The notes under the pieces: model-generated
Told to the model about the DNA's origin: nothing
Databases searched by the model: none
The model's input: only the letters and a program-made list of their open reading frames with translations
Position numbers and translations under genes: made by a program
Assembly (NCBI RefSeq): GCF_023273895.1
Contig: NZ_CP096883.1
Span: 2,976,001-3,040,000, forward strand
Direction: 5' to 3'
Length of the DNA: 64,000 bases
From: Sphingobacterium sp. PCS056
Lineage (GTDB): Bacteria > Bacteroidota > Bacteroidia > Sphingobacteriales > Sphingobacteriaceae
Part shown: piece after piece, positions 1 through 64,000 of the stretch
Layout of the letters: every line of letters starts with the position of its first letter
Numbering within the stretch: the first letter of the stretch is position 1

Positions 1-71
1 ATTTTTTCATATCGAAATATTTTGTCTGTTATAGACAAAGATACCAAATAGATCAGGAAGATAATAGCTAA

Positions 72-551
72 TTATACCCTTGTGTATGTAAAATTCAAGT
101 CACGAATGTAGATTTCATTCTTGGCTATGGCACATATTTCATTTTGATCGTTGACAATTTCGACAGAAAACGTTTTGATCATCCTTCCTCTACTTTTTAA
201 GGTATCCATACAAGCATTGAAATCAGAATCATCGATTTTGATCGAAAATTTAAGATTGGTCAAGCCAGGCTTTTTATATTCAATAGATGCTGATTTGAGC
301 CAAGCTACAGTTTTTTTAAAGCCATGAGCCTGCAGTCGCTGGTCGATTAGTATGGCATAAAAGGGATCGACTGCTGAAAATATCGTTCCACCAAATATGG
401 TATTGTTAGTGTTTTTATTAAAAATACTTTTGATGATTTTAACGTCGACACCTTGAAAATCAGGATAAATTCGTTGAACCCATATCCGCTGGAATAAAAA
501 AGGAGGGTAGATTCTCAATAACCATTTTAGAGATTTCGGACTATACAACAT
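72..551 (-). CDS. Hotdog-fold (DUF4442/PaaI-like) protein
   Basis: A 159-residue protein that resembles the DUF4442 branch of the hotdog thioesterase superfamily. The segment around GGTIFSAVDPFYAILIDQRL fits the central hotdog helix with the usual G-G-x-x-F-x-x-x-D pattern. Substrate is unknown; family members act on acyl-CoA or acyl-ACP thioesters. The frame is open upstream to a TTG at 569, but a perfect -7 box (TACCTTTG) lies at 556-563, so the ATG at 551 is the better start. It stands alone, divergent from the MFS gene at 642. Family call is by recognition of sequence pattern, not by search. Confidence 0.7.
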   Translation of the reverse strand: MLYSPKSLKWLLRIYPPFLFQRIWVQRIYPDFQGVDVKIIKSIFNKNTNNTIFGGTIFSAVDPFYAILIDQRLQAHGFKKTVAWLKSASIEYKKPGLTNLKFSIKIDDSDFNACMDTLKSRGRMIKTFSVEIVNDQNEICAIAKNEIYIRDLNFTYTRV

Positions 552-555
552 CGTG

Positions 556-563
556 CAAAGGTA
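556..563 (-). promoter_or_regulatory. -7 promoter element TACCTTTG
   Basis: Perfect match to the Bacteroidota TAnnTTTG element on the minus strand. Only four bases separate it from the ATG at 551, so transcription should start at or next to the start codon, giving a leaderless message. Confidence 0.65.
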
Positions 564-641
564 ATACAATAAATTAAAAATCGTTTGCTATTTAACTTGT
601 AAAAATGCTTGTACAATGATACTTTTATAAAAAATTGAATT

Positions 642-1874
642 ATGACTAACCAATCAAATTCGCACACAAACAGGAATGTTTGGATCATTGTTCTTGTGGC
701 ATCGTTGGGGTATTTTGTGGATATCTACGATCTGATTATTTTTTCGATTGTACGGGTCAAATCATTTGAAGAAATAGGTGTATCACCCCAAGATATGCGA
801 GCCGAAGGTGAGTTTGTATTGAATATGCAGATGGGGGGCTTATTGATTGGTGGTGTGATATGGGGAATTATAGGGGATAAGTTTGGTCGACTGAAAGTCT
901 TATTTGGTTCTATTTTATTATATTCCTTGGCCAATATCTATAATGGTTTTGTTCAGGATGTGATGACATACGGTATTATTCGTTTTGTTGCGGGTATCGG
1001 ATTGGCAGGTGAATTAGGTGCCGGAATTACATTGGTCAGTGAAAGTATGCACAAGTCAAAACGTGGTTACGGAACTATGTTGGTGGCAACAGTAGGTGTA
1101 CTGGGTGCGGTACTCGGATATTTCATATCTGAACAGTTTGATTGGCGTACGGCCTATTTTGTCGGTGGTGGGATGGGGCTGCTGCTCTTACTAATGCGCG
1201 TAGGAGCGCTGGAATCTGGTTTGTTTAAAACAGCAGAAAGTAAGACGGTCGCTAAAGGCAAATTCAGTATGCTTTTTACGGATAAACACAGATTTAAGAG
1301 ATATCTATACTGCTTATGTATTGGATTGCCCATTTGGTTTGTCGTAGGTGTATTAGTCACCCAAGCTCCGGAGATCGGAAAAGCGCTGCACGCTCCCGCA
1401 ACATTGAGCGCTGGAAAAGGGGTATTGTTTACTTATCTTGGTATTTCGTTGGGTGATCTGCTGGCCGGTTTATTGGCGCAAGTATTAAAATCTCGAAAAA
1501 AAGTGGTATTAATATGTCAAATGGTGATTTTGATCAGTGCATCCTGGTATCTGCTAAGTGATGGTTTATCGGAAACCAGATTTGTCTGGTTATGCTTTTT
1601 TATGGGGCTGGGGATTGGATATTGGGCTACTTTTGTAACGATCTCCGCAGAACAGTTCGGTACCAATTTGAGAGCCACAGTTGCGACCACTGCACCTAAT
1701 TTTGTCCGTGGCGCGCTGATCCCTTCGACCATGTTGTATGGGATTCTTGTGAATCACTGGGGGATCATCATTGCGGCTTTTGTCATGATCTTTTTTCTTT
1801 CAGGAATCGCCATCTATGCGCTAACACAACTGGAAGAAAGTTTTGATAAAGATCTAAACTATCTGGAAGAGTAG
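642..1874 (+). CDS. MFS transporter, metabolite:H+ symporter type
   Basis: A 410-residue inner-membrane carrier with about 12 hydrophobic segments. The loop between helices 2 and 3 carries the MFS motif A (GDKFGRLKV, residues ~89-97), and the D-x-Y-D near residue 27-30 in helix 1 and the helix-4 segment RFVAGIGLAGELGAG recall the aromatic-acid/metabolite:H+ symporter family. Substrate cannot be told. Neighbours are unrelated: it is divergent from the hotdog gene and convergent with the small Cys-rich gene, leaving only six bases between the stops and no separate terminator. Confidence 0.85.
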   Translation: MTNQSNSHTNRNVWIIVLVASLGYFVDIYDLIIFSIVRVKSFEEIGVSPQDMRAEGEFVLNMQMGGLLIGGVIWGIIGDKFGRLKVLFGSILLYSLANIYNGFVQDVMTYGIIRFVAGIGLAGELGAGITLVSESMHKSKRGYGTMLVATVGVLGAVLGYFISEQFDWRTAYFVGGGMGLLLLLMRVGALESGLFKTAESKTVAKGKFSMLFTDKHRFKRYLYCLCIGLPIWFVVGVLVTQAPEIGKALHAPATLSAGKGVLFTYLGISLGDLLAGLLAQVLKSRKKVVLICQMVILISASWYLLSDGLSETRFVWLCFFMGLGIGYWATFVTISAEQFGTNLRATVATTAPNFVRGALIPSTMLYGILVNHWGIIIAAFVMIFFLSGIAIYALTQLEESFDKDLNYLEE

Positions 1875-1880
1875 TATAGA

Positions 1881-2060
1881 TTAACGCTTTGGACATTTAC
1901 TGCATCGATTACCTTTTTTATATTTCTTACAACATTTTTTAAAACATGCACATGAAAAAGGAGAGAATGGACTTGATGCTTTTGTATCTGCACAAAAATC
2001 CATTTTCTCCTTTGAAAGCGTATCTTGAAATCCTAATCCTTGCAATTCTAAAGTATCCAT
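1881..2060 (-). CDS. Small cysteine-rich protein of unknown function
   Basis: A 59-residue frame with a highly patterned C-terminus: CACFKKCC, then KKYKKG, then CSKCPKR, six cysteines in 21 residues mixed with lysines. I do not recognise a named family. It could bind a metal ion (CxC, CC and CxxC spacing) or nucleic acid. Evidence that it is real is a perfect -7 box (TATCTTTG, 2065-2072) four bases before the ATG at 2060; an in-frame ATG at 2075 lies upstream of that box and is rejected. No signal peptide, so probably cytoplasmic. Confidence 0.65.
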   Translation of the reverse strand: MDTLELQGLGFQDTLSKEKMDFCADTKASSPFSPFSCACFKKCCKKYKKGNRCSKCPKR

Positions 2061-2064
2061 AGCG

Positions 2065-2072
2065 CAAAGATA
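2065..2072 (-). promoter_or_regulatory. -7 promoter element TATCTTTG
   Basis: Perfect TAnnTTTG match four bases upstream of the ATG of the Cys-rich gene; predicts a leaderless mRNA and fixes the start. Confidence 0.65.
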
Positions 2073-2111
2073 CATATTATTTATAAGCAGTCTAAATAAA
2101 AAAGTGTTAAA

Positions 2112-2684
2112 TTACATTTTTTTAAGTAAGTTGTCGATGACTTTAGGGTACTGCTGATGCTCCAGTTGCTGTCCTTTGAACTTAATCACCTCTAAGGTGT
2201 CTTGCGGTTCTACTTTAAATCGCCCTTGATAAATGACTTCCCCTTCATCAAAATGCTCATTAGCAAAATGAATGGTTATACCATGCTCTGTTTCCTTGTT
2301 TGCCAATACAGCTTTATGGACATGATCGCCATACATACCTTTTCCACCGTATTTAGGTAATAGCGCTGGATGTATATTGATGATCTTATTGGGAAAAGCT
2401 TGTAATAAATGGGGTGGAACTAACCAAAGGAATCCTGCAAGTACAATTAAGTCGATGTTTAAATTTTTTAGCATTTTAACAATTTCGTCCGATTTGAAAA
2501 ACTCTTCACGGTCAAATACATGTACAGGTATTTCAAAATTGTCAGCTCTCTGGATGACATAAGCATCGGCATTATTACTCAATACAATAGCGATCTCGGC
2601 ATCTTCAGAATATTTAAAATACTCCATTATTTTTTGGGCGTTGGAACCAGAACCTGAAGCAAATATGGCAATACGTTTTTTCAC
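2112..2684 (-). CDS. purN: Phosphoribosylglycinamide formyltransferase
   Basis: Transfers the formyl group of 10-formyltetrahydrofolate to GAR in step 3 of purine synthesis. The 190-residue length is normal. The N-terminal phosphate-binding segment ASGSGSNAQ, the catalytic region LAGFLWLVPPHLL followed by NIHPALLPKYGG (N-x-H pair), and the D of HFANEHFDEGEVI match PurN. The start is GTG at 2684, placing the conserved MKKRIAIFASG at the N-terminus. It is monocistronic here; the PurF-type gene lies 0.7 kb away on the other strand. Confidence 0.95.
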   Translation of the reverse strand: MKKRIAIFASGSGSNAQKIMEYFKYSEDAEIAIVLSNNADAYVIQRADNFEIPVHVFDREEFFKSDEIVKMLKNLNIDLIVLAGFLWLVPPHLLQAFPNKIINIHPALLPKYGGKGMYGDHVHKAVLANKETEHGITIHFANEHFDEGEVIYQGRFKVEPQDTLEVIKFKGQQLEHQQYPKVIDNLLKKM

Positions 2685-2831
2685 AGTTTAATTGTGTTAA
2701 GTGACGTTCTAAAAAAATTTAATCAATCAAACTTACGTTATTTTTTGTAAATAAACTAACATAATGGTGTCATGTGTACAATTTGTCTCGTATATTTAAC
2801 CTGATTCAATAGCATTTTATTTTTTGATCTC

Positions 2832-3329
2832 ATGAGGACATTTACATTTCTATTCATTACATTTTTAGTATTATCAGCACAGCATGCCAGCGCTCAGGCA
2901 CCGCATCAGATACCTAATTTTTTCCTGCAGGAGTTATATACAGGAAAGGATTTTAAACCTGCAGATCTACCCAAAGATGGTCTTATTGTGTTTAATTATT
3001 ATGATACTGGATGCAGTCATTGTCAAAAAATGGGAGCAGGGATCGCAGAGCAGATGAGCACTTTTAAGCGTATTAAATTTTACTTCGTCGCCATGAATGA
3101 CCGTGAATATGTCGATGGATTTATCAATATGTTTGCTAAGAAGTTGAAACCAGAGTCCAAAGTATCTTTTATTAGGGATCCCGACGGGCAATTTATCTCT
3201 TTGTTCAACCCCACACAGACCCCTTCACTTTATATCTATGACGCCAAAACAAAAAAATTATTGAAACATTTAGATGGTGTAGATGATGTTAAAGTGTTGC
3301 AAGTCGCTTTGCAACAGCTAGCCAGATAG
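2832..3329 (+). CDS. Exported thioredoxin-fold protein
   Basis: A 165-residue protein with a Sec signal peptide (cleavage probably after SAQHASA, residue ~21) and a thioredoxin/TlpA-like fold. The redox motif is CSHC (residues ~61-64) within YYDTGCSHCQKM, and the cis-proline region is TQTPSLYIYD. Likely a periplasmic thiol-disulfide oxidoreductase or a redox-fold protein; the partner is unknown. It is alone between purN (divergent) and the purF-type gene (same strand, separated by a promoter). Confidence 0.8.
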   Translation: MRTFTFLFITFLVLSAQHASAQAPHQIPNFFLQELYTGKDFKPADLPKDGLIVFNYYDTGCSHCQKMGAGIAEQMSTFKRIKFYFVAMNDREYVDGFINMFAKKLKPESKVSFIRDPDGQFISLFNPTQTPSLYIYDAKTKKLLKHLDGVDDVKVLQVALQQLAR

Positions 3330-3402
3330 TTTTGCTTGTCTTCTAGTTGTAATTTTTAAAAACAGGAGTCTTTTTTTGATACAACTAATTATAATTATTT
3401 GC

Positions 3403-3410
3403 TATTTTTG
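3403..3410 (+). promoter_or_regulatory. -7 promoter element TATTTTTG
   Basis: Perfect TAnnTTTG match 17 bases before the ATG at 3428; promoter of the amidophosphoribosyltransferase gene. Confidence 0.6.
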
Positions 3411-3427
3411 CGACATCAAATCAAGAT

Positions 3428-5338
3428 ATGAGCGACTCAATTAAACACGAGTGCGGTATAGCACTTATTCGACTGTTAAAGCCCCTTTCTTATTACCAGG
3501 AAAAATACGGTACGCCTTACTACGGCATAAACAAATTGTACTTATTGATGGAAAAACAGCACAACCGTGGCCAAGATGGCGCGGGTATTGCAACCATTAA
3601 ATTCGATGTCAAGCCAGGAAATCGATACATTTCTCGTTACAGAGCGATGGGATCCAGTGCTGTAGCTGATATCTTCGAATATGTACAAAAGAAGTTTGCT
3701 TCGGTGCAAAAGGCTTATCCAGAGGAATCTAAGGATACGCAATGGTTAAAAGATAATGTTAGTTTTACCGGAGAGGTATTGCTAGGCCACTTGCGTTATG
3801 GTACTCATGGAAAAAATAGCATTGAAAGCTGTCATCCTTTTTTAAGACAAAATAACTGGATGTCTCGCAATTTGGTTGTTGCTGGAAACTTTAATATGAC
3901 AAATGTTGACGAGTTATTGCAACAATTGTATGAATTGGGTCAGCATCCCAAAGAAAAAGCAGATACAGTCACTGTGCTAGAAAAAATCGGACATTTCTTA
4001 GATGATGAAAACCAAGACTTATTCGATAAGTTTAAGCAAGAAGGGTATTCAAATATTGAAATCAGTTCGCTAATTGCTCAAAATTTAGATGTTCCGAAAA
4101 TTTTAACTCGTTCGGCAAAAACTTGGGATGGTGGCTACACGATTGCCGGTATATTTGGACATGGAGATGCATTTGTCATGCGTGATCCAGCCGGTATCCG
4201 TCCAGCTTTTTATTATAAAGATGATGAGGTACTTGTCGTTGCTTCGGAAAGACCGGTTATTCAGACAGCATTTAATATCTCAATAGATAAAGTTCAGGAA
4301 ATTAAACCTGGTCATGCCTTAATCGCCAAGAAAGATGGTACCGTGACCGAGGAAATGTTTAGAGAGCCTGTTGAACAAAAATCATGTTCTTTCGAACGTA
4401 TTTATTTCTCTAGAGGTTCTGATGCAGATATTTACAAAGAACGTAAGCAACTGGGACGTCTTTTGTGTCCACAGGTGCTAAGCGCAATTGACAATAATAT
4501 TAAGAATACCGTATTTTCTTTCATCCCTAATACAGCTGAAGTTTCCTACTATGGTTTGATGGATGGTATCAATACTTACGTAAGAGATTTTCAAAAAGAT
4601 GCACTACTCAATAGAGCGGATAAAATTGAAGATGGCGAATTGGAAGATATTTTAAGCATTCACCCTCGTTTTGAGAAACTGAATGTCAAGGATGCCAAAC
4701 TGCGCACTTTCATTACACAAGATGCCGATCGTACAGATATGGTACAGCATGTGTATGATACGACCTATGGTATTGTGAAAGATCATGAAGATACTATCGT
4801 AGCGATTGATGATTCCATTGTAAGAGGAACAACCTTAAAACAAAGTATCTTAACGATTTTAGATCGTTTGAATCCTAAAAAGATTGTTATCGTATCTTCG
4901 GCGCCGCAGATCCGTTATCCAGATTGTTATGGTATCGATATGTCTAGAATGGGCGAGTTTGTCGCATTTGAGGCTGCAGTTTCTTTATTAAGAAAACGTG
5001 GATTGGCACATATAATTGATGAAGTCTATCAGAAATGTTTGGTTTCCATAACAGCTGATATTGATGATATAGACAATTACGTTAAAGAAATTTACGAACC
5101 TTTTACTGATGAAGAGATTTCAAATGAGATCGCAAGAATCATTACACCTCATCACTTAAAAGCAGAAGTAAAAGTCATTTTCCAGACATTGGACAACTTG
5201 CATATTGCATGTCCTGATCATAAAGGAGATTGGTATTTCTCAGGTAATTACCCAACACCAGGAGGTAATAAAGTTGTTAATAAGGCTTTCATGAACTGGG
5301 TAGAAGGTAAAAATGTAAGAGCTTACTTCAGTAGTTAA
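3428..5338 (+). CDS. purF: Amidophosphoribosyltransferase, long Bacteroidota form
   Basis: First enzyme of purine synthesis: PRPP plus glutamine gives 5-phosphoribosylamine. The N-terminal Ntn glutaminase has its nucleophile at Cys9 (HECGIA), preceded by a short propeptide, followed by HNRGQDGAG and the loop GHLRYGTHG. The C-terminal phosphoribosyltransferase domain carries the PRPP motif VAIDDSIVRGTT (residues ~458-469). At 636 residues it is about 130 longer than E. coli PurF, with extra sequence between and after the domains, as seen in the long class of this phylum. A palindromic terminator follows directly. Confidence 0.9.
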   Translation: MSDSIKHECGIALIRLLKPLSYYQEKYGTPYYGINKLYLLMEKQHNRGQDGAGIATIKFDVKPGNRYISRYRAMGSSAVADIFEYVQKKFASVQKAYPEESKDTQWLKDNVSFTGEVLLGHLRYGTHGKNSIESCHPFLRQNNWMSRNLVVAGNFNMTNVDELLQQLYELGQHPKEKADTVTVLEKIGHFLDDENQDLFDKFKQEGYSNIEISSLIAQNLDVPKILTRSAKTWDGGYTIAGIFGHGDAFVMRDPAGIRPAFYYKDDEVLVVASERPVIQTAFNISIDKVQEIKPGHALIAKKDGTVTEEMFREPVEQKSCSFERIYFSRGSDADIYKERKQLGRLLCPQVLSAIDNNIKNTVFSFIPNTAEVSYYGLMDGINTYVRDFQKDALLNRADKIEDGELEDILSIHPRFEKLNVKDAKLRTFITQDADRTDMVQHVYDTTYGIVKDHEDTIVAIDDSIVRGTTLKQSILTILDRLNPKKIVIVSSAPQIRYPDCYGIDMSRMGEFVAFEAAVSLLRKRGLAHIIDEVYQKCLVSITADIDDIDNYVKEIYEPFTDEEISNEIARIITPHHLKAEVKVIFQTLDNLHIACPDHKGDWYFSGNYPTPGGNKVVNKAFMNWVEGKNVRAYFSS

Positions 5339-5350
5339 TAAGCTTTGTCC

Positions 5351-5402
5351 ATAAAAACAAGAAAGGCTGATATCCTAGGATATCAGCCTTTCTTGTTTTT
5401 AT
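5351..5402. terminator. Bidirectional terminator, perfect 52-base palindrome
   Basis: The 52 bases are a perfect inverted repeat around 5376/5377 (centre CCTAGG), with A-run and T-run flanks, so it terminates both the purF-type gene (+) and the MFS gene (-). Confidence 0.9.
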
Positions 5403-5413
5403 ATAGATCTTTT

Positions 5414-6655
5414 TTACATACGTTTTAAAATAAAGAAGAATCCAGCTGCAGTACAGGCTAGTACTGCTGAGGTAGCCCACCAAAGGGTTGTGAAGCCAAA
5501 AGAGCCCACGATATTGGTTCCTAAGAGCGGCGAAAAAATATTTGCAGCAGAGAAAGCCAATGAATTGAATCCCATGTAAGCACCCTGCGTTTTGGGTGTT
5601 GATCGATTGATAGTGGCTGTCGCCATAAAAGGCAAGGTCAGCATTTCACCAATGCCAAATACAAAGAATGTAACATAAAGCATGAATAACCCAGCATGTA
5701 TATTGAACATGGCATAAGAAATGGAACAAAAAAGTGTCCCGATAACTAACGTTTTGGTAATCGTTAATTTGTGTTCTGCAATATGTACGATAAACATCTC
5801 CAATAATACGATAATCAAACCGCTCCATCCCATCAAAAATCCGATCTCATGTTCATTGAGGTGATGGACTTCACGATAGAAGATAGGAAGGGTTGATATC
5901 AGTTGGAAAAAGCATAACGAAAATATACAGCACAGGATATTAAAGATAATAAAGGGCCCATCTTGATAAGGGTTTCGTTCTTTTTTATTGTGTGATGTAG
6001 TCGTGATCGGTGCAGCCCTCAAAGCCTTTAGGTTGTTTTTTTCTTTCTTATAAAAGAAGAGAAAAAATACAATAGCCGCCGCCGCTGCTGCCATGGCATT
6101 TCCATAGAATATCCAATCAAAAGATATACCTGCCAAAAAACCTCCTACAGCAGGACCGATCGAAAAGCCAAGGTTAACGGCCAATCGATTTAAAGAGAAC
6201 GCTCGCGTTATATTTTCGGGTTTAGCATAACTGGCTACAGAAACTGAGTTGGCAGGCCTAAACGCATCAAAGACGGCACTCAATACAAAAATCATGATGC
6301 CTAAGGACTCTACAGTTTTAAAATAGGGTGTGATCAGAAACAAAGGAGCTGCTAAGGTTAAACTGAACAGTTGGACTTTGAAGCTACCAAATCGATCTGT
6401 GAGCCACCCGCCCACATAAGAGCCACACACAGATCCAAAACCGAAACACATCAGCACAAGACCCACTTGTTTGATATTAAAATGAAGAGCTTGGGTCATA
6501 TAGATCCCTAAAAATGGGATCACCATACTTCCCATTCTATTGATCAACATCACGATGGCGAGCAGCCATGCGGAGCGGGATAGTCCTTTAAAGGATCCGA
6601 TGTATATAGATAAAAGTTTTTTCAAGTGAATATGTAAAAAGCCAAAAGAATACAT
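5414..6655 (-). CDS. MFS transporter, drug-efflux type
   Basis: A 413-residue inner-membrane carrier with about 12 hydrophobic segments and a motif-A loop (GGWLTDRFGSFKV, residues ~82-94). The overall pattern (AWLLAIVMLINRMGSMVIPF in helix 1) resembles the DHA1/MdtH-like multidrug group; substrate unknown. It begins 35 bases after the stop of the 5'-nucleotidase gene with no terminator between, so the three genes 8389 to 5414 probably form one transcript. Export or uptake of a nucleoside could be imagined from that context but is not shown. Confidence 0.85.
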   Translation of the reverse strand: MYSFGFLHIHLKKLLSIYIGSFKGLSRSAWLLAIVMLINRMGSMVIPFLGIYMTQALHFNIKQVGLVLMCFGFGSVCGSYVGGWLTDRFGSFKVQLFSLTLAAPLFLITPYFKTVESLGIMIFVLSAVFDAFRPANSVSVASYAKPENITRAFSLNRLAVNLGFSIGPAVGGFLAGISFDWIFYGNAMAAAAAAIVFFLFFYKKEKNNLKALRAAPITTTSHNKKERNPYQDGPFIIFNILCCIFSLCFFQLISTLPIFYREVHHLNEHEIGFLMGWSGLIIVLLEMFIVHIAEHKLTITKTLVIGTLFCSISYAMFNIHAGLFMLYVTFFVFGIGEMLTLPFMATATINRSTPKTQGAYMGFNSLAFSAANIFSPLLGTNIVGSFGFTTLWWATSAVLACTAAGFFFILKRM

Positions 6656-6690
6656 CGTATCCCTTTGGCTAGTTTAAAAAAATAGTTATG

Positions 6691-7650
6691 CTACACCAAT
6701 TGTGATGCTGCTATCGTATCATTGACTTCATACGTGGAAGCGATGAGGTTCTTTTTGCCCGTCGAAGGTTCAAAAATAATATCGATTCGTCCCAAGTTGA
6801 TACCTGCAAAGCCAACCTGATTGACCGCTGTTTTTGTTCCCTTTAAGTTGGTTACAAAAGTAGGTTCTTTCAAGAAGGTATGCGTATGCCCACCAATGAT
6901 CACATCAATATCGCTTGTTTGAGCTGCTAGCACCAGATCCGATACCTTATCACTCTCATACTGGTAGCCCAAGTGCGATAAACAGATAACCAGATCACAT
7001 TTATGCTTTTCCTTAAGCTCTTTGACCACCCGATTGGCAACGGCTATCGGATCGAGGTATTTCATCCCTTTGAAGTTATTGGGATCGACCAGCCCTTCAA
7101 TATCTACACCAAGACCAAATACACCTATTTTGACACCTGCTTTCTTAAATAACGTATAATCTTGAGTTTTTCCTTCCAAAACAGTACCCGTAAAGTCATA
7201 GTTTGCCGTTAAGAAAGGAAATTTAGCATGGTCCAGATATTTGACCAGTCCATTTAAACCATTATCAAATTCATGATTACCAAAAGTACCCGCATCATAC
7301 CCTAATTTAGTCATGAGGTCAAGTTCTAATTTTCCACCAAATAAGTTGAAATAGGGGGTACCTTGAAACATATCGCCAGCATCCAGCAATAAGACGTGAG
7401 CTTCCTCAGCTCTGACTTTTTTGATAAGTGTGCTTCTGCGTGCAACTCCTGCTAGACCCTGATATCTTCCGCCATCCATTGGAAACGGTTCTATTCTACT
7501 ATGCACATCATTGGTATGTAGAATGGTCAATTTTATTTTTTTAGAACCTGCAAGCGAGGTCAGTGGCAAACCACCCAAGGTGGCAACAGCGGAAAAACCA
7601 GCTGCTGTTTTCAGAAAGCTTCTTCTATTTAATGACTTTAACTCTTCCAT
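6691..7650 (-). CDS. 5'-nucleotidase catalytic half (UshA N-terminal domain), Tat-exported
   Basis: A 319-residue periplasmic metallophosphoesterase. The N-terminus has a Tat signal (NRRSFLKTAAG). The metal-site motifs of the UshA/CD73 catalytic domain are all present: HTNDVHSR, DAGDMFQGT, GNHEFDNG, SHLGYQYE and GGHTH. It stops where UshA would continue into its substrate-binding C-terminal domain; that domain is encoded by the next gene upstream (7625-8389), overlapping by 26 bases. Together the two should hydrolyse nucleotides to nucleosides and phosphate. Confidence 0.92.
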   Translation of the reverse strand: MEELKSLNRRSFLKTAAGFSAVATLGGLPLTSLAGSKKIKLTILHTNDVHSRIEPFPMDGGRYQGLAGVARRSTLIKKVRAEEAHVLLLDAGDMFQGTPYFNLFGGKLELDLMTKLGYDAGTFGNHEFDNGLNGLVKYLDHAKFPFLTANYDFTGTVLEGKTQDYTLFKKAGVKIGVFGLGVDIEGLVDPNNFKGMKYLDPIAVANRVVKELKEKHKCDLVICLSHLGYQYESDKVSDLVLAAQTSDIDVIIGGHTHTFLKEPTFVTNLKGTKTAVNQVGFAGINLGRIDIIFEPSTGKKNLIASTYEVNDTIAASQLV

Positions 7651-8389
7651 CTAATTGCATATTAATTTTTTGACCTTTTTTAGTAAAGCTAGCGATATAT
7701 TCCATTAGACTTTCTCTCACTTTTTGTGGGTAGTCTGTTCTTTTAAGTGCATGGGTAAATAAATCTAAATTGTCACCTCCATTGGCTAAATAATCATAAG
7801 TAGCGACTTTATAGATTTTATGAAGATCCAGATCTTTTCCTTGCACCTGAATATTTACTGGCTTTTTGTCCTGTATGGATAACGTTATACCGGTGACCGG
7901 CTGTCCACCAGTTGCAGCAATGAAATTGGCCAGTTGCTGAATCTGTTCTCCATTGAGTTCCATTACGGTCAATTGATTTTCAAAAGGCATGACCTCAAAT
8001 ACACTTTCAATGGTAATATCTCCAGCCTTTATTTCGTTACGAATGCCTCCTTTAGTAGCAAATGCGATGTCTGCTTGATTGTTAACTTTTGCACTAGCCA
8101 CTAGTAATGCTTGAGTAAAGAAATTTCCCATTAAAGTTTCAGGAGCTTTTTCTTTTGTCAATGCAACTTCGGAAAATCCAATGATGCGATTCATCTCTGC
8201 CTGCATCTGCTTTTTGTAGGGCGTATAAATCGCTACGATCGTGCCATCATCAACGGTGTTTTTATTGATTTCATATTGTTTGAAGTCCTTTTGGATAGGA
8301 CTTAATTTTTTGCTGCAAGATGTGCTCAGTAGGATAGCTAAAAACCCGAGGGCTACATATTGAAGTTGATGTAAAGTTCGTTTCATCAT
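7625..8389 (-). CDS. 5'-nucleotidase C-terminal-domain lipoprotein
   Basis: A 254-residue lipoprotein (lipobox region LLSTSC, Cys ~25) consisting of the 5_nucleotid_C domain: ATKGGIRNEIKAGDITIESVFEVMPFENQLTV contains the R-x-x-I and F-P/E-N-x-L pattern that holds the nucleoside in UshA. It lacks the metal-binding half, which follows as a separate overlapping gene. Unlike the catalytic half (Tat), this half uses the lipoprotein pathway, so the two polypeptides reach the envelope separately and must pair there. The promoter is at 8409-8416. Confidence 0.9.
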   Translation of the reverse strand: MMKRTLHQLQYVALGFLAILLSTSCSKKLSPIQKDFKQYEINKNTVDDGTIVAIYTPYKKQMQAEMNRIIGFSEVALTKEKAPETLMGNFFTQALLVASAKVNNQADIAFATKGGIRNEIKAGDITIESVFEVMPFENQLTVMELNGEQIQQLANFIAATGGQPVTGITLSIQDKKPVNIQVQGKDLDLHKIYKVATYDYLANGGDNLDLFTHALKRTDYPQKVRESLMEYIASFTKKGQKINMQLDGRVKVIK

Positions 8390-8408
8390 GTAATAAGTGT
8401 TTTCGGTA

Positions 8409-8416
8409 CAAATGTA
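8409..8416 (-). promoter_or_regulatory. -7 promoter element TACATTTG
   Basis: Perfect TAnnTTTG match 19 bases upstream of the ATG at 8389; promoter of the split 5'-nucleotidase/MFS operon. Confidence 0.6.
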
Positions 8417-8478
8417 GATAATAAAAGCCTAACATTTTGTTAAGCTTTTATTATGAGTATGCAAAAGAAGGCGTTTTT

Positions 8479-9546
8479 TTAATTGGCAACTTCTGTTTTT
8501 TTAATATCTTTTCTGATCACTGCATCTCTTTGATTTCTCAATCGTATCGATTTTCTACGATCTGCAATTGTCGTTTTCGTGATTTTTGCGACCATCTTAT
8601 TGTTCTTATATAACTTCCAGTTCATCAACAGAACGGAAACCAATATGATCACCAAACCTATGACCTGTGTCGAAGTGACCGCATGACTACTGAAAAAGTA
8701 ACTTAGTACTAATGCAACAATAGGATTGACATATGCATAGGTACTCACTTCGGTCGCAGGTCTTACCGATAGCAACCAGATGTAAGAACTAAATGCCAAG
8801 ATCGATCCAAACACAATTAAGTACGATATATTGAACCAATCGATAGGAGTGACCTGTTGAAAGCTGAAACGGGCAAATTCACCGTTTAAGCTAGCTACAA
8901 CTGTAAATAGCACCCCTGCTGTAATCATCTGCCATGCCGTCTTTACGGAAACATGTAGATCCTCTTGTTCTTCTTTTTGGCTTTTCTTTTGGTATTTAGA
9001 GTATAAAGAACCTGCCGTCCAAGCGATCGAACCGAGCACCATAATCACTAAGGCAATCACGGTTATTTCTTTATTGGCTGATGATTTGCTGGCAATGATC
9101 TGCTCTACAAAGAGTAAAATAACACCGCAAAAACCTAAGATCAAACCCGCAATGGTCGATTTGCTGCTAAAATTTTCTTTCCATTTTGGTTTATCCAAAA
9201 TAACAAACCAAATTGCAGCCGCTGCCGCAATAATTGCCGCTACACCACCCGAGACGTATTGCTCAGCCCAAATAAGGCCACCCATATCAATAAACAAAAG
9301 TAAAAATCCAACAACAATAGAATCGCGGATCGCTCTTTTGTTGAATATTTTATAACCTTTCAATACACAATACCCCATCAACAATATGCTTGCTGTAATA
9401 AACCTAAATGAGCCTAAAATGAATGGTGGGAAACTGTGAAGCGCCTTTTCAATAAAGAAAAAAGTTGACCCCCATACAATATACACCACAGCATATGCGA
9501 GTATGACCATTAAAGGGCTTGCTTGTTGTACTTTATTATTTAACAT
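8479..9546 (-). CDS. EamA/DMT-family exporter
   Basis: A 355-residue inner-membrane protein with about ten hydrophobic helices arranged as two EamA repeats; the motif region VYIVWGSTFFFIEKAL at the N-terminus and VSTYAYVNPIVALVLSYFF in the second repeat are typical. It has a basic cytoplasmic tail of ~35 residues (KTTIADRRKSIRLRNQRD) longer than usual. It starts 20 bases after the Lrp-family gene, so the two are co-transcribed; Lrp-linked EamA proteins commonly export amino acids, which is the likeliest role here. Confidence 0.88.
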   Translation of the reverse strand: MLNNKVQQASPLMVILAYAVVYIVWGSTFFFIEKALHSFPPFILGSFRFITASILLMGYCVLKGYKIFNKRAIRDSIVVGFLLLFIDMGGLIWAEQYVSGGVAAIIAAAAAIWFVILDKPKWKENFSSKSTIAGLILGFCGVILLFVEQIIASKSSANKEITVIALVIMVLGSIAWTAGSLYSKYQKKSQKEEQEDLHVSVKTAWQMITAGVLFTVVASLNGEFARFSFQQVTPIDWFNISYLIVFGSILAFSSYIWLLSVRPATEVSTYAYVNPIVALVLSYFFSSHAVTSTQVIGLVIILVSVLLMNWKLYKNNKMVAKITKTTIADRRKSIRLRNQRDAVIRKDIKKTEVAN

Positions 9547-9566
9547 CTCTAAATTCCTTTCCTAAA

Positions 9567-10040
9567 TTATTCCGGTATAACTAACTGTTGTTCTTCTTTT
9601 ACTGTTTGTAAGACAATGGTGGTACGCGTTGAAATGATTCCTTCAATTTTACCCAATGTATTACGCATCAGATCCACTAAAGCAGTAGAATCAGCTGTTC
9701 TAACTTTGATAAGGTAACCATCGTCTCCAGCGATATCGTGGACTTCCTGCACTTCAGGTATCTCGGCTAGAAGAATCCCAACTTTCTGCTCTCCAATGAT
9801 ATCGTTTGCTTTGATAAATATAAACGATAATAGTTTTTGATCGATTGCCGCTGGATTTATTTTAGCATTATATTGTAAGATTACATTTTTCTGCTCTAAT
9901 TTTTTAACACGCTCTAAAATTGCAGAAGGAGCCATACTGAGCTCTCTTGCAATATCGGCGTTGTTGATACGTGCATTGTCCTGCATTAAACGCAAGATTT
10001 TGTAATCTACATGATCTAAATTATATTCTACTTTTGTCAT
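9567..10040 (-). CDS. Lrp/AsnC-family transcriptional regulator
   Basis: A 157-residue regulator with an N-terminal winged helix-turn-helix (residues ~8-60: DYKILRLMQDNARINNADIARELSMAPSAILERVKKLE in pieces) and a C-terminal RAM/AsnC ligand-binding domain. The ATG at 10040 is preferred over one at 10079, because the -7 box lies between them. It heads an operon with the EamA exporter and has dyad repeats just upstream of its own promoter, consistent with autoregulation. Confidence 0.92.
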   Translation of the reverse strand: MTKVEYNLDHVDYKILRLMQDNARINNADIARELSMAPSAILERVKKLEQKNVILQYNAKINPAAIDQKLLSFIFIKANDIIGEQKVGILLAEIPEVQEVHDIAGDDGYLIKVRTADSTALVDLMRNTLGKIEGIISTRTTIVLQTVKEEQQLVIPE

Positions 10041-10048
10041 ATCGAGTG

Positions 10049-10056
10049 CAAAGGTA
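10049..10056 (-). promoter_or_regulatory. -7 promoter element TACCTTTG
   Basis: Perfect TAnnTTTG match eight bases before the ATG of the Lrp-family gene. Confidence 0.65.
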
Positions 10057-10066
10057 AGTATATTTC

Positions 10067-10108
10067 GAATTATATTCAAATAATTTGATAAAAATCAGAA
10101 TATAATTC
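10067..10108. promoter_or_regulatory. Paired operator dyads upstream of the Lrp promoter
   Basis: GAATTATATTC (10067-10077) and its exact reverse complement GAATATAATTC (10098-10108) are 31 bp apart centre to centre, about three helical turns, just upstream of the -7 box. A third near-copy (AATTATATTC) is at 10019-10028 inside the gene start. Phased sites suit an octameric Lrp-type regulator; autoregulation is inferred. Confidence 0.5.
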
Positions 10109-10247
10109 TATTTAAGATCTTTTCTATTGGTTTGTAAATAGCCTATTTTGGTAGCTGGAGGACTAACTTAATATTGTAACATGTTGTTTTTTAGTCGATT
10201 ACGTTTGATTTGAATTATCTTTGGCAATTGTGCTATCTCATCGAACA

Positions 10248-10766
10248 TTATTCGCCAAAGGTTTCCATGGAATATTTTTCCCGTAATATCTTAATCATAT
10301 AACTCGTACTCAGGGTGACGAGCAAGCCTACCACACAACCGATAGTGACACAGGCAAAGCGATCGAGGGCCGCAATGTACGATTTTAACTGATGCTCATG
10401 AACCACAACAATAATCATAGCCACCATCGCTGTACGTGCTACACTTAAGATATTAAAGAGTCTGCAGATCGCGACAGATGTAATCACCCCCAAAAGCATG
10501 GACCACATCTGAGGAAGATTGGTAAAGTAAAAAAGTATACCCGTGGCTGAACCTATAAAATTGGACTTTGTTCTATCAAAAGCAATCTTAGTGGCTTCGG
10601 TATCATCTGGAGATATAACTAATACAATGGAAATTAAGGTCCATATGGCCGAATATTCAGGAAAGCTGATATACAAGAAGTAGCCAATAGAAAAACCAAT
10701 CAAAATACGGATCAAATAGATGATGAAGTCGGAGTGTAGGCTATATCGCATCAGTGTTTTACGCAT
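10248..10766 (-). CDS. FUSC-family small membrane protein
   Basis: A 172-residue protein with four to five hydrophobic helices resembling the membrane half of FUSC/aromatic-acid-exporter proteins (YSAIWTLISIVLVISPDD followed by F.RTKSNFIGSATGI; the R-x-x-x-x-x-G-x-x-x-G segment is typical). It lacks the large cytoplasmic domain of YhcP/AaeB. The ATG at 10766 is chosen over TTG at 10811 because the -7 box (10784-10791) falls between. Function unknown; family members are linked to efflux. Confidence 0.7.
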   Translation of the reverse strand: MRKTLMRYSLHSDFIIYLIRILIGFSIGYFLYISFPEYSAIWTLISIVLVISPDDTEATKIAFDRTKSNFIGSATGILFYFTNLPQMWSMLLGVITSVAICRLFNILSVARTAMVAMIIVVVHEHQLKSYIAALDRFACVTIGCVVGLLVTLSTSYMIKILREKYSMETFGE

Positions 10767-10783
10767 CTTAATATGTTTTTTTG

Positions 10784-10791
10784 CAAAAGTA
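10784..10791 (-). promoter_or_regulatory. -7 promoter element TACTTTTG
   Basis: Perfect TAnnTTTG match 17 bases before the ATG of the FUSC-like gene; decides its start. Confidence 0.6.
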
Positions 10792-10898
10792 CATCTTATT
10801 TGTAGAATCAAAAATCATTATGGTTGCGTTTTTATGCGTGTTTCATATTGTTTTTTCATTTTCTTGCAAGATCAATTCTTTTGATTACTTAAAATAGT

Positions 10899-10906
10899 TA
10901 GCTTTG
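10899..10906 (+). promoter_or_regulatory. -7 promoter element TAGCTTTG
   Basis: Perfect TAnnTTTG match 21 bases before the GTG start of the YdiJ-type oxidase. Confidence 0.5.
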
Positions 10907-10927
10907 TTTATATAAATTATACCAACT

Positions 10928-13099
10928 GTGAAGGAAAATATTTCTTTAGATCAATTATCGCAATCTTTGACAGGAGACTTGTACTATGATGATTCTGCAT
11001 ATCACCATACGATCCGCATTGCCTATTCTACGGATGCGTCCGTCTATCAGGAATTGCCACTAGCTGTCGCGATACCGAAAAATACCGAAGACATTAAAAT
11101 TTTACTCCAGTTTGCTTCTGCAAACGGCATCACGATTATTCCAAGGACAGCAGGCACCTCTTTGGCTGGTCAGGTTGTTGGAAATGGTATTGTTATGGAT
11201 ATCTCCAAACACTTTAACAAGATCCTTGAACTTAATGTCGCAGAACGGTGGGTGAGGGTTCAGCCTGGCGTGATTCGTGATGATCTTAATCATTATCTCA
11301 AACCGTTTGGTTTCATGTTTGGTCCAGAGACTTCAACAGCAAGTAGAGCGATGATTGGTGGTATGATTGGCAATAATTCTTCAGGGTTACATTCTATCGT
11401 ATGGGGCGATACGAGACAAAATTTAGTATCTGCAGACGTGATATTGGACGATCAGTCGGAGGTCGTATTTGAAGCTTTGGATGAAGCTTCTTATTTCAAG
11501 AAATTAATTCAGAAGGATAGGGAAGGATCAATCTATCGTAGACTGAATGCCTTATTGACGGAAGAAGAAAATATACAGGCGATAACACAAGGATATCCGA
11601 AACGCTCGATCACAAGACGCAATACCGGATATGCATTGGATATGCTATCTGATAAAACGGTACCATTTAATATGTGCAGATTGCTCGCCGGTTCGGAAGG
11701 TACACTCGCTATAGTCACGGAAGCTAAACTGCAATTATTGCCATTACCGCCTAAAGAATTAGGTCTTCTTTGTATTCACTTTGAAGATATGATCGCGTGT
11801 ATGAAAGGAAATGTGATCGCTTTGTCACATCATCCCGAAGCTTCGGAACTTGTCGATAAGTACATCATGGATTTTACGGTTGGGCATCCAACGTATCAAT
11901 ATAATCGCTTTTTTATTGAAGGTGATCCCAAAGCTCTACTTATTGTCGAGTTTAGAGGAGATACTCCAGAAGAAGTGGAAGCTAAGGCGATGGCATTAAA
12001 AGCGGAGTTGATGGAAAAGCAATTGGGTTATGCATATCCCTACATCACCGGAGATCAAACTAATTTGGTTTGGGATGTCCGTAAAGCTGGATTGGGCTTG
12101 ATCCGTAACCTTCCTGGAGATAGTCAGCCCGTCAATTTAATTGAAGATTGTGCCGTTTCTCCCGAAGACTTACCTGCATATGTGGCCGATATTCAAGATT
12201 TATTGATTGCAGAAGGAGTCCATGCCTCTTATTATGCCCATGCCGGAGCGGGGGAGCTCCATATTGAACCTTTTGTCAATCTAAAAACAGAGGAAGGTAT
12301 CAAAACTTTTCGTTCCATTTTAGAGAAAACAACAGATCTAGTTCTCAAATACAATGGTTCTTTAAGTGGTGAGCATGGTGACGGTCGATTGAGGGGCGAA
12401 TTTATTGAGAAAGTTTTAGGAAAAAAAGTGTACAGCCTGATCGAGGAAGTGAAGGAGATTTTTGATCCTAAAGGGGTATTCAATGCTCATAAAATCGTGA
12501 ATACGCCACCAATGGATACCTATCTTCGCTACGATAATAATAAGAATACAACACAGATTAAGACTTATTTTGATTTTTCAAAAGAGGAGAGTATCCTGCG
12601 TCTGGCAGAAAAATGTTCTGGCTCTGGGGACTGCCGAAAGACAGAGATCACGGGAGGAACGATGTGTCCTTCTTTTATGGCCACACGTGATGAAAAAGAT
12701 ACGACACGTGCACGTGCCAATATGCTGCGTCAGTTTTTGACAAACTCAACCAAAGACAATCGTTTTGACCATGAAGAATTAAAAGAAGTCATGGACTTGT
12801 GCCTATCTTGTAAAGGCTGTAAAACCGAATGCCCTTCTAGTGTTGATGTCGCTAAGATGAAAGCTGAATTTTTGCAGCACTATTACGATGAACATGGTGT
12901 TCCTTTTCGAGCGAGAGTGATTGCAAATTTTACAGAGTCACAGAAATTAGGATCACTGGTAGCGCCATTATACAACTTTGTTGTCAAAAATGACTTTTTA
13001 GCGGGCCTTGTAAAAAAAAACCATTGGTTTTGCCCCGAAGAGATCACTACCGTTGGTCGCTGGTACTACATTGTCACAATGGGTGAAAAAGCAACCTGA
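10928..13099 (+). CDS. YdiJ-type FAD/Fe-S oxidase, N-terminal part (frameshifted)
   Basis: Starts with GTG. Residues ~1-535 are an FAD_binding_4 / FAD-oxidase_C dehydrogenase of the D-lactate/glycolate type (PRTAGTSLAGQ, GGMIGNNSSG, SLSGEHGDGRLRGEF). Residues ~560-660 are a ferredoxin-like region with C-x2-C-x3-C type clusters (CSGSGDCRKTE...MCPS and CLSCKGCKTECPS). YdiJ-type proteins continue into a CCG (heterodisulfide-reductase) domain, but here the frame leaves the family sequence at the A9 run 13012-13020 and stops at 13099. The missing part is intact in the +1 frame. Oxidises a 2-hydroxy acid, probably D-2-hydroxyglutarate or D-lactate. Confidence 0.85.
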   Translation: MKENISLDQLSQSLTGDLYYDDSAYHHTIRIAYSTDASVYQELPLAVAIPKNTEDIKILLQFASANGITIIPRTAGTSLAGQVVGNGIVMDISKHFNKILELNVAERWVRVQPGVIRDDLNHYLKPFGFMFGPETSTASRAMIGGMIGNNSSGLHSIVWGDTRQNLVSADVILDDQSEVVFEALDEASYFKKLIQKDREGSIYRRLNALLTEEENIQAITQGYPKRSITRRNTGYALDMLSDKTVPFNMCRLLAGSEGTLAIVTEAKLQLLPLPPKELGLLCIHFEDMIACMKGNVIALSHHPEASELVDKYIMDFTVGHPTYQYNRFFIEGDPKALLIVEFRGDTPEEVEAKAMALKAELMEKQLGYAYPYITGDQTNLVWDVRKAGLGLIRNLPGDSQPVNLIEDCAVSPEDLPAYVADIQDLLIAEGVHASYYAHAGAGELHIEPFVNLKTEEGIKTFRSILEKTTDLVLKYNGSLSGEHGDGRLRGEFIEKVLGKKVYSLIEEVKEIFDPKGVFNAHKIVNTPPMDTYLRYDNNKNTTQIKTYFDFSKEESILRLAEKCSGSGDCRKTEITGGTMCPSFMATRDEKDTTRARANMLRQFLTNSTKDNRFDHEELKEVMDLCLSCKGCKTECPSSVDVAKMKAEFLQHYYDEHGVPFRARVIANFTESQKLGSLVAPLYNFVVKNDFLAGLVKKNHWFCPEEITTVGRWYYIVTMGEKAT

Positions 13100-13847
13100 G
13101 CATACCCATTTAAAACGAAAGGTGTATTTATTTGCTGATGAATTTACCGAATACAACGATGCAGAAATTGGTATGACCGCTTACAAATTGCTTACCGCAT
13201 TGGGGTATGAAGTGATCATCCCGAAGCATATTCAAAGCGGCAGGACATATCTTTCAAAAGGATTGGTCAAAGAAGCAAAAAAGATAGCGAATAAAAATAT
13301 TAATTTTTTGAAAGATCTGATTACTGAAGAGACCCCTTTATTAGGAATAGAACCTTCGGGTATTATTACCTTTAGAGATGAATATCTTGCTTTGGTTGAA
13401 CCTGAATTATACGAAGATGCGGCAAGACTTGCAAAAAATGCACTGATGTTTGATGAGTTCTTATTAAAAGAGATTCAGGCTGGACGTATTCATAAAGAGC
13501 AGTTCAGTGCTGAGAATAAGATCATCAAGCTTCATGGTCATTGCTATCAAAAGGCATTTCATTTGGTTGAAACAACCGAAAAGGTCTTGTCATTTCCCAT
13601 GAATTATAAAGTTGAGGTCATCCCTTCTGGCTGTTGCGGTATGGCGGGTTCATTTGGATACGAAAAAGAACATTATGAAATCTCGATGAAAGTTGCAGAA
13701 TTGGTCCTACTGCCTACCATACGCAGTACCGATACGAATACCTGGATTGCGGCAGCTGGTACATCTTGTCGGCACCAGATAAAAGATGGAGTAGGGCGCC
13801 ATTCTTATCATCCTGTGGAAATTTTGTATGATGCTTTAATTAAGTAA
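13014..13847 (+). CDS. YdiJ-type oxidase, C-terminal CCG-domain part (frame +1)
   Basis: Continuation of the preceding gene in the next frame. This frame opens right after a TAA inside the A9 run and reads K-T-I-G-F-A-P-K-R-S-L-P, the family's linker, then CCG-domain cysteine motifs: HGHCYQKAFH, GCCGMAGSFGYE and AAGTSCRHQ. With eight instead of nine A's at 13012-13020 the two parts fuse into one 972-residue protein, the usual YdiJ length. There is no good independent start (the first candidate is TTG 13053, no ribosome-binding site), so as written this part is probably not translated on its own unless ribosomes slip. Confidence 0.8.
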   Translation, partial: KKTIGFAPKRSLPLVAGTTLSQWVKKQPEHTHLKRKVYLFADEFTEYNDAEIGMTAYKLLTALGYEVIIPKHIQSGRTYLSKGLVKEAKKIANKNINFLKDLITEETPLLGIEPSGIITFRDEYLALVEPELYEDAARLAKNALMFDEFLLKEIQAGRIHKEQFSAENKIIKLHGHCYQKAFHLVETTEKVLSFPMNYKVEVIPSGCCGMAGSFGYEKEHYEISMKVAELVLLPTIRSTDTNTWIAAAGTSCRHQIKDGVGRHSYHPVEILYDALIK

Positions 13848-13868
13848 AAAACAAACCTGCTATTTTAT

Positions 13869-13922
13869 ATGTTTATCAGTAAAAATCGCTAATTTTAGTA
13901 AACGATTTTTACTGATAAACAT
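13869..13922. repeat. Perfect 20-bp inverted repeat, 14-base loop
   Basis: Arms 13869-13888 and 13903-13922 are exact reverse complements (ATGTTTATCAGTAAAAATCG). It lies between the oxidase stop and the lipoprotein gene, ends 14 bases before the ATG at 13937, and has no clear T-run after it. It may be a terminator-like hairpin, or an operator for the lipoprotein; the loop contains TAATTTTAG, one mismatch from a -7 box. Confidence 0.6.
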
Positions 13923-13936
13923 AATTACTGAAAACG

Positions 13937-14572
13937 ATGAGAAAAATAAATCAAATTGCTGTTCTGTCTGCGTTAGCATTTGCAACAGCATGTGGTAACA
14001 CGAATCAAAATCAACAGGGAGGTGATCAATCAAAAAAGAATAATACTCCGATAGTAGATCTTACTATAGATGGTCCTGTGACCAATAATAAGCATCTTTT
14101 CTTACGTATTGTGGATGATGTAAAAACGGACTCCAGCCGTATTTACACTGCTCGAAGTGTTTTTAAGGGTGATACTGTTGGATTCAAGGTCGAAGTCGTT
14201 AATTTGATCCCTGCGGGAATTATAAATGATCAGCCCAGTGATGATGTAGGATTCACAAAAGGAAAAATTAAAATTTCTTCAATAGGTGCAGAAAGTGACA
14301 ATTTTATTAAAGCTTTGGGTACGATCTATGAAATACCTGCCTCAGGCTCGTTTTCAAACACCACATTAGTACCCACTGTATTCTCTTCCAATAAAGTAAA
14401 TGTTGATCTTGATAAAACAGCGACGTATAGTTTTAAACTCTTTTTAGATCAAAAATCAGGAGAGCCGGCGGAGATGTTTTTTAATGTTGATACGTACAAG
14501 AAATCAGTAGAGTTTCAGGAAAAAGATCCTAAATTCCGCGCTCCATTTATTGCAGCTTTGCAGGGTAAATAG
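13937..14572 (+). CDS. Putative lipoprotein of unknown function
   Basis: A 211-residue protein with a lipoprotein signal (AFATAC, Cys ~19) followed by a Gln/Asn-rich linker and a mostly beta-predicted body (residues ~35-210). I do not recognise a family. No catalytic motif or metal cluster is visible. It is preceded by a long inverted repeat and followed by a bidirectional terminator, so it is transcribed alone. Probably anchored in the outer membrane like most lipoproteins in this phylum; that is inference. Confidence 0.7.
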   Translation: MRKINQIAVLSALAFATACGNTNQNQQGGDQSKKNNTPIVDLTIDGPVTNNKHLFLRIVDDVKTDSSRIYTARSVFKGDTVGFKVEVVNLIPAGIINDQPSDDVGFTKGKIKISSIGAESDNFIKALGTIYEIPASGSFSNTTLVPTVFSSNKVNVDLDKTATYSFKLFLDQKSGEPAEMFFNVDTYKKSVEFQEKDPKFRAPFIAALQGK

Positions 14573-14583
14573 CGTAAGTTAAA

Positions 14584-14618
14584 AAAAAGAGGCTTTCTAA
14601 TTTAGAAAGCCTCTTTTT
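14584..14618. terminator. Bidirectional terminator
   Basis: Hairpin with 16-bp arms (AAAAAGAGGCTTTCTA and its complement) and A/T flanks between convergent genes ending at 14572 and 14624. Confidence 0.9.
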
Positions 14619-14623
14619 GTTTT

Positions 14624-17215
14624 TTAGAAATCAAATTTAATACGCGCCCTAATACCTGACTTAGGAGCACCTGGATGATTTAGATAATTTAATCTTCGAA
14701 CATAATCAACACGCAATATTTTAAAAATATTGGATAATCCTGCACTTGCTTCCATGTAAGGTTCAGTTCCAAAAGTATACGATGACTGCTCATTGTTTGC
14801 ATTCTTTTGGAAGTCAAATACCTGATCCGAATGATCTGGATTGTTCTCATCCCGCAACCCCCCGTAAACTGCTTTGAAACTAAACACTTCACGAAGTTTC
14901 AATTTTTTAATCACTGGAATTTTATTCAATAAGAATCCATTCATATAATATTGAACATTTGCAGACACATGATGATCACTCACAAATTCCAAAAAGTTCA
15001 TTAAGTTGTAAGAGTTCAACTGATAAGCATACGTCTGGTTGGCGCGATGTATGGTTAAGAATGGAAAAGGAATTCCCTTTCCAACAATATAAGTACCTGC
15101 TACGTCTACATCTGCATAACCAAATTGACTTAAATAAAATCTTTTGAAAGCACCAACGTTAAAGTTGTGGTAACTGTATTCCCCTTTAAACACATCTTTA
15201 AGTCCCGCTGTATAATTGAAATTGAATATCGGGTACTTATTGAAAATAGGCGTACGGTATAACTTGCCTTGATAAAACTGTTCATGAGGAGCATAGCGCA
15301 CGTTTAACGATAACTCTGTTGAGTTGATCTCGTTGAATACTTTTGTCTGTCCATCTTGATCAATGATCTGATATCTTAATGTTCCTGCTGGTGATTGTTT
15401 TGTTGCGTTGAAGCCTAATCCAACACTTAAACGATTTTCAAATTCTTTTCTATAATCGATACGATATACATCATTATAGATATAGTTTTCATTATCGCCT
15501 CTTTTAAAGGATAGCAAAAAGTTGTCCTCTTGAATAAATTCTAAGGCTTGCCCCGGAATCTTTGTATCCCGCTGGAAAGAAGCTCTGATATAATGTTGAG
15601 GAAAAGAATAGACAGATTTATTGTTGAATGCATAAGTGCCACTTAGAAAGTATTTCCATTTCTCATCTTTAAAACCATAGGCTGCATACGATTCGGCATA
15701 AAATCTTTTACTGAAAGATTCTGTTGTTCGGCCACCGACACGCAGTCTAAATCCCTCAACCGGATTGAAACTATAGAATGTATTCACAGGTCCTATCTCA
15801 ACAGGTCCAGCTTGTTTGTATCCTGAAAAAACTAAAGCTGCAATATCCATAAAGGTTTTGAAAGAAGGAATCTGTTGCAGGGTGTCGATATTGTGATAGA
15901 TATTGAGCTCATTTTTAGTCAAAGGTATCTGGCGTTGCGCATCAAATAATTTGCGTGTACCCTTTCCGTCGGATATATTATAGGCAATTACCGTTTCTGG
16001 ACCGCTATAAATACTATCGGGCTGTGCGATTCCTGTTTTGTAATTTTTATAATTCACCGTCCGATTACCGCGTATACCTGTTCCTTTATCTGTTAAGGAA
16101 AAGTCAATGCCCAATGTACTTTGGCTCAAATAAAATCTTTTGCTTTCATCTTGATCAAACTTAAGCTCAATATTCATATCTCGAACAAAGTTTAGGTTGA
16201 TATCATCTGCGACAGTCATATTAGCTCCTTGCACAGCATAATTGCCATCTAAGGTGATATACAGTTGTCCTTTGAACAGCATATCAGCTTTATTCCTAGG
16301 GAAAAAACTAAGCTCGACTAACCAAGGCTGTTGCGTTTTGATCGTATCCGTGATAAAAAACTTATAGAAGGTCGGCGAGGAATTGGCAATAGGACTTAAA
16401 AATTGATTAGTCACCAGCGTGATATTGTTATCGTAAATATCAACTGATTCGTATAATTTATTGAAATAAGCACTAAGACCATCATTGTCTATAAATTTGG
16501 GGTCAAACTGCGCGCGCTGTTCACCAACTATATATTGTTTTGTCTTTTTGGGATCTTTACGAAAGTAAACTTTTGATAGTTTCTCTTCCATGAAGGCTGG
16601 CAATAAGTATTTATTCGCTGTTTTTGCAGAATCATCCAGTTCAAAAAGGAACTGATAATTTTTAAATATTTTTTTATTTACAAATTTTTCAGATAAGTTG
16701 CTGAGACCTAAAGAAATTTTTTCATATTGATCATACTGTGCAAACTCTTGTCCTGTCAATCTATTTTTGTTTTTATTTTCGATTACCTTGCGGATAAGGG
16801 CGACAGCAGGATTTTCCTTATTTGTATATTTTCTCTTTTTTGCTCTGACAACGACCTCATCAAGCGTATTGTCTTGCGCTTCCATCAATATTTCAATCTG
16901 CTGCGTCTCGTCGTTTGTCACAAATACATCTTTATAGTCGTAACCAATGCTCGATACACGGATTTTTGTGTAACTCATTGGGAATTTTAAAGTAAAGCGA
17001 CCAGATTCTTGAGTAGACATCGCACTACCTGGCGAAGAGGGAGCTCCAACAACCGCTACTGTTGCATAAGCTATAGGTTCTTTCGTTTTACTATCCTTGA
17101 CAATACCCTGTACAGTTTTAAGCTGCCCTAATGCAACAGTTATACTCAGAAACATAACTGTAACAAGTAAAAATAGTATTTTTGTAATTGCGCTGGTACT
17201 CCGTTGGTATTCCAT
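14624..17215 (-). CDS. DUF5686 outer-membrane protein with CarboxypepD-like domain
   Basis: An 863-residue protein with a signal peptide (cleavage near VALGQ, residue ~31), an N-terminal carboxypeptidase-regulatory-like beta domain (VQGIVKDSKTKEPIAYATV, residues ~35-115), then the DUF5686 body which ends in repeated amphipathic strands and a terminal phenylalanine (RIKFDF), as in an outer-membrane beta-barrel. It has no TonB plug domain. Function is unknown; in this phylum the family is common and TonB-receptor-like in layout. It stands alone, with 313 bases upstream free of genes. Confidence 0.85.
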   Translation of the reverse strand: MEYQRSTSAITKILFLLVTVMFLSITVALGQLKTVQGIVKDSKTKEPIAYATVAVVGAPSSPGSAMSTQESGRFTLKFPMSYTKIRVSSIGYDYKDVFVTNDETQQIEILMEAQDNTLDEVVVRAKKRKYTNKENPAVALIRKVIENKNKNRLTGQEFAQYDQYEKISLGLSNLSEKFVNKKIFKNYQFLFELDDSAKTANKYLLPAFMEEKLSKVYFRKDPKKTKQYIVGEQRAQFDPKFIDNDGLSAYFNKLYESVDIYDNNITLVTNQFLSPIANSSPTFYKFFITDTIKTQQPWLVELSFFPRNKADMLFKGQLYITLDGNYAVQGANMTVADDINLNFVRDMNIELKFDQDESKRFYLSQSTLGIDFSLTDKGTGIRGNRTVNYKNYKTGIAQPDSIYSGPETVIAYNISDGKGTRKLFDAQRQIPLTKNELNIYHNIDTLQQIPSFKTFMDIAALVFSGYKQAGPVEIGPVNTFYSFNPVEGFRLRVGGRTTESFSKRFYAESYAAYGFKDEKWKYFLSGTYAFNNKSVYSFPQHYIRASFQRDTKIPGQALEFIQEDNFLLSFKRGDNENYIYNDVYRIDYRKEFENRLSVGLGFNATKQSPAGTLRYQIIDQDGQTKVFNEINSTELSLNVRYAPHEQFYQGKLYRTPIFNKYPIFNFNYTAGLKDVFKGEYSYHNFNVGAFKRFYLSQFGYADVDVAGTYIVGKGIPFPFLTIHRANQTYAYQLNSYNLMNFLEFVSDHHVSANVQYYMNGFLLNKIPVIKKLKLREVFSFKAVYGGLRDENNPDHSDQVFDFQKNANNEQSSYTFGTEPYMEASAGLSNIFKILRVDYVRRLNYLNHPGAPKSGIRARIKFDF

Positions 17216-17528
17216 AATTTTACATTAATGATATCACAAATTATGAATACGTGTTATGACACAATCTTAATTTCTGACTTTTTAACTTAAATGTTCTAAT
17301 AAGTTGTATGCAAAAGAAATAAAAAATTAAGAATTAATAAAACATTTGCAATTTTTTAACAAGACTATTTTTTACAGATAACTTTCTAACGAATTGAAAT
17401 TCAGTCAATTTGTTTTATTGTCAGAATAAATTGACTGTAATTTTACTTCTTTATGATGAATTTAAAGATGAATATATCTGTTTTATTTGACTATTGTAAC
17501 AAAAAGGTCAGTTCAATTGTTTGATATT
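17216..17528. other. Intergenic region with a 10-bp inverted repeat
   Basis: AT-rich 313-base gap between two minus-strand genes. It holds CAGTCAATTT (17402-17411) and its exact complement AAATTGACTG (17428-17437), 16 bases apart. No perfect -7 box or reading frame is evident; the repeat could be an operator for the DUF5686 gene. Confidence 0.45.
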
Positions 17529-19238
17529 TTAAAAATTTGGTTCTACGTAGAAATGAATGCGTTCATTCGTGACGGGATGATTGAATGCGATGTATGCAGC
17601 ATGTAGGTGCAAGCGATTCGCCTTTTGACCATAAAGATCATCCCCTACGATGGGGCAATTCATACCGCTGGGGTGTGCAGAGTGGAGGCGGAGCTGATGC
17701 GTACGTCCTGTGAGCGGAAAATACCGCACCTTTGTTTTGCCGGCTACAACAGCAATTTTCTCCCATCTTGTAACTGCTTTTTTTCCATGTTCATAGCAGA
17801 CTAGCTGCCGGGGCCTATCGTCTAAATCTACGCGTATAGGCAATGATATCATACCAGCATCTTCGGTGATAATGCCGTCTAGTAAGGCAATATATTGTTT
17901 GACGATGGTGTGGTTGATAAACTGGCTTTGTATGATCTTATGCGCCTCTTTATTTTTTGCTAAAACAAGAATTCCCGATGTCGACATATCCAGTCGATGC
18001 ACGATTAACGGTCCAGCATCTGGATATTTTTTGATCATGCGGGTGTAGACCGAATCTTGGACATGGATACCCGGGACGGATAAGAACTCCTCAGGCTTGT
18101 TGATGATCACCAAACTTTCATCTTCATAAATAATAGGAAGCGCTATATTTTCATCTGGGTTTTCAAGCATTGGATTTTTATCCACAAGTAATCCCTGTAG
18201 CATATATCCAAGTATGGGCTCACATTTATTTCGACAAGCAGGGTAATAGTGTAAATGCCTACGTACCTCAGCCGAAGGAGATTGGCCCCACCAGAATTCC
18301 GCAAGTGCGATCGGTTTATACTGATTTAAATAAGCATATTGTAGTAATTTTGGGGCAGCACATTCTCCCGATCCTGCAGGTGGCTGTAACTTATTAAAAG
18401 CCTTAAAAATGTCCATGACATTTTTACTTTCGCCATTTGCATTTAGAAAATTATACTGGGCGAATAATTGATTTTGGAGTCGAGAAGAACGTTTTCTACG
18501 TTCTTCTTTTAGATCTGCGATGGTATCAATGTAATCTTGTAAAGGCTGTTCCGCAGCAGCCATATCCAGTTGATACTGCTTCTGGAAAACATGGAGTTCA
18601 TACTTGTCTCGTAAGCTCTGTTTAATCAGATCTTGCTCAAGTAATGCGTATGAGACTGCAGATAGAACCGATTTTGAATGATCTCGAAGAAGTTTTCTTT
18701 CTTTCTTTTGAGTTTTTAGCTTTTCCTTAAATTGTATTAATTGCTGATCGAGGTTGATTTTAGTTTCCTCAAGTGCACGTTTGAGTTCAATGCCCTTTTC
18801 ACTCCCTTCCAATACAGCTATTTGTTTATTGAGGTCATTTAAATGATCTTCTTCTAACAGAAAAAATGAATTTTCAGTCAGCATATCAAATACCGGAGGA
18901 ACAAAATAGCGATGGTCGTTTTTTCCGGCCAATTTTCCCGAAAATCCAGCTAAAAAACCAATTTTTTTATTCTGATCCTGAACAACTAAAACACCAAACA
19001 TCTTTCCAATAGCCTGTCCTTCCATTTTAGGTTCCAAACCAAAGTTGTGGATCCATTCCTGCTGCGTGAGAATATATTGCTGAACATATTCACTTGCCTT
19101 TTTTGCCAATAAATGTGGTTCGTAGCAGAAAGGAAAAGTGAAATGGGTAGGCAAGGGTATCGCATTGATCTCTTCATCAAATTCATGAAAGTATATATCC
19201 TTGCTCAAACAATTATCCATCATTATTGTTGTTCTCAT
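17529..19238 (-). CDS. RluA-family pseudouridine synthase with long coiled-coil N-terminus
   Basis: A 569-residue protein. The C-terminal ~200 residues are an RluA-type catalytic domain: DESLVIINKPEEFLSVPG, then the catalytic motif HRLDMSTSGILV (Asp nucleophile) and TGRTHQLRLHSAHP. The first ~370 residues are additional: a globular start, a charged coiled coil (residues ~135-265, rich in K/E/L/Q), then a segment with CAAPKLLQYA and a Cys-x3-Cys (ACRNKC). It should modify uridines in rRNA or tRNA; the extension may choose the target. The start at 19238 is eight bases after a -7 box. Confidence 0.88.
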   Translation of the reverse strand: MRTTIMMDNCLSKDIYFHEFDEEINAIPLPTHFTFPFCYEPHLLAKKASEYVQQYILTQQEWIHNFGLEPKMEGQAIGKMFGVLVVQDQNKKIGFLAGFSGKLAGKNDHRYFVPPVFDMLTENSFFLLEEDHLNDLNKQIAVLEGSEKGIELKRALEETKINLDQQLIQFKEKLKTQKKERKLLRDHSKSVLSAVSYALLEQDLIKQSLRDKYELHVFQKQYQLDMAAAEQPLQDYIDTIADLKEERRKRSSRLQNQLFAQYNFLNANGESKNVMDIFKAFNKLQPPAGSGECAAPKLLQYAYLNQYKPIALAEFWWGQSPSAEVRRHLHYYPACRNKCEPILGYMLQGLLVDKNPMLENPDENIALPIIYEDESLVIINKPEEFLSVPGIHVQDSVYTRMIKKYPDAGPLIVHRLDMSTSGILVLAKNKEAHKIIQSQFINHTIVKQYIALLDGIITEDAGMISLPIRVDLDDRPRQLVCYEHGKKAVTRWEKIAVVAGKTKVRYFPLTGRTHQLRLHSAHPSGMNCPIVGDDLYGQKANRLHLHAAYIAFNHPVTNERIHFYVEPNF

Positions 19239-19246
19239 TATAAAGG

Positions 19247-19254
19247 CAAAAGTA
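19247..19254 (-). promoter_or_regulatory. -7 promoter element TACTTTTG
   Basis: Perfect TAnnTTTG match eight bases before the ATG of the pseudouridine synthase gene; predicts a very short leader. Confidence 0.6.
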
Positions 19255-19382
19255 CAAAAATGATGTTATTTTTATGACAATATAAATGCTTAATTCATGG
19301 ACTTTAACCCAGTATTTTATTAATATTGTATATGAAATAACGATAATTTTAATTATTAAAGTAAATAGTAAAATAATTCATT

Positions 19383-19853
19383 ATGAAAGCAAAAATTGGT
19401 ATTAAAGAAGCAGACTTAGCTAAAGTATCCGCTATTTTGAATAATCTATTGGCTGATGAGAGTGTAGTATATCAAAAAACAAGAAACGCACATTGGAATG
19501 TCGAAGGACCAGATTTTCATGCAGCACATTTATTTTTAGAGTCTCAATACGATCAGTTAGCTGAGATTATTGACGAAGTCGCTGAGCGTATCCGTCAACT
19601 CGGACACTATGCTGTAGGATCATATGCTAAATATTTAGAATTAACGCACTTGACTGAAACAAAGTATGAGCATACAGATAGTAAAGGTTTTTTTAAGGAA
19701 TTGTTGTCAGACCATGAGTCTATTATCATGAGTATAAGAGGAAACTTGGATGCGGTGGAGAAAGCAGGTGATCAAGCAACTGAAGATTTTTTAGTAGGCG
19801 TACTGGCGCAGCATGAAAAACTAGCGTGGATGTTACGTGCACATGTGTCGTAG
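19383..19853 (+). CDS. dps: Dps-family ferritin-like DNA-protection protein
   Basis: A 156-residue four-helix protein forming dodecamers that oxidise and store iron with peroxide. The family signature is plain: NAHWNVEGPDFHAAHLFLESQYDQLAEIIDEVAERIRQLG in pieces, giving the ferroxidase ligands H-W-N, H, D and E at the dimer interface. Length is normal. There is no long basic tail, so DNA binding, if any, is through other surfaces. A terminator follows at 19871. I see no clear OxyR or Fur site in the 140 bases upstream. Confidence 0.95.
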   Translation: MKAKIGIKEADLAKVSAILNNLLADESVVYQKTRNAHWNVEGPDFHAAHLFLESQYDQLAEIIDEVAERIRQLGHYAVGSYAKYLELTHLTETKYEHTDSKGFFKELLSDHESIIMSIRGNLDAVEKAGDQATEDFLVGVLAQHEKLAWMLRAHVS

Positions 19854-19870
19854 GATACAAACTGTTATAT

Positions 19871-19908
19871 AAAAAAACAGTAATCAATTTGGTTACTGTT
19901 TTTTTTTA
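19871..19908 (+). terminator. Rho-independent terminator of dps
   Basis: Hairpin (AACAGTAATC / GGTTACTGTT, one G-T pair) followed by a run of eight T. Confidence 0.9.
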
Positions 19909-19957
19909 TGCCTACTAATAAAGACTGCATGATAATTGTTCAAGTAGTTTCATTATT

Positions 19958-19965
19958 TAAATTTG
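19958..19965 (+). promoter_or_regulatory. -7 promoter element TAAATTTG
   Basis: Perfect TAnnTTTG match 13 bases before the ATG at 19979. Confidence 0.55.
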
Positions 19966-19978
19966 TTTTTTTGTGTGT

Positions 19979-20734
19979 ATGCGTAACTATTTTATTCTGA
20001 TCGCTTTTTTATTTCTTTTCACTTCCTGTGCCGAATCTTTAGTGGTACAATCCACGGGAGTTTTGCAGAATGCTGCTCGGGTACACCATTTGAAAAATGG
20101 TGATCGGGAGATTATTTATATTCCCATGCGTCATCTCGGTAAGCGTAATTATTACGATTATATCCAACGTCAAGTTGATTCGCTCCAACAGCAAGGTTTT
20201 GTAGTGTTTTATGAAAGTATCGCTTATCAAGTGGATAGTGCACAGCAACGGGATCTGTATGATCGCAAGTTTAGAAAATTAGTTGGCCATACAGTCGGCA
20301 GTACCAAAACCTATGAAAAGACATCTGATACAACCAAAGTATTGATGGCCCCTATGTATAAAAATCTTGGAAGCAGAATCATTCAACAACCGGAGTATTC
20401 GTTTTTTAAAGTAGACTATAATACCGCTGTGGTAGCCGATATACCCAAAAATGTCCTACTCGATGAATTTGAATATACGTACGGAGATATTGTTTTGGAG
20501 CCATGCGATTGGAAGACGCCTCTCCATGAACCCTACAGCTGTAAAGCTGCAAAAGGAAAGTTAAAAAGGATTTTTGATCGTCAATTTATTATGAAAAGAA
20601 GAGAAGAAAATTTAGCAGCTTTAGTTGCAGATGCTGCACAAAAGAAAATTCTGATTATGTTTGGGGCCGCGCACTATAAAGGATTCTTAAAGCATCTGCA
20701 AGAGCGTGATCCAAATTGGAAAATTGTAAAATAA
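19979..20734 (+). CDS. Lipoprotein, weakly TraB/GumN-like
   Basis: A 251-residue lipoprotein (FLFTSC lipobox, Cys ~17 from the ATG at 19979). The body starts with a strand-helix unit (REIIYIPMRHLGKRNYYDYIQRQVDSL in pieces) and ends with ILIMFGAAHYKGFLKHL; the H-x-G near the start and the G-A-A-H near the end recall the two metal-site motifs of the TraB/GumN/Tiki family, but the match is loose. Function unknown. The mtfA gene follows five bases after its stop, so the two are an operon. Confidence 0.6.
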   Translation: MRNYFILIAFLFLFTSCAESLVVQSTGVLQNAARVHHLKNGDREIIYIPMRHLGKRNYYDYIQRQVDSLQQQGFVVFYESIAYQVDSAQQRDLYDRKFRKLVGHTVGSTKTYEKTSDTTKVLMAPMYKNLGSRIIQQPEYSFFKVDYNTAVVADIPKNVLLDEFEYTYGDIVLEPCDWKTPLHEPYSCKAAKGKLKRIFDRQFIMKRREENLAALVADAAQKKILIMFGAAHYKGFLKHLQERDPNWKIVK

Positions 20735-20739
20735 AATAT

Positions 20740-21540
20740 ATGGAGAAATTGTTTATCATCATATTGGTACCAGCTGTTATTTATCTAGTTTATTATTTGT
20801 TAAATAAAACGCACAAAAATAGTAAAGCCATCAGACGAGTTTTAAGTAAAGAGGGAAAAGCTATTTTATTGAAAGAAGTACAATACTATCAACATCTCGA
20901 TGATGCGGATAAAATCGAATTTGAAGAACGCTGTTTACGTTTTTTAGATCAGGTTAGTGTTGAAGGTGTGGGTGTCGAAGTTTCATTAAAAGATTATATG
21001 TTAGTTGCCGCGAGTGCGATCATACCTGTTTTTGCATTTAAGAAATGGGAGTATGCCAATCTAACGACTGTGCTGCTCTATCCCAATACCTTTAATCAAG
21101 AATATCAGTTTGAAGGCAATGAGGAAAGAAGAATTTTAGGTATGGTGGGAGAGGGTTCTATGAATGGTCAAATGATTTTATCCAAGGCAGCACTGGAAGC
21201 AGGTTTTCTTAATACAAAAGATGGGCAAAATACCGCTATCCATGAATTCGTTCATTTGTTGGATAAGACAGATGGTGAGGTGGATGGTCTACCCGAATTT
21301 TTAGTTGATCATACTTATACCTTAGCGTGGTTGGAAATGATACGAAAAGAAATTTTGAAAATCCAAGATGGCAAATCGGATATCAATCCATATGGTATTA
21401 CCAATCGAGCTGAATTTTTTGCTGTGGTTTCGGAGTATTTTTTTGAGAACCCAGATCGTTTAAAAAGCCATCATCCTGAACTTTATAAGGCATTGAGCAC
21501 TATTTTTAAGCAGGACTTAAGTTTTGATTCATCCATGTAA
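20740..21540 (+). CDS. mtfA: MtfA-family zinc peptidase
   Basis: A 266-residue zinc-dependent peptidase of the MtfA/DgsA-associated family. The metal motif HEFVHLLDKTDG (H-E-x-x-H) is at residues ~168-179 and the third ligand is expected in the downstream helix near EFFAVVSEYFFE. Unlike E. coli MtfA, there is an N-terminal membrane segment (residues ~2-22), so it is probably membrane-anchored. The ATG at 20740 is used because the upstream frame lies inside the preceding gene. Confidence 0.88.
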   Translation: MEKLFIIILVPAVIYLVYYLLNKTHKNSKAIRRVLSKEGKAILLKEVQYYQHLDDADKIEFEERCLRFLDQVSVEGVGVEVSLKDYMLVAASAIIPVFAFKKWEYANLTTVLLYPNTFNQEYQFEGNEERRILGMVGEGSMNGQMILSKAALEAGFLNTKDGQNTAIHEFVHLLDKTDGEVDGLPEFLVDHTYTLAWLEMIRKEILKIQDGKSDINPYGITNRAEFFAVVSEYFFENPDRLKSHHPELYKALSTIFKQDLSFDSSM

Positions 21541-21654
21541 ATGACGAGCTTACCTACGCTTTATGTGCACATGTAATTGTAAAGTTGCTGAGCATCTGTA
21601 GCCTGTGGGTAATTGACTGTCTTTTCCTTCGGTGAACATCAGGTATTAAAAAAT

Positions 21655-21693
21655 AAAACGCCCTTCAACATGATATGGAAGGGCGTTTTTTAT
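21655..21693. terminator. Bidirectional terminator
   Basis: AAAACGCCCTTC / GAAGGGCGTTTT hairpin (12-bp arms, 11-base loop) with A and T flanks between convergent genes. Confidence 0.9.
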
Positions 21694-21730
21694 GGTCCAA
21701 TTGCCTGAGCAAAAACCACTTTAGAAGCGC

Positions 21731-23506
21731 TTAAATTGCTTCCAGAAGTTGCTTTTCATGCAATTCAAAATATTGACCTTTTAAGTTCATCAGTTCTTCA
21801 TGTGATCCTTCTTCCGCAATTTTTCCCTGATCTAAGACGATGATTTTATCCGCATTCTTGATTGTGGATACACGATGCGCGATAAAAACACAGGTCTTGC
21901 CCTTCATGATACGGCTTAGCGATGTGAGTATCTGTTCTTCAGTCTTGGTATCGACGGCTGATAAACAATCGTCGAATATTAAGATTTTAGGTTCTTTAAT
22001 TAAAGCACGCGCGATAGACACCCGCTGTTTCTGACCACCAGATAAGGTAATACCACGTTCGCCAACAGAAGTTTCAAAACCTTGATCAAAGCCTATTATA
22101 TTCTCGTACACAGCAGCATCCTTCGCCGCTTGCTCAACTTGTTGCTGTGTAAAATGATCCAGTCCAAATGCGATATTATTACTAATCGTGTCGGAAAATA
22201 AAAAGACCTCCTGAGGTACAAACCCCGTTTGCTGTCTCAGATCTTGATAATCTAAGTCCTTAATGGATACATCATCATACTTGATACTGCCTTTTTCAAT
22301 ATCAAACATCCTCAACAATAAGTTGGCTAAAGTCGATTTGCCGGAGCCCGTTTTACCAATGATTGCTAAGGTTTGACCTGCAGGGATATGAAACGATAGA
22401 TCTTTGATCGCCTGAATACCTGTTTCAGGATAGGTGAATGATATATGTTCGACTTTAAGGTCTCCGCTGAGTGTTTTTTTCGTCGTGCCATTGATAATGG
22501 GTGAGTTGGTATTCAAAAATTCATTGATTCGCTTTTGCGAAGCCGAAGCCCGCTGTACCAAAGAAGTAACCCAAGCCAGAGACATGGCAGGGAAAGTCAA
22601 TTGATTGACATAGATAATAAACTCGGCGATATTTCCAGCTGTGATGGTACCTTTCGCGACTTCCAAGCCACCCACATAAATGGTGATAATGGTACTTAGA
22701 CCTATAAGCAATAAGATCAAAGGAAAAAAAACAGCTTGCACCTTTACCAGCGACAGTGCTGTATTGCGATAGATGGTGCTCTCGTCTTCAAAAGCATCCA
22801 TTTTATATTTTTCTCGATTGTAGGTCTTGATCACCCTGATACCGGCAAAGTTTTCCTGCACAAACGAAGCAAGACGAGCCAATTGTTTTTGAATTTTTTC
22901 ACTCCTTTTGTTAATAATTTTATTGACAAACAAGATCACAACAGAGAGAATCGGGATCGGGATGAGCGCATATGTTGCTAGGCGAGCATTGACATCGTAC
23001 ATGGCATAGATGACCATGATAGAAAGAACAACCGTATTGATCGCATACATGATCGCGGGGCCTAAATAATTGCGTACCTGATTGACATCCTCTGTCGCTC
23101 TGCTCATGAGGTCGCCGGTATTATTTCTTCTAAAAAAAGCAAAATCGAGCTTCTGGTAATGGCGGTAGATTTCATTTTTTAGATCATACTCGATATGTCT
23201 GGAAGTCAAGATAATGGTTTGACGCATCATAAAGAGGAAAATGCCGCGTAATAAGGATAGGAGTAAGACCACTCCACCGAAGAAAAGTAAACTCGATCCA
23301 AAAACCTTGTATATCAGCTCCTGTCTTTCAAATCCACTGTAGAGTTTATATAAATAAATGTTCTCCTGTACTAAATCAAAGGCTTCGCGTATTACCTTAG
23401 CAGGAAGAATACCAAAATAATTGGAGATGATAACGAAAATAACACCTGGAACCAACTTCCAGCGGTATTTGTAAAAATATTTATTTAAATAAGCTAACTC
23501 TTTCAT
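21731..23506 (-). CDS. ABC exporter, fused permease/ATPase (MsbA/MdlB type)
   Basis: A 591-residue half-transporter: six transmembrane helices in residues ~15-315, then the nucleotide-binding domain with Walker A GKTGSGKSTLAN, Q-loop VPQEVFLFS, signature LSGGQKQRVSIARAL, Walker B ILIFDDCLSAVD and switch His in AHRVS. Walker B ends in D-D rather than the usual D-E: the catalytic Glu position is Asp, which often marks the degenerate site of heterodimeric exporters, although a partner gene is not adjacent. The ATG at 23506 is preferred over TTG 23518, which lies in the -7 box. Confidence 0.92.
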   Translation of the reverse strand: MKELAYLNKYFYKYRWKLVPGVIFVIISNYFGILPAKVIREAFDLVQENIYLYKLYSGFERQELIYKVFGSSLLFFGGVVLLLSLLRGIFLFMMRQTIILTSRHIEYDLKNEIYRHYQKLDFAFFRRNNTGDLMSRATEDVNQVRNYLGPAIMYAINTVVLSIMVIYAMYDVNARLATYALIPIPILSVVILFVNKIINKRSEKIQKQLARLASFVQENFAGIRVIKTYNREKYKMDAFEDESTIYRNTALSLVKVQAVFFPLILLLIGLSTIITIYVGGLEVAKGTITAGNIAEFIIYVNQLTFPAMSLAWVTSLVQRASASQKRINEFLNTNSPIINGTTKKTLSGDLKVEHISFTYPETGIQAIKDLSFHIPAGQTLAIIGKTGSGKSTLANLLLRMFDIEKGSIKYDDVSIKDLDYQDLRQQTGFVPQEVFLFSDTISNNIAFGLDHFTQQQVEQAAKDAAVYENIIGFDQGFETSVGERGITLSGGQKQRVSIARALIKEPKILIFDDCLSAVDTKTEEQILTSLSRIMKGKTCVFIAHRVSTIKNADKIIVLDQGKIAEEGSHEELMNLKGQYFELHEKQLLEAI

Positions 23507-23515
23507 ATAATAATA

Positions 23516-23523
23516 CAAATGTA
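23516..23523 (-). promoter_or_regulatory. -7 promoter element TACATTTG
   Basis: Perfect TAnnTTTG match nine bases before the ATG of the ABC exporter gene. Confidence 0.6.
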
Positions 23524-23631
23524 AAACTTATTCAGCATTAAATTTTGTATTTTACAAACTTATACTGTCACAAACAATTCATAAGTTTTGTATTTATTTT
23601 GAAAGAAAAATTTAGTGTGAAATATATTTTC

Positions 23632-23639
23632 TACTTTTG
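23632..23639 (+). promoter_or_regulatory. -7 promoter element TACTTTTG
   Basis: Perfect TAnnTTTG match 39 bases before the ATG at 23679. Confidence 0.5.
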
Positions 23640-23678
23640 TTTCCAAATTACCATAAATAAAACTTGAAGCAGAATTTT

Positions 23679-24752
23679 ATGTCAGCATCTCAAACTCCAA
23701 TTTTCGAATTACTGGGTCAATTTGGTCACCAGAATTTGTTTTTTTGTAATGATGAAGTAGTTGGTTTGAAAGCAATTATTGCCATTCATGATACCACATT
23801 AGGTCCAGCAATAGGCGGAGTCCGAATGTTGCCCTATTCCAGTACAGAAGAAGCAATCGAAGATGCTCTTCGTCTTTCCAAAGCGATCACTTACAAATCA
23901 GCAATCACAGGTCTCAACCTAGGTGGTGGAAGTGCAGTTATCCTGGGAAATCACCGTATCGATAAATCTGAAGTATTATTAAGACGTCTCGGACAATTTA
24001 TTGAAGGTCTCAGTGGCAATTTCATTGCTTCGATCGATGTGGGTATTGGACAACGTGATTTGGAGCATATCTTTGCTGAGACTTCGCACGTCGCAGGTCT
24101 TCCCAAAGCTATTAATGGAGGTGGTGATACTTCAGTTTTTGCAGCTCAAGGTGTACTTTATGGTATCAAAGCTTCTTTAAAAGAATTATATGGCTCCGAT
24201 AGTTTAGCAGGACGCAAAGTAATCGTACATGGCATTGGAAGTGTAGGTGAGCGTCTGATTGAGATGTTGCGGGACGAAAATTCACGTGTCTATGTGAGTG
24301 ATATTACCGAAGACCGAATGTTAAAAACTGCGGCTAAATATAAAGTGGAGACCATCGCATTTGACAAAGTTTTTGATTTTGATTGTGATGTCTATGCTCC
24401 ATGTGCACTTGGAGGTACTGTTAATCCCGAGACCGCTGCTAAAATGCAATGCAAAATTATTGCAGGCGCTGCCAATAATCAATTGAAAGAAGAATTGATC
24501 ACAAGTAATATTCTCCATGAAAGAGGCATTTTATATGCACCAGATTATTTAATCAACGCTGGAGCATTGGTCAGCTGTTATTCCGAAATACAGGGATATG
24601 GTGCTGATCATACCGAATTTGTCATCAAAAATATTTACAACGCAACACGCGAAGTATTCCAAAAATCAAAGCAAGAAAATATTTCTTCATTCCAAGCTGC
24701 TAATCAAATCGCAGAAAAGCGTATCTTTGACATTCGAAAACTCAAAAGATAG
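23679..24752 (+). CDS. Glu/Leu/Phe/Val dehydrogenase-like protein, catalytic Lys replaced
   Basis: A 357-residue member of the leucine-dehydrogenase family: GPAIGGVRM, ITYKSAITGLNLGGG, a Rossmann motif VHGIGSVGERLIE, APCALGG and AGAANNQL are all conserved. In known LeuDH enzymes the glycine-rich loop reads GGGK, whose Lys is the catalytic residue; here it is GGGS. The substrate-binding Lys of ITYK, the Asp of DVG and the Asn of AANNQ remain. It may have altered or lost activity. The nusB gene follows 52 bases downstream. Start ATG 23679 is preferred over TTG 23664. Confidence 0.85.
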   Translation: MSASQTPIFELLGQFGHQNLFFCNDEVVGLKAIIAIHDTTLGPAIGGVRMLPYSSTEEAIEDALRLSKAITYKSAITGLNLGGGSAVILGNHRIDKSEVLLRRLGQFIEGLSGNFIASIDVGIGQRDLEHIFAETSHVAGLPKAINGGGDTSVFAAQGVLYGIKASLKELYGSDSLAGRKVIVHGIGSVGERLIEMLRDENSRVYVSDITEDRMLKTAAKYKVETIAFDKVFDFDCDVYAPCALGGTVNPETAAKMQCKIIAGAANNQLKEELITSNILHERGILYAPDYLINAGALVSCYSEIQGYGADHTEFVIKNIYNATREVFQKSKQENISSFQAANQIAEKRIFDIRKLKR

Positions 24753-24804
24753 AGAAAACAAAAAAAACAATCGTTCTTATATACAAATCGTTCTTTAAAA
24801 TACT

Positions 24805-25752
24805 ATGTTAAATAGAAGACACCTAAGGGTCAAAGTAGTGCAAACGCTTTATGCGTACAGTTTATCTGAAGATAAAGATATCAAAGCCTTTGAAAAGGCA
24901 TTATTGCAAAATGTGGATGAAGTGTACGAAATGTACATTTGGACATTAAATCTGCTAGATGAAGTGGCTGATTACGCATTAATAGATGCAGAAGGTCGTG
25001 CAAATAAATTTTTGCCAACGGAAAAAGATTTATCGCATAACACAAAACTAAGTAGCAATACGTTTATCGAATCTTTAAGACAAAACCCACAGTACGCAGA
25101 AGGAGTAAAGAAATACGGTGTTTCTTGGAACTTTGATCCTGAAATTGTTCGTACAGTATTTGCTCAGTTGAAACATTCTGAAGACTATGCTTATTATATG
25201 CAGTCGTCAGATCGTTCAATCGCTGTTGAAAAAGATATCATTAAATTTATTTTCAAAAAAATAATTTTGAAATCTCCGGTTATCGAGCAGGTTTTTGAAG
25301 AAAAATTTATCAACTGGACAGTCGATAAAGAAGTTTTGCAAGCGTTGATTGCCAAAACATTCAAAAATTTTAGCTCCGAAGAGCCTAGACAAAATAAGCT
25401 AGCAGAGCTGACACAAAATTGGTATGATGATAAAGATTTCATCTTGAATCTGATTGCAAAAACAATCCGAAACACAAATGAATATCAAAAAATGATTACC
25501 GAAAAGACAAAAAACTGGGAATCAGACCGTATCGCTTTAATTGATACGCTATTGATGCGCATGGCTATTTGCGAATTGGTGAATTTCCCTTCTATTCCAG
25601 TAAAGGTTACGATTAATGAATATATTGAAATTTCAAAGGTTTTCAGTACACTTAAGAGTAATACCTTTATTAATGGTATTTTAGATAAAATTTTAAGTGA
25701 TTTAAATCAAGATGGCCGTATTCAAAAACAAGGTCGTGGATTGAATAATTAG
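24805..25752 (+). CDS. nusB: Transcription antitermination factor NusB, long form
   Basis: A 315-residue protein, about twice the length of E. coli NusB. The start MLNRRHLRVKVVQTLYAYSL is the typical N-terminal helix with the R-R-x-x-R motif, and the C-terminal segment (residues ~235-300: SDRIALIDTLLMRMAICEL, then VKVTINEYIEISKVFST and FINGILDKI) is the conserved NusB core. The long insertion between is a known trait of Bacteroidota NusB. It binds boxA of rRNA leaders with NusE. The DUF1573 gene follows after ten bases. Confidence 0.95.
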   Translation: MLNRRHLRVKVVQTLYAYSLSEDKDIKAFEKALLQNVDEVYEMYIWTLNLLDEVADYALIDAEGRANKFLPTEKDLSHNTKLSSNTFIESLRQNPQYAEGVKKYGVSWNFDPEIVRTVFAQLKHSEDYAYYMQSSDRSIAVEKDIIKFIFKKIILKSPVIEQVFEEKFINWTVDKEVLQALIAKTFKNFSSEEPRQNKLAELTQNWYDDKDFILNLIAKTIRNTNEYQKMITEKTKNWESDRIALIDTLLMRMAICELVNFPSIPVKVTINEYIEISKVFSTLKSNTFINGILDKILSDLNQDGRIQKQGRGLNN

Positions 25753-25762
25753 AAAGATATTT

Positions 25763-26230
25763 ATGAAAAAATTGAACTATTCACTTCTTTTAGCATTAGG
25801 CATTTGTACGTTGAGTTCATGTGGCTCCAACACTAAAAGTGAAAAGACAACAGCAGAACCAACAGTTACGACAGAAGATACTGCTGCCAATCGTGAAGCT
25901 GCTGCAGCTGCGATTGGAACAATTGAATTTGCTGAACCTGTACATGAGTTTGGACAGATCAAAGAAGGGGAAGAGGTAACGCATGTTTTCACCCTGACTA
26001 ATACGGGCAATGCACCTTTGATCATTTCAGAGGTAAGAGCTTCATGTGGATGTACGCAGCCCGAGTTTTCAAAAAACCCTGTTCTTCCGGGTAAAACATC
26101 AGACATTAAAGTCACTTTCAAAAGTGAAGGTCAGGTAGGCAAGCAACAGAAAATCATAACCATTCACTCTAATGCTTCAAATGGACTGACAACAGTTCAA
26201 TTAAAAGGCGAAGTATTGGCGGCTAAATAA
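25763..26230 (+). CDS. DUF1573 lipoprotein
   Basis: A 155-residue lipoprotein (lipobox LSSC, Cys ~20), a Thr/Ala/Glu-rich linker and a DUF1573 immunoglobulin-like domain starting at HEFGQIKEGEEVTHVF and containing the hallmark ASCGCTQPEF. Family function is unknown; it is very common in this phylum. It sits ten bases after nusB and 22 before yajC, an order repeated in many related genomes, so it is co-transcribed with them. Confidence 0.92.
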   Translation: MKKLNYSLLLALGICTLSSCGSNTKSEKTTAEPTVTTEDTAANREAAAAAIGTIEFAEPVHEFGQIKEGEEVTHVFTLTNTGNAPLIISEVRASCGCTQPEFSKNPVLPGKTSDIKVTFKSEGQVGKQQKIITIHSNASNGLTTVQLKGEVLAAK

Positions 26231-26252
26231 TTAAATATAAAACAGATAACAT

Positions 26253-26564
26253 ATGAATACAGTTTTTTTACAGGCAGCGGGCTCAGGAAGTAGTTTAATG
26301 AGTTTCTTACCGATGGTACTTATCGTGGTTGTTTTTTATTTCTTTATGATTAGACCTCAAATGAAGAAACAAAAAGATCATAAGAAATATATTGAAGAAT
26401 TAGGTGTTAATTCTCAAATCGTCACAAATGCGGGTATTCACGGTCGTATTGTTGAGGTTTCGGAAACAACATTTTTAGTAGATGTAGGTTCTGGTGTTAA
26501 AATTCGTTTTGACAAGTCAGCAGTTGCATTAGATGCTTCAAAAGCATTGAACGCTAAAGCATAA
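26253..26564 (+). CDS. yajC: Preprotein translocase accessory subunit YajC
   Basis: A 103-residue single-span inner-membrane protein that joins SecDF in the Sec translocon. It has a transmembrane helix (residues ~16-35), then the family signature FYFFMIRPQMKKQKDHKKYIEEL and a small beta domain (VTNAGIHGRIVEVSETTFLVDV). Length is normal. It ends the nusB-DUF1573-yajC unit, followed by a terminator at 26582. Confidence 0.95.
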   Translation: MNTVFLQAAGSGSSLMSFLPMVLIVVVFYFFMIRPQMKKQKDHKKYIEELGVNSQIVTNAGIHGRIVEVSETTFLVDVGSGVKIRFDKSAVALDASKALNAKA

Positions 26565-26581
26565 TACAATAGAAATTGAAG

Positions 26582-26620
26582 GAAGCCGATCTTATTAAAA
26601 TAGGATCGGCTTCTTTATTT
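26582..26620 (+). terminator. Rho-independent terminator of the nusB-yajC unit
   Basis: GAAGCCGATC / GATCGGCTTC hairpin followed by TTTATTT. Confidence 0.85.
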
Positions 26621-26672
26621 AAGGAGCTTCAATTTGCAATTTATTTCGTCAGGATATGAAAGGCAAAATGAT

Positions 26673-26680
26673 TAAGTTTG
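26673..26680 (+). promoter_or_regulatory. -7 promoter element TAAGTTTG
   Basis: Perfect TAnnTTTG match three bases before the ATG at 26684, right after a terminator; predicts a leaderless mRNA for the YbbR-coaE unit. Confidence 0.6.
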
Positions 26681-26683
26681 TAT

Positions 26684-27634
26684 ATGGCAAGTATTATTCG
26701 CATCAGTAAATCACAGAAAAGAAAATTGATCACATTTACACGGTGTGTTCTTATTTCCTTATTTGCTTGGCTATTATTTTCAATTTCAAATGAATATACC
26801 ATTACTGTAAAAGCAGGAATAGAATACGTCAACTTGCCTGAAAAACGTGCCTTTCATCCACAACAATCTGATACGGTCAACATCAAGTTGAAAATGACGG
26901 GATGGCAGGTGCTGTTCTCTAAAGTCAAATCTGAAGTTCCAACAGTACATGTGGATATCAGTGGCCTGAAGAATAAGAATTGGATTGTGCTGTCCAACCA
27001 GATCGGCTTTATCAATCGTCAATTCCCCCATGAACAATTAGTGGTTTCCGTCAGTCCAGATACCTTATACTTTGACTTTTCAAAGCAGACGCAGCGTAAG
27101 GTTCCCGTAAAAGCGATGGCAGATATTCAATTTAGAAAGCAATATGGATTTATCGATGAAACTCTTGTCAGTCCCAAATATGTCACGATATCAGGACCCT
27201 ATGAAGATGTTGCCAATATAGAATATTGGGAGACGGATACCATTAGAGGAAAGGACGTATTCTCTGATCTCCGCACGGTAGCTTATCTCAATAAGAACCA
27301 AAAGGCAAATATCAATGTCTACCCGACCTCTGTGGAGGTGTTGATGCCGGTGGGTGAACTGACCGAAAAAATTATTGAATTGCCTCTGAAGGTTGAAAAT
27401 AATACACATTTTAAGTCCGTAAGAACAATGCCAAGTAAAGTTGCCATTACGGTACTCATGTCTGTCAAAGACTATAATAATTATACAGCAAGAGATTTTG
27501 AAGCTGTGGTCGATATCAATGATTGGGAAGGAGCTAAGGTGAAATATTTACCTGTTATCTTGACCAAGGTGCCAGATTTTTGTTCTATTCTAAGAGTAGA
27601 GCCTCAAAATGTTGATTTTTTTGTGCGTAAATAA
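26684..27634 (+). CDS. YbbR-domain membrane protein
   Basis: A 316-residue protein with a basic N-terminus, one transmembrane helix (residues ~17-35, CVLISLFAWLLFSI) and two or three YbbR-like beta repeats outside (for example VPVKAMADIQF...VSPKYVTISGP and IELPLKVEN). YbbR proteins of Firmicutes (CdaR) regulate the c-di-AMP cyclase, but no cyclase gene is adjacent here, so that role is not implied. The ATG at 26684 follows a -7 box by three bases; the TTG at 26678 lies within the box. coaE begins one base after its stop. Confidence 0.85.
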   Translation: MASIIRISKSQKRKLITFTRCVLISLFAWLLFSISNEYTITVKAGIEYVNLPEKRAFHPQQSDTVNIKLKMTGWQVLFSKVKSEVPTVHVDISGLKNKNWIVLSNQIGFINRQFPHEQLVVSVSPDTLYFDFSKQTQRKVPVKAMADIQFRKQYGFIDETLVSPKYVTISGPYEDVANIEYWETDTIRGKDVFSDLRTVAYLNKNQKANINVYPTSVEVLMPVGELTEKIIELPLKVENNTHFKSVRTMPSKVAITVLMSVKDYNNYTARDFEAVVDINDWEGAKVKYLPVILTKVPDFCSILRVEPQNVDFFVRK

Positions 27635-27635
27635 T

Positions 27636-28217
27636 ATGGGAATTAAAGTAGGAATAGCAGGTGGTATTGGGTCTGGAAAAACAATCGTATGTGATATTTT
27701 TAAAGTTTTAGGCGTACCAATTTACAATGCCGATCTAGAGGCAAAGTTGATCATGAATAAGAGCGATCAGGTTCGACAAGCAATTATAGCCACATTTGGT
27801 GATCAGACGTATCAAAATGGGATATTGAATAGGGAATTTCTAGCTGCTCAAGTCTTTAATGATGCTGACCAATTGGCCAAACTAAACGCGATTGTCCATC
27901 CCGCAGTGATACAAGCTGCAGAAGATTGGGCTGATGCCCAAACAGCGTCTTATTCATTAAAAGAGGCTTCCATCCTATTTGAAAGTGGATCGTACAAAAA
28001 ATTGGATTATACGATTTTGGTGACAGCTCCGGTCGAAATACGTATAGCGCGAGTCATGGCAAGAGACCAAGTCACAAGAGAACAGGTGCTGGCACGAATG
28101 AACAATCAGCTACCTGATGAAGAAAAGGCCAAATTAGCCGATTTTGTGATTATTAACGATGGAATAGAAGCATTAATTCCACAAGTGATGGCATTACACC
28201 ATCGATTTCAGAAATAG
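27636..28217 (+). CDS. coaE: Dephospho-CoA kinase
   Basis: Last step of coenzyme A synthesis: phosphorylates the 3'-OH of the ribose of dephospho-CoA. The 193-residue protein begins MGIKVGIAGGIGSGKT (P-loop GGIGSGKT) and has the CoA-domain residues VPIYNADLEAK and LNAIVHPAV and the lid segment RVMARDQVTREQVLARM. Length is typical. The ATG at 27636 is the right start; an in-frame ATG at 27609 lies inside the YbbR gene. It is translationally coupled to that gene. Confidence 0.95.
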   Translation: MGIKVGIAGGIGSGKTIVCDIFKVLGVPIYNADLEAKLIMNKSDQVRQAIIATFGDQTYQNGILNREFLAAQVFNDADQLAKLNAIVHPAVIQAAEDWADAQTASYSLKEASILFESGSYKKLDYTILVTAPVEIRIARVMARDQVTREQVLARMNNQLPDEEKAKLADFVIINDGIEALIPQVMALHHRFQK

Positions 28218-28223
28218 TTTTTT

Positions 28224-29180
28224 ATGTTAAATATATTATCAGACTTTTTGGTTCGAAAACCAGAAGGTTATTATTGTCAATATGGAGATTTTTATATTGA
28301 TGCCCTACTGCCCGTTTCTATAGATGTTGTGTCTCATGGACATGGTGATCATGCAAGACCTGGACATACAACGATTTACAGTACAGCAGTTACTGCCGCT
28401 ATAATGCGATACCGTTATTCCCAACAACCGCAGTCCAGCTATAGAACAATAGATTTTCAGCATGCATTTCAGATTGGTCCAGTGCAACTGACTTTTATTC
28501 CCGCAGGACATATACTCGGATCTGCCCAGATCTTGATGGAATATAAAGGAGTTCGGTATCTGTATACAGGTGATTATAAATTGCAGGAGGACGAGACCTG
28601 CGAGCGCATTGAAATTGTTCAGGCAGATGTTTTGATTACAGAATGTACATTTGCAGATCCGGAAGTCATTCATCCAGATCCGATTGATGAAATCAAAAAA
28701 TTGAATGATCAACCTTTTAATATCTTACTGGGAACTTACTCACTAGGGAAAGCCCAGCGTTTAACTGATTTGATCAATAAGCATTGCCCAGACCGAAGAG
28801 TATTGGTGCACCATGGTATCCTGCCGCTTCACCGTATCTATGATGATATGGGCCGTAAAAAGCTTACCTATGAGCAGTACAATAGAAGAGAGATGAAGGT
28901 GGGAGAACCCAATAAGGTCTATATGGTTCCGCCCATGACATTCAATAGTTACATTCGTGCGACTAAAGTCGTTCGAGCTTTTGCTTCAGGATGGAAGAGA
29001 CTTCAGCAGCATAATGATCTTTCCCTCTACATTTCTGATCATGTGGACTGGAATGATATCCTATTTTTCATCAAAGAGGTCAAACCTCAGGAAGTATGGA
29101 CACTGCATGGAGACGGTCGGATATTAAAACAGTATTTTGAGGGGCAGCTAGCTGTTCGTGATATCTTTTTATCTTTGTAA
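28224..29180 (+). CDS. Metallo-beta-lactamase-fold DNA exonuclease (ligase-associated type)
   Basis: A 318-residue MBL/beta-CASP-like nuclease. The zinc motif SHGHGDHARPGH is at residues ~37-48, with AGHILGSAQI and YTGDYKLQED further metal-ligand regions and a final H in ISDHVDWND or LHGDGR. This matches the 'ligase-associated DNA exonuclease' family, which usually sits with an ATP-dependent DNA ligase and an Lhr-like helicase; neither is in this window. Here it follows coaE by six bases and ends the operon at a terminator. Confidence 0.82.
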   Translation: MLNILSDFLVRKPEGYYCQYGDFYIDALLPVSIDVVSHGHGDHARPGHTTIYSTAVTAAIMRYRYSQQPQSSYRTIDFQHAFQIGPVQLTFIPAGHILGSAQILMEYKGVRYLYTGDYKLQEDETCERIEIVQADVLITECTFADPEVIHPDPIDEIKKLNDQPFNILLGTYSLGKAQRLTDLINKHCPDRRVLVHHGILPLHRIYDDMGRKKLTYEQYNRREMKVGEPNKVYMVPPMTFNSYIRATKVVRAFASGWKRLQQHNDLSLYISDHVDWNDILFFIKEVKPQEVWTLHGDGRILKQYFEGQLAVRDIFLSL

Positions 29181-29193
29181 ATCAATTTATTAT

Positions 29194-29239
29194 AGCCATC
29201 TATTTAATTATTAAATTTAAATAGATGGCTGTTTTTTTT
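29194..29239 (+). terminator. Rho-independent terminator
   Basis: 14-bp perfect stem (AGCCATCTATTTAA and its complement, 9-base loop) followed by G and eight T on the plus strand. Confidence 0.85.
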
Positions 29240-30431
29240 ATTGAGATTTTACCTTTGATCTGATCAATAAAAGACATACAATAACCCCTAATACTACTAA
29301 AAATAGACTGAATGGAAATATAAAGTCCATGCCAAATTGCTTGGCCACTAAGCCGATAAGCGGACCTGATACACCCAGCGAAATATCAATAAATAGTCCA
29401 TAGGCCCCTAAAGCCGCACCTTTATTTGCGCTGGATGCTCTTTTGACAGCCTCAACTCCCAATGCCGGAAATACCATTGAAAATCCTAATCCAGTAATAG
29501 AAGCACCAATGATCGTCAATAGCGGTGAGGGGGCAAAGGCGATCAGCAACAGTCCAGCACTTTCAATCAGCATCGAATATAAAGCTATTTTGACGCCTCC
29601 AATTTTATTGATACTTCCCGTCAGCACAAAACGGCCTAAGACAAACATCGTACTAAAACACGTAATGCAAATGGCGGCATTTTCCCATCCCTTATAATTG
29701 TAGTACAACGTGATGAATGTTGAGATTGTTCCAAAACCTATACCTGCCAGTGCAAGACCTATTCCAAAGGGAGATACGACTTTAAAAACAGAGAAAAATG
29801 AATTTCTAACTTCATTGGATAGCGAATACAGTGCTTTTTTATTGATGGTCGAAATAAGACCTATAAAGCCCACCACGATGGTAAATGCTGCGATTGACCA
29901 ATTGCCTAGGTGCTGAGATAAAATGACGCCTAAGGGAGCGCCTATAGCCATAGAGCTGTAATTGGATATCCCATTGTAAGAAATTGCGGTACCGGTGTGT
30001 TGGTCGCCTACGCGCAAAATAGCCCAGTTGACCGGACTTGCACCAACCATACCTTCGCCACAGCCTGTTAATAATCTGGAAATAGCCAGTAAGCTAATGG
30101 AAAGTAATGGGGTAGCGCTGGTCGAAAATGCAGCCCATAACAGGATCCCTGTGACCATAAAACAGATCATACTCGCGATAATAGCAGGCTTAGGACCTTT
30201 TTTATCGACGATCGTTCCCGCGTAGGCACGCATAAAAAAGGTCATGATATATTGAGAACCAATGACTGCACCTGCAATAATGGTATTGAATCCTAATGTT
30301 TCATGGATGAAAATAGGAAGTACAGCTAGCGAAAGACCAATTGTGAAATATCCGTAAAAAGTTAAAATCACATAGCTAGCAATCTGAAAACGGTAATCAA
30401 GAGCCGTCTTTTGCAAAGATTTGGATAACAT
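29238..30431 (-). CDS. MFS transporter (YfcJ/YhhS-like)
   Basis: A 397-residue inner-membrane carrier with about 12 helices; the loop 2-3 motif is AGTIVDKKGPKPAII and helix 4-5 has SRLLTGCGEGMVGASPVNW, which resembles the arabinose-efflux/YfcJ-like MFS group. Substrate unknown. The ATG at 30431 lies four bases after TTCCTTTG, one mismatch from a -7 box, suggesting a leaderless message. It lies between the coaE operon and metQ but is unlikely to be part of either, since a terminator separates it from metQ. Confidence 0.85.
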   Translation of the reverse strand: MLSKSLQKTALDYRFQIASYVILTFYGYFTIGLSLAVLPIFIHETLGFNTIIAGAVIGSQYIMTFFMRAYAGTIVDKKGPKPAIIASMICFMVTGILLWAAFSTSATPLLSISLLAISRLLTGCGEGMVGASPVNWAILRVGDQHTGTAISYNGISNYSSMAIGAPLGVILSQHLGNWSIAAFTIVVGFIGLISTINKKALYSLSNEVRNSFFSVFKVVSPFGIGLALAGIGFGTISTFITLYYNYKGWENAAICITCFSTMFVLGRFVLTGSINKIGGVKIALYSMLIESAGLLLIAFAPSPLLTIIGASITGLGFSMVFPALGVEAVKRASSANKGAALGAYGLFIDISLGVSGPLIGLVAKQFGMDFIFPFSLFLVVLGVIVCLLLIRSKVKSQ

Positions 30432-30460
30432 GCTGCAAAGGAAGCAAACCTAACGGGGAT

Positions 30461-30502
30461 AAAAAAATAAAAGGCGATATTCTCGTTCAGAATATCGCCT
30501 TT
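30461..30502 (-). terminator. Rho-independent terminator of the met operon
   Basis: AAAGGCGATATTCT / AGAATATCGCCTTT hairpin, followed on the minus strand by a T-rich stretch. Confidence 0.88.
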
Positions 30503-30525
30503 ATTACAAAGTAATTATAATAAGA

Positions 30526-31332
30526 CTACCAGCCCTTTATAGCACCACCTTTAAAGACTCTTTTGGCAGTTGCTTCTACTTCAGGCGACTGGTACGCCTC
30601 AATAAATTGTTTGATGCGTTCATCATTTCGATTGTCCTCTCTGGATACGATTAAATTGACATACGGCGACTCGCTATCTTCTGCAAATAAACCCTCTTTT
30701 TCAGGATTTAACCCCGCTTGAGCAGCGAAAGTATTGTTAATGATCGCAATGACCACTTCCTTATCGTCCAAAACTCGTGGTAATTGAGGAGCTTCAAGCT
30801 CCATAATATTTAATTTCTTGGGATTATCGATGATATCTGTCTTTTTGGGCAATAGACCAACGTTGTCTTTTAGTTTGATCAATCCTTCTTTTTGTAGCAA
30901 TAGCAGTGATCTTCCTCCATTTGTGGGATCATTGGGAATCACAATAGTAGCACCTGGTTGCAATTCACTGATCGATTTTATTTTTTTAGAATAAGCAACT
31001 ATCGGAAATACAAAAGTATTGGCAACGGCTGCTAATTTATAACCCCGTTGTCGAGATTGTTCTTGAAGATAAGGTAAATGTTGGAACGAGTTGATATCAA
31101 TGTCACCTTGGTTTAAAGCTTCATTGGGGACTACATAATCGTTGAAAGAGACCAATTCAACATCAAGGTTGAATTTCTCCTTAGCAACTTTTTTTGCTGT
31201 TTCAGCAATTTCTTGTTCAGGACCGGCGACAATTCCTACTTTAAGGACTTTCGAATCTGTTTTTTTTCCGTTACAAGCAATCAGGCCAACTAAGGTCAGT
31301 GCTACCACGCAAAGTTTAGAGTGTAATCTCAT
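30526..31332 (-). CDS. metQ: Methionine ABC importer, substrate-binding lipoprotein
   Basis: A 268-residue NlpA/MetQ-family lipoprotein (LIAC lipobox, Cys ~20) that captures methionine for the MetNI importer. LKVGIVAGPEQEIAETAKKVA and DINSFQHLPYL are family signatures (the N-x-F/Q-H segment lines the ligand cleft), as is IVIPNDPTNGGRSLLLLQKEGLI. It is the last gene of metN-metI-metQ, 17 bases after metI, before a terminator. Confidence 0.95.
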   Translation of the reverse strand: MRLHSKLCVVALTLVGLIACNGKKTDSKVLKVGIVAGPEQEIAETAKKVAKEKFNLDVELVSFNDYVVPNEALNQGDIDINSFQHLPYLQEQSRQRGYKLAAVANTFVFPIVAYSKKIKSISELQPGATIVIPNDPTNGGRSLLLLQKEGLIKLKDNVGLLPKKTDIIDNPKKLNIMELEAPQLPRVLDDKEVVIAIINNTFAAQAGLNPEKEGLFAEDSESPYVNLIVSREDNRNDERIKQFIEAYQSPEVEATAKRVFKGGAIKGW

Positions 31333-31349
31333 AGTTTTTAAAATAGATG

Positions 31350-32003
31350 TTAACGATGATTAGCTTTTTTAGACATGTAATCTCCAGTAAACTGAAGAAT
31401 AAATACAATTAAAATTAGTAAAATTAATACAGCATTCATAATAAAAGTATCATAACCAATATAACCATACTGATATCCAATCTGCCCCAGTCCTCCGGCA
31501 CCGACAGCACCTCCCATAGCTGAATAGCCAACTAAGGTAATCAATGTAATGGTCACATTATTAATGAGTGATGGTAGTGATTCGGGCAATAATACCTTGA
31601 AAATAATCTGTGTTGTAGTCGCTCCCATAGCACGTGCAGCTTCAATCAGTCCATGAGGAATTTCCAGTAAACTATTTTCAACTAATCGCGCAATAAAGGG
31701 TGCCGCAGCCAGACTTAAGGGTACCAAGGCTGCTGTCACTCCAATGGAAGTACCTACGATTTGCCTAGTGAACGGAATCATCCAGACAATAAGAATAATA
31801 AAAGGGATCGAACGAAATACATTCACCAATACAGCAAGTAACTGGTGTATCAATTTGTTCTCATGCAATTGGCTTTTGCGGGTTAAAAACAGGAAAATAC
31901 CTGTAGGAAGTCCAAGGGCAAAACCAAAAAATCCCGACAGGAAAGTCATGACAATAGTTTCTATGGTACCATTGATCAATAAATCGATAACTGTATCAGA
32001 CAT
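31350..32003 (-). CDS. metI: Methionine ABC importer, permease
   Basis: A 217-residue permease with five transmembrane helices and the coupling-helix (EAA) motif ENSLLEIPHGLIEAARAMGATTTQIIFKVLLPE in pieces, which docks on MetN. Length and pattern match MetI. It overlaps the metN stop by eight bases, so the two are translationally coupled. Confidence 0.95.
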   Translation of the reverse strand: MSDTVIDLLINGTIETIVMTFLSGFFGFALGLPTGIFLFLTRKSQLHENKLIHQLLAVLVNVFRSIPFIILIVWMIPFTRQIVGTSIGVTAALVPLSLAAAPFIARLVENSLLEIPHGLIEAARAMGATTTQIIFKVLLPESLPSLINNVTITLITLVGYSAMGGAVGAGGLGQIGYQYGYIGYDTFIMNAVLILLILIVFILQFTGDYMSKKANHR

Positions 32004-33015
32004 ATCCTATAATTTCTGTTTGTGAATAATTTGATTTTAAATAGCTCAGGCCATCGACGATGCGTTCGGCATCACCAATAAGTTCCAAATTAAGGATCCC
32101 AAATTTAATTGACCCTACATAATCAATCTGCGCACTGATAATGGCAACATCAATGTGATAGTGTTCATGCAAATGTTTGATAACCGATATTTGATTATGA
32201 TGTTCTGCTAGATAGATCTGTACAATAGGATTGCCGCTTTCTTTTAGGCGGTCTTGGTAGATCGCAGGAAGTTCGGCATGTAGAGAAGATTGAATAAAAT
32301 GTTTGGTAAGAGCTTCCTTTGGAGACGTGAAAATCTGTTCTACAGTACCGGTCTCTATTAATTTGCCACCATCTATCACGGCTACTTGATCACAGATGAT
32401 TTTGATTACCTCCATCTCATGCGTAATAAGCAAAATCGTCAAGTTTAGCTTTTTATTGATTGACTTGAGCAATTGCAAAATAGATTTGGTTGTCGCAGGA
32501 TCCAATGCGCTGGTCGCTTCATCACATAACAGAATTTCGGGATCACTAGCTAGTGCTCGAGCGATAGCCACACGCTGTTTCTGTCCTCCGGACAAATTAG
32601 CGGGATAATCATGGACCTTATCCTCGAGTCCTACTAACGCAAGAAGTTCCATTACTTTGAGCTGGATATCTTTTTTTGAAATACTGGTCAACTCCAATGG
32701 GAACGCAATATTTTGAAAAACCGTACGAGAAGATAGTAAATTGAAGTGCTGAAAGATCATTCCGATTTTTCGGCGTTGCTGAACCAAATCCTGGCGAGAC
32801 AACTGCATGATGTCAACGCCGTGGATCAACACTTGACCTTCATCGGGTTTTTCCAATAAATTGACACAGCGAATCAACGTGCTTTTTCCTGCACCCGAGC
32901 TCCCTATAACACCAAATATTTGCCCTTTCGGAATCGCTAGCGTGACTTGATCTAATGCTTTCGTAAACTTATTTTTTACTGCAAATGTCTTGGAAATGTT
33001 AATTAATTCTATCAT
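31996..33015 (-). CDS. metN: Methionine ABC importer, ATPase with NIL domain
   Basis: A 339-residue ATPase: Walker A GSSGAGKSTLIR, Q-loop IFQHFNLL, signature LSGGQKQRVAIARAL, Walker B ILLCDEATSALD, switch His ITHEME. The C-terminal ~90 residues form the NIL domain (VQIYLAEHHNQISVIKHL then DYVGSIKFGILNLEL), which in E. coli MetN binds methionine and inhibits transport. It heads the operon and is preceded by a ~110-base leader with a terminator hairpin 27 bases before the ATG. Confidence 0.95.
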   Translation of the reverse strand: MIELINISKTFAVKNKFTKALDQVTLAIPKGQIFGVIGSSGAGKSTLIRCVNLLEKPDEGQVLIHGVDIMQLSRQDLVQQRRKIGMIFQHFNLLSSRTVFQNIAFPLELTSISKKDIQLKVMELLALVGLEDKVHDYPANLSGGQKQRVAIARALASDPEILLCDEATSALDPATTKSILQLLKSINKKLNLTILLITHEMEVIKIICDQVAVIDGGKLIETGTVEQIFTSPKEALTKHFIQSSLHAELPAIYQDRLKESGNPIVQIYLAEHHNQISVIKHLHEHYHIDVAIISAQIDYVGSIKFGILNLELIGDAERIVDGLSYLKSNYSQTEIIGYV

Positions 33016-33148
33016 TTATGTATAGTAAAAACTAATCTTACAAAAAAAACCTTTCAAACATGTCCTGAAAGGCTTATGGATATGAAGCAATTTGATCTCA
33101 TGATAAAAACATGAATTGCTATATTTTAGGGCAAATGTATCAAAAGTA
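33016..33148 (-). promoter_or_regulatory. metN leader: promoter boxes, stem-loop and terminator (putative attenuator)
   Basis: On the minus strand, in order: two perfect -7 boxes (TACTTTTG 33141-33148, TACATTTG 33132-33139) enclosed in a TTAGGGC/GCCCTAA dyad; a stem-loop AGCAATT/AATTGCT (33086-33120) with an inner TCATG/CATGA stem; then a terminator hairpin CCTTTCA/TGAAAGG (33050-33072) followed by eight T (33042-33049), 27 bases before the metN ATG. A terminator between a promoter and its gene suggests attenuation or a riboswitch. It does not match SAM-I or SAM-II as I know them. It could also simply end the upstream gene. Confidence 0.45.
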
Positions 33149-33176
33149 GCCCTAACTCACAATACTAATCTTTAAA

Positions 33177-34097
33177 TTACAGGTTTTTGATACATGCTTC
33201 GTTCAAAGTGGGATATTTAAATGTAAAACCAGCATCCCGTATTTTTTGGTTACTGGCGCTTGTGCTTGTCAGTAAAACTTCCTCACCCATCTGGCCCAAA
33301 GCCAACTTCAGTGCAAATGTAGGAACATAAATAGGGAGATAAAAGCTACCTATCTTTTGCTTGGCCATACGATCGATAATGGTCTTCTGAGGAAGTACTT
33401 CCGAAGAGACTGCATTAAAGATGCCTGATAGGTTACTATCACGAATGGCTGCCAAATAAAGATGGCAAACATCATCAATATGGATCCAGCTCATTTTTTG
33501 TTTACCTGATCCTAAGTAAGTAGCCATTTTGTACTTAAAGGATTTGATTAGTTCTTTTAACGCTCCTCCATCCTTACTGAAAACTACCCCTAATCTCAAG
33601 ATGACGATTCTTTTGTGGAGAAGCTCAATAGGTTTAATGCTATCTTCCCATAGTTTACAGGTCCAACTCAAGAAATCCGTTCCCTGCTCTTCATACTCTT
33701 TAAAAATGTGGTTAGGACTTTTGTCCGCTCCATACCAGCCAACAGCAGAAGTAGAAATGACGGCTTTTACCTTATTTGGGATTTGCTGTAAGGCTTCAAC
33801 GATCAAATTACCGCTATTGACCCGACTCGAAATGAGTTCTTGCCGGCGCTTTTTAGTCCAACGTTGATCAGCAATCCCGGCTCCGGCGAGATTGATTATA
33901 TAATCAGCCCGTTGAATAGCGTGATTATTGATTCTTTTTTGATCCGGATCCCAATCCAGGTATTCGATATGGGCACTGTCTTGATGTGACTTGGCACTTC
34001 GCGTGAATATGATGACATGAAAGCCTTCGCTAATCAGTAATGTTGCGAGATCTCTTCCTATTGTTCCTGTACCACCAGCTAGAATGACTGTTTCCAT
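33177..34097 (-). CDS. TIGR01777-family NAD-dependent epimerase (YfcH-like)
   Basis: A 306-residue extended short-chain dehydrogenase. It begins with GGTGTIGRDLATLL (nucleotide-binding glycine motif), has YIINLAGAGIADQRWTKKRRQELISSRV in pieces, the family-specific STSAVGWYG and the C-terminal DUF1731-like end (FALKLALGQMGEEVLLTS). Cellular role is unknown, as for E. coli YfcH. It precedes the met operon on the same strand, but the leader between them has its own promoter and terminator. Confidence 0.9.
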   Translation of the reverse strand: METVILAGGTGTIGRDLATLLISEGFHVIIFTRSAKSHQDSAHIEYLDWDPDQKRINNHAIQRADYIINLAGAGIADQRWTKKRRQELISSRVNSGNLIVEALQQIPNKVKAVISTSAVGWYGADKSPNHIFKEYEEQGTDFLSWTCKLWEDSIKPIELLHKRIVILRLGVVFSKDGGALKELIKSFKYKMATYLGSGKQKMSWIHIDDVCHLYLAAIRDSNLSGIFNAVSSEVLPQKTIIDRMAKQKIGSFYLPIYVPTFALKLALGQMGEEVLLTSTSASNQKIRDAGFTFKYPTLNEACIKNL

Positions 34098-34236
34098 ATT
34101 TGATAAGATCTATTAAGCTTAAAAATAACAAGATAGTTTATTAACGCCAATTTAATTTTTATTTATCATATTCCAGCCTTAATCAAATTAAAAATTGGTT
34201 ATTTTGCTGCATATCGTGGAAGAGAATTATTATAAT

Positions 34237-36147
34237 ATGAATTATTTCGATGAGCTGACAACGCTCCTTAATATTGAACAAAACTTTGATCGTGAGCAAT
34301 ATGAGTTACTTTTGTTAAAGTCAAGCTTGAATGAACGTAAGCTGAAAGGAGTAACTTGGTTTCCCATTCAAATAAAAAGTGACGAAATAGGTAGAGATGA
34401 TTATTTGACCATTACGCTGACCAAAACAAATCAGATGGAGGAGGAGCATCGTTTCCGATTTGGCATGCCTGTAGCACTATTTTCCAATCATGATCCACAA
34501 GTAGACCGACAAGAAGGTTTGATTTCTTATGTAAGCCGTGACACCATGAAGATTGCATTTCGGGTAGACGAACTGCCCGATTGGAGTCGGCGCGGAAAGT
34601 TGGGTGTGGATCTGCTATTTGATGAGAACTCGTATAAGGAGATGCACGACGTGCTCCGGAAAGCAAAAGATTTGCGCTCGGATTTACATAAAGGAAGACT
34701 CATTCGCGAAATAATCGGAGAAGAACAAGTAAAGGACTATGAAAAAGAAACGTATTATGATGATGCAGCTTTAAATCAAAGCCAAAATGAAGCTATTGCA
34801 CTAGTGTTGAGTTCAAGTCCGATTTCAATTATTCATGGTCCCCCAGGTACAGGGAAAACGACAACGCTCATCAAAGCCGTAGCTGCCTTGCTCAAAAAAG
34901 AAAAAAAGCAGATCTTGATTGTTGCTCCGAGTAACACAGCGGTAGATGTGCTGACCGAACGATTGGATGCTGTGGGCGTGCTGGTGACAAGGATTGGAAA
35001 TCCAGTGAAGATTTCAGAGCACCTGCAAGAATTGTCATTGGATGCACAAGTGGATCAGCATCCTGCCAATAAGGAGGTCAAGATATTAAAGAAAAAAGCT
35101 CGAGCCTATACGGATATGGCTCAAAAATATAAACGAAGTTTTGGACGTTCAGAGCGTGAGCAACGCAAGGCTCTTTTTGATGAAGCTCGAAAAATAACGA
35201 AAGAAATTGGCGATATCCAAGATTTTATCGTTGGAGATATTTTGGATAAAGCGCAAGTGGTGACGGCCACTTTGGTAGGGGCAAATCAATACGCTATTAG
35301 AAACAGAACCTATGGGGTCGTCGTTATTGACGAAGCGGCACAAGGGTTGGAACCCGCATGTTGGATTCCTATTTTAAAGGCAGATAAGATAGTGCTGGCG
35401 GGAGATCATCGTCAACTGCCCCCAACCGTAAAGTCAACTGCGCATATGAAAACAGGACTTTATGATACATTATTTGAAAAGTTGGTCAGTCGGTATCCTA
35501 GCCATGTTGCCCTACTCAATGTTCAGTATCGGATGAATGAAAAAATAATGAAATTTCCGTCCTTAGCCTTGTATGACGACCACTTATTGTCAGCAGAGCA
35601 GGTGCAGCACTGGACTTTAAAAGGAGATCAAGAACCTGTGTTATTTATTGATACGGCAGGTGCTGGATTTGAAGAAGAACAAGAAGGAACAGCTACTTTT
35701 AATCAAGGGGAAGCCCAGTTTTTAAAAACTCATTTGAGCGAATTGCTGACAAAGCTTTCTGCGACTTATGTTGAAGATGATTTTCCAAGTATTGGGGTTA
35801 TTACTCCTTATCGGAAACAGGCAACTCTATTGCATGAGGTGTTATCACATGATGAATGGATGGCTACCTATCGTAAAAACATACAGATCAATACCATCGA
35901 CAGTTTCCAAGGACAGGAGAAAGATATTATATATATAAGTTTAACCCGAAGCAATGATCAACAAACCATTGGCTTTTTGTCGGACGTCCGCAGAATGAAT
36001 GTGGCCATGACTAGAGCTAGAAAGAAACTCATCGTCATTGGTGATAGTGCTACAGTAGGCAAACACGAATTTTATGATGCCTTTATCAAATATGTTGAGT
36101 CTGTCGAAAGCTATCATAGTGTTTGGGAATGGGATCTGAATCATTAG
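34237..36147 (+). CDS. SF1B DNA/RNA helicase (IGHMBP2/UPF1-like)
   Basis: A 636-residue AAA/superfamily-1 helicase. Motif I GPPGTGKTTTLIKA is at residues ~205-218, motif Ia VAPSNTAVDVL, motif II VVIDEAAQGLEP (DEAA), motif III LAGDHRQLPPT, motif IV region VITPYRKQ, motif V INTIDSFQGQEKDIIYISLTRSN and motif VI NVAMTRARKKL. The N-terminal ~190 residues form a beta-barrel-like domain as in SMUBP-2 homologues. Probably acts 5'-3' on nucleic acid; the pathway is unknown. The ATG at 34237 is favoured, giving the conserved MNYFDELTTLL start. Confidence 0.92.
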   Translation: MNYFDELTTLLNIEQNFDREQYELLLLKSSLNERKLKGVTWFPIQIKSDEIGRDDYLTITLTKTNQMEEEHRFRFGMPVALFSNHDPQVDRQEGLISYVSRDTMKIAFRVDELPDWSRRGKLGVDLLFDENSYKEMHDVLRKAKDLRSDLHKGRLIREIIGEEQVKDYEKETYYDDAALNQSQNEAIALVLSSSPISIIHGPPGTGKTTTLIKAVAALLKKEKKQILIVAPSNTAVDVLTERLDAVGVLVTRIGNPVKISEHLQELSLDAQVDQHPANKEVKILKKKARAYTDMAQKYKRSFGRSEREQRKALFDEARKITKEIGDIQDFIVGDILDKAQVVTATLVGANQYAIRNRTYGVVVIDEAAQGLEPACWIPILKADKIVLAGDHRQLPPTVKSTAHMKTGLYDTLFEKLVSRYPSHVALLNVQYRMNEKIMKFPSLALYDDHLLSAEQVQHWTLKGDQEPVLFIDTAGAGFEEEQEGTATFNQGEAQFLKTHLSELLTKLSATYVEDDFPSIGVITPYRKQATLLHEVLSHDEWMATYRKNIQINTIDSFQGQEKDIIYISLTRSNDQQTIGFLSDVRRMNVAMTRARKKLIVIGDSATVGKHEFYDAFIKYVESVESYHSVWEWDLNH

Positions 36148-36230
36148 ATTCCCAAAAAATGAATAAAAAAATATTGATCAGATTTCATATTTAACTGTTA
36201 TTTTAGTACACAACCCATATCAAATTAATT

Positions 36231-36845
36231 ATGTATCAGCATTATCAAAATAGCGAACTTGTTTTTAAAACACGATGGATTACCAACGAAGGGTTTTATT
36301 TTTCTGAGAAAGAATTGCCAGATACATCATTAGAACAGTTTCTGAGTAAATCTGGAGACCCAGAAGAACATATAATTTTCATACCCTATAGTCAGATTAA
36401 GCAAGTAGCACCCCTTTATGAAAATCAACCTCCCTTGCTCGATATGGATGTCGTTGACCCGAGTAATTATCAAGCACTAGTGGCAGATTTTGAAAATAAA
36501 GCCCAATTGCAGGAAGCTATCCAAGAAATCGAAAAGCATTCAGGACTTAAAGAAGATGTTGAAATTATAAAGAATAAAAGCTGGATGCGCAATTTGTTGT
36601 ATACGATTGCAGCAGCTTTTTTCGGCTTTTCATTGGTGATGATGGCCAGAGAAATGGAAGCAGGAGAATCATTAGACTTAAGCGGTAGCAGATCGGGATT
36701 TAAAAATATTTTGGCTTCGATAGCAGGTCAGTTGGGGGTCGTTGGATCCTCTGTATTGGCAATTGCGTTAGTTGCAGGATTTGGTTATCTTACTTATACA
36801 ATCTATAAAAGCTCAAATACAACAAGGGTGGTATGGAAGAAATAG
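36231..36845 (+). CDS. Membrane protein of unknown function
   Basis: A 204-residue protein I do not recognise. The first ~110 residues are soluble, with an alpha/beta character and a patch HIIFIPYSQIKQV that resembles a PH-like/bacterial pleckstrin strand. Two transmembrane helices follow (residues ~123-141 and ~176-195), separated by a Ser/Gly-rich loop. No enzyme motif is visible. It is transcribed alone, between the helicase gene and a bidirectional terminator. Confidence 0.65.
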   Translation: MYQHYQNSELVFKTRWITNEGFYFSEKELPDTSLEQFLSKSGDPEEHIIFIPYSQIKQVAPLYENQPPLLDMDVVDPSNYQALVADFENKAQLQEAIQEIEKHSGLKEDVEIIKNKSWMRNLLYTIAAAFFGFSLVMMAREMEAGESLDLSGSRSGFKNILASIAGQLGVVGSSVLAIALVAGFGYLTYTIYKSSNTTRVVWKK

Positions 36846-36922
36846 GGTCTCAGATATGCCATCTCCATCATAAGTATTTTGTAGGCAGACGTTATCATAC
36901 GATCAGATTGTTCAGGATAATA

Positions 36923-36965
36923 CCATAAAAAATGCGGTTGACACAGTCAACCGCATTTTTTATGG
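36923..36965. terminator. Bidirectional terminator
   Basis: Perfect 20-bp arms (36923-36942 and 36946-36965) with a three-base loop and A6/T6 flanks, between convergent genes. Confidence 0.92.
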
Positions 36966-36981
36966 CGAGGCATGTTTTATG

Positions 36982-39585
36982 TTATTCGATCTCTTTTTTA
37001 TTTAAGAATACAAATTGACCGTCGAAGACATCGAGCTGGATAACAGCATCTTTATTTACCTTTCCTGAAAGGATCTCTTTTGAAAGTTCATTCAAAATTC
37101 GTTTTTGAATCACGCGTTTCAAAGGTCTAGCACCATAGGTAGGGTCATATCCCAGTTGTGCCAACCAATCCAGTGCATCATCAGAAGCAGTGATGAAAAT
37201 ATCCTGTTCAGCTAACTGTTTTTGAATGTTACCAAATTGCATCCTGACAATGCTACCAATTTCTGTTCTGCTCAATGGTGTGAACATAATGATTTCATCA
37301 ATCCGGTTCAAGAACTCTGGACGAATCGATTTCTGTAACAGCTCAAACACTTCACCTCTTGTTTTAGCGATGACCTCATCTCTATTGATATCATTCAAAT
37401 GCGAGAAGTTCTCTTGGATAATATGCGAACCTGTATTTGAAGTCATGATGATAATCGTGTTTTTGAAATTGACTGTTCGACCTTTATTGTCCGTCAAATG
37501 TCCATCATCCAATACTTGAAGCAATATATTGAACACATCAGGATGTGCTTTTTCAATTTCATCCAATAGGACCACAGAGTAGGGACGGCGTCGTACAGCC
37601 TCAGTCAATTGACCACCTTCTTCATAGCCCACGTATCCTGGAGGCGCTCCGATCAGTCGAGATACAGCATGACGTTCTTGATACTCAGACATATCAATTC
37701 TGACCAACGCATGTTCGTCGTCAAATAAAAATTCAGCTAATGCTTTCGCTAATTCTGTTTTACCAACACCAGTTGTACCCAAGAAGATGAAAGAACCAAT
37801 TGGACGTTTCGCATCACTAAGGCCAGCTCTTGATCGACGAATCGCATCTGATATCGCTTCAATAGCTTCTTCCTGACCAGCCACTCTTTTATGTAATTCG
37901 GCTTCGAGTGAAAGTAGTTTTTCACGTTCTGACTGAATCATTTTATTGACAGGGATACCTGTCCATTTGGATACGACATCGGCAATGTCTTCAGCGGTCA
38001 CTTCCTCTTTCAACATGCGCTTGCTATCTTGCTTTTCAGCCAGTTCAGCCTTTAGTTTTTCAACCTGATCTTGTGCCTCTTTAATACGGCCATAGCGTAT
38101 CTCTGCTACCTTGCCATAATCTCCAGCACGTTCAGCTTGATCAGCCTCTTGTTTGTAATGCTCAATATTTTCAATTTCTTGGTTGACCTGGTCTACCAAT
38201 GTTTTTTCAGACTGCCAAGAAGCACGTAACGAATCCCGTTCAGCAGATAAATTTGCAATAGTTTCAGATAGCTCACTTACTTTCTTGTCATCATGTTCAC
38301 GCTTGATGGCTTCGCGCTCGATCTCCAACTGCATAATGCGGCGATTTAACTCGTCCACGGCCTCAGGCACAGAGTCCATTTCAAGACGTAATTTTGATGC
38401 GGCCTCGTCCATCAAATCAATGGCTTTATCCGGTAAGAAACGATCTGAAATATAGCGTGTCGATAATTCGACCGCTGCGATGATCGCCTCATCAAGAATA
38501 CGCACTTTATGGTGAGTTTCGTATCTTTCTTTTAATCCCCTTAAGATTGAAATTGCATCTTGGGTAGTTGGTTCATCAACCATTACTTTTTGAAAACGAC
38601 GCTCCAATGCCTTATCCTTTTCAAAATACTTTTGATACTCGTTTAAAGTTGTGGCACCTATAGCGCGAAGTTCACCGCGCGCTAGGGCAGGCTTTAAGAT
38701 ATTGGCAGCATCCATTGCGCCTTCACCGCCACCAGCACCCACTAAGGTATGGATCTCATCAATGAACAGGATGATCTCTCCATTGCTATCGGCTACCTCT
38801 TTGACAACAGCTTTTAATCTTTCTTCAAATTCACCTTTGTACTTAGCGCCAGCTATCAGCGCACCCATGTCCAACGAGAATACAATCTTTGACTTTAAAT
38901 TTTCGGGTACATCACCATTGATGATGCGGTGTGCAATACCTTCAGCAATTGCCGTTTTTCCAACACCAGGCTCACCCACTAAAATCGGATTGTTCTTAGT
39001 TCTTCGGGACAGAATTTGCATCACGCGACGGATCTCTTCATCACGACCGATAACTGGGTCCAATTTTCCCGATTCAACAAACTCATTTAAGTTACGCGCA
39101 TATTTTCCCAAAGCATTATAGGTCGCTTCAGCATTTTGATCCGTTACCCTGCTATTGCCGCGCAGCTCCTTAATGGCCAATTTGAGATCTTTTTCATTGA
39201 CACCTTGATCTTTTAACAAGGAAGAAGTCTTATCTCCAGCATTTAATATACCCAAAAGAAGATGCTCAACAGAGACAAATTCGTCATTAAACTCCTTCAA
39301 GTAGCTTTGCGCTTTCTGTAAGGCTGTATTAGAAGCGTTGCTCAAATAAACATTTGTACCACTTACTTTTGGAAATGCTTGGATCTGTTTATCCAACTCG
39401 CCACCTAAGTAGGAGATGTTGACATTTAATTTTTTTAACAGGTGACTGATCACATGTTCATCAACTGTTAGTAATGCTTTTAATATATGTGCGGTCTCAA
39501 TAGCTTGCTGTTGATTGCCACTGGCAATCTCAGAAGCCTTTTGAATCGCCTCTTGTGCTTTAATCGTGTAGTTATTGAAGTTCAT
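36982..39585 (-). CDS. clpB: ClpB disaggregase
   Basis: A 867-residue Hsp100 protein that with DnaK pulls apart protein aggregates. Domains: Clp N-terminal repeats (residues ~1-145), first AAA+ with Walker [14 protein letters not shown], the ClpB coiled-coil middle domain (~410-525), second AAA+ with Walker [14 protein letters not shown] and Walker [12 protein letters not shown], and the C-terminal small domain. The ATG at 39585 gives the conserved [13 protein letters not shown]; an ATG 12 bases upstream is possible. The 277 bases upstream show no CIRCE element or clear heat-shock promoter. Confidence 0.97.
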
Positions 39586-39862
39586 AATTTTTTCCATTTG
39601 ATTCTACACAAGGGTAACAATCAAAATGCCATATCTGTTTTTATTCTTTTTTCGGAAAAAATGTCTTCTATTTTTATTGTTAAATGACAAAATTTCAGTT
39701 TTAGCTGTTTTTCTGTGTTCTGATCCGATATGGAGAGAAAATAAAGCGCTTGATTTTCAGAAAATTATTAAAATTATTAAAAAAAAATTCAATAAAGCTT
39801 GATTTTGTTGTCAAAGGTTTCGATATTTGCACCATCATAATTCGAAAGGGTTATTTAAAAAA

Positions 39863-39935
<73 letters not shown>

Positions 39936-39959
39936 CTTTTTTAAACTTTCAGACATGAT

Positions 39960-40032
<73 letters not shown>

Positions 40033-40033
40033 C

Positions 40034-40069
40034 AAAAAGGTCAATCTCACAAAGATTGGCCTTTTTTTA
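40034..40069 (+). terminator. Terminator of the tRNA-Thr pair
   Basis: AAAGGTCAATCT / AGATTGGCCTTT hairpin (one G-T pair) followed by a T-run. Confidence 0.88.
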
Positions 40070-40100
40070 TTTATAGCAATTTCCTGATGTTTCGCCTTAT

Positions 40101-40136
40101 AAAAAAAAGTCCACCATACGATCGTATGGTAGACTT
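40101..40136 (-). terminator. Terminator of the LOG-family gene
   Basis: 15-bp stem with one mismatch centred on CGATCG, followed on the minus strand by eight T. Confidence 0.85.
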
Positions 40137-40156
40137 GATGCTTACAGGTTGTACTA

Positions 40157-40876
40157 CTAAAAGTTTGGTTTTAATAAATACTTATCATAGAACCTGAAAA
40201 TATGATCAGCAGCTTCTTCAGCTGTATCTACAATTCGATATAGTTTTAGATCCTCTTCACTAATGTAGCGATCGCCGAGCATCGTATTTTGAATCCAATT
40301 AAAAAGACCACTCCAGTATTCGGTACCTACCAATACGATCGGGAAGCGGGCGATCTTACCCGTTTGGATTAAAGTTATGGCTTCAAATAATTCATCCATC
40401 GTTCCAAATCCTCCCGGCATGACGATATAGCCCTGCGAATATTTCATAAACATCACCTTTCGAACAAAGAAATAGTTAAATTCGAGTAGCTTATCACGAT
40501 CAATATATCTATTGTGAAATTGTTCAAAAGGCAATTCAATGTTTAATCCTACAGATTTACCCCCTGATTCGTACGCACCCTTATTGGCAGCCTCCATGAT
40601 TCCGGGACCACCTCCAGAAATGATCCCATAGCCTCGAGCGGTCAATAGGCTTGCTACATCAACAGCCATTTGATAGTATTTATGGTCTTGGGGAGTTCGC
40701 GCAGATCCAAATATGGATACACAAGGTCCAATCTTTGCCAATTTCTCAAAACCATCCACAAATTCGGACATGATCTTAAATATTTGCCACGAATCTTTTA
40801 CTTTTATCTCTTGCCACGTTTTGTTTTCAAAGGCACTCCTTATTTTGTCGATTTTATCGTCTTTAGTGATATCCAT
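40157..40876 (-). CDS. LOG-family (TIGR00730) nucleotide phosphoribohydrolase-like protein
   Basis: A 239-residue Rossmann-like protein. The LOG signatures SGGGPGIMEAANKGA and PGGFGTMDELFE (P-G-G-x-G-T-x-x-E) are present, as in cytokinin-activating 5'-monophosphate phosphoribohydrolases and the nucleotide hydrolase PpnN. In bacteria the role is usually nucleotide turnover. It is divergent from recR; a TATTCCC/GGGAATA dyad (40901-40924) lies in the shared upstream region. Confidence 0.9.
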   Translation of the reverse strand: MDITKDDKIDKIRSAFENKTWQEIKVKDSWQIFKIMSEFVDGFEKLAKIGPCVSIFGSARTPQDHKYYQMAVDVASLLTARGYGIISGGGPGIMEAANKGAYESGGKSVGLNIELPFEQFHNRYIDRDKLLEFNYFFVRKVMFMKYSQGYIVMPGGFGTMDELFEAITLIQTGKIARFPIVLVGTEYWSGLFNWIQNTMLGDRYISEEDLKLYRIVDTAEEAADHIFRFYDKYLLKPNF

Positions 40877-40900
40877 GCTCTAATGTTAGTGTAAAATTAT

Positions 40901-40924
40901 TATTCCCATTTTTTGAAGGGAATA
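40901..40924. promoter_or_regulatory. 7-bp dyad between divergent genes
   Basis: TATTCCC (40901-40907) and GGGAATA (40918-40924), ten bases apart, in the LOG/recR divergent promoter region. Possible operator; no regulator is assigned. Confidence 0.3.
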
Positions 40925-40975
40925 CAAGATAAGGAATATTTTTAATTTGAGCAGTTTCTTTAGCTAATATATTAT

Positions 40976-40983
40976 TAAATTTG
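40976..40983 (+). promoter_or_regulatory. -7 promoter element TAAATTTG
   Basis: Perfect TAnnTTTG match three bases before the ATG of recR; predicts a leaderless mRNA. Confidence 0.65.
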
Positions 40984-40986
40984 CGC

Positions 40987-41601
40987 ATGAATTTTTCTTC
41001 TAAATTATTAGAAAACGCTGTTTCAGAGTTTGGACGTCTACCTGGAGTAGGTCAAAAAACTGCGTTACGACTTGTTTTGCATTTGTTAAAACAATCTGAC
41101 ACGGAAGTTTTACGATTTACATCGGCGATAAATCAATTGAAGGAAGAAATTCAATATTGCCGCATTTGTTTCAATATTTCAGATTTTCAAGAATGCGAAA
41201 TCTGCACCTCTTCAAAACGTGATCATTCCATCATCTGTGTGGTAGAAGATACACGCGATGTAATGGCTATTGAAAATACAAACTCTTATCAAGGAAGTTA
41301 CCATGTATTGGGAGGGCTTATTTCTCCAATGGATGGGGTAGGACCGTCTGACTTGAAGATCGAAGGATTGGTGGAGCGCATGCGGAAGCGCGACATCAAA
41401 GAAGTAATATTGGCATTGAGTGCTACCATGGAAGGCGATACCACTATATTTTATCTGTATCGCAAATTAAAAGAATTCAATGTTCAGGTCACCACCATCG
41501 CCCGCGGTATTGCTTTTGGAGGTGAACTCGAATATGTCGATGAATTGACCCTTGGAAGATCAATTGCAACAAGAACATTATACGAGCGTCCTACGCTGTA
41601 G
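40987..41601 (+). CDS. recR: Recombination mediator RecR
   Basis: A 204-residue DNA-repair protein that with RecO loads RecA on gapped DNA. It has the helix-hairpin-helix GRLPGVGQKTALRL, a C4 zinc finger (CRIC, then CEIC), the Toprim domain (ICVVEDTRDVMAIE) and a C-terminal Walker-like end. The ATG at 40987 is chosen over the TTG at 40981, which lies inside the -7 box. Neighbouring genes are unrelated. Confidence 0.96.
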   Translation: MNFSSKLLENAVSEFGRLPGVGQKTALRLVLHLLKQSDTEVLRFTSAINQLKEEIQYCRICFNISDFQECEICTSSKRDHSIICVVEDTRDVMAIENTNSYQGSYHVLGGLISPMDGVGPSDLKIEGLVERMRKRDIKEVILALSATMEGDTTIFYLYRKLKEFNVQVTTIARGIAFGGELEYVDELTLGRSIATRTLYERPTL

Positions 41602-41741
41602 CTACGCAGATTTCATATAATAATAATTGTAAGAGCTTTGTTACCCGACAAGGCTTTTTTTTAGTTTGCTTTTTAGTAAAAAGTTGTATTTTAACAGATT
41701 ATTAAATCTAACACAACCAAACTATCATTTATTAAATAAGT

Positions 41742-43010
41742 ATGAAAGAAAAAAATAGCTCCAGAAGAGATTTCTTGAAGAAATCCGTCACAGGAGCAGC
41801 GGCATTTACTATTGTCCCTCGATTCGTATTAGGAGGACAGGGATACTTGGCACCAAGTGACCATTTAACAAAAGGCATTATTGGTGTAGGTTCAATGGGT
41901 CGTGGTCATTTTGGATACGCGGGGACCAAGACAGTGGCCATATGTGATGTGGACACCAGACATTTGGCTATTGCTCAACAAGCTTTAGGCGGAGGAGTCA
42001 AAGAGCATCATGATTTTCGTGATCTCATCAAAAACCCCGAAGTCGATATTGTACATATTGCAACCCCACCACATTGGCATGGTCTGATGTCTTTAGAAGC
42101 AGCTCGTGCTGGAAAGGACATCTGGTGTGAAAAGCCAATGACACGTACGATAGGTGAGGGTAAAAAAGTTAAAGAAGCCATCGCACAGCATGGCAATATG
42201 TTTAGACTAAATACATGGTTTCGTTTTAGCGATAATTTTTATGGAATGAATGTTCCGGTAAAAAAGATCAAAAAATTAGTAGATACCGGGATGTTAGGCT
42301 GGCCATTAAAAGTCACGATCAGTAAGCATACAGGTTTCGATTGGAAATTTTATTGGGTGGGAAAAGAAAATCTTCCTGTTGAACCTGTACCTGCCGAGTT
42401 GGACTATGAATTGTGGTTGGGTCCGGCACCGTTCAAACCTTATAGCACACACCGCGTGCATACGACTTTTAGAGGTTATTGGGATTATGATGGCGGAGGA
42501 TTAGGAGACATGGGACAACATTATTTAGATCCTGTGCAATATTTCTTAGGAAAAGATGGCGAGAGCCCCGTTTCTGTAGAAGTAGATGCACCTCAGCAGC
42601 ACAGTGATGCTGTTGGTACTTGGAGAAGAATCACCTATACCTATGCTGATGGTTGCCAAATTATTTTAGATGGAGAAGGGAAAGATGAAGGCATGGCTTA
42701 TATAGAAGGACCAAAAGGTAAACTATACAAAGGCTTTGTCTCGGATATCCCAGATATGGAAAGAAAATTATCACAATTTCCAGAGCCAGCTCCGCAAATT
42801 ACAGATTTCTTAGAATCGGTACGTACACGCGAGAAATTTGCATTGAATGAAGAAAACGGATATCGCTCCTGTACGTTGGTAAACATGGGCTTAATTGCAT
42901 TACGTTTAAATCGTTCATTGAAATTTGACTCTACCAAAGACGAGTTTATCAATGACGATGCAGCAAACCGTTTAGTTTATCAACCAATGCGTGGTCCTTG
43001 GTCAATGTAA
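41742..43010 (+). CDS. Tat-exported Gfo/Idh/MocA-family oxidoreductase
   Basis: A 422-residue NAD(P)-dependent sugar oxidoreductase. It has a Tat signal (SRRDFLKKSVTGAAAFT), a Rossmann domain (GIIGVGSMGRGHFG), the family motif WCEKPMT (Lys-Pro) and a C-terminal beta-sheet domain with GGGLGDMGQHYLDP. Tat export means it folds with its cofactor before transport. The next gene, 18 bases downstream, carries two DUF1080 (3-keto-glycoside hydrolase) domains, so the pair probably handles 3-keto sugars: one oxidises or reduces C3, the other cleaves. Confidence 0.9.
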   Translation: MKEKNSSRRDFLKKSVTGAAAFTIVPRFVLGGQGYLAPSDHLTKGIIGVGSMGRGHFGYAGTKTVAICDVDTRHLAIAQQALGGGVKEHHDFRDLIKNPEVDIVHIATPPHWHGLMSLEAARAGKDIWCEKPMTRTIGEGKKVKEAIAQHGNMFRLNTWFRFSDNFYGMNVPVKKIKKLVDTGMLGWPLKVTISKHTGFDWKFYWVGKENLPVEPVPAELDYELWLGPAPFKPYSTHRVHTTFRGYWDYDGGGLGDMGQHYLDPVQYFLGKDGESPVSVEVDAPQQHSDAVGTWRRITYTYADGCQIILDGEGKDEGMAYIEGPKGKLYKGFVSDIPDMERKLSQFPEPAPQITDFLESVRTREKFALNEENGYRSCTLVNMGLIALRLNRSLKFDSTKDEFINDDAANRLVYQPMRGPWSM

Positions 43011-43028
43011 TTTTCTAATCTATCTAAA

Positions 43029-46000
43029 ATGAAAAAAGTTTTTAATACGATATCTGCCTTATTAATACTTCAAGTGGCAGCATATGCACAACAACCCCAA
43101 AATAGAACAACAGCAACTAAAATAGCCGATGTCTTGGGCCAACAACCTGCCGAAGAGAAGGCTAAGTTTTTATACGCGATGAACGAGTTGGAAAACTTTA
43201 CATCAAGTGAAATTGCGGCGATGCTCAATCAGTTGAAACCGCAAGGCCAAAACAATGCGCAGGTAGAATATGCCACAAACAGCTATTCTTTTTATGTTAA
43301 CCAACCAGGTAAGGAAAAACAGAAAGAAGTATTTGTTCAAGGTCTATTAGATGCATTGGGCACGGTAAAAGAAGATACCAACAAAGCCTTTGTATTGCGT
43401 CTTTTACGTCAGTGTGCAACAAATACTGCTGTTAGTAAAGTCGCTACTTATTTAAATACCCCATATTTGGCTGATGCCGCAGCACGCACTTTGGTTTCCA
43501 TCAATACGAAAGAATCCAGCGATGCACTTGCACAGGGATTAGCGAAAGTAAGCGATGAAAAATGTGCAGTTGCGCTCGTGACCGCTTTGGGAGATGTTAA
43601 AAACCAAAGCACCGAGACGGCTATCATCGCTTTGATGGATAAGTTCAAATCGGATAGCTTCAAACGTACCGCTTTGATTGCCCTGAGCAAAATTGGCGGG
43701 ACGGCAGCACTTCCTATCTTTGAAAAAGAACTTAAAGCCGCAAATTATAGTTATGATAACCTGAATGGTATTGGTTTAGGTCTGGACTATGCCGAATCTT
43801 TAATCGAGAATAAGAAAAATACGGAAGCTGTTGCATACTTAAACACCTTGTTTGCTGAAGCTTCTAAATTAAAAGCGATCAATGCACAGGTAGGCTCATT
43901 AACCTTATTGACAGAACTGGATGCTAAGAAACAAAAGAAAAATTTGTTTGCAGCAGCGCAAAATGAAAATAATGTTTACCGTCATGTTGCTTTAAGCTTA
44001 TTGCACAAATATGGAGATGCCAATGATACTAAGAAGCTGTTAGGATTAGCCGCGAAATCAAGTCCTGCTGTGCAAGAATCGCTGTTGAACTATATGGCTC
44101 AAAACGGTTCGATAAGTCAATTAAAAGCAATCGAAAAAATCGTTGGCAAGTCTACAGATGCGCATGCCAAATTAGCGGGTCTGTCGGCGATCAATCTCCT
44201 GTCTAAAGGTGCTGACTCGAAAGCCTTAATTGACAATCTGTCAACTGATGCACAACTGAATGAATCGATCAAAGCGCTTTTGTTAAGTTCAAAAAATGAG
44301 CAGACAATGGATGTGATCAACAATTCATTAGCAACTGTCGATGATGCAAAGAAAATTCAATTATTGGATATTTTAAGTACAAGAGCCAATGCTAATTCTT
44401 CACAGGCAGTATTGGCGCTGAATAGCACAAATGCTGATGTTAATAAAGCGATTAATAAGGCCTTGCCAAATGTTGCACAAGAGAAAGACCTAGATGTACT
44501 GGTCAATTTATTGGCAAAATCGGAGGATGCTTCAAGTAAGAATTTGGAAGTTGCAATTGCCAATGTGATCCAATCTAGTCAAAATAGAGACCAGCATATT
44601 CAGAAACTAGCGGCTAATATTTCGAGATCTGCAGCACCGAGTGCAATCAGGTATTTTCCGGTTTTTGCAAGATTAGGCGATCAAGAATCACTGAATGCAG
44701 TGGCTAATTACTTGAAATCTGATAATCCTGACCTTCGAAATGCTGCTGTAGCTGCCATTGCTGACTGGTCTACACCATTAGCGTTGAATGAACTGATTCA
44801 ACTTTCCAGAACCGATCTATCGGCTGATTTAAATGGAAAAGTATTCGCAGGACTGGTTAAGAATATCAATAAATCCAGTGAAACAAATGATCAGAAAACG
44901 CTTTTATTGAAAGATGCATTTGCTGTCGCTAAAAATACCACTCAAAAAAGAACAGTCTTGGCCTCATTGCAAGCAACAGGTACATATCAAGCATTGGTAT
45001 TTGCGAGTAAATACATGAAAGACCCAGAGTTAAAAGGAGCGGCTGTCAATACAGCGATGAACATTGCTTTGGATAATAAGTCTTTTGTAGGTACGGAAAT
45101 CCGCACGATATTGAATGAAGTTATCGGTAATTTAAGTGGAAGCGAGAGCTCTTATTTAAAAGAAGCTGTTATTAAGCATCTTGCTGAAATGTCCAAATCT
45201 GAAGGTTTCGTGAGTCTTTTTAATGGACAGGATCTGACAGGCTGGAAAGGTTTAGTTGCCAATCCAATCAAGAGAAGTCAGATGACAGAAAAAGAATTGG
45301 CTGCAGCACAACTAAAAGCGGATGAGCAAATGCGCCAAGGATGGATAGCTAAAAATGGGGAATTGATCTTTACTGGAAAAGGAGACAATATCGCGACAAT
45401 CAAACAATATGGTGATTTTGAGATGTTGGTGGATTGGAAGTTGGATAAAAATGGTAAAGAAGGGGATGCTGGAATATATCTTCGCGGTACGCCACAAGTG
45501 CAAATTTGGGATATATCCAGAGTACACGAAGGAGCTCAGGTGGGTTCTGGAGGTCTGTACAATAACCAAAAAGCAGAATCGAAACCATTATTGGTGGCGG
45601 ACAATCCATTAGGAGAATGGAATACCTTCAAAATTAAGATGGTTGATGACAAGGTTACAGTTTACTTAAATGGTAAATTGGTTACAGATAATGTGCCTTT
45701 AGAAAATTATTGGGATCGCAATCAATCCCTTTTCCCGACCGAGCAGATTGAGTTGCAGGCTCATGGTACGGTAGTGTCGTATAGAGATATCTATGTGAAA
45801 GAGCTGGCTAGAAAAAATGTATTTCAATTGAGTGCAGCTGAAAAGAAAGAAGGTTTTGAGGTGCTGTTTGATGGTACAAACTTAGATAAGTGGACGAAGA
45901 ATGATGGTTATGTCATCAGTGATGAAGGATATCTTAGGGTAGTGCCGGATGCTAAATTTGGTGGTAATCTTTATACAAAAGAAGAGTACGGCGATTTTAT

Positions 46001-46427
46001 CTATCGTTTTGATTTCAAATTGACTGAAGGTGCCAACAATGGTGTAGGTGTAAGAGCTCCATTAGAGGGTGATGCAGCTTATGCCGGTATGGAAATCCAA
46101 GTATTGGATAACACTGCTGATATCTATAAAGACTTGAAACCTTACCAATACCATGGTTCGGTATACGGTGTTGCAACGGCTAAAAAAGGATTCTTAAAAC
46201 CAGTAGGCGAGTGGAATACGGAAGAAATCGTGGTAAAGGGTAATCGTGTTCAAGTTACTTTAAATGGCACCGTGATTCTTGATGCTGATATTGCAGCGGC
46301 AAGTAAAAATGGTACTTTGGATGGTAAAGATCATCCAGGTTTAAAACGTACTACTGGCCATCTTGCTTTCTTAGGGCATGGATCTGAAGTATTCTTTAAA
46401 AATATCAGAGTGAAAAAATTGAAATAA
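43029..46427 (+). CDS. HEAT-repeat protein with two DUF1080 (3-keto-disaccharide hydrolase) domains
   Basis: A 1132-residue exported protein (signal peptide to ~AYA, residue 20). Residues ~30-720 are alpha-helical HEAT-like repeats (Ala/Leu/Asn-rich). Then two DUF1080 concanavalin-like domains follow: the first from EGFVSLFNGQDLTGWKG (~725-925), the second from EGFEVLFDGTNLDKW (~938-1131). DUF1080 proteins were shown to act as 3-keto-disaccharide/glycoside hydrolases. Co-transcription with a Gfo/Idh/MocA oxidoreductase supports that pathway. The HEAT scaffold plus tandem domains in one chain is unusual in length. A terminator follows. Confidence 0.88.
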   Translation: MKKVFNTISALLILQVAAYAQQPQNRTTATKIADVLGQQPAEEKAKFLYAMNELENFTSSEIAAMLNQLKPQGQNNAQVEYATNSYSFYVNQPGKEKQKEVFVQGLLDALGTVKEDTNKAFVLRLLRQCATNTAVSKVATYLNTPYLADAAARTLVSINTKESSDALAQGLAKVSDEKCAVALVTALGDVKNQSTETAIIALMDKFKSDSFKRTALIALSKIGGTAALPIFEKELKAANYSYDNLNGIGLGLDYAESLIENKKNTEAVAYLNTLFAEASKLKAINAQVGSLTLLTELDAKKQKKNLFAAAQNENNVYRHVALSLLHKYGDANDTKKLLGLAAKSSPAVQESLLNYMAQNGSISQLKAIEKIVGKSTDAHAKLAGLSAINLLSKGADSKALIDNLSTDAQLNESIKALLLSSKNEQTMDVINNSLATVDDAKKIQLLDILSTRANANSSQAVLALNSTNADVNKAINKALPNVAQEKDLDVLVNLLAKSEDASSKNLEVAIANVIQSSQNRDQHIQKLAANISRSAAPSAIRYFPVFARLGDQESLNAVANYLKSDNPDLRNAAVAAIADWSTPLALNELIQLSRTDLSADLNGKVFAGLVKNINKSSETNDQKTLLLKDAFAVAKNTTQKRTVLASLQATGTYQALVFASKYMKDPELKGAAVNTAMNIALDNKSFVGTEIRTILNEVIGNLSGSESSYLKEAVIKHLAEMSKSEGFVSLFNGQDLTGWKGLVANPIKRSQMTEKELAAAQLKADEQMRQGWIAKNGELIFTGKGDNIATIKQYGDFEMLVDWKLDKNGKEGDAGIYLRGTPQVQIWDISRVHEGAQVGSGGLYNNQKAESKPLLVADNPLGEWNTFKIKMVDDKVTVYLNGKLVTDNVPLENYWDRNQSLFPTEQIELQAHGTVVSYRDIYVKELARKNVFQLSAAEKKEGFEVLFDGTNLDKWTKNDGYVISDEGYLRVVPDAKFGGNLYTKEEYGDFIYRFDFKLTEGANNGVGVRAPLEGDAAYAGMEIQVLDNTADIYKDLKPYQYHGSVYGVATAKKGFLKPVGEWNTEEIVVKGNRVQVTLNGTVILDADIAAASKNGTLDGKDHPGLKRTTGHLAFLGHGSEVFFKNIRVKKLK

Positions 46428-46449
46428 GAATTATCTTATTTTATTGATT

Positions 46450-46485
46450 AGGTCCTTATTAATATCAATTAATAAGGACCTTTTT
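46450..46485 (+). terminator. Rho-independent terminator
   Basis: 14-bp perfect stem (AGGTCCTTATTAAT and its complement), four-base loop, then TTTT. The ~230 bases beyond it to 46713 show no feature. Confidence 0.9.
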
Positions 46486-46713
46486 CGTACTGATACCCCA
46501 TTTATCGAAATGTTCAACAGTTAGATTGATAACTTTAGGGATCAACATTCTTAACAATCTATGTTGCTGCAGACCTATAAAAATATTTAGATGACTGACA
46601 ACCGATTGAAGAATTCATATTGCTGATCAATAGAACTAGGTAATCGATAGAAATGGCACTTGAAATATATGGATAAAAAATAATATCACACGTTACGGTA
46701 GGCTGGATGAATA

Positions 46714-47044
46714 TTAGTGAGCTGTAGAATTTGAAAATACATTCATCACCACTACTCCCGAAACAATCAAGATAATACCAATCACCGCTGGCAAATCTAG
46801 TGTATGTTTAAAAACAACAACAGAGATAACAGTTGTCAGCACAATACCAATACCACCCCAGATGGCATAAGCAATACTGAGCGGTATAGACTTAAAGCGC
46901 CAAGGAGAGGAAATAGAAACATGCAATAAAAGCAATAACCGTGATAATGGAAGGAATTAGCTTTGTAAAACCGTTAGATGCTTTCAAAAAGCTGCTGCCC
47001 GTTAATTCAAATACAATCGACAGCCCTAAAAATAAATATTTCAT
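46714..47044 (-). pseudogene. SMR-family multidrug efflux protein, single-base frameshift
   Basis: From the ATG at 47044 the frame reads M-K-Y-L-F-L-G-L-S-I-V-F-E-L-T-G, the start of an EmrE/SugE-type small multidrug resistance protein with the key membrane Glu, up to YFLSLAL, then meets a TAA. One base later, the other frame continues KSIPLSIAYAIWGGIG (SMR signature) through helices 3 and 4 to the stop at 46714. Removing one A of AAA 46894-46896 restores a 109-residue SMR protein of normal length. As written it is inactive; a sequencing error is the alternative. A Crp/Fnr-type regulator lies just upstream. Confidence 0.85.
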
Positions 47045-47055
47045 GATATTTTATA

Positions 47056-47073
47056 TATGATTTAATAATCATA
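47056..47073. promoter_or_regulatory. Operator-like dyad TATGATT-N4-AATCATA
   Basis: Perfect 7-bp dyad of 18 bases between the start of the SMR gene (47044) and a near-consensus -7 box (TTACTTTG) upstream of it. Size and spacing suit a Crp/Fnr-type dimer, whose gene is adjacent (47149-47709). Confidence 0.45.
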
Positions 47074-47148
47074 CAAAGTAACGTTAGATTGAGACGAGTT
47101 TTTTTGATATAGATCAAATTCAGTTATCAAGTACCAGGTAGTACGTAA

Positions 47149-47709
47149 TTATTTTTTTCGAATACGACTTAATGTTTCCTGCGTAATGCCCAAGTAGGAG
47201 GCGATATGTCCCAAAGAAATCCGTAAAGAGGCTTCTGTTTCATTCTTCAACAACGTGTTGTAACGCTCCTCCGCAGATTCTGTCTGTAGTGAAATGGCAC
47301 GCTCCTCTAATATTTTACAATATTCTTCCGCTAATTTTCTACCAATGGTTTCCATCTGATGGTACTTTTGGTACAGCTCATTCATATCTTCTCTTGAGAT
47401 GTAGTAAATGGAAGAATTTTCTAAAAACTGAATACTTTCTTGGGAGGGAAGATTAAAGAAAAGTGGAATCACCGAACCTAATATGGTATTTTCAATACCA
47501 AACCAAACATTAATTTCTCGACCTTCTTTATTGTAAAATGCACGAACAAGTCCGTTTTCGATAACAAACATATTGGATACAACCTGACCTTGTTTAAGAA
47601 AAAAATCCCCCTTCTGTTTGGTCATGAATTTAGTTCTACTTAACAGTTCTTGCTCAAGATCATCATGAATTGCTCCATATTTTTTTAGTTGTTGAATTAA
47701 AAGATTCAT
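47149..47709 (-). CDS. Crp/Fnr-family transcriptional regulator
   Basis: A 186-residue regulator with an N-terminal cyclic-nucleotide-binding-like barrel (GDFFLKQGQVVSNMFVIENGLVRAFY) and a C-terminal helix-turn-helix (ISLGHIASYLGITQETLSRIRKK). No Fe-S cysteines of the Fnr kind are seen, and the cAMP-binding Arg-Ser pair is not obvious. The ATG at 47709 has GGAAG 12 bases upstream; longer forms from TTG 47769 are possible. The adjacent frameshifted SMR gene with a dyad in its promoter is the likely target. Confidence 0.88.
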   Translation of the reverse strand: MNLLIQQLKKYGAIHDDLEQELLSRTKFMTKQKGDFFLKQGQVVSNMFVIENGLVRAFYNKEGREINVWFGIENTILGSVIPLFFNLPSQESIQFLENSSIYYISREDMNELYQKYHQMETIGRKLAEEYCKILEERAISLQTESAEERYNTLLKNETEASLRISLGHIASYLGITQETLSRIRKK

Positions 47710-48117
47710 ATTTTTTGTTACTTCCTTACCTATTAAAATATTCAGAATATCTCTATACCCTTGTTCCAAAATATCACTTTATGTATGTAAGCGCTAAATT
47801 TGAAGCCTTATAAGCCAATATCTATATATGAGCTTCTGTTTGCAACTACAATAACAAAATTACTCAGATTTATAATATTATATGCATGATATCTCATTTA
47901 CATCATCCTTATAGGGATAGGACGTAGTGAAAAACAATTTTTATCCCCATATCTTAACTGTTGATCCCTTATCGGGATCGTTTGAATCCTGGTATTGTTC
48001 ATGCACTTTCTGTTTTTTTTAAGTTGGAACAGCACAAAATAAGATTGATCTGATCATGATCAAATAATCAGGTCAATATCCGGGATATGGAATTTATGAT
48101 TGCCTATTGTCAATGGA
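47710..48117. other. Gene-free region with dyads
   Basis: Holds a GATCCC/GGGATC hairpin (47963-47979) and a nested palindrome TTGATC-N7-GATCAA (48045-48063) whose core TGATCATGATCA is perfect. The second resembles an Fnr-type box but is far from any start. No perfect -7 box or convincing reading frame was seen. Confidence 0.4.
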
Positions 48118-48330
48118 CTAGTAGGGTAACTCTTCACAGTTAAAACCCTTATTCTGCAAGAGTGAGATGATGGACGCTGCATTTTGCTTTTGCGTATCAA
48201 TACGTAAGATACGATCGCAATCCTGTAAGTCGAAATTCCATTTACCGGGGGTACAGTACGCAGTAAGATCGTATGCTAAGTCAAGAATATCTTTTTCAGT
48301 TTCAACTGATGTCTTAAATACATAAATCAT
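48118..48330 (-). CDS. Small conserved-looking protein, HMA-like fold
   Basis: A 70-residue protein beginning MIYVFKTSV, with a pattern of strand-helix-strand-strand-helix-strand (FKTSV, DILDLAYDL, KWNFDLQDCDRILRID, AASIISLLQNKGF, NCEELPY) as in heavy-metal-associated ferredoxin-like domains, but without the CxxC metal motif. Function unknown. It follows the siderophore-interacting protein gene by 35 bases on the same strand and may share its transcript. Confidence 0.65.
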   Translation of the reverse strand: MIYVFKTSVETEKDILDLAYDLTAYCTPGKWNFDLQDCDRILRIDTQKQNAASIISLLQNKGFNCEELPY

Positions 48331-48365
48331 ATGGCTCGTTGTTTTAGTTTTTTAAATATAATCTG

Positions 48366-49076
48366 TTATAGTCCTTTCTTTCCTTGCAACCAATAGCCCT
48401 GTGCCGATATGCGTTTCGCGCCTTTGTTTTTAAGAACTTTTCGAAATGTCTGGATAGAAATGACATTGCCGACCAGTATATAGCTCGCATCTAACCATTC
48501 CTCATCATAGAATATGGGAAGATCAGCTATCCATTTCTCATGCGAGAATGATCCATTTTTTGGGAATATCTGATAATTTTCCAAGCCTAATAATGCTGGA
48601 ACCTCTTTATTTTCATCGTCCAATTCCAGATAAAATTGAAATAAATGTTTGTTTTGCTTTAACATAGGAAGTAAAGAGCAGGCTAACCCTAACGATGTCT
48701 CATCTCCAAAAAAAAACTGATGTTTGATCTTCTGCTGATATACCTTACGTCCTCTTGGGCTACTGATATAAAGTTGATCACCTATGTTCAAGCTATGGGC
48801 GTATTGGCTACCAGGACCATTGTCGTGAAGATGGAATATAATATCCAGGATACCCGTACGGATATCGTGATAGGCAATGGTGTAATTACGATATTCGATA
48901 TCATTGACACGTATGACACTGGCATAGCCTATCTGAAAATTCATATGAGCAATATTACTCCGGAAGCGTACTTTTTTAAGATACGGGCTAAGGTAAGTGG
49001 CGTATATGACTTCGGCGCGCTGTCCGACGACACTTTCTAATAGTTTTCCTGCCCATTTGGGTATTGTTGATATCAT
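48366..49076 (-). CDS. Siderophore-interacting protein (FAD-binding ferric reductase)
   Basis: A 236-residue flavin reductase-like protein. The FAD-binding segment YRNYTIAYHD (R-x-Y-T motif), then HDNGPGSQYAHSLNIGDQLYISSPRG and FFGDETSLG are typical of the FAD_binding_9/SIP family, which frees iron from ferric siderophores in the cytoplasm. The ATG at 49076 has AAGGAA upstream; the longer frame to 49109 has no better start. An AraC-family gene lies 78 bases upstream on the same strand and may regulate it. Confidence 0.88.
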   Translation of the reverse strand: MISTIPKWAGKLLESVVGQRAEVIYATYLSPYLKKVRFRSNIAHMNFQIGYASVIRVNDIEYRNYTIAYHDIRTGILDIIFHLHDNGPGSQYAHSLNIGDQLYISSPRGRKVYQQKIKHQFFFGDETSLGLACSLLPMLKQNKHLFQFYLELDDENKEVPALLGLENYQIFPKNGSFSHEKWIADLPIFYDEEWLDASYILVGNVISIQTFRKVLKNKGAKRISAQGYWLQGKKGL

Positions 49077-49154
49077 GGTATTCCTTTTTAGTTCATTACA
49101 AAGGAACATCGAATTTACAGTGTAAACAATGGAGTAAAGAAAGAGTGTATTGGA

Positions 49155-50018
49155 CTAATCGCGGTTTTTATTCCTAAAGGATAGGGCTGACATTCCAGTT
49201 GCCTTAGTGAAAAGTCTGGAAAAGTAGGCATAATCCTCGAAACCCAACGTGTCAGCAATTTCTTTTACCGATTGGTCAGAATGGTAAAGCAGTCGCTTGG
49301 CTTCTAAAATAATGCGCTGCTGAATATGATAGGATACCGGCTGGCCAGTACTGTCTTTTACACATTCATTCAAATAAGAGGTTGAGATATTGAGGATCAA
49401 AGCATAAGCCGAAGGCCGCTTTATCGATACAAAGTCTCGCTGTAATGCAGCTTTGAAAGCTTTAGTAATCTGCTCTGATCTAGAAAGCTTGTCAATAGGT
49501 GTGGAGCCTTCTAGGTATACTGAAGTGAGCAGTCCAATCAAGGTATTGCAGCTGTCTTTTAATAAGGAGTGATACAATTGCTGATTTTTTCGTTCAGATA
49601 GGTTAAGACATAGCGATGCACTATTGGCTAGGATAGAAAAGATATCTTCTTGAACCATTAGAGGTTTGAGGGGAGCCAGCTCTTCTAACAAATGGAGGTA
49701 TTCTGGATTTATATGTTCACTATTGATCCTCAAAAAACTACCGTTCACACTTGTCAGAGCAACAATACGATGTACCTGATGTGGATGTATATATAGAATA
49801 GAAAATGGCTTTACAGTATATTGTTGAAAATCTATTTCGATTACCGTAGTTCCATTTTCTAACAAGAAGAACGAATGGTAGTTATCACGGTGTGATCGTC
49901 TGACTTCATCCAGATTCATGATATCCTGTTCATCAAAGTGTGCTTTGCCCATACTGATTCCAGAGCTGAATTCAGCAGTCATTGTTTTTATAGGGATGGA
50001 CTTATTTTTTTGACGCAT
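49155..50018 (-). CDS. AraC-family transcriptional regulator
   Basis: A 287-residue regulator with an N-terminal cupin-like sensor (residues ~25-140; TVKPFSILYIHPHQVHRI) and a C-terminal double helix-turn-helix (residues ~190-285; SVKEIADTLGFEDYAYFSRLFTKATGMSALSFR in pieces). The inducer is unknown. It precedes the siderophore-interacting protein gene on the same strand, which is its most likely target. Confidence 0.92.
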   Translation of the reverse strand: MRQKNKSIPIKTMTAEFSSGISMGKAHFDEQDIMNLDEVRRSHRDNYHSFFLLENGTTVIEIDFQQYTVKPFSILYIHPHQVHRIVALTSVNGSFLRINSEHINPEYLHLLEELAPLKPLMVQEDIFSILANSASLCLNLSERKNQQLYHSLLKDSCNTLIGLLTSVYLEGSTPIDKLSRSEQITKAFKAALQRDFVSIKRPSAYALILNISTSYLNECVKDSTGQPVSYHIQQRIILEAKRLLYHSDQSVKEIADTLGFEDYAYFSRLFTKATGMSALSFRNKNRD

Positions 50019-50068
50019 GATTGGATGTGTATATCTTTAAACCTGATTACTGTCACAGCTAAGAGAAG

Positions 50069-50076
50069 CAAAAATA
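50069..50076 (-). promoter_or_regulatory. -7 promoter element TATTTTTG
   Basis: Perfect TAnnTTTG match about 50 bases before the AraC-family start at 50018. Confidence 0.5.
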
Positions 50077-50106
50077 CGAGAAATATTAAAGATTGGTGGG
50101 CACCGT

Positions 50107-50721
50107 TTATTTTTGCTCTACAATAGTTCTGAAAGTGAGGTTAATCCTCGGGGTATGGATCTTTTTTGTTGGAGGAAGCCGATGTAGCCAATGGGATTGA
50201 GTTTCGTCTTTCATCACCAGCAAGCTACCATGTTCTAAGGTCAATCCGACATGCTCTTTCGTTTGTTTATGTTTGAAAGCAAATTTACGCACGGCACCAA
50301 AGCTCAAGGAGCCGATAGCCCCATTTTTCTTTAGATCTTTTTCGCCATCACTATGCCAGGCCATACCTTCATCCCCGTTATGATAGAGATTGAGCAAGCA
50401 AGAGTTAAAAGTCTCACCAGTCATTTTTTCAATTAAAACTTTCAATTCCAACAACTCTTTTGACCACGGTAGTGCGCGCTTTATTATATTCGAATAGGTG
50501 TATTCAAAAGCTTTTTCCCCGTACCATGCAACCTTTCTTTTGGTCACTATATGTTTGCCAAAAATAACAGCCTCATCATGGCGCCATTCGATAGCAGCTA
50601 ATAATTTTTCATAATAGCGATTGGCAGTTTCCATATCCACGATTGGACCATAATAATGTACAGTACCATCTTTTGGAAGCCAATTTTTTGAGCTATCTAC
50701 AGGGTAAGCGAATAATTCCAT
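50107..50721 (-). CDS. AlkB-like 2-oxoglutarate/Fe(II) dioxygenase
   Basis: A 204-residue DNA-repair dioxygenase that removes methyl groups from 1-methyladenine and 3-methylcytosine. Iron ligands: H-x-D in GMAWHSDGEKDL and the later His in SHWLHRLPPT; the 2-oxoglutarate and substrate motif is PRINLTFR (R-x-N-x-T-F-R). NLYHNGDEGM is the family's substrate loop. It follows the Ada-like gene by 75 bases on the same strand; together they form an alkylation-damage unit. Confidence 0.93.
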   Translation of the reverse strand: MELFAYPVDSSKNWLPKDGTVHYYGPIVDMETANRYYEKLLAAIEWRHDEAVIFGKHIVTKRKVAWYGEKAFEYTYSNIIKRALPWSKELLELKVLIEKMTGETFNSCLLNLYHNGDEGMAWHSDGEKDLKKNGAIGSLSFGAVRKFAFKHKQTKEHVGLTLEHGSLLVMKDETQSHWLHRLPPTKKIHTPRINLTFRTIVEQK

Positions 50722-50795
50722 ATCGTTAATTTATGCTTTTTTTTTATTTATGTTAAGTTTGCACCCTTATAAAGGACGATGTGTAAACGGGATTT

Positions 50796-51647
50796 TTACC
50801 ATTGATCTTCTGTTCGAGCACTTTCCCAACCTATTATGGCAGTTTTCCTTGTCGGTCCCCACATATATCCTCCCGTAATGCCAGAAGATTGGATAATGCG
50901 GTGGCAGGGGATAAGAAAAGCAACCGGATTACTCCCAATTGCGGTGCCAACTGCACGTGACGCTTTTGGATTTCCGATCTGTTGGGCAATGGTACCATAA
51001 GTCGTCAGCTTTCCCATAGGAATTTTTAGTAAACTTTCCCAAACCTTCAGCTGGAAATCAGTTCCCTTGAGGTGTAGCTTAATTTCCGATAGCGCAGACC
51101 AATCATTTTGAAAAATATAAAGAGCATTTTCCTGCAGCTCATCTTCATGGTGATTAAATACAGCATTCGGAAATTTAGCATGGAGATCCTGAAAAGCTTT
51201 TGTTTCATTATTTTCAAATGCTATATAACAGACCCCTTTTGTCGTGGATGCAACGATAAGTTTGCCAAATGGACTATCTGCAAAGCGATAATTAATATGT
51301 AGAAATTGACCGCCATTTTTATATTCAGCAGGGCTCATCCCTTCAATATTGATAAATAAATCATGTAGACGGCTTGTACTGGAAAGCCCCGTCTCGTATG
51401 CTGTATCAAATAGAGTAAGCCCCTTGTTTTCATTCAGTAATTTTTTAGCATATTGAATGCTGATGTACTGCAAAAACTTTTTAGGACTTGTACCTGCCCA
51501 TTCCGTAAAGAGCCGTTGAAAATGGGATGGGCTTAGGTGAATCTGCGCAGCGACCTCATCAAGATTAGGTTGCTCCTTAAAATGATGTTGTATATATTCG
51601 ATGGCGGAGGCGATTCGATTGTAATTTAAACTTGCTTGTGTTTCCAT
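50796..51647 (-). CDS. Ada-like regulator/O6-methylguanine-DNA methyltransferase
   Basis: A 283-residue fusion: an AraC helix-turn-helix domain (residues ~10-105) and a DNA methyltransferase domain with the suicide Cys in IPCHRIIQSSG and the helix RAVGTAIGSNP. The N-terminal zinc domain of E. coli Ada (methyl-phosphotriester repair, which triggers the response) is absent, so how it senses damage is unclear. It probably repairs O6-methylguanine and activates its own unit with the alkB-like gene. Confidence 0.92.
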   Translation of the reverse strand: METQASLNYNRIASAIEYIQHHFKEQPNLDEVAAQIHLSPSHFQRLFTEWAGTSPKKFLQYISIQYAKKLLNENKGLTLFDTAYETGLSSTSRLHDLFINIEGMSPAEYKNGGQFLHINYRFADSPFGKLIVASTTKGVCYIAFENNETKAFQDLHAKFPNAVFNHHEDELQENALYIFQNDWSALSEIKLHLKGTDFQLKVWESLLKIPMGKLTTYGTIAQQIGNPKASRAVGTAIGSNPVAFLIPCHRIIQSSGITGGYMWGPTRKTAIIGWESARTEDQW

Positions 51648-51774
51648 TCCATTTTTATTTATTCACAAATTTCAATATGATTTTGATTTTTTACAATCCG
51701 AAACATGCTGACTTTTAGCCGATCTCCCTTACCACATGATCATCAATTGGATGCTGCTTGAACAACACAACCTT

Positions 51775-51998
51775 TTATATAATCCTTGTGCGCTGCGCAT
51801 TCAAAAAAGTTTTAGCAATATAGCTTACATCCGGGGGGTATCTTGCTGGCATTTCATTTTTTAATTCAATTCCTACCCAACGATATAAGTGATTGCCAAC
51901 CTGACAGTCCCCTCCTCATTTTGATCAACAAACAAGAAATCCAGATAAGTTCCCTTGTCTAAGTTACAAAAACCGTAACCTTTCGGAGCTATGTTCAT
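51775..51998 (-). pseudogene. Possible eroded gene with frame break
   Basis: From ATG 51998 one frame reads M-N-I-A-P-K-G-Y-G-F-C-N then LDKGTYLDFLFVDQNEEG; the +1 frame continues plausibly as GNHLYRWVGIELKNEMPARY to a stop at 51775. The composition looks protein-like across the switch, suggesting a small decayed gene. No family is recognised. Confidence 0.3.
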
Positions 51999-52184
51999 AA
52001 ATTTTTCTTGCTAAATGATGATTTGCCCATTCTCAATAGTGTATAAAAAGCAAAATAGCAATTCATTTGGGATCTTTTTAGCAGGTGAATATTAAGAGAG
52101 GCCTACGATCCAATCAAATTTGTAAAAAAAATACCGTTCAATTTATGAGCCGGTAAAACGTGTTTCCTAGCGATTGGAGATGAG

Positions 52185-52355
52185 CTATATTTCAAGCAGT
52201 GGATTGAGATAGGTTGAAATAGATCGGAGAACGCTGATTGTCGCCGATTTTACGGAGTCCACGGAAACCATTACCTCACCGATCAATATTCCTTTTTCAA
52301 CGATAGTTTGTGCCTGTCCGATGGATAGTGAATTCGACGGACGGTAAATAGGCAT
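52185..52355 (-). CDS. Possible small protein, 56 residues
   Basis: An ATG-to-TAG frame reading M-P-I-Y-R-P-S-N-S-L-S-I-G-Q with an even amino-acid composition (GILIGEVMVSVDSVKSATIS). No promoter box or ribosome-binding site is apparent and no family is recognised; it may be another remnant. Confidence 0.25.
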   Translation of the reverse strand: MPIYRPSNSLSIGQAQTIVEKGILIGEVMVSVDSVKSATISVLRSISTYLNPLLEI

Positions 52356-52400
52356 AGATTTACATCAGTAAAACAAATCAATCATTCAAAAATTAGTATT

Positions 52401-52958
52401 ATGGAAATTATTCAAACCTCAGAAAATGCATTATCACACTCATCAGTAACAGCGATCATTCATGCACCTATCGAAAAGGTAAATATTGCAGACTGGTTAT
52501 TGAACCTACCTGATGCAGAATACCAAAGATGCTCAACACAGCATATCGCTGCTGCAATCTCTACAACGTTTGATGGAGAACCCGTTTCACTTAATGTCGA
52601 AACAATAGGAGACGCATTAATGGTACAGCACTACGTAGCTGTTGTCCATGAACCGGCATACTGTCGAATGCTGTCGATTTCAGATTCAATCACTAAAGGG
52701 GGGCGTACAAAAGTACAGGTACTTTGGGAACTTAGGGCTACCAGAATTGACGATAATACTTGTCTTTATACCAATGAGATCCACGCTACAGCTACTCCAG
52801 AGATGCTGGCTTATATCAAAGAAAATGGAATCAATCTTTCCGATGCAGCAGCAGCAAGACAGGCTGCTTCAGATGCCCACAATCATGAAGAGACACCGAA
52901 CTTTGCTAAAAGTATCGAAAATAAGGCCATAACAGGAAAATACAATCAACCTTTTTAA
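52401..52958 (+). CDS. Uncharacterised protein, possibly SRPBCC-like
   Basis: A 185-residue soluble protein without signal peptide. The pattern AIIHAPIEKVNIADWLLNLP at the start and alternating strands with a long C-terminal helix would suit the START/SRPBCC ligand-binding fold, but the match is weak. It is 14 bases upstream of a lipocalin-like gene, so the two are an operon. Both may bind small hydrophobic ligands; that is inference. Confidence 0.6.
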   Translation: MEIIQTSENALSHSSVTAIIHAPIEKVNIADWLLNLPDAEYQRCSTQHIAAAISTTFDGEPVSLNVETIGDALMVQHYVAVVHEPAYCRMLSISDSITKGGRTKVQVLWELRATRIDDNTCLYTNEIHATATPEMLAYIKENGINLSDAAAARQAASDAHNHEETPNFAKSIENKAITGKYNQPF

Positions 52959-52972
52959 AAAAAATGTTTAAG

Positions 52973-53440
52973 ATGGAAAAGACATTATTTGAAAAATTGA
53001 TCGGTACCTGGACCTTAGTGGAATTGCAAGAAGTAGCGCTCGAAAGTGGGAGCATTTCCTACCCCATGGGTGAAATGCCAAAAGGTCTGATCATGTATAA
53101 TCCTGATGGTTATATGTCTGCTCAGATCATGAATCCAGATCGCAAGAACTTTAAAAAGGAACATTGGACTGGAGCTACAGCAGAAGAATACAGGCAGGAG
53201 GGATCCACCTATTTAGCATATTCAGGGCCTTTTACTGCTGATCAGAACGAACAGACATTAAGCCATGTCATGTATATTTCTCTTTTTCCGAATTGGACAG
53301 GTCAAACACAAAATAGGATCATACGTTTTGAAAATGAATATCTGTTTTTAGAAAGCGGTAAATCCTTCCTGTCCGAGGGAAAAGAAGTTGTACATCAACT
53401 TAAATGGAAAAGAGCAGAAAATTTAAAACCCAAAAATTGA
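52973..53440 (+). CDS. Lipocalin-like domain protein
   Basis: A 155-residue protein of the bacterial lipocalin-like family: it starts with LIGTWTLVELQEV (the G-x-W motif), has PKGLIMYNPDGYMSAQIM and YSGPFTADQNEQTLSHVMYISLFPNWTGQTQNRI in pieces, all typical. Members occur near secondary-metabolism and stress genes and are thought to bind small ligands. The ATG at 52973 is used; one at 52964 is also in frame. Cytoplasmic. Confidence 0.8.
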   Translation: MEKTLFEKLIGTWTLVELQEVALESGSISYPMGEMPKGLIMYNPDGYMSAQIMNPDRKNFKKEHWTGATAEEYRQEGSTYLAYSGPFTADQNEQTLSHVMYISLFPNWTGQTQNRIIRFENEYLFLESGKSFLSEGKEVVHQLKWKRAENLKPKN

Positions 53441-53616
53441 TTCAAATGAAAACGGTTGCAATGTCAAGGTATGGTGGTCTTTTTTGAGGAATTGGTAAAC
53501 GAATATGATAGGGTTTAATTGAAAATTTAGAACGCTAGATGAATATACTTTAACAGGGTGGTTTATAGTTTTTTTGCATAAAAAAGGAGACAACTTATCT
53601 AAAGTGCCTCCTTTTG

Positions 53617-53688
53617 TGTCCCCGAAGGGAGTCGAACCCATATCAACAGAACCGGAATCTGCAATTTTATCCATTAAACTACAGGGAC
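53617..53688 (-). tRNA. tRNA-Arg (CCG anticodon)
   Basis: 72-base cloverleaf on the minus strand: acceptor GTCCCTG/CGGGGAC (one T-G pair), discriminator A, anticodon stem GCAGA/TCTGT with loop TTCCGGT (anticodon CCG), T loop TTCGACT. CCA is not encoded. Confidence 0.9.
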
Positions 53689-53761
53689 ATGCTAGCAAAG
53701 ATATACTATTTCATGAAAAATCAAAATAGCTAATTACAATCTCTTGCCAACGCTCTCATCT

Positions 53762-54301
53762 TTAGTCAATAAGATTTAAAGTTAAGTTTACGGCGATATC
53801 TGGAGTTCCGCCACCTAGTATTTGGTAGTTCTTATTGTTCCAATCTGCTGCTGTTACAGCGGATTTGCGTAAACCATGCATCAAGACAATTTTCATCGGA
53901 ATATTACTCGCGGTTTGCAATACTTTCCAATTACTTTGTAAACCGACTTGCTTATCCAAGTAGGTAAAGTTGATCTGTTCCTGAGTAGGACCTACGAAGA
54001 AAAATTGATGTTCATCTGCATCGTCAGCGATCTCTTGTTGAACCTCATGGCCATCAAAATCATATAATTTTAGATTCATATCGTAGTTTCCTTTTTTCAG
54101 ATTTAGGACCTTAGTTTCTTTATCTGTTGCATCTATACTAACAACTACTGATGCATTGGTGGTTTTTTCCGTAAATGTTAAGGTCATCGTTTTCATTTCC
54201 TCATTATCATGTTCGTGGACAGGGTCATCTTTCTTACATGAGTTGAAAAGGAGTACGGCTGCGACTAAGATTAATTTGCTGCTGTTAATGATTTTTTTCA
54301 T
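53762..54301 (-). CDS. Lipoprotein partner of the TonB receptor
   Basis: A 179-residue lipoprotein (LLFNSC, Cys ~22) with a short His/Asp/Glu-rich stretch after the anchor (VHEHDNEE) and a beta-rich body. I do not recognise a family. It begins 14 bases after the TonB-receptor stop and so shares its operator-controlled promoter. The acidic His motif and the metal-repressor-like operator suggest a role in metal capture at the surface; this is inference. Confidence 0.7.
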   Translation of the reverse strand: MKKIINSSKLILVAAVLLFNSCKKDDPVHEHDNEEMKTMTLTFTEKTTNASVVVSIDATDKETKVLNLKKGNYDMNLKLYDFDGHEVQQEIADDADEHQFFFVGPTQEQINFTYLDKQVGLQSNWKVLQTASNIPMKIVLMHGLRKSAVTAADWNNKNYQILGGGTPDIAVNLTLNLID

Positions 54302-54315
54302 GATCGTTATATTTA

Positions 54316-56643
54316 TTAAAATGTGTAATTGATTGTTAGTTGTACATTTCGGCCCACTCCGTGACTGTAATAACGGAATAGATCTGTATAAGATTTGTAT
54401 TTGCTATTCAATAGATTTTCCACCAGTAAGCGTGTCTGCAATTTATTGTTTCCGAGCAGGGAACCTAGGCTTATTGATCCATTTATTAATTGATATGCCG
54501 GCGGAGGAGAAGCCATTTCCATACTTGCGGTAGACATAAATTGCTTGGCATAAACCTCTTGGCCCAACGCAAATTTTAAATCTTTCATCCAGTTATGATT
54601 TCCTTTTACTAAATAGGCTATTTCATGGGTATAAGAAAGAGGAGGAATAAGGGGCAAATAATTATGATCATCTAAATTTCGCGCATAGATGAAAGAGGAA
54701 TTGGCACTATATTCTAAATTTTCTTTAATGAGGTATCTTCCTTGTATATCGATTCCTGTTAGTAGCGCATTGTTTTGGCTGTATTGCCAAATCGGAAAAG
54801 TACCTGAAAGATTTTGTATGTATTCAGAAGTGGGTTTCACATAGATGTAATGATTAATGAAGTTGGCATAGACATCGATATTTAAGAAATTTTTCTTTTC
54901 ATGAATATTTAAACTTGTGATCCATTTCAAACCTTTTTCTGCTTTTAAACTCGCGTCACCTCTTTCGTACCTTGCCGTACTTTGATGTATGTTTTGACTG
55001 TATAATTCTTGTGCAGAAGGTGCTCTCCATGCCAGTCCTAGATTTGATTTTAAAACCATGTGGTTATCGATAGAATAGGATACACCCAGATTGGTCGATA
55101 GGTTGTGAAATTGATTGTCTCCTCCATAAGGCTTACCATAGAAATCATATCCTGCCGCATCAAAGTTTTTGAAATCATAACGCGCTCCCAGTTCGTAAGC
55201 CAGTCGATTTCTTTGCCATTGGTAGATACCATATGCCCCGATGTTGACTGCACTATAATTAGGAATCAATGGTGTATTGAATGTGCCGACAACATTATTA
55301 TTGACCTGTGTCTGTGCTTGCAGTCCTGTGATGAGTTTTTGGTCGATACCTTCCACGGTATAGGATACATCTAGCGCATGCGAGCGCAAAATCATATCCA
55401 TGCTAGGAGTAGCACTGCGACCCGCCCGTCTTTTATCATATTCCTTGCGGTGATTGTTTTGGAAAGCATATTTTATGGATAATGTTTTGTCACTGCTCAA
55501 TTGTTGGTTATAGGCCAATTGAAGTACATCGTGTTTGACCTCTTGACGTGGCGCTTCGATACCGTATGAGAATCCGAATATTTCACTAGGGTAGGGACGT
55601 CCATAAGCAATACGTTCTTGAAACGAAGCTAAATCTCCGATATGGGTTGATGACAATATACCTGCTTCATTATGATATTGCTTATAGGAAACTTCAACAT
55701 TGGCATTCTTGTATTGATAATCAACAGCGGCATTTAAATTGTAAATGCGTTGTCCTGTATTGTTGAGGTAGTAGTCTGGAGTTTTTCTATTCCCACTTTT
55801 GGTATAATTTCCATTCAAGGTCCATTTTAAACCCGGGATAGGAGAATTACCTTCTAAGTTCAATGCTCCCTGCATACCTTTGCCATTGGTAAATCCATTG
55901 ACACTGATTTGTCCCCTAATACTATCAACTTTGTTCCAAGGTTTGGATGACAGTAAAACAGCACCACCTAAAGCTTCTCCTCCATATCGAAGGCTTTCTG
56001 CTCCCTTCAAGACAGTAATGGAGTGTGCTGCGTAAACATCAATTTCTGGTGCATGGTCATTTCCCCATTGTTGACTTTCTAATTTCATCCCATCATTCAA
56101 TATGGCTAAACGATTTCCATAAAGACCATTAATAATGGGCTTGCTGATCGTAGAACCTGTCTGTAGCAGCTGCACACCAGAAACTGTTTTTAATACTTCC
56201 GCTAAGGAACGGTTGCGGTTTTCGGATAATGACAACGCATTTACCTGCTGTGCAATTTGTGTTTTCGCGGCAGTTTGATAACCATACACTTGCGTTTCAG
56301 CAAGTTTTTTAATATCTCTTTTCAATCGTATGATAATGGGCTGATTGTCTTTTACATAGGTGGTGTCATTTTCATAACCCACTAATGAAGTTATCAACTT
56401 TAGCGGTAAGCTGCGCTCCGGGTTAAATTTAAATTCACCTGAAAAGTTAGTCGTTACAGGCTTTCTGTGGCCTTCATAGTGGATATTTGCGCCATGAATG
56501 GGGGCAGTGTTTCCCATGTCAATTACCTTTCCGCTTACCGTCCTTTGTTGTGCATATAAAGTATGAGAGGTACCTATGCTTAGAAGTGCCGGTACCATGA
56601 TAGCAAAAATGCTGAGTTGTTTTGTTATGCTTGATTTAATCAC
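54316..56643 (-). CDS. TonB-dependent receptor
   Basis: A 775-residue outer-membrane receptor: signal peptide (to ~LYAQQ, residue 33), a CarboxypepD-like domain (VSGKVIDMGNTAPIHGANIHYEG), a plug domain (~120-235; VLKGAESLRYGGEALGGAV) and a 22-strand barrel ending in a terminal Phe (QLTINYTF). The start is GTG at 56643, four bases after the -7 box, predicting a leaderless mRNA. Substrate unknown; the 18-bp inverted repeat covering its promoter and the lack of a SusD partner point to a metal chelate rather than a glycan. Confidence 0.9.
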   Translation of the reverse strand: MIKSSITKQLSIFAIMVPALLSIGTSHTLYAQQRTVSGKVIDMGNTAPIHGANIHYEGHRKPVTTNFSGEFKFNPERSLPLKLITSLVGYENDTTYVKDNQPIIIRLKRDIKKLAETQVYGYQTAAKTQIAQQVNALSLSENRNRSLAEVLKTVSGVQLLQTGSTISKPIINGLYGNRLAILNDGMKLESQQWGNDHAPEIDVYAAHSITVLKGAESLRYGGEALGGAVLLSSKPWNKVDSIRGQISVNGFTNGKGMQGALNLEGNSPIPGLKWTLNGNYTKSGNRKTPDYYLNNTGQRIYNLNAAVDYQYKNANVEVSYKQYHNEAGILSSTHIGDLASFQERIAYGRPYPSEIFGFSYGIEAPRQEVKHDVLQLAYNQQLSSDKTLSIKYAFQNNHRKEYDKRRAGRSATPSMDMILRSHALDVSYTVEGIDQKLITGLQAQTQVNNNVVGTFNTPLIPNYSAVNIGAYGIYQWQRNRLAYELGARYDFKNFDAAGYDFYGKPYGGDNQFHNLSTNLGVSYSIDNHMVLKSNLGLAWRAPSAQELYSQNIHQSTARYERGDASLKAEKGLKWITSLNIHEKKNFLNIDVYANFINHYIYVKPTSEYIQNLSGTFPIWQYSQNNALLTGIDIQGRYLIKENLEYSANSSFIYARNLDDHNYLPLIPPLSYTHEIAYLVKGNHNWMKDLKFALGQEVYAKQFMSTASMEMASPPPAYQLINGSISLGSLLGNNKLQTRLLVENLLNSKYKSYTDLFRYYSHGVGRNVQLTINYTF

Positions 56644-56647
56644 GGGT

Positions 56648-56655
56648 CAAAAATA
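56648..56655 (-). promoter_or_regulatory. -7 promoter element TATTTTTG
   Basis: Perfect TAnnTTTG match four bases before the GTG of the TonB receptor and directly abutting the operator. Confidence 0.65.
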
Positions 56656-56699
56656 CAACAATGTTGCATTATTTGAAAATTATAATGCAACATTGTTGT
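56655..56699. promoter_or_regulatory. Operator: perfect 18-bp inverted repeat
   Basis: Arms 56655-56672 and 56682-56699 are exact reverse complements, nine bases apart, each containing the near-perfect dyad CAACA-N-TGTTG (GCAACATTGTTG). They lie just upstream of the -7 box, where a bound repressor would block RNA polymerase. The layout is like the paired boxes of Fur/Zur-type metal regulators; the actual regulator is unknown. Confidence 0.7.
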
Positions 56700-56921
56700 G
56701 TTAAATTTTTAAAACCGTGTTATATGACTTTAAATCAATGCTTTTAGTCTGCTTGGATATCTGTTATATGAAGTTATGACATCCATCGTTAAGGGATAAG
56801 AAGATATCAAACTTTAGCTTTTTGAAGCGATATTAATTTTATTTAGTTTGATAAAATATCTAAAATAGCGTAGAACCAGGTTATAAATGCACTATTCTGG
56901 GTATAGGGGATCAAACGCTAT

Positions 56922-57827
56922 TTACGAACGCGGATGATATTGTGTAATCACACTTTGCAAATAGTCGCGGTCGATATGGGTGTATATTTCTGTCGTTGTA
57001 ATACTTTCATGCCCGAGCATATCCTGTACTGCGCGGAGATCTGCTCCCCCTTCGACCAGATGTGAAGCAAAACTATGACGAAAAGTATGGGGGCTTATGT
57101 TTTTTTGGAGACCAATTTTTGAAGCGAGATCCTTGATGACGATGAAAACCATCACACGGGATAGCGCAGCACCACGTTTATTTAAAAAAACGAAATCTTC
57201 TTGACCGGATTTGATTTTGATGTGCGCTCTTACTTCGTTAATATAGATTTTTAAATATTTTATCGCTTGACGACCAATAGGTATTAAGCGTTCTTTATTT
57301 CCTTTTCCTTCGACTTTGATAAATTCGATATCCAGGTATAAGTTCGAGATTTTCAGATTGACCAATTCAGATACACGAAGACCACAACCATATAGTACTT
57401 CTAGGATTGTTTTATTGCGCATACCTTCTGGAGTCGATAAATCGATCGCATCGATCAGCTGATCAATTTCTTGGATATTGAGGACGCCGGGTATTTTTCG
57501 AGCTATGCGAGGAGCTTGGATCAATTCGACGGGATTATTTTCCCAGTCGTACTCCAAGAGCAAGAAATTATAGAAAGTTTTGAGCCCAGATAAAAGACGT
57601 GACTGCGTAAATGGAGAGATACCAAATCCATTTATCCAGATCAAAAAACGTTGGATATCTTTACTGGTTATTTGCTGTACTGCCAGATTATTTTCTTCAC
57701 TATAAACTTCCAACTTGGAAACATCATTGAGATACGCTTCAATAGAATTTTCGGAAAGACCACGCTCAAATTTCAAAAAACGAGCAAAATCTCTTTTAAA
57801 ATGCACCCAATTATTTTCTTCTATCAT
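56922..57827 (-). CDS. xerD: Tyrosine recombinase XerD
   Basis: A 301-residue recombinase with a SAM-like N-terminal domain (RFLKFERGLSENSIEAYLNDV) and the catalytic domain: GLRVSEL (Arg), KGNKERLIP (Lys region), HTFRHSFASHL (His-x-x-Arg), MLGHESITTTEIYTH (His and Tyr). With XerC it resolves chromosome dimers at dif. Chromosomal rather than phage type by length and context; no att site is seen. A -7 box lies five bases before the ATG, implying a leaderless message. Confidence 0.93.
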   Translation of the reverse strand: MIEENNWVHFKRDFARFLKFERGLSENSIEAYLNDVSKLEVYSEENNLAVQQITSKDIQRFLIWINGFGISPFTQSRLLSGLKTFYNFLLLEYDWENNPVELIQAPRIARKIPGVLNIQEIDQLIDAIDLSTPEGMRNKTILEVLYGCGLRVSELVNLKISNLYLDIEFIKVEGKGNKERLIPIGRQAIKYLKIYINEVRAHIKIKSGQEDFVFLNKRGAALSRVMVFIVIKDLASKIGLQKNISPHTFRHSFASHLVEGGADLRAVQDMLGHESITTTEIYTHIDRDYLQSVITQYHPRS

Positions 57828-57832
57828 CGTGA

Positions 57833-57840
57833 CAAAAATA
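57833..57840 (-). promoter_or_regulatory. -7 promoter element TATTTTTG
   Basis: Perfect TAnnTTTG match five bases before the ATG of xerD. Confidence 0.65.
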
Positions 57841-57915
57841 CAACAGATTAATTGTACTTTCGAACATTAATTTTATAAAACAAACTAAATTAAAAACTTA
57901 AGGTAAATCAAAAAA

Positions 57916-60771
57916 ATGAGATTTATTAAACCAATTGCATTAACATTTTTGTTGCCAGCCATCTATTGTACGACCCCAAGTACAGCGGCAACAGCATTCC
58001 GTGCTGAAGCGAGAGCAATTTTAGCACAAGACACCGTCAGCTGGAATCAAAATCTTCCATTTGACAATGAAGTCGTTACAGGTAAACTGAAAAATGGTTT
58101 TACTTATTATATCCGTCGCAACGTGGAGCCTGAAAAAAGGGTAACCATGTATTTGGCTAATAAAGTAGGTTCAATTTTAGAAACAGACGAACAGTTAGGT
58201 CTTGCACACTTTTTAGAGCATATGAACTTTAATGGACTGAAGCATTTTCCAAAAAATGAATTAGTCAATTACTTGCAAAAAGCAGGTGTACGTTTTGGTT
58301 CTGACTTAAATGCCTATACCGGTTTTGATGAAACGGTGTACCAATTGCCCATTCCATCTGACGATCCAGAACTATTGAAAAATGGTTTACAAGTGATGCG
58401 CGATTGGGCGCAGGATGCTCTGTTATCTGACGATGAAATTGATAAGGAACGTGGTATTGTCATGCAAGAAATGCGTGGTGGTAGAGGAGTAGGTCAACGT
58501 TTGCAGGACCAATATTTTCCGATCGTTTTAAATGGTTCACGCTATTCCAAGCGCATCCCAATCGGTACAGAAAAAATCATTACGACTTTTAAACCGGAGA
58601 CTATCCGTCAATTTCACCAAGATTGGTACAGACCAGATCTACAATCGATCATTATTGTTGGTGATATCGATGTTAAAGATATGGAAGCGCGCGTAAAAGC
58701 CCTGTTTTCTGATTTAAAAACTCCTGCTAAAAAGTTGGAGCGTACCAAATACAATGTTGATTTATTGAACAAAAATCAATTTATTGCAATCACCGATCCT
58801 GAATTGCCGTACACGGTAGCTCAAATCATGATTAAAAGTAAATCCGAGAAAACAGTAACCGTAAAGGACTATAGAAAGGAGTTGTTGATTTCATCTTTTA
58901 ATACGATGGTGAGTGAGCGTTTTTCAGAAATTATGCAACAAGCAGATGCGCCATTTATGCAAGCTGGAGGTAGTATAACTGATTTCATCGCGGGCCTAGA
59001 TGTATTTTCGCTCATGGTGGTTCCAAAGCCAAATCAGCTGGAACTTGGTTTCAAAAAGATGATGACCGAATTTGAAAGAATTCAAAAGTTTGGATTTACA
59101 CAATCTGAATTGGATAGAGCGATCATAGCTATGAATAAAGCCAACGAAACCTCTTATGTGGAAAGAAGTAAAAAGAAATCGGATAGCTATGTTAATCGTT
59201 ATTTGAATAATTTTTTAAAGGATGATGCGGCTTTGAGTAACGATGACAGTTACAAAATTACGAAACAGCTTTTGCCGACATTGACATTGACAGAAGTGAA
59301 TGCATTGATTTCAAAATATTACACTGACCTGAATCGTGATGTCATTATCATGGGGCCTGAAAAAGATAAGGCTACTTTACCGACTGAGCAGATCATTAAT
59401 ACGTGGATAAAGGATGTGGAGGCTCAAAACCTGACAGCCTATGAGGACAAAGTATCTAAATTGCCGCTATTGTCTAAAGAGCCAATAAAAGGGACTATTG
59501 TTTCTGCAAAAGAGCTAAAAGATATCCAGGTAAAGGAACTGACGTTAAGTAATGGCGTGAAGGTTATTTTGAAACCTACTAATTTCAAAAATGATGAAAT
59601 AAGAATTTCTGCATTTAGTGAAGGTGGATCATCTCTATATCCTGATGCGGACTATTACTCTGCGAGTAATGCAGCAGGCTTAGTGGATGCAAGTGGGTTG
59701 GGACAACTGAATAATGTAGAATTGCAAAAATACCTGACAGGTAAAAATATTGGGATCACGCCTTATATTTCCGAACGATATGAAGGATTATATGGAAGTT
59801 CTGATAAAGAGGGATTAAAAAATGCCTTTGAATTGATTTATGGATATTTTACTGAACCACGATTGGACGATGATGTATATCAAAGTATCATTACCCGTAC
59901 TCTAGGAAGTTTGGAAAATCGTGATAGTAATCCATCGAATGTATTCTCTGATAAAGTAAAAGAAACACTTTATGGCGATAATGTCAGAAGGAAAAATGCA
60001 ACGGCAGAACTGGTAAAGACAATTGATAAAAATCGTGCTTTCCAAATTTATAAAGAACGATTTGCGGATGCATCCGACTTTACATTTACGATTGTAGGAT
60101 CTTTTACTGAGGAGGAAATCAAACCTTATCTAGAGAACTATCTTGCAGCCCTACCTAATTTAGGTCGTAAAGAATCTTATAAAGATCTGGGTATTGTGGA
60201 GCCGGCAAAAGGAAAACGTGTTGTTGTTCAAAAAGGTAAAGAGGATAAAGCTTCTGTACAGTTAGCTTATTATGGAGACTATACCTACTCTGAAGATGAA
60301 AATATAAATATGGATGCTTTGGAAAGTATCTTGACCATTAAATTATTGGAACGTCTTCGTGAAGCTGAAAGTGGAGTTTACAGCGTAGGTGCATCGGCTA
60401 ATTACGGTAAGTTGCCACGTGGTCGCTATACTTTTGGTATTGGTTTTGGCACCGCTCCAGATAAAGTCGATGTTTTGATAAAATCTGCGGTTGACGAAGT
60501 CGCTAAAATAAAGAAAAATGGACCTGTTAAGGAAGATATCGAGAAATTCGTAATCGAACAGAAACGTCAATTGGAATTACAGCTTAAAGAAAATGGTTTT
60601 TGGGTTGGATATCTTTCTGGATCATACCAAAATCAGGAGGATGTAACTGAAATTTTGAGAAAATTAGATGATCTAAATCAAGTATCCGTAGAAAGTGTAA
60701 AAGCTGTAGCGGATAAATACCTAAAAGATGATCGTATGTTCGAGTTTATTTTGTTACCCGACGCAAAATAA
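57916..60771 (+). CDS. M16-family zinc metallopeptidase (pitrilysin type)
   Basis: A 951-residue exported protease with a signal peptide (to ~TPSTAATA, residue 28). The inverted zinc motif HFLEH (H-x-x-E-H) is at residues ~93-97, and the third ligand in the helix RGIVMQEMRGG. The second half repeats the M16 fold without the zinc motif (inactive domain), as in the PqqL/YhjJ group. It probably degrades peptides in the periplasm. It is divergent from xerD and ends at a bidirectional terminator. Confidence 0.93.
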   Translation: MRFIKPIALTFLLPAIYCTTPSTAATAFRAEARAILAQDTVSWNQNLPFDNEVVTGKLKNGFTYYIRRNVEPEKRVTMYLANKVGSILETDEQLGLAHFLEHMNFNGLKHFPKNELVNYLQKAGVRFGSDLNAYTGFDETVYQLPIPSDDPELLKNGLQVMRDWAQDALLSDDEIDKERGIVMQEMRGGRGVGQRLQDQYFPIVLNGSRYSKRIPIGTEKIITTFKPETIRQFHQDWYRPDLQSIIIVGDIDVKDMEARVKALFSDLKTPAKKLERTKYNVDLLNKNQFIAITDPELPYTVAQIMIKSKSEKTVTVKDYRKELLISSFNTMVSERFSEIMQQADAPFMQAGGSITDFIAGLDVFSLMVVPKPNQLELGFKKMMTEFERIQKFGFTQSELDRAIIAMNKANETSYVERSKKKSDSYVNRYLNNFLKDDAALSNDDSYKITKQLLPTLTLTEVNALISKYYTDLNRDVIIMGPEKDKATLPTEQIINTWIKDVEAQNLTAYEDKVSKLPLLSKEPIKGTIVSAKELKDIQVKELTLSNGVKVILKPTNFKNDEIRISAFSEGGSSLYPDADYYSASNAAGLVDASGLGQLNNVELQKYLTGKNIGITPYISERYEGLYGSSDKEGLKNAFELIYGYFTEPRLDDDVYQSIITRTLGSLENRDSNPSNVFSDKVKETLYGDNVRRKNATAELVKTIDKNRAFQIYKERFADASDFTFTIVGSFTEEEIKPYLENYLAALPNLGRKESYKDLGIVEPAKGKRVVVQKGKEDKASVQLAYYGDYTYSEDENINMDALESILTIKLLERLREAESGVYSVGASANYGKLPRGRYTFGIGFGTAPDKVDVLIKSAVDEVAKIKKNGPVKEDIEKFVIEQKRQLELQLKENGFWVGYLSGSYQNQEDVTEILRKLDDLNQVSVESVKAVADKYLKDDRMFEFILLPDAK

Positions 60772-60786
60772 GGTCTTGTTAAAAAC

Positions 60787-60821
60787 AAATAAAGCTCCTG
60801 ATTATTTCAGGAGCTTTATTT
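60787..60821. terminator. Bidirectional terminator
   Basis: Perfect 15-bp arms (AAATAAAGCTCCTGA and its complement) with a TTATT loop, between convergent genes. Confidence 0.88.
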
Positions 60822-60853
60822 GCTTCAATATTTTGACTAAAAGAAACCCAGTA

Positions 60854-61315
60854 TTATTTTATTTTTTTAAAGTTGTAGAATTCTTCTAATTCTCCTTTGA
60901 TTTCTTTTCCCTCTATATCTAATTTCTTCATCATTCCTTCCCCAACTTTGTATTTGCTTTCGCCATCTTTCTCTTTTAAGATAATGGAGCCACCATCAGG
61001 AGTCCATGTGAAAGTCCCCGTTTCTTTGAAAGGTTTACCTTTTTCAAGATATTCTTCAGATTTTTCATATGTTCCGTCCATATTTAAAGTTAGGATAACA
61101 TGGATACCCGTACAGTCTGCGCAGGGAAGAGTGCCTTCATAAGTTCCCGCCCAATCCACGGAGTTTTTGGTATTGTGTTCATCGTAAGATACGCTATCTT
61201 GTTTACCAACAATGGTACTACTATCTTTACCGGAGCTTTCTTTCTGTTGTGTTTGACTGTTACAAGCCGAAAATATAGCTGCAATGACCAAGAGACTTAT
61301 GATGTTTTTTTTCAT
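60854..61315 (-). CDS. NlpE-like lipoprotein (copper homeostasis/envelope stress)
   Basis: A 153-residue lipoprotein (FSAC, Cys ~18) with a Ser/Gln/Lys-rich linker and the NlpE N-terminal barrel: WAGTYEGTLPCADCTGIHVILTL in pieces, containing the CxxC (CADC) of NlpE, and GTYEKSEEYLEKG. In E. coli NlpE signals to CpxA and relates to copper and surface sensing; no Cpx genes are nearby. Monocistronic. Confidence 0.88.
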   Translation of the reverse strand: MKKNIISLLVIAAIFSACNSQTQQKESSGKDSSTIVGKQDSVSYDEHNTKNSVDWAGTYEGTLPCADCTGIHVILTLNMDGTYEKSEEYLEKGKPFKETGTFTWTPDGGSIILKEKDGESKYKVGEGMMKKLDIEGKEIKGELEEFYNFKKIK

Positions 61316-61388
61316 GTTATTTTTATTCTATTAACCTGTAGAAATGTGTCTTTGAGATTTACACTTGAGTAAAGCTACAAAATAATTT

Positions 61389-61676
61389 TTATTTTCTTTC
61401 CGAGTGCCCCAAATCCTTATCGGGGTTAATGTGGTCCCTTATTAATTGTTTCAATTCCTTAACTTCCGGAAATCTACCCCTATCTTTACGGTCAAATAAA
61501 GGGAGCAGATCAATTGATATGGTATATTTTCCAGCAGTTTCACTTGGAATTAATAAGATCCCATGAATATCTTCTGTAAAAGTGCTTAACAGCTCCTGTG
61601 CCATATAAGCCGCCCGCAACATCCAGTTGCATTTTGGACAGTACTCAATTGAAATGGTTGGTTTTTGTGTGTTCAT
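61389..61676 (-). CDS. SelW/Rdx-family protein, Cys form
   Basis: A 95-residue thioredoxin-like protein of the SelW/SelT/SelH family: VSIEYCPKCNW-type start (here ISIEYCPKCNWMLRA) with the redox CxxC (CPKC) in place of CxxU, and LIPSETAGKYTISID, LFDRKDRGRFPEVKELKQLIRD as in the family. No selenocysteine codon is used. A redox role is likely; details unknown. It stands alone. Confidence 0.85.
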   Translation of the reverse strand: MNTQKPTISIEYCPKCNWMLRAAYMAQELLSTFTEDIHGILLIPSETAGKYTISIDLLPLFDRKDRGRFPEVKELKQLIRDHINPDKDLGHSERK

Positions 61677-61778
61677 AAATACGCAAGGTCGAATCTATAG
61701 CGAAGATAAGTGATTTTGTTTTTATATGTGTAGATTTTAAAATTTGACATTCAGCTCATGCTAACAGATCTTTGATCA

Positions 61779-62663
61779 TTAGCCAATTTTTAAGGAAGTC
61801 ATAGCCAGAGATCCTCCAACAGAGCTGTCATTAAACAAGAACAGATCGTCTTGTTTATCCTTTAAAGCTAGGCTGTAAATCAAGGGTAGATAATGTTCTG
61901 GAGTTGGAATGGCAAGATCAAATGCTTTTCCTTGATTTCTAAAGTCAATTAACGCATGGTGATTGCCCTCCATGATATATTGTTTCATTTTTTCCTTTGC
62001 TTCTAGTGCCCAATCCCAGGCAAAACCAGATTCGTTTAACTTATCCCACGCGACCATTCGTAGATTATGGACCATATTTCCGCTGCCGATTATTAAAACT
62101 CCTTTTTGACGCAAAGAAGCTAATTCTTTTGCAAGTTCGTAATGATATGATGCAGGTTGTGTATAGTCGATACTCATTTGAATAACCGGAACAGCTGCAT
62201 CGGGGTATAGATGTTTGACCACTGACCAAGCTCCGTGATCGAGGCCCCATTTGTTATCGAGCAGCACATCTGTTTTGGTAATAATCCTTTTGGTCTCCTG
62301 AGCTAAAGCTGGACTTCCCGGAGCAGGGTACTGCACGTCGAATAATGCCTGTGGAAATCCACCAAAATCATGAATAGTAGGAGGGTTTTCCATAGCGGTG
62401 ACAAATGTGCCCCGGGTTTCCCAATGTGCTGAAATAACAAGAATGGCAGTTGGTTTTTCAAATGTCTTCCCGATGTTTCGAAAGCCATCGACAAACTCAT
62501 TTTCTTCAATCGCATTCATTGGACTTCCATGACCTAAGAACAAAACTGGAAATTTTTCTGTTGCCTCAAAGTTTTGAGATAATTCTCTTAAGGAACTTAC
62601 TTTTAAAGCAGCTCCTGTTAGTGGTAATGCAGCCATAGCGGTTATAAATTTTTTTCTATTCAT
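61779..62663 (-). CDS. ygiD: 4,5-DOPA-dioxygenase-type extradiol dioxygenase (YgiD/LigB family)
   Basis: A 294-residue enzyme with an N-terminal signal-like stretch (RKKFITAMAALPLTGAAL). The zinc/iron motif begins FLGHGSPMNAI (His), then SAHWETRG (His), DHGAWSVVKHLYP (His) and GSGNMVHNLR (His). This matches bacterial YgiD, a ring-opening 4,5-DOPA dioxygenase. The signal suggests export, which is unusual for YgiD; whether it is a true signal is uncertain. A clear AGGAG is nine bases before the ATG. Confidence 0.9.
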   Translation of the reverse strand: MNRKKFITAMAALPLTGAALKVSSLRELSQNFEATEKFPVLFLGHGSPMNAIEENEFVDGFRNIGKTFEKPTAILVISAHWETRGTFVTAMENPPTIHDFGGFPQALFDVQYPAPGSPALAQETKRIITKTDVLLDNKWGLDHGAWSVVKHLYPDAAVPVIQMSIDYTQPASYHYELAKELASLRQKGVLIIGSGNMVHNLRMVAWDKLNESGFAWDWALEAKEKMKQYIMEGNHHALIDFRNQGKAFDLAIPTPEHYLPLIYSLALKDKQDDLFLFNDSSVGGSLAMTSLKIG

Positions 62664-62770
62664 TTTAGTACTCCTGATACCGATTCGCTAATTTGAAGTG
62701 ATTCGTTAATAAGTACAAATATCGGGGAGATTACAGGAGCGGGGTATTGTTTTTTGGAAAGAATGTTGTG

Positions 62771-63604
62771 TTATTTGGAAATAATGCTTTTCATGTCCGT
62801 TCTAAATTCACTAGGTGTCTGACTTGACTTTTTCTTGAATACATTTGTAAAATAAGCTTTATCGGTATACCCTAATTCAAAACCAATCTCCGATATGGTT
62901 TTATCTGTATTCATCAGCAAATTTTTAGCTTCAATTAATTTTCTGGTTTCAATAATTTCAGAAACACTTTGCTGTAATATCTGATGACAGATCAGATTGA
63001 GTCCGCGTGCACTCATGAAAAGTTTTTCTGCATAGAAATTCACGGATTCGGGACGATGATAATTTTCTTCTAGAATCGTTAGGAAATTTTTAAAAGTAGT
63101 ACTTGAGTTGGAAAGTGTCGGTAATCCTTCCGGATATTGTTTTCTGTATTCAGACTCGATCATGGTAAATAGCGTACTTAACAGTTGCCGAACAATTCCA
63201 AGATCACTTTGTCCTTCCTGCATCTCGTCGGCAATCATTTGAGCAATATGGGTTAACCTTTGAAAACAAGTTGAATATGTGATGCTAAAAGTAGCATGGT
63301 CGTGGAAATGATTATAAAGTTGAAAAGTGGTTTCGGGAATAAATTCACTTTTGAATCTTAAAACCCAAAATAAACATTTGCCCTCTGTCAGGTGGGGCTT
63401 CACACGATGTGTCTTTCCTTTGGTTACGAAACTGATAAATGGTGCTTCATAAATTTCAGATTTGAAATCAATAAAATGTTCTAATTTTCCTTCAAGGCCA
63501 ATAATGAGTTCTTCGAAATCATGCTGATGAATGTTATTCTCACTATGAGCGATGCGGTTTGCTTCTGCTTCATCAACTTGGTATATTTTGAAAATCTCCT
63601 TCAA
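62771..63604 (-). CDS. AraC-family transcriptional regulator
   Basis: A 277-residue regulator with an N-terminal cupin-like sensor (HQHDFEELIIGLEGKLEHFIDF) and a C-terminal AraC helix-turn-helix (TISEIGFELGYTDKAYFTNVFKKKSSQTPSEFR in pieces). The only usable start is TTG at 63604, preceded in frame by a stop. It lies 108 bases upstream of the YgiD-type gene on the same strand and is probably its regulator. Confidence 0.9.
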   Translation of the reverse strand: MKEIFKIYQVDEAEANRIAHSENNIHQHDFEELIIGLEGKLEHFIDFKSEIYEAPFISFVTKGKTHRVKPHLTEGKCLFWVLRFKSEFIPETTFQLYNHFHDHATFSITYSTCFQRLTHIAQMIADEMQEGQSDLGIVRQLLSTLFTMIESEYRKQYPEGLPTLSNSSTTFKNFLTILEENYHRPESVNFYAEKLFMSARGLNLICHQILQQSVSEIIETRKLIEAKNLLMNTDKTISEIGFELGYTDKAYFTNVFKKKSSQTPSEFRTDMKSIISK

Positions 63605-63941
63605 CGCTTATTGTATTTGTTAAGTTTAAAGTTATACAAAATATGCAATAATCTTAATCGTTATATTTTTTATGCGCTCTGATCGATGATTCATCCGATT
63701 GATTATAGTCCATGGTTAGATGGAAATGTCTTGTTATTGATGATGATTGATCGAGTTCTTATCGTTTATACCAATGGAACATCCATATGCTGGGGCATTA
63801 TGGCTGTATGGGTGATCAGAGAAGTGCAAAATTATTATCTTTTTTAATACGTTATATATAAGAATCAATGTACCTATGTCGTGTTCCAGTATAAAAGCAT
63901 ACCAAATTCTAACCAACTTCGTATTTAATACCGGTATAGTA
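63605..63941. other. Gene-free stretch before the window edge
   Basis: No convincing reading frame, promoter box or repeat was seen in these ~340 bases; the G-tract palindrome follows. Confidence 0.4.
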
Positions 63942-64000
63942 GGGGGATAACAGGGGGTTTATAGGGGGTTAGTAGGGGTACGCCCCTACTAACCCCCTAT
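63942..64000. repeat. G-tract array and perfect palindrome at window end
   Basis: Four G-tracts (GGGGG, GGGGG, GGGGG, GGGG) are spaced by three six-base loops, a period of 11, fitting a G-quadruplex pattern. The last 40 bases (63961-64000) form a perfect hairpin: 18-bp arms around a TACG tetraloop, GGGG-TACG-CCCC at the tip. The window ends at the last base of the second arm, so the full element may extend further. Confidence 0.75.

Follow-up and report, generated by a model that had tools for sequence, protein, structure and literature searches.

The palindrome at the window edge

The right-hand end of the window (the whole 64 000-nucleotide stretch of Sphingobacterium DNA that was analysed) is occupied by G tracts spaced 11 bases apart, TAGGGGGATAACAGGGGGTTTATAGGGGGTTAGTAGGGG (63940-63978), a TACG loop and a C-rich segment, CCCCTACTAACCCCCTAT, that fills the stretch from the loop (63979-63982) up to the window edge (Table 1). 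Direct reading bears out the periodic G array, the loop and the mirrored C arm that had been described in an earlier note on this DNA. The perfect arms within the window are 18 bp long, and once the flanking DNA is added, the perfect stem reaches 25 bp (63954-63978 paired with 63983-64007), so that the mirror postulated beyond the edge indeed stays perfect for 7 more bases; the bases directly past the edge read AAACCCTAAG rather than the predicted AAACCCCCTG. Beyond the break in the stem, an outer inverted repeat takes over, and the result is the large palindrome that had been suspected, an imperfect one of about 170 bp overall that crosses the window edge. The fold of the palindrome as single-stranded DNA has a z-score of -7.8, with none of 200 shuffled sequences folding as well. 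As to the G-quadruplex proposed in the earlier note, the G arm by itself could fold into one as RNA (-19.3 kcal/mol by prediction), but the whole palindrome favours the hairpin, and the G tracts are not conserved.

The 16S gene of the adjacent rRNA operon starts 848 bp past the window edge; this link, like that to the partner gene described below, falls outside the window. Between the array and a promoter-like motif of this operon, 0.1-0.2 kb past the edge (L031 3096-3224), there is a degenerate 8-bp tandem repeat, approximately AGTAACGA, that varies among the five array-bearing rRNA operons. Nothing over the array reached the Rfam gathering score in the stretches searched, and a comparison with phage and plasmid collections gave no match. 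The window also contains longer perfect palindromes than the in-window 18-bp arm, with 24-bp arms (5351-5402) and 20-bp arms (36923-36965); with their T-rich ends on both strands, these are likely bidirectional terminators.

Table 1. Coordinates of the element at the window edge, its nearest gene and related loci
Feature	Position	Strand	Remarks
Left outer inverted-repeat arm (CCAAATTCTAACCAACTTCG...)	63901..63939		From fold and copy alignment; partner at ~64008-64057, outside the window; outer-pairing coordinates approximate
G-rich arm, 11-bp-period units TAGGGGGATAA/CAGGGGGTTTA/TAGGGGGTTAG/TAGGGG	63940..63978	+	Includes the 25-bp perfect arm 63954-63978
TACG loop	63979..63982		Sequence reading
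C-rich inverted arm	63983..64000		Cut by the window edge; perfect as far as 64007
AraC-type regulator gene	62771..63604	-	Closest gene on the left, outside the element; divergent from the rRNA operon
Array loci far upstream of one rRNA operon	G000:C1:290290, G005:C1:2826071, G052:C1:895119
Neighbouring rRNA operon pairs	G000:C1 597432-606893, G000:C1 1178759-1194308

Copies in the genome and their gene context

The element is a dispersed repeat, as the earlier note had surmised. A DNA search of the single-contig 5.2-Mb genome yields 8 good copies, and a covariance model (R1), built on 26 arrays taken from this genome and from others, recovers 14 loci at E <= 0.01, of which six match weakly; the earlier note had named a mirror ending at the window edge and the lack of a second copy as arguments against its reading, and the mirror crosses the edge and further copies exist. 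Of the eight 16S genes of the genome, five are preceded by a copy at a distance of 815-845 bp. The three other good copies are found in the intergenic region between a presumably fumarylacetoacetate hydrolase-like gene and a DUF6266 gene, ahead of a gene that is presumably pcrA/uvrD-like, and between two tandem genes. The contig itself terminates shortly past an rRNA operon-linked array (G000:C1:5195491-5195665).

In five complete genomes, with about 14-19 loci each, 23 of the 77 loci have a 16S gene at most 1.5 kb downstream, compared with 0.15 expected under uniform placing. The 54 copies away from rRNA operons comprise 20 in divergent, 9 in convergent and 25 in tandem gaps, compared with 32, 13 and 51 among 96 other long gaps; this sample consists of 53 of the 54 such loci of the five genomes (one G055 locus was left out) and one G087 locus, and gene calling followed a plain longest-frame rule, by which the L135 array falls inside one called frame. 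The placement between convergent genes that the earlier note had raised thus shows no excess (9/54 versus 13/96), and a strong terminator, also proposed there, can be dismissed because no T run follows the stem and the gene contexts resemble the background gaps.

An array precedes the genes of a DUF6266 subfamily

Several array copies stand 5' of a DUF6266-like gene that encodes a protein of about 211 residues, hereinafter the partner protein, which belongs to a subfamily of DUF6266 (PF19781). The 190 genes collected encode 133 non-identical proteins, 95 of which score above 150 bits and have at least 200 bp of upstream sequence. When the strongest autocorrelation at lags 7-16 was determined in the 260 bp preceding the start codon, lag 11 was the best or tied upstream of all 95 non-identical genes and of 149/149 genes when identical proteins are included (with one tie in the full set, at L344), and the lag-11 autocorrelation was at least 0.6 in 90 of the 95. 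Among 366 other long frames of the same loci, which served as the control, only 15% are best at lag 11 and 4% reach 0.6. Relatives scoring 80-150 bits show the 11-bp preference in 8 of 8 cases, and other genera likewise have an array ahead of the gene.

A stricter test, for a long ungapped stem within 350 bp upstream, is passed by 21 of 53 named loci compared with 2 of 53 in the downstream control; few loci pass because the arms are commonly unequal or diverged. Among distant DUF6266 genes, 16 of 29 prefer 11 bp, seven of these at 0.6 or above (for example, with TTCGGTGCTTC units), and 13 show no such preference; a hairpin scan upstream of genes identified with the Pfam model found an array-like structure at 1 of 30 loci (L189). 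At L186 and L199, distant DUF6266 genes are preceded by 11-bp arrays of TTCGGTGCTTC units with a diverged inverted half. A distant DUF6266-like gene in a Pedobacter MAG (L288, gene at 773) is preceded by a GC-rich palindrome, CGTTGGCG...CGCCAACG, that has no 11-bp period. The link to arrays may extend through much of the DUF6266 family. For the subfamily itself, we consider it close to certain that dispersed, one-turn palindromic arrays and the gene form a pair.

Period and symmetry, not G tracts, are conserved

In the arrays of relatives, the 11-bp period and the inverted arms are retained, and the G tracts are swapped for GAGGGTTTAT or TTAGGTTTAGT units. At the pcrA locus of sister species, both arms are altered jointly, the genome studied here (G000) having GGGGGTTAAT units where G005 and G052 have units of the GAGGGTTT type. 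An array located 16.7-16.9 kb upstream of one rRNA operon is likewise retained in three species with differing unit types (Table 1). A conserved G-quadruplex is ruled out by the TTAGG-type relatives, which have just GG in each unit while period and symmetry are intact.

Mismatches in the stems are not biased towards wobble pairs: 57 gene-adjacent arrays, counted after those with a stem score under 10 had been set aside, have 50 G-T and 40 A-C (p = 0.34), which disfavours an RNA element, and 15 rRNA operon leaders, including two with an unrelated hairpin as the stem, have 7 G-T and 16 A-C (p = 0.09). Mutation can itself produce symmetry, through the bias towards perfect palindromes known as quasipalindrome correction. 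Because the arms change together without a wobble bias, the symmetry seems either to matter in double-stranded DNA or to be kept by such mutation.

These observations bear on the possibility that the array is a structural or transcriptional element without a partner, that is, a terminator, insulator, cruciform or G-quadruplex perfected by quasipalindrome correction. The high stability of the hairpin and the quadruplex predicted for the G arm fit such an element, but there is no T tract, no excess of convergent genes and no wobble bias, related arrays have only GG, Rfam gives no gathering-score match in the stretches searched, and the arrays are tightly linked to a single gene subfamily. We regard this explanation as very improbable.

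Co-occurrence of array and gene

Matches to R1 were detected in 52 of 93 Sphingobacterium genomes, and in 37 of 201 genomes and 7 of 25 genera of the family, all these counts being lower bounds given the strict filters and the few candidates scored. With a profile of ten partner proteins (A3), a strong relative (E <= 1e-30) was found in 53 of the 93 genomes of the genus. Array and gene occur together in 51 genomes, a weak element alone in one (G062), the gene alone in two (G047 and G071) and neither in 39; the genomes are related and phylogenetically non-independent, so that p-values overstate independence. Because the array of the gene itself scores as a match, copies beyond it were counted separately: of the 53 gene-positive genomes, at least 47 have such copies (four are uncertain and two have none), compared with 1 of 40 gene-negative genomes, namely G062 with a weak match (best E 1.8e-4), in which class R1 could overlook other unit types. 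A named relative of the partner gene of the own genome is from S. faecium (78% identical).

The type of unit follows the lineage of the protein. With labels derived from pattern counts for 67 of the 103 rows of the protein tree (the other 36 were excluded), the unit label changes 5 times, compared with a mean of 29.7 in shuffles, none of 200 being as low, an agreement to which near-copies contribute. A second model (R2), built solely from ten arrays beside genes of the TTAGG lineage, has matches in 24 of the 93 genomes at 1e-5 and in 21 at 1e-10. A profile search shows the TTAGG-lineage gene to be present in 19 of these 21, and all 19 have at least one TTAGG copy away from the gene among the matches listed. 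In G076, the gene is broken off by the contig end and the sole R2 match is the adjoining array, which is already part of R2. Thus, scattered TTAGG copies are found in 19 of the 20 genomes with this gene lineage and in one genome without it, G073, which carries six copies and no gene of the lineage at E <= 1e-30; weak R2 matches without a TTAGG-lineage gene occur in G053, G067 and G089.

Gene decay and possible movement

Genes of a single lineage occupy several contexts, and one hydrolase/HAD locus is common to lineages with different units. Direct comparison shows an array alone at a locus of G079 where the L244 counterpart has array and gene. At L212, L213, L215, L220 and L246, the neighbouring genes are the same and about 1 kb apart. 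At another locus, in G055, an internal stretch is missing from the gene and the array persists, and the gene at the hydrolase locus contains a stop in G005 and G004, with five rRNA operon arrays retained in G005. Gene decay can thus leave solo arrays behind.

An ordinary MITE, in which the arrays are DNA-transposon remnants with palindromic ends and the DUF6266 gene is a chance passenger, would be compatible with the outer inverted repeats, the length of about 170-190 bp, the intergenic location and the several contexts of each gene lineage. However, an array is present at 95 of 95 genes despite the differing units, and a passenger would not make unit and protein co-vary. Among the few comparable empty loci, neither a target duplication nor a clean empty site turned up, and the transposase search covered the Y1 type. 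A MITE origin is, in our assessment, quite improbable.

rRNA operons

In 11 complete genomes, an array of either unit type lies within 1.5 kb upstream of 53 of 80 16S genes among the matches listed, and G067 has none at its 7 rRNA operons, again among the matches listed; in two leaders of G087 that were scored empty (L417 and L420), a TTAGG array is visible by eye, and leader L408 holds both array types. The operon behind a gene that is presumably rpoC-like has no array in the four genomes inspected. In the own genome, only one member of each neighbouring pair of rRNA operons (Table 1) has an array. The leaders within one genome are partly homogenised, and therefore the independent arrivals of arrays at rRNA operons are probably few.

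The arrays could simply be operators, kept by selection because a regulator, either the DUF6266 protein or another, binds them to control a regulon to which the DUF6266 gene and the rRNA operons belong, without any spreading. The position of the arrays 5' both of the gene and of most 16S genes (53/80, among the matches listed) is in line with this interpretation, as are the gene contexts, which lack a terminator bias, and the motif TAnnTTTG, which we take to be promoter-like and which 14 of 96 genes have at 49-67 bp upstream of the start codon, compared with 6% in shuffled sequences. However, the rRNA operon arrays are located about 0.7-1.2 kb from the 16S gene, at least about 0.35 kb above the promoter-like motif of the operon and at variable distances, the remaining neighbour genes vary between clades, and G067 has no arrays at its rRNA operons. 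Pure operators are therefore an unlikely explanation, the strongest of the rivals.

The partner protein

PF19781 is matched at E <= 0.1 by 43 of 51 partner proteins; its gathering score of 23.4 is exceeded by the partner of the own genome (30.6 bits) and by L236 (24.5), and two members from other genomes fall slightly under it (22.1 and 22.0). The mean net charge in 95 proteins is +11.4 for residues 1-95 and -5.6 from residue 116 onward, and the basic N-terminal part fits a nucleic acid-binding role. The AlphaFold model of L236 (pLDDT 88) consists of strands and helices in residues 1-115 followed by an FN3-like sandwich; residues ~115-212 match FN3 domains with Z up to 10.4 (rmsd 2.4, 87 aligned residues; best Foldseek E 1.4e-3). 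A viral structure library gave an uncharacterised protein at E 5.5e-5, with TM 0.48/0.38, followed by an FN3 phage protein at E 5.2e-4.

For residues 1-115 alone, Foldseek gave nothing under E 1.4 and no match exceeded Z 2.6, which does not imply a new fold. The structure searches found no enzyme fold, and the FN3-like C-terminal part gives no hint of DNA binding. The best E in a sequence search of the PDB was 0.19; PADLOC and NCBIfam gave no match for three proteins, and PHROGs matched one of the three weakly (E 0.019).

A putative two-part system

The feature at the window edge is probably a dispersed, gene-less copy of a two-part system of arrays and a DUF6266-subfamily protein. The first part would be the palindromic array of 11-bp units, each about one helical turn, with direct repeats in one arm and inverted copies in the other, surrounding a short loop and bounded by outer inverted repeats. 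The second part would be the DUF6266-subfamily gene with its own array directly upstream, each lineage having its own unit sequence. Judging from the protein sequences, it is fairly likely that the partner protein binds the array; its basic N-terminal part would contact the double-stranded form, each helical turn taking up one protomer and all protomers sitting on a single face, and the protein could in this manner control its own gene. The protein might also maintain or spread the scattered arrays, as is thought for RAYT and REPINs; spreading is a tentative proposal that we consider somewhat more doubtful than not. The regions upstream of rRNA operons would then be favoured, or perhaps tolerated, places for arrays.

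A more far-reaching version, to which we assign a low probability, is that the DUF6266 family constitutes a novel class of site-specific array binders that write or maintain their cognate one-turn arrays, protein and unit co-evolving. The resident protein might then convert arrays at fixed loci, the ones ahead of rRNA operons among them, to its own unit type where they stand, an unlikely corollary; at the pcrA-like and 290-kb loci, the unit type differs between sister species. If real, such array writing would be a form of repeat maintenance that involves no known transposase, reverse transcriptase or recombinase.

The pairing of array and DUF6266 is apparently undescribed as far as the literature searched shows: a search for DUF6266 or PF19781, with most subscription journals and preprints outside its coverage, returned no paper. 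The novelty lies in this pairing of family and arrays, and would be smaller should the arrays turn out to be mere operators. An uncharacterised protein family is now tied to a testable DNA substrate, the location before rRNA operons opens a host role to testing, and the system would be a second, apparently unrelated case of the puzzle posed by REPIN/RAYT, the joint persistence of a few dispersed palindromes and one gene.

Comparison with known systems

Compared with DUF6266 (PF19781) at large, the array-linked subfamily is often low-scoring (22-51 bits among those scored), and several classical members occur in tandem pairs, with 13 of 29 distant members lacking the 11-bp preference. By analogy, REPIN/RAYT is the nearest working model and ParR/parC the nearest for iterated one-turn sites. 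In ParR/parC, iterated sites are located upstream of the system's gene, the repeats of plasmid R1 are 11 bp long, and the specificity of site and protein varies between families (PMC9426499); the arrays analysed here differ in being palindromic and scattered over the chromosome, and the partner protein is not known as ribbon-helix-helix.

Identity with RAYT is ruled out: the array-linked gene is DUF6266-like, and the Y1 transposase (PF01797) is absent from 7 of 8 array-rich genomes (G000, G005, G052, G055, G079, G087 and G060), the array-bearing G067 having one weak PF01797 gene (36 bits). Furthermore, the arrays consist of 11-bp units and not of a pair of REP hairpins, and each of the five genomes counted has about 14-19 loci. 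The likeness lies in the organisation. Like REPINs (PMC3116915), the arrays are scattered intergenic palindromes with a distinct partner gene adjoining its own type of repeat, with several types per genome and one gene for each, and the repeats are absent without the gene in nearly all tested genomes. Each array type analysed here adjoins its own partner gene, in 95 of 95 cases, and tracks the protein tree.
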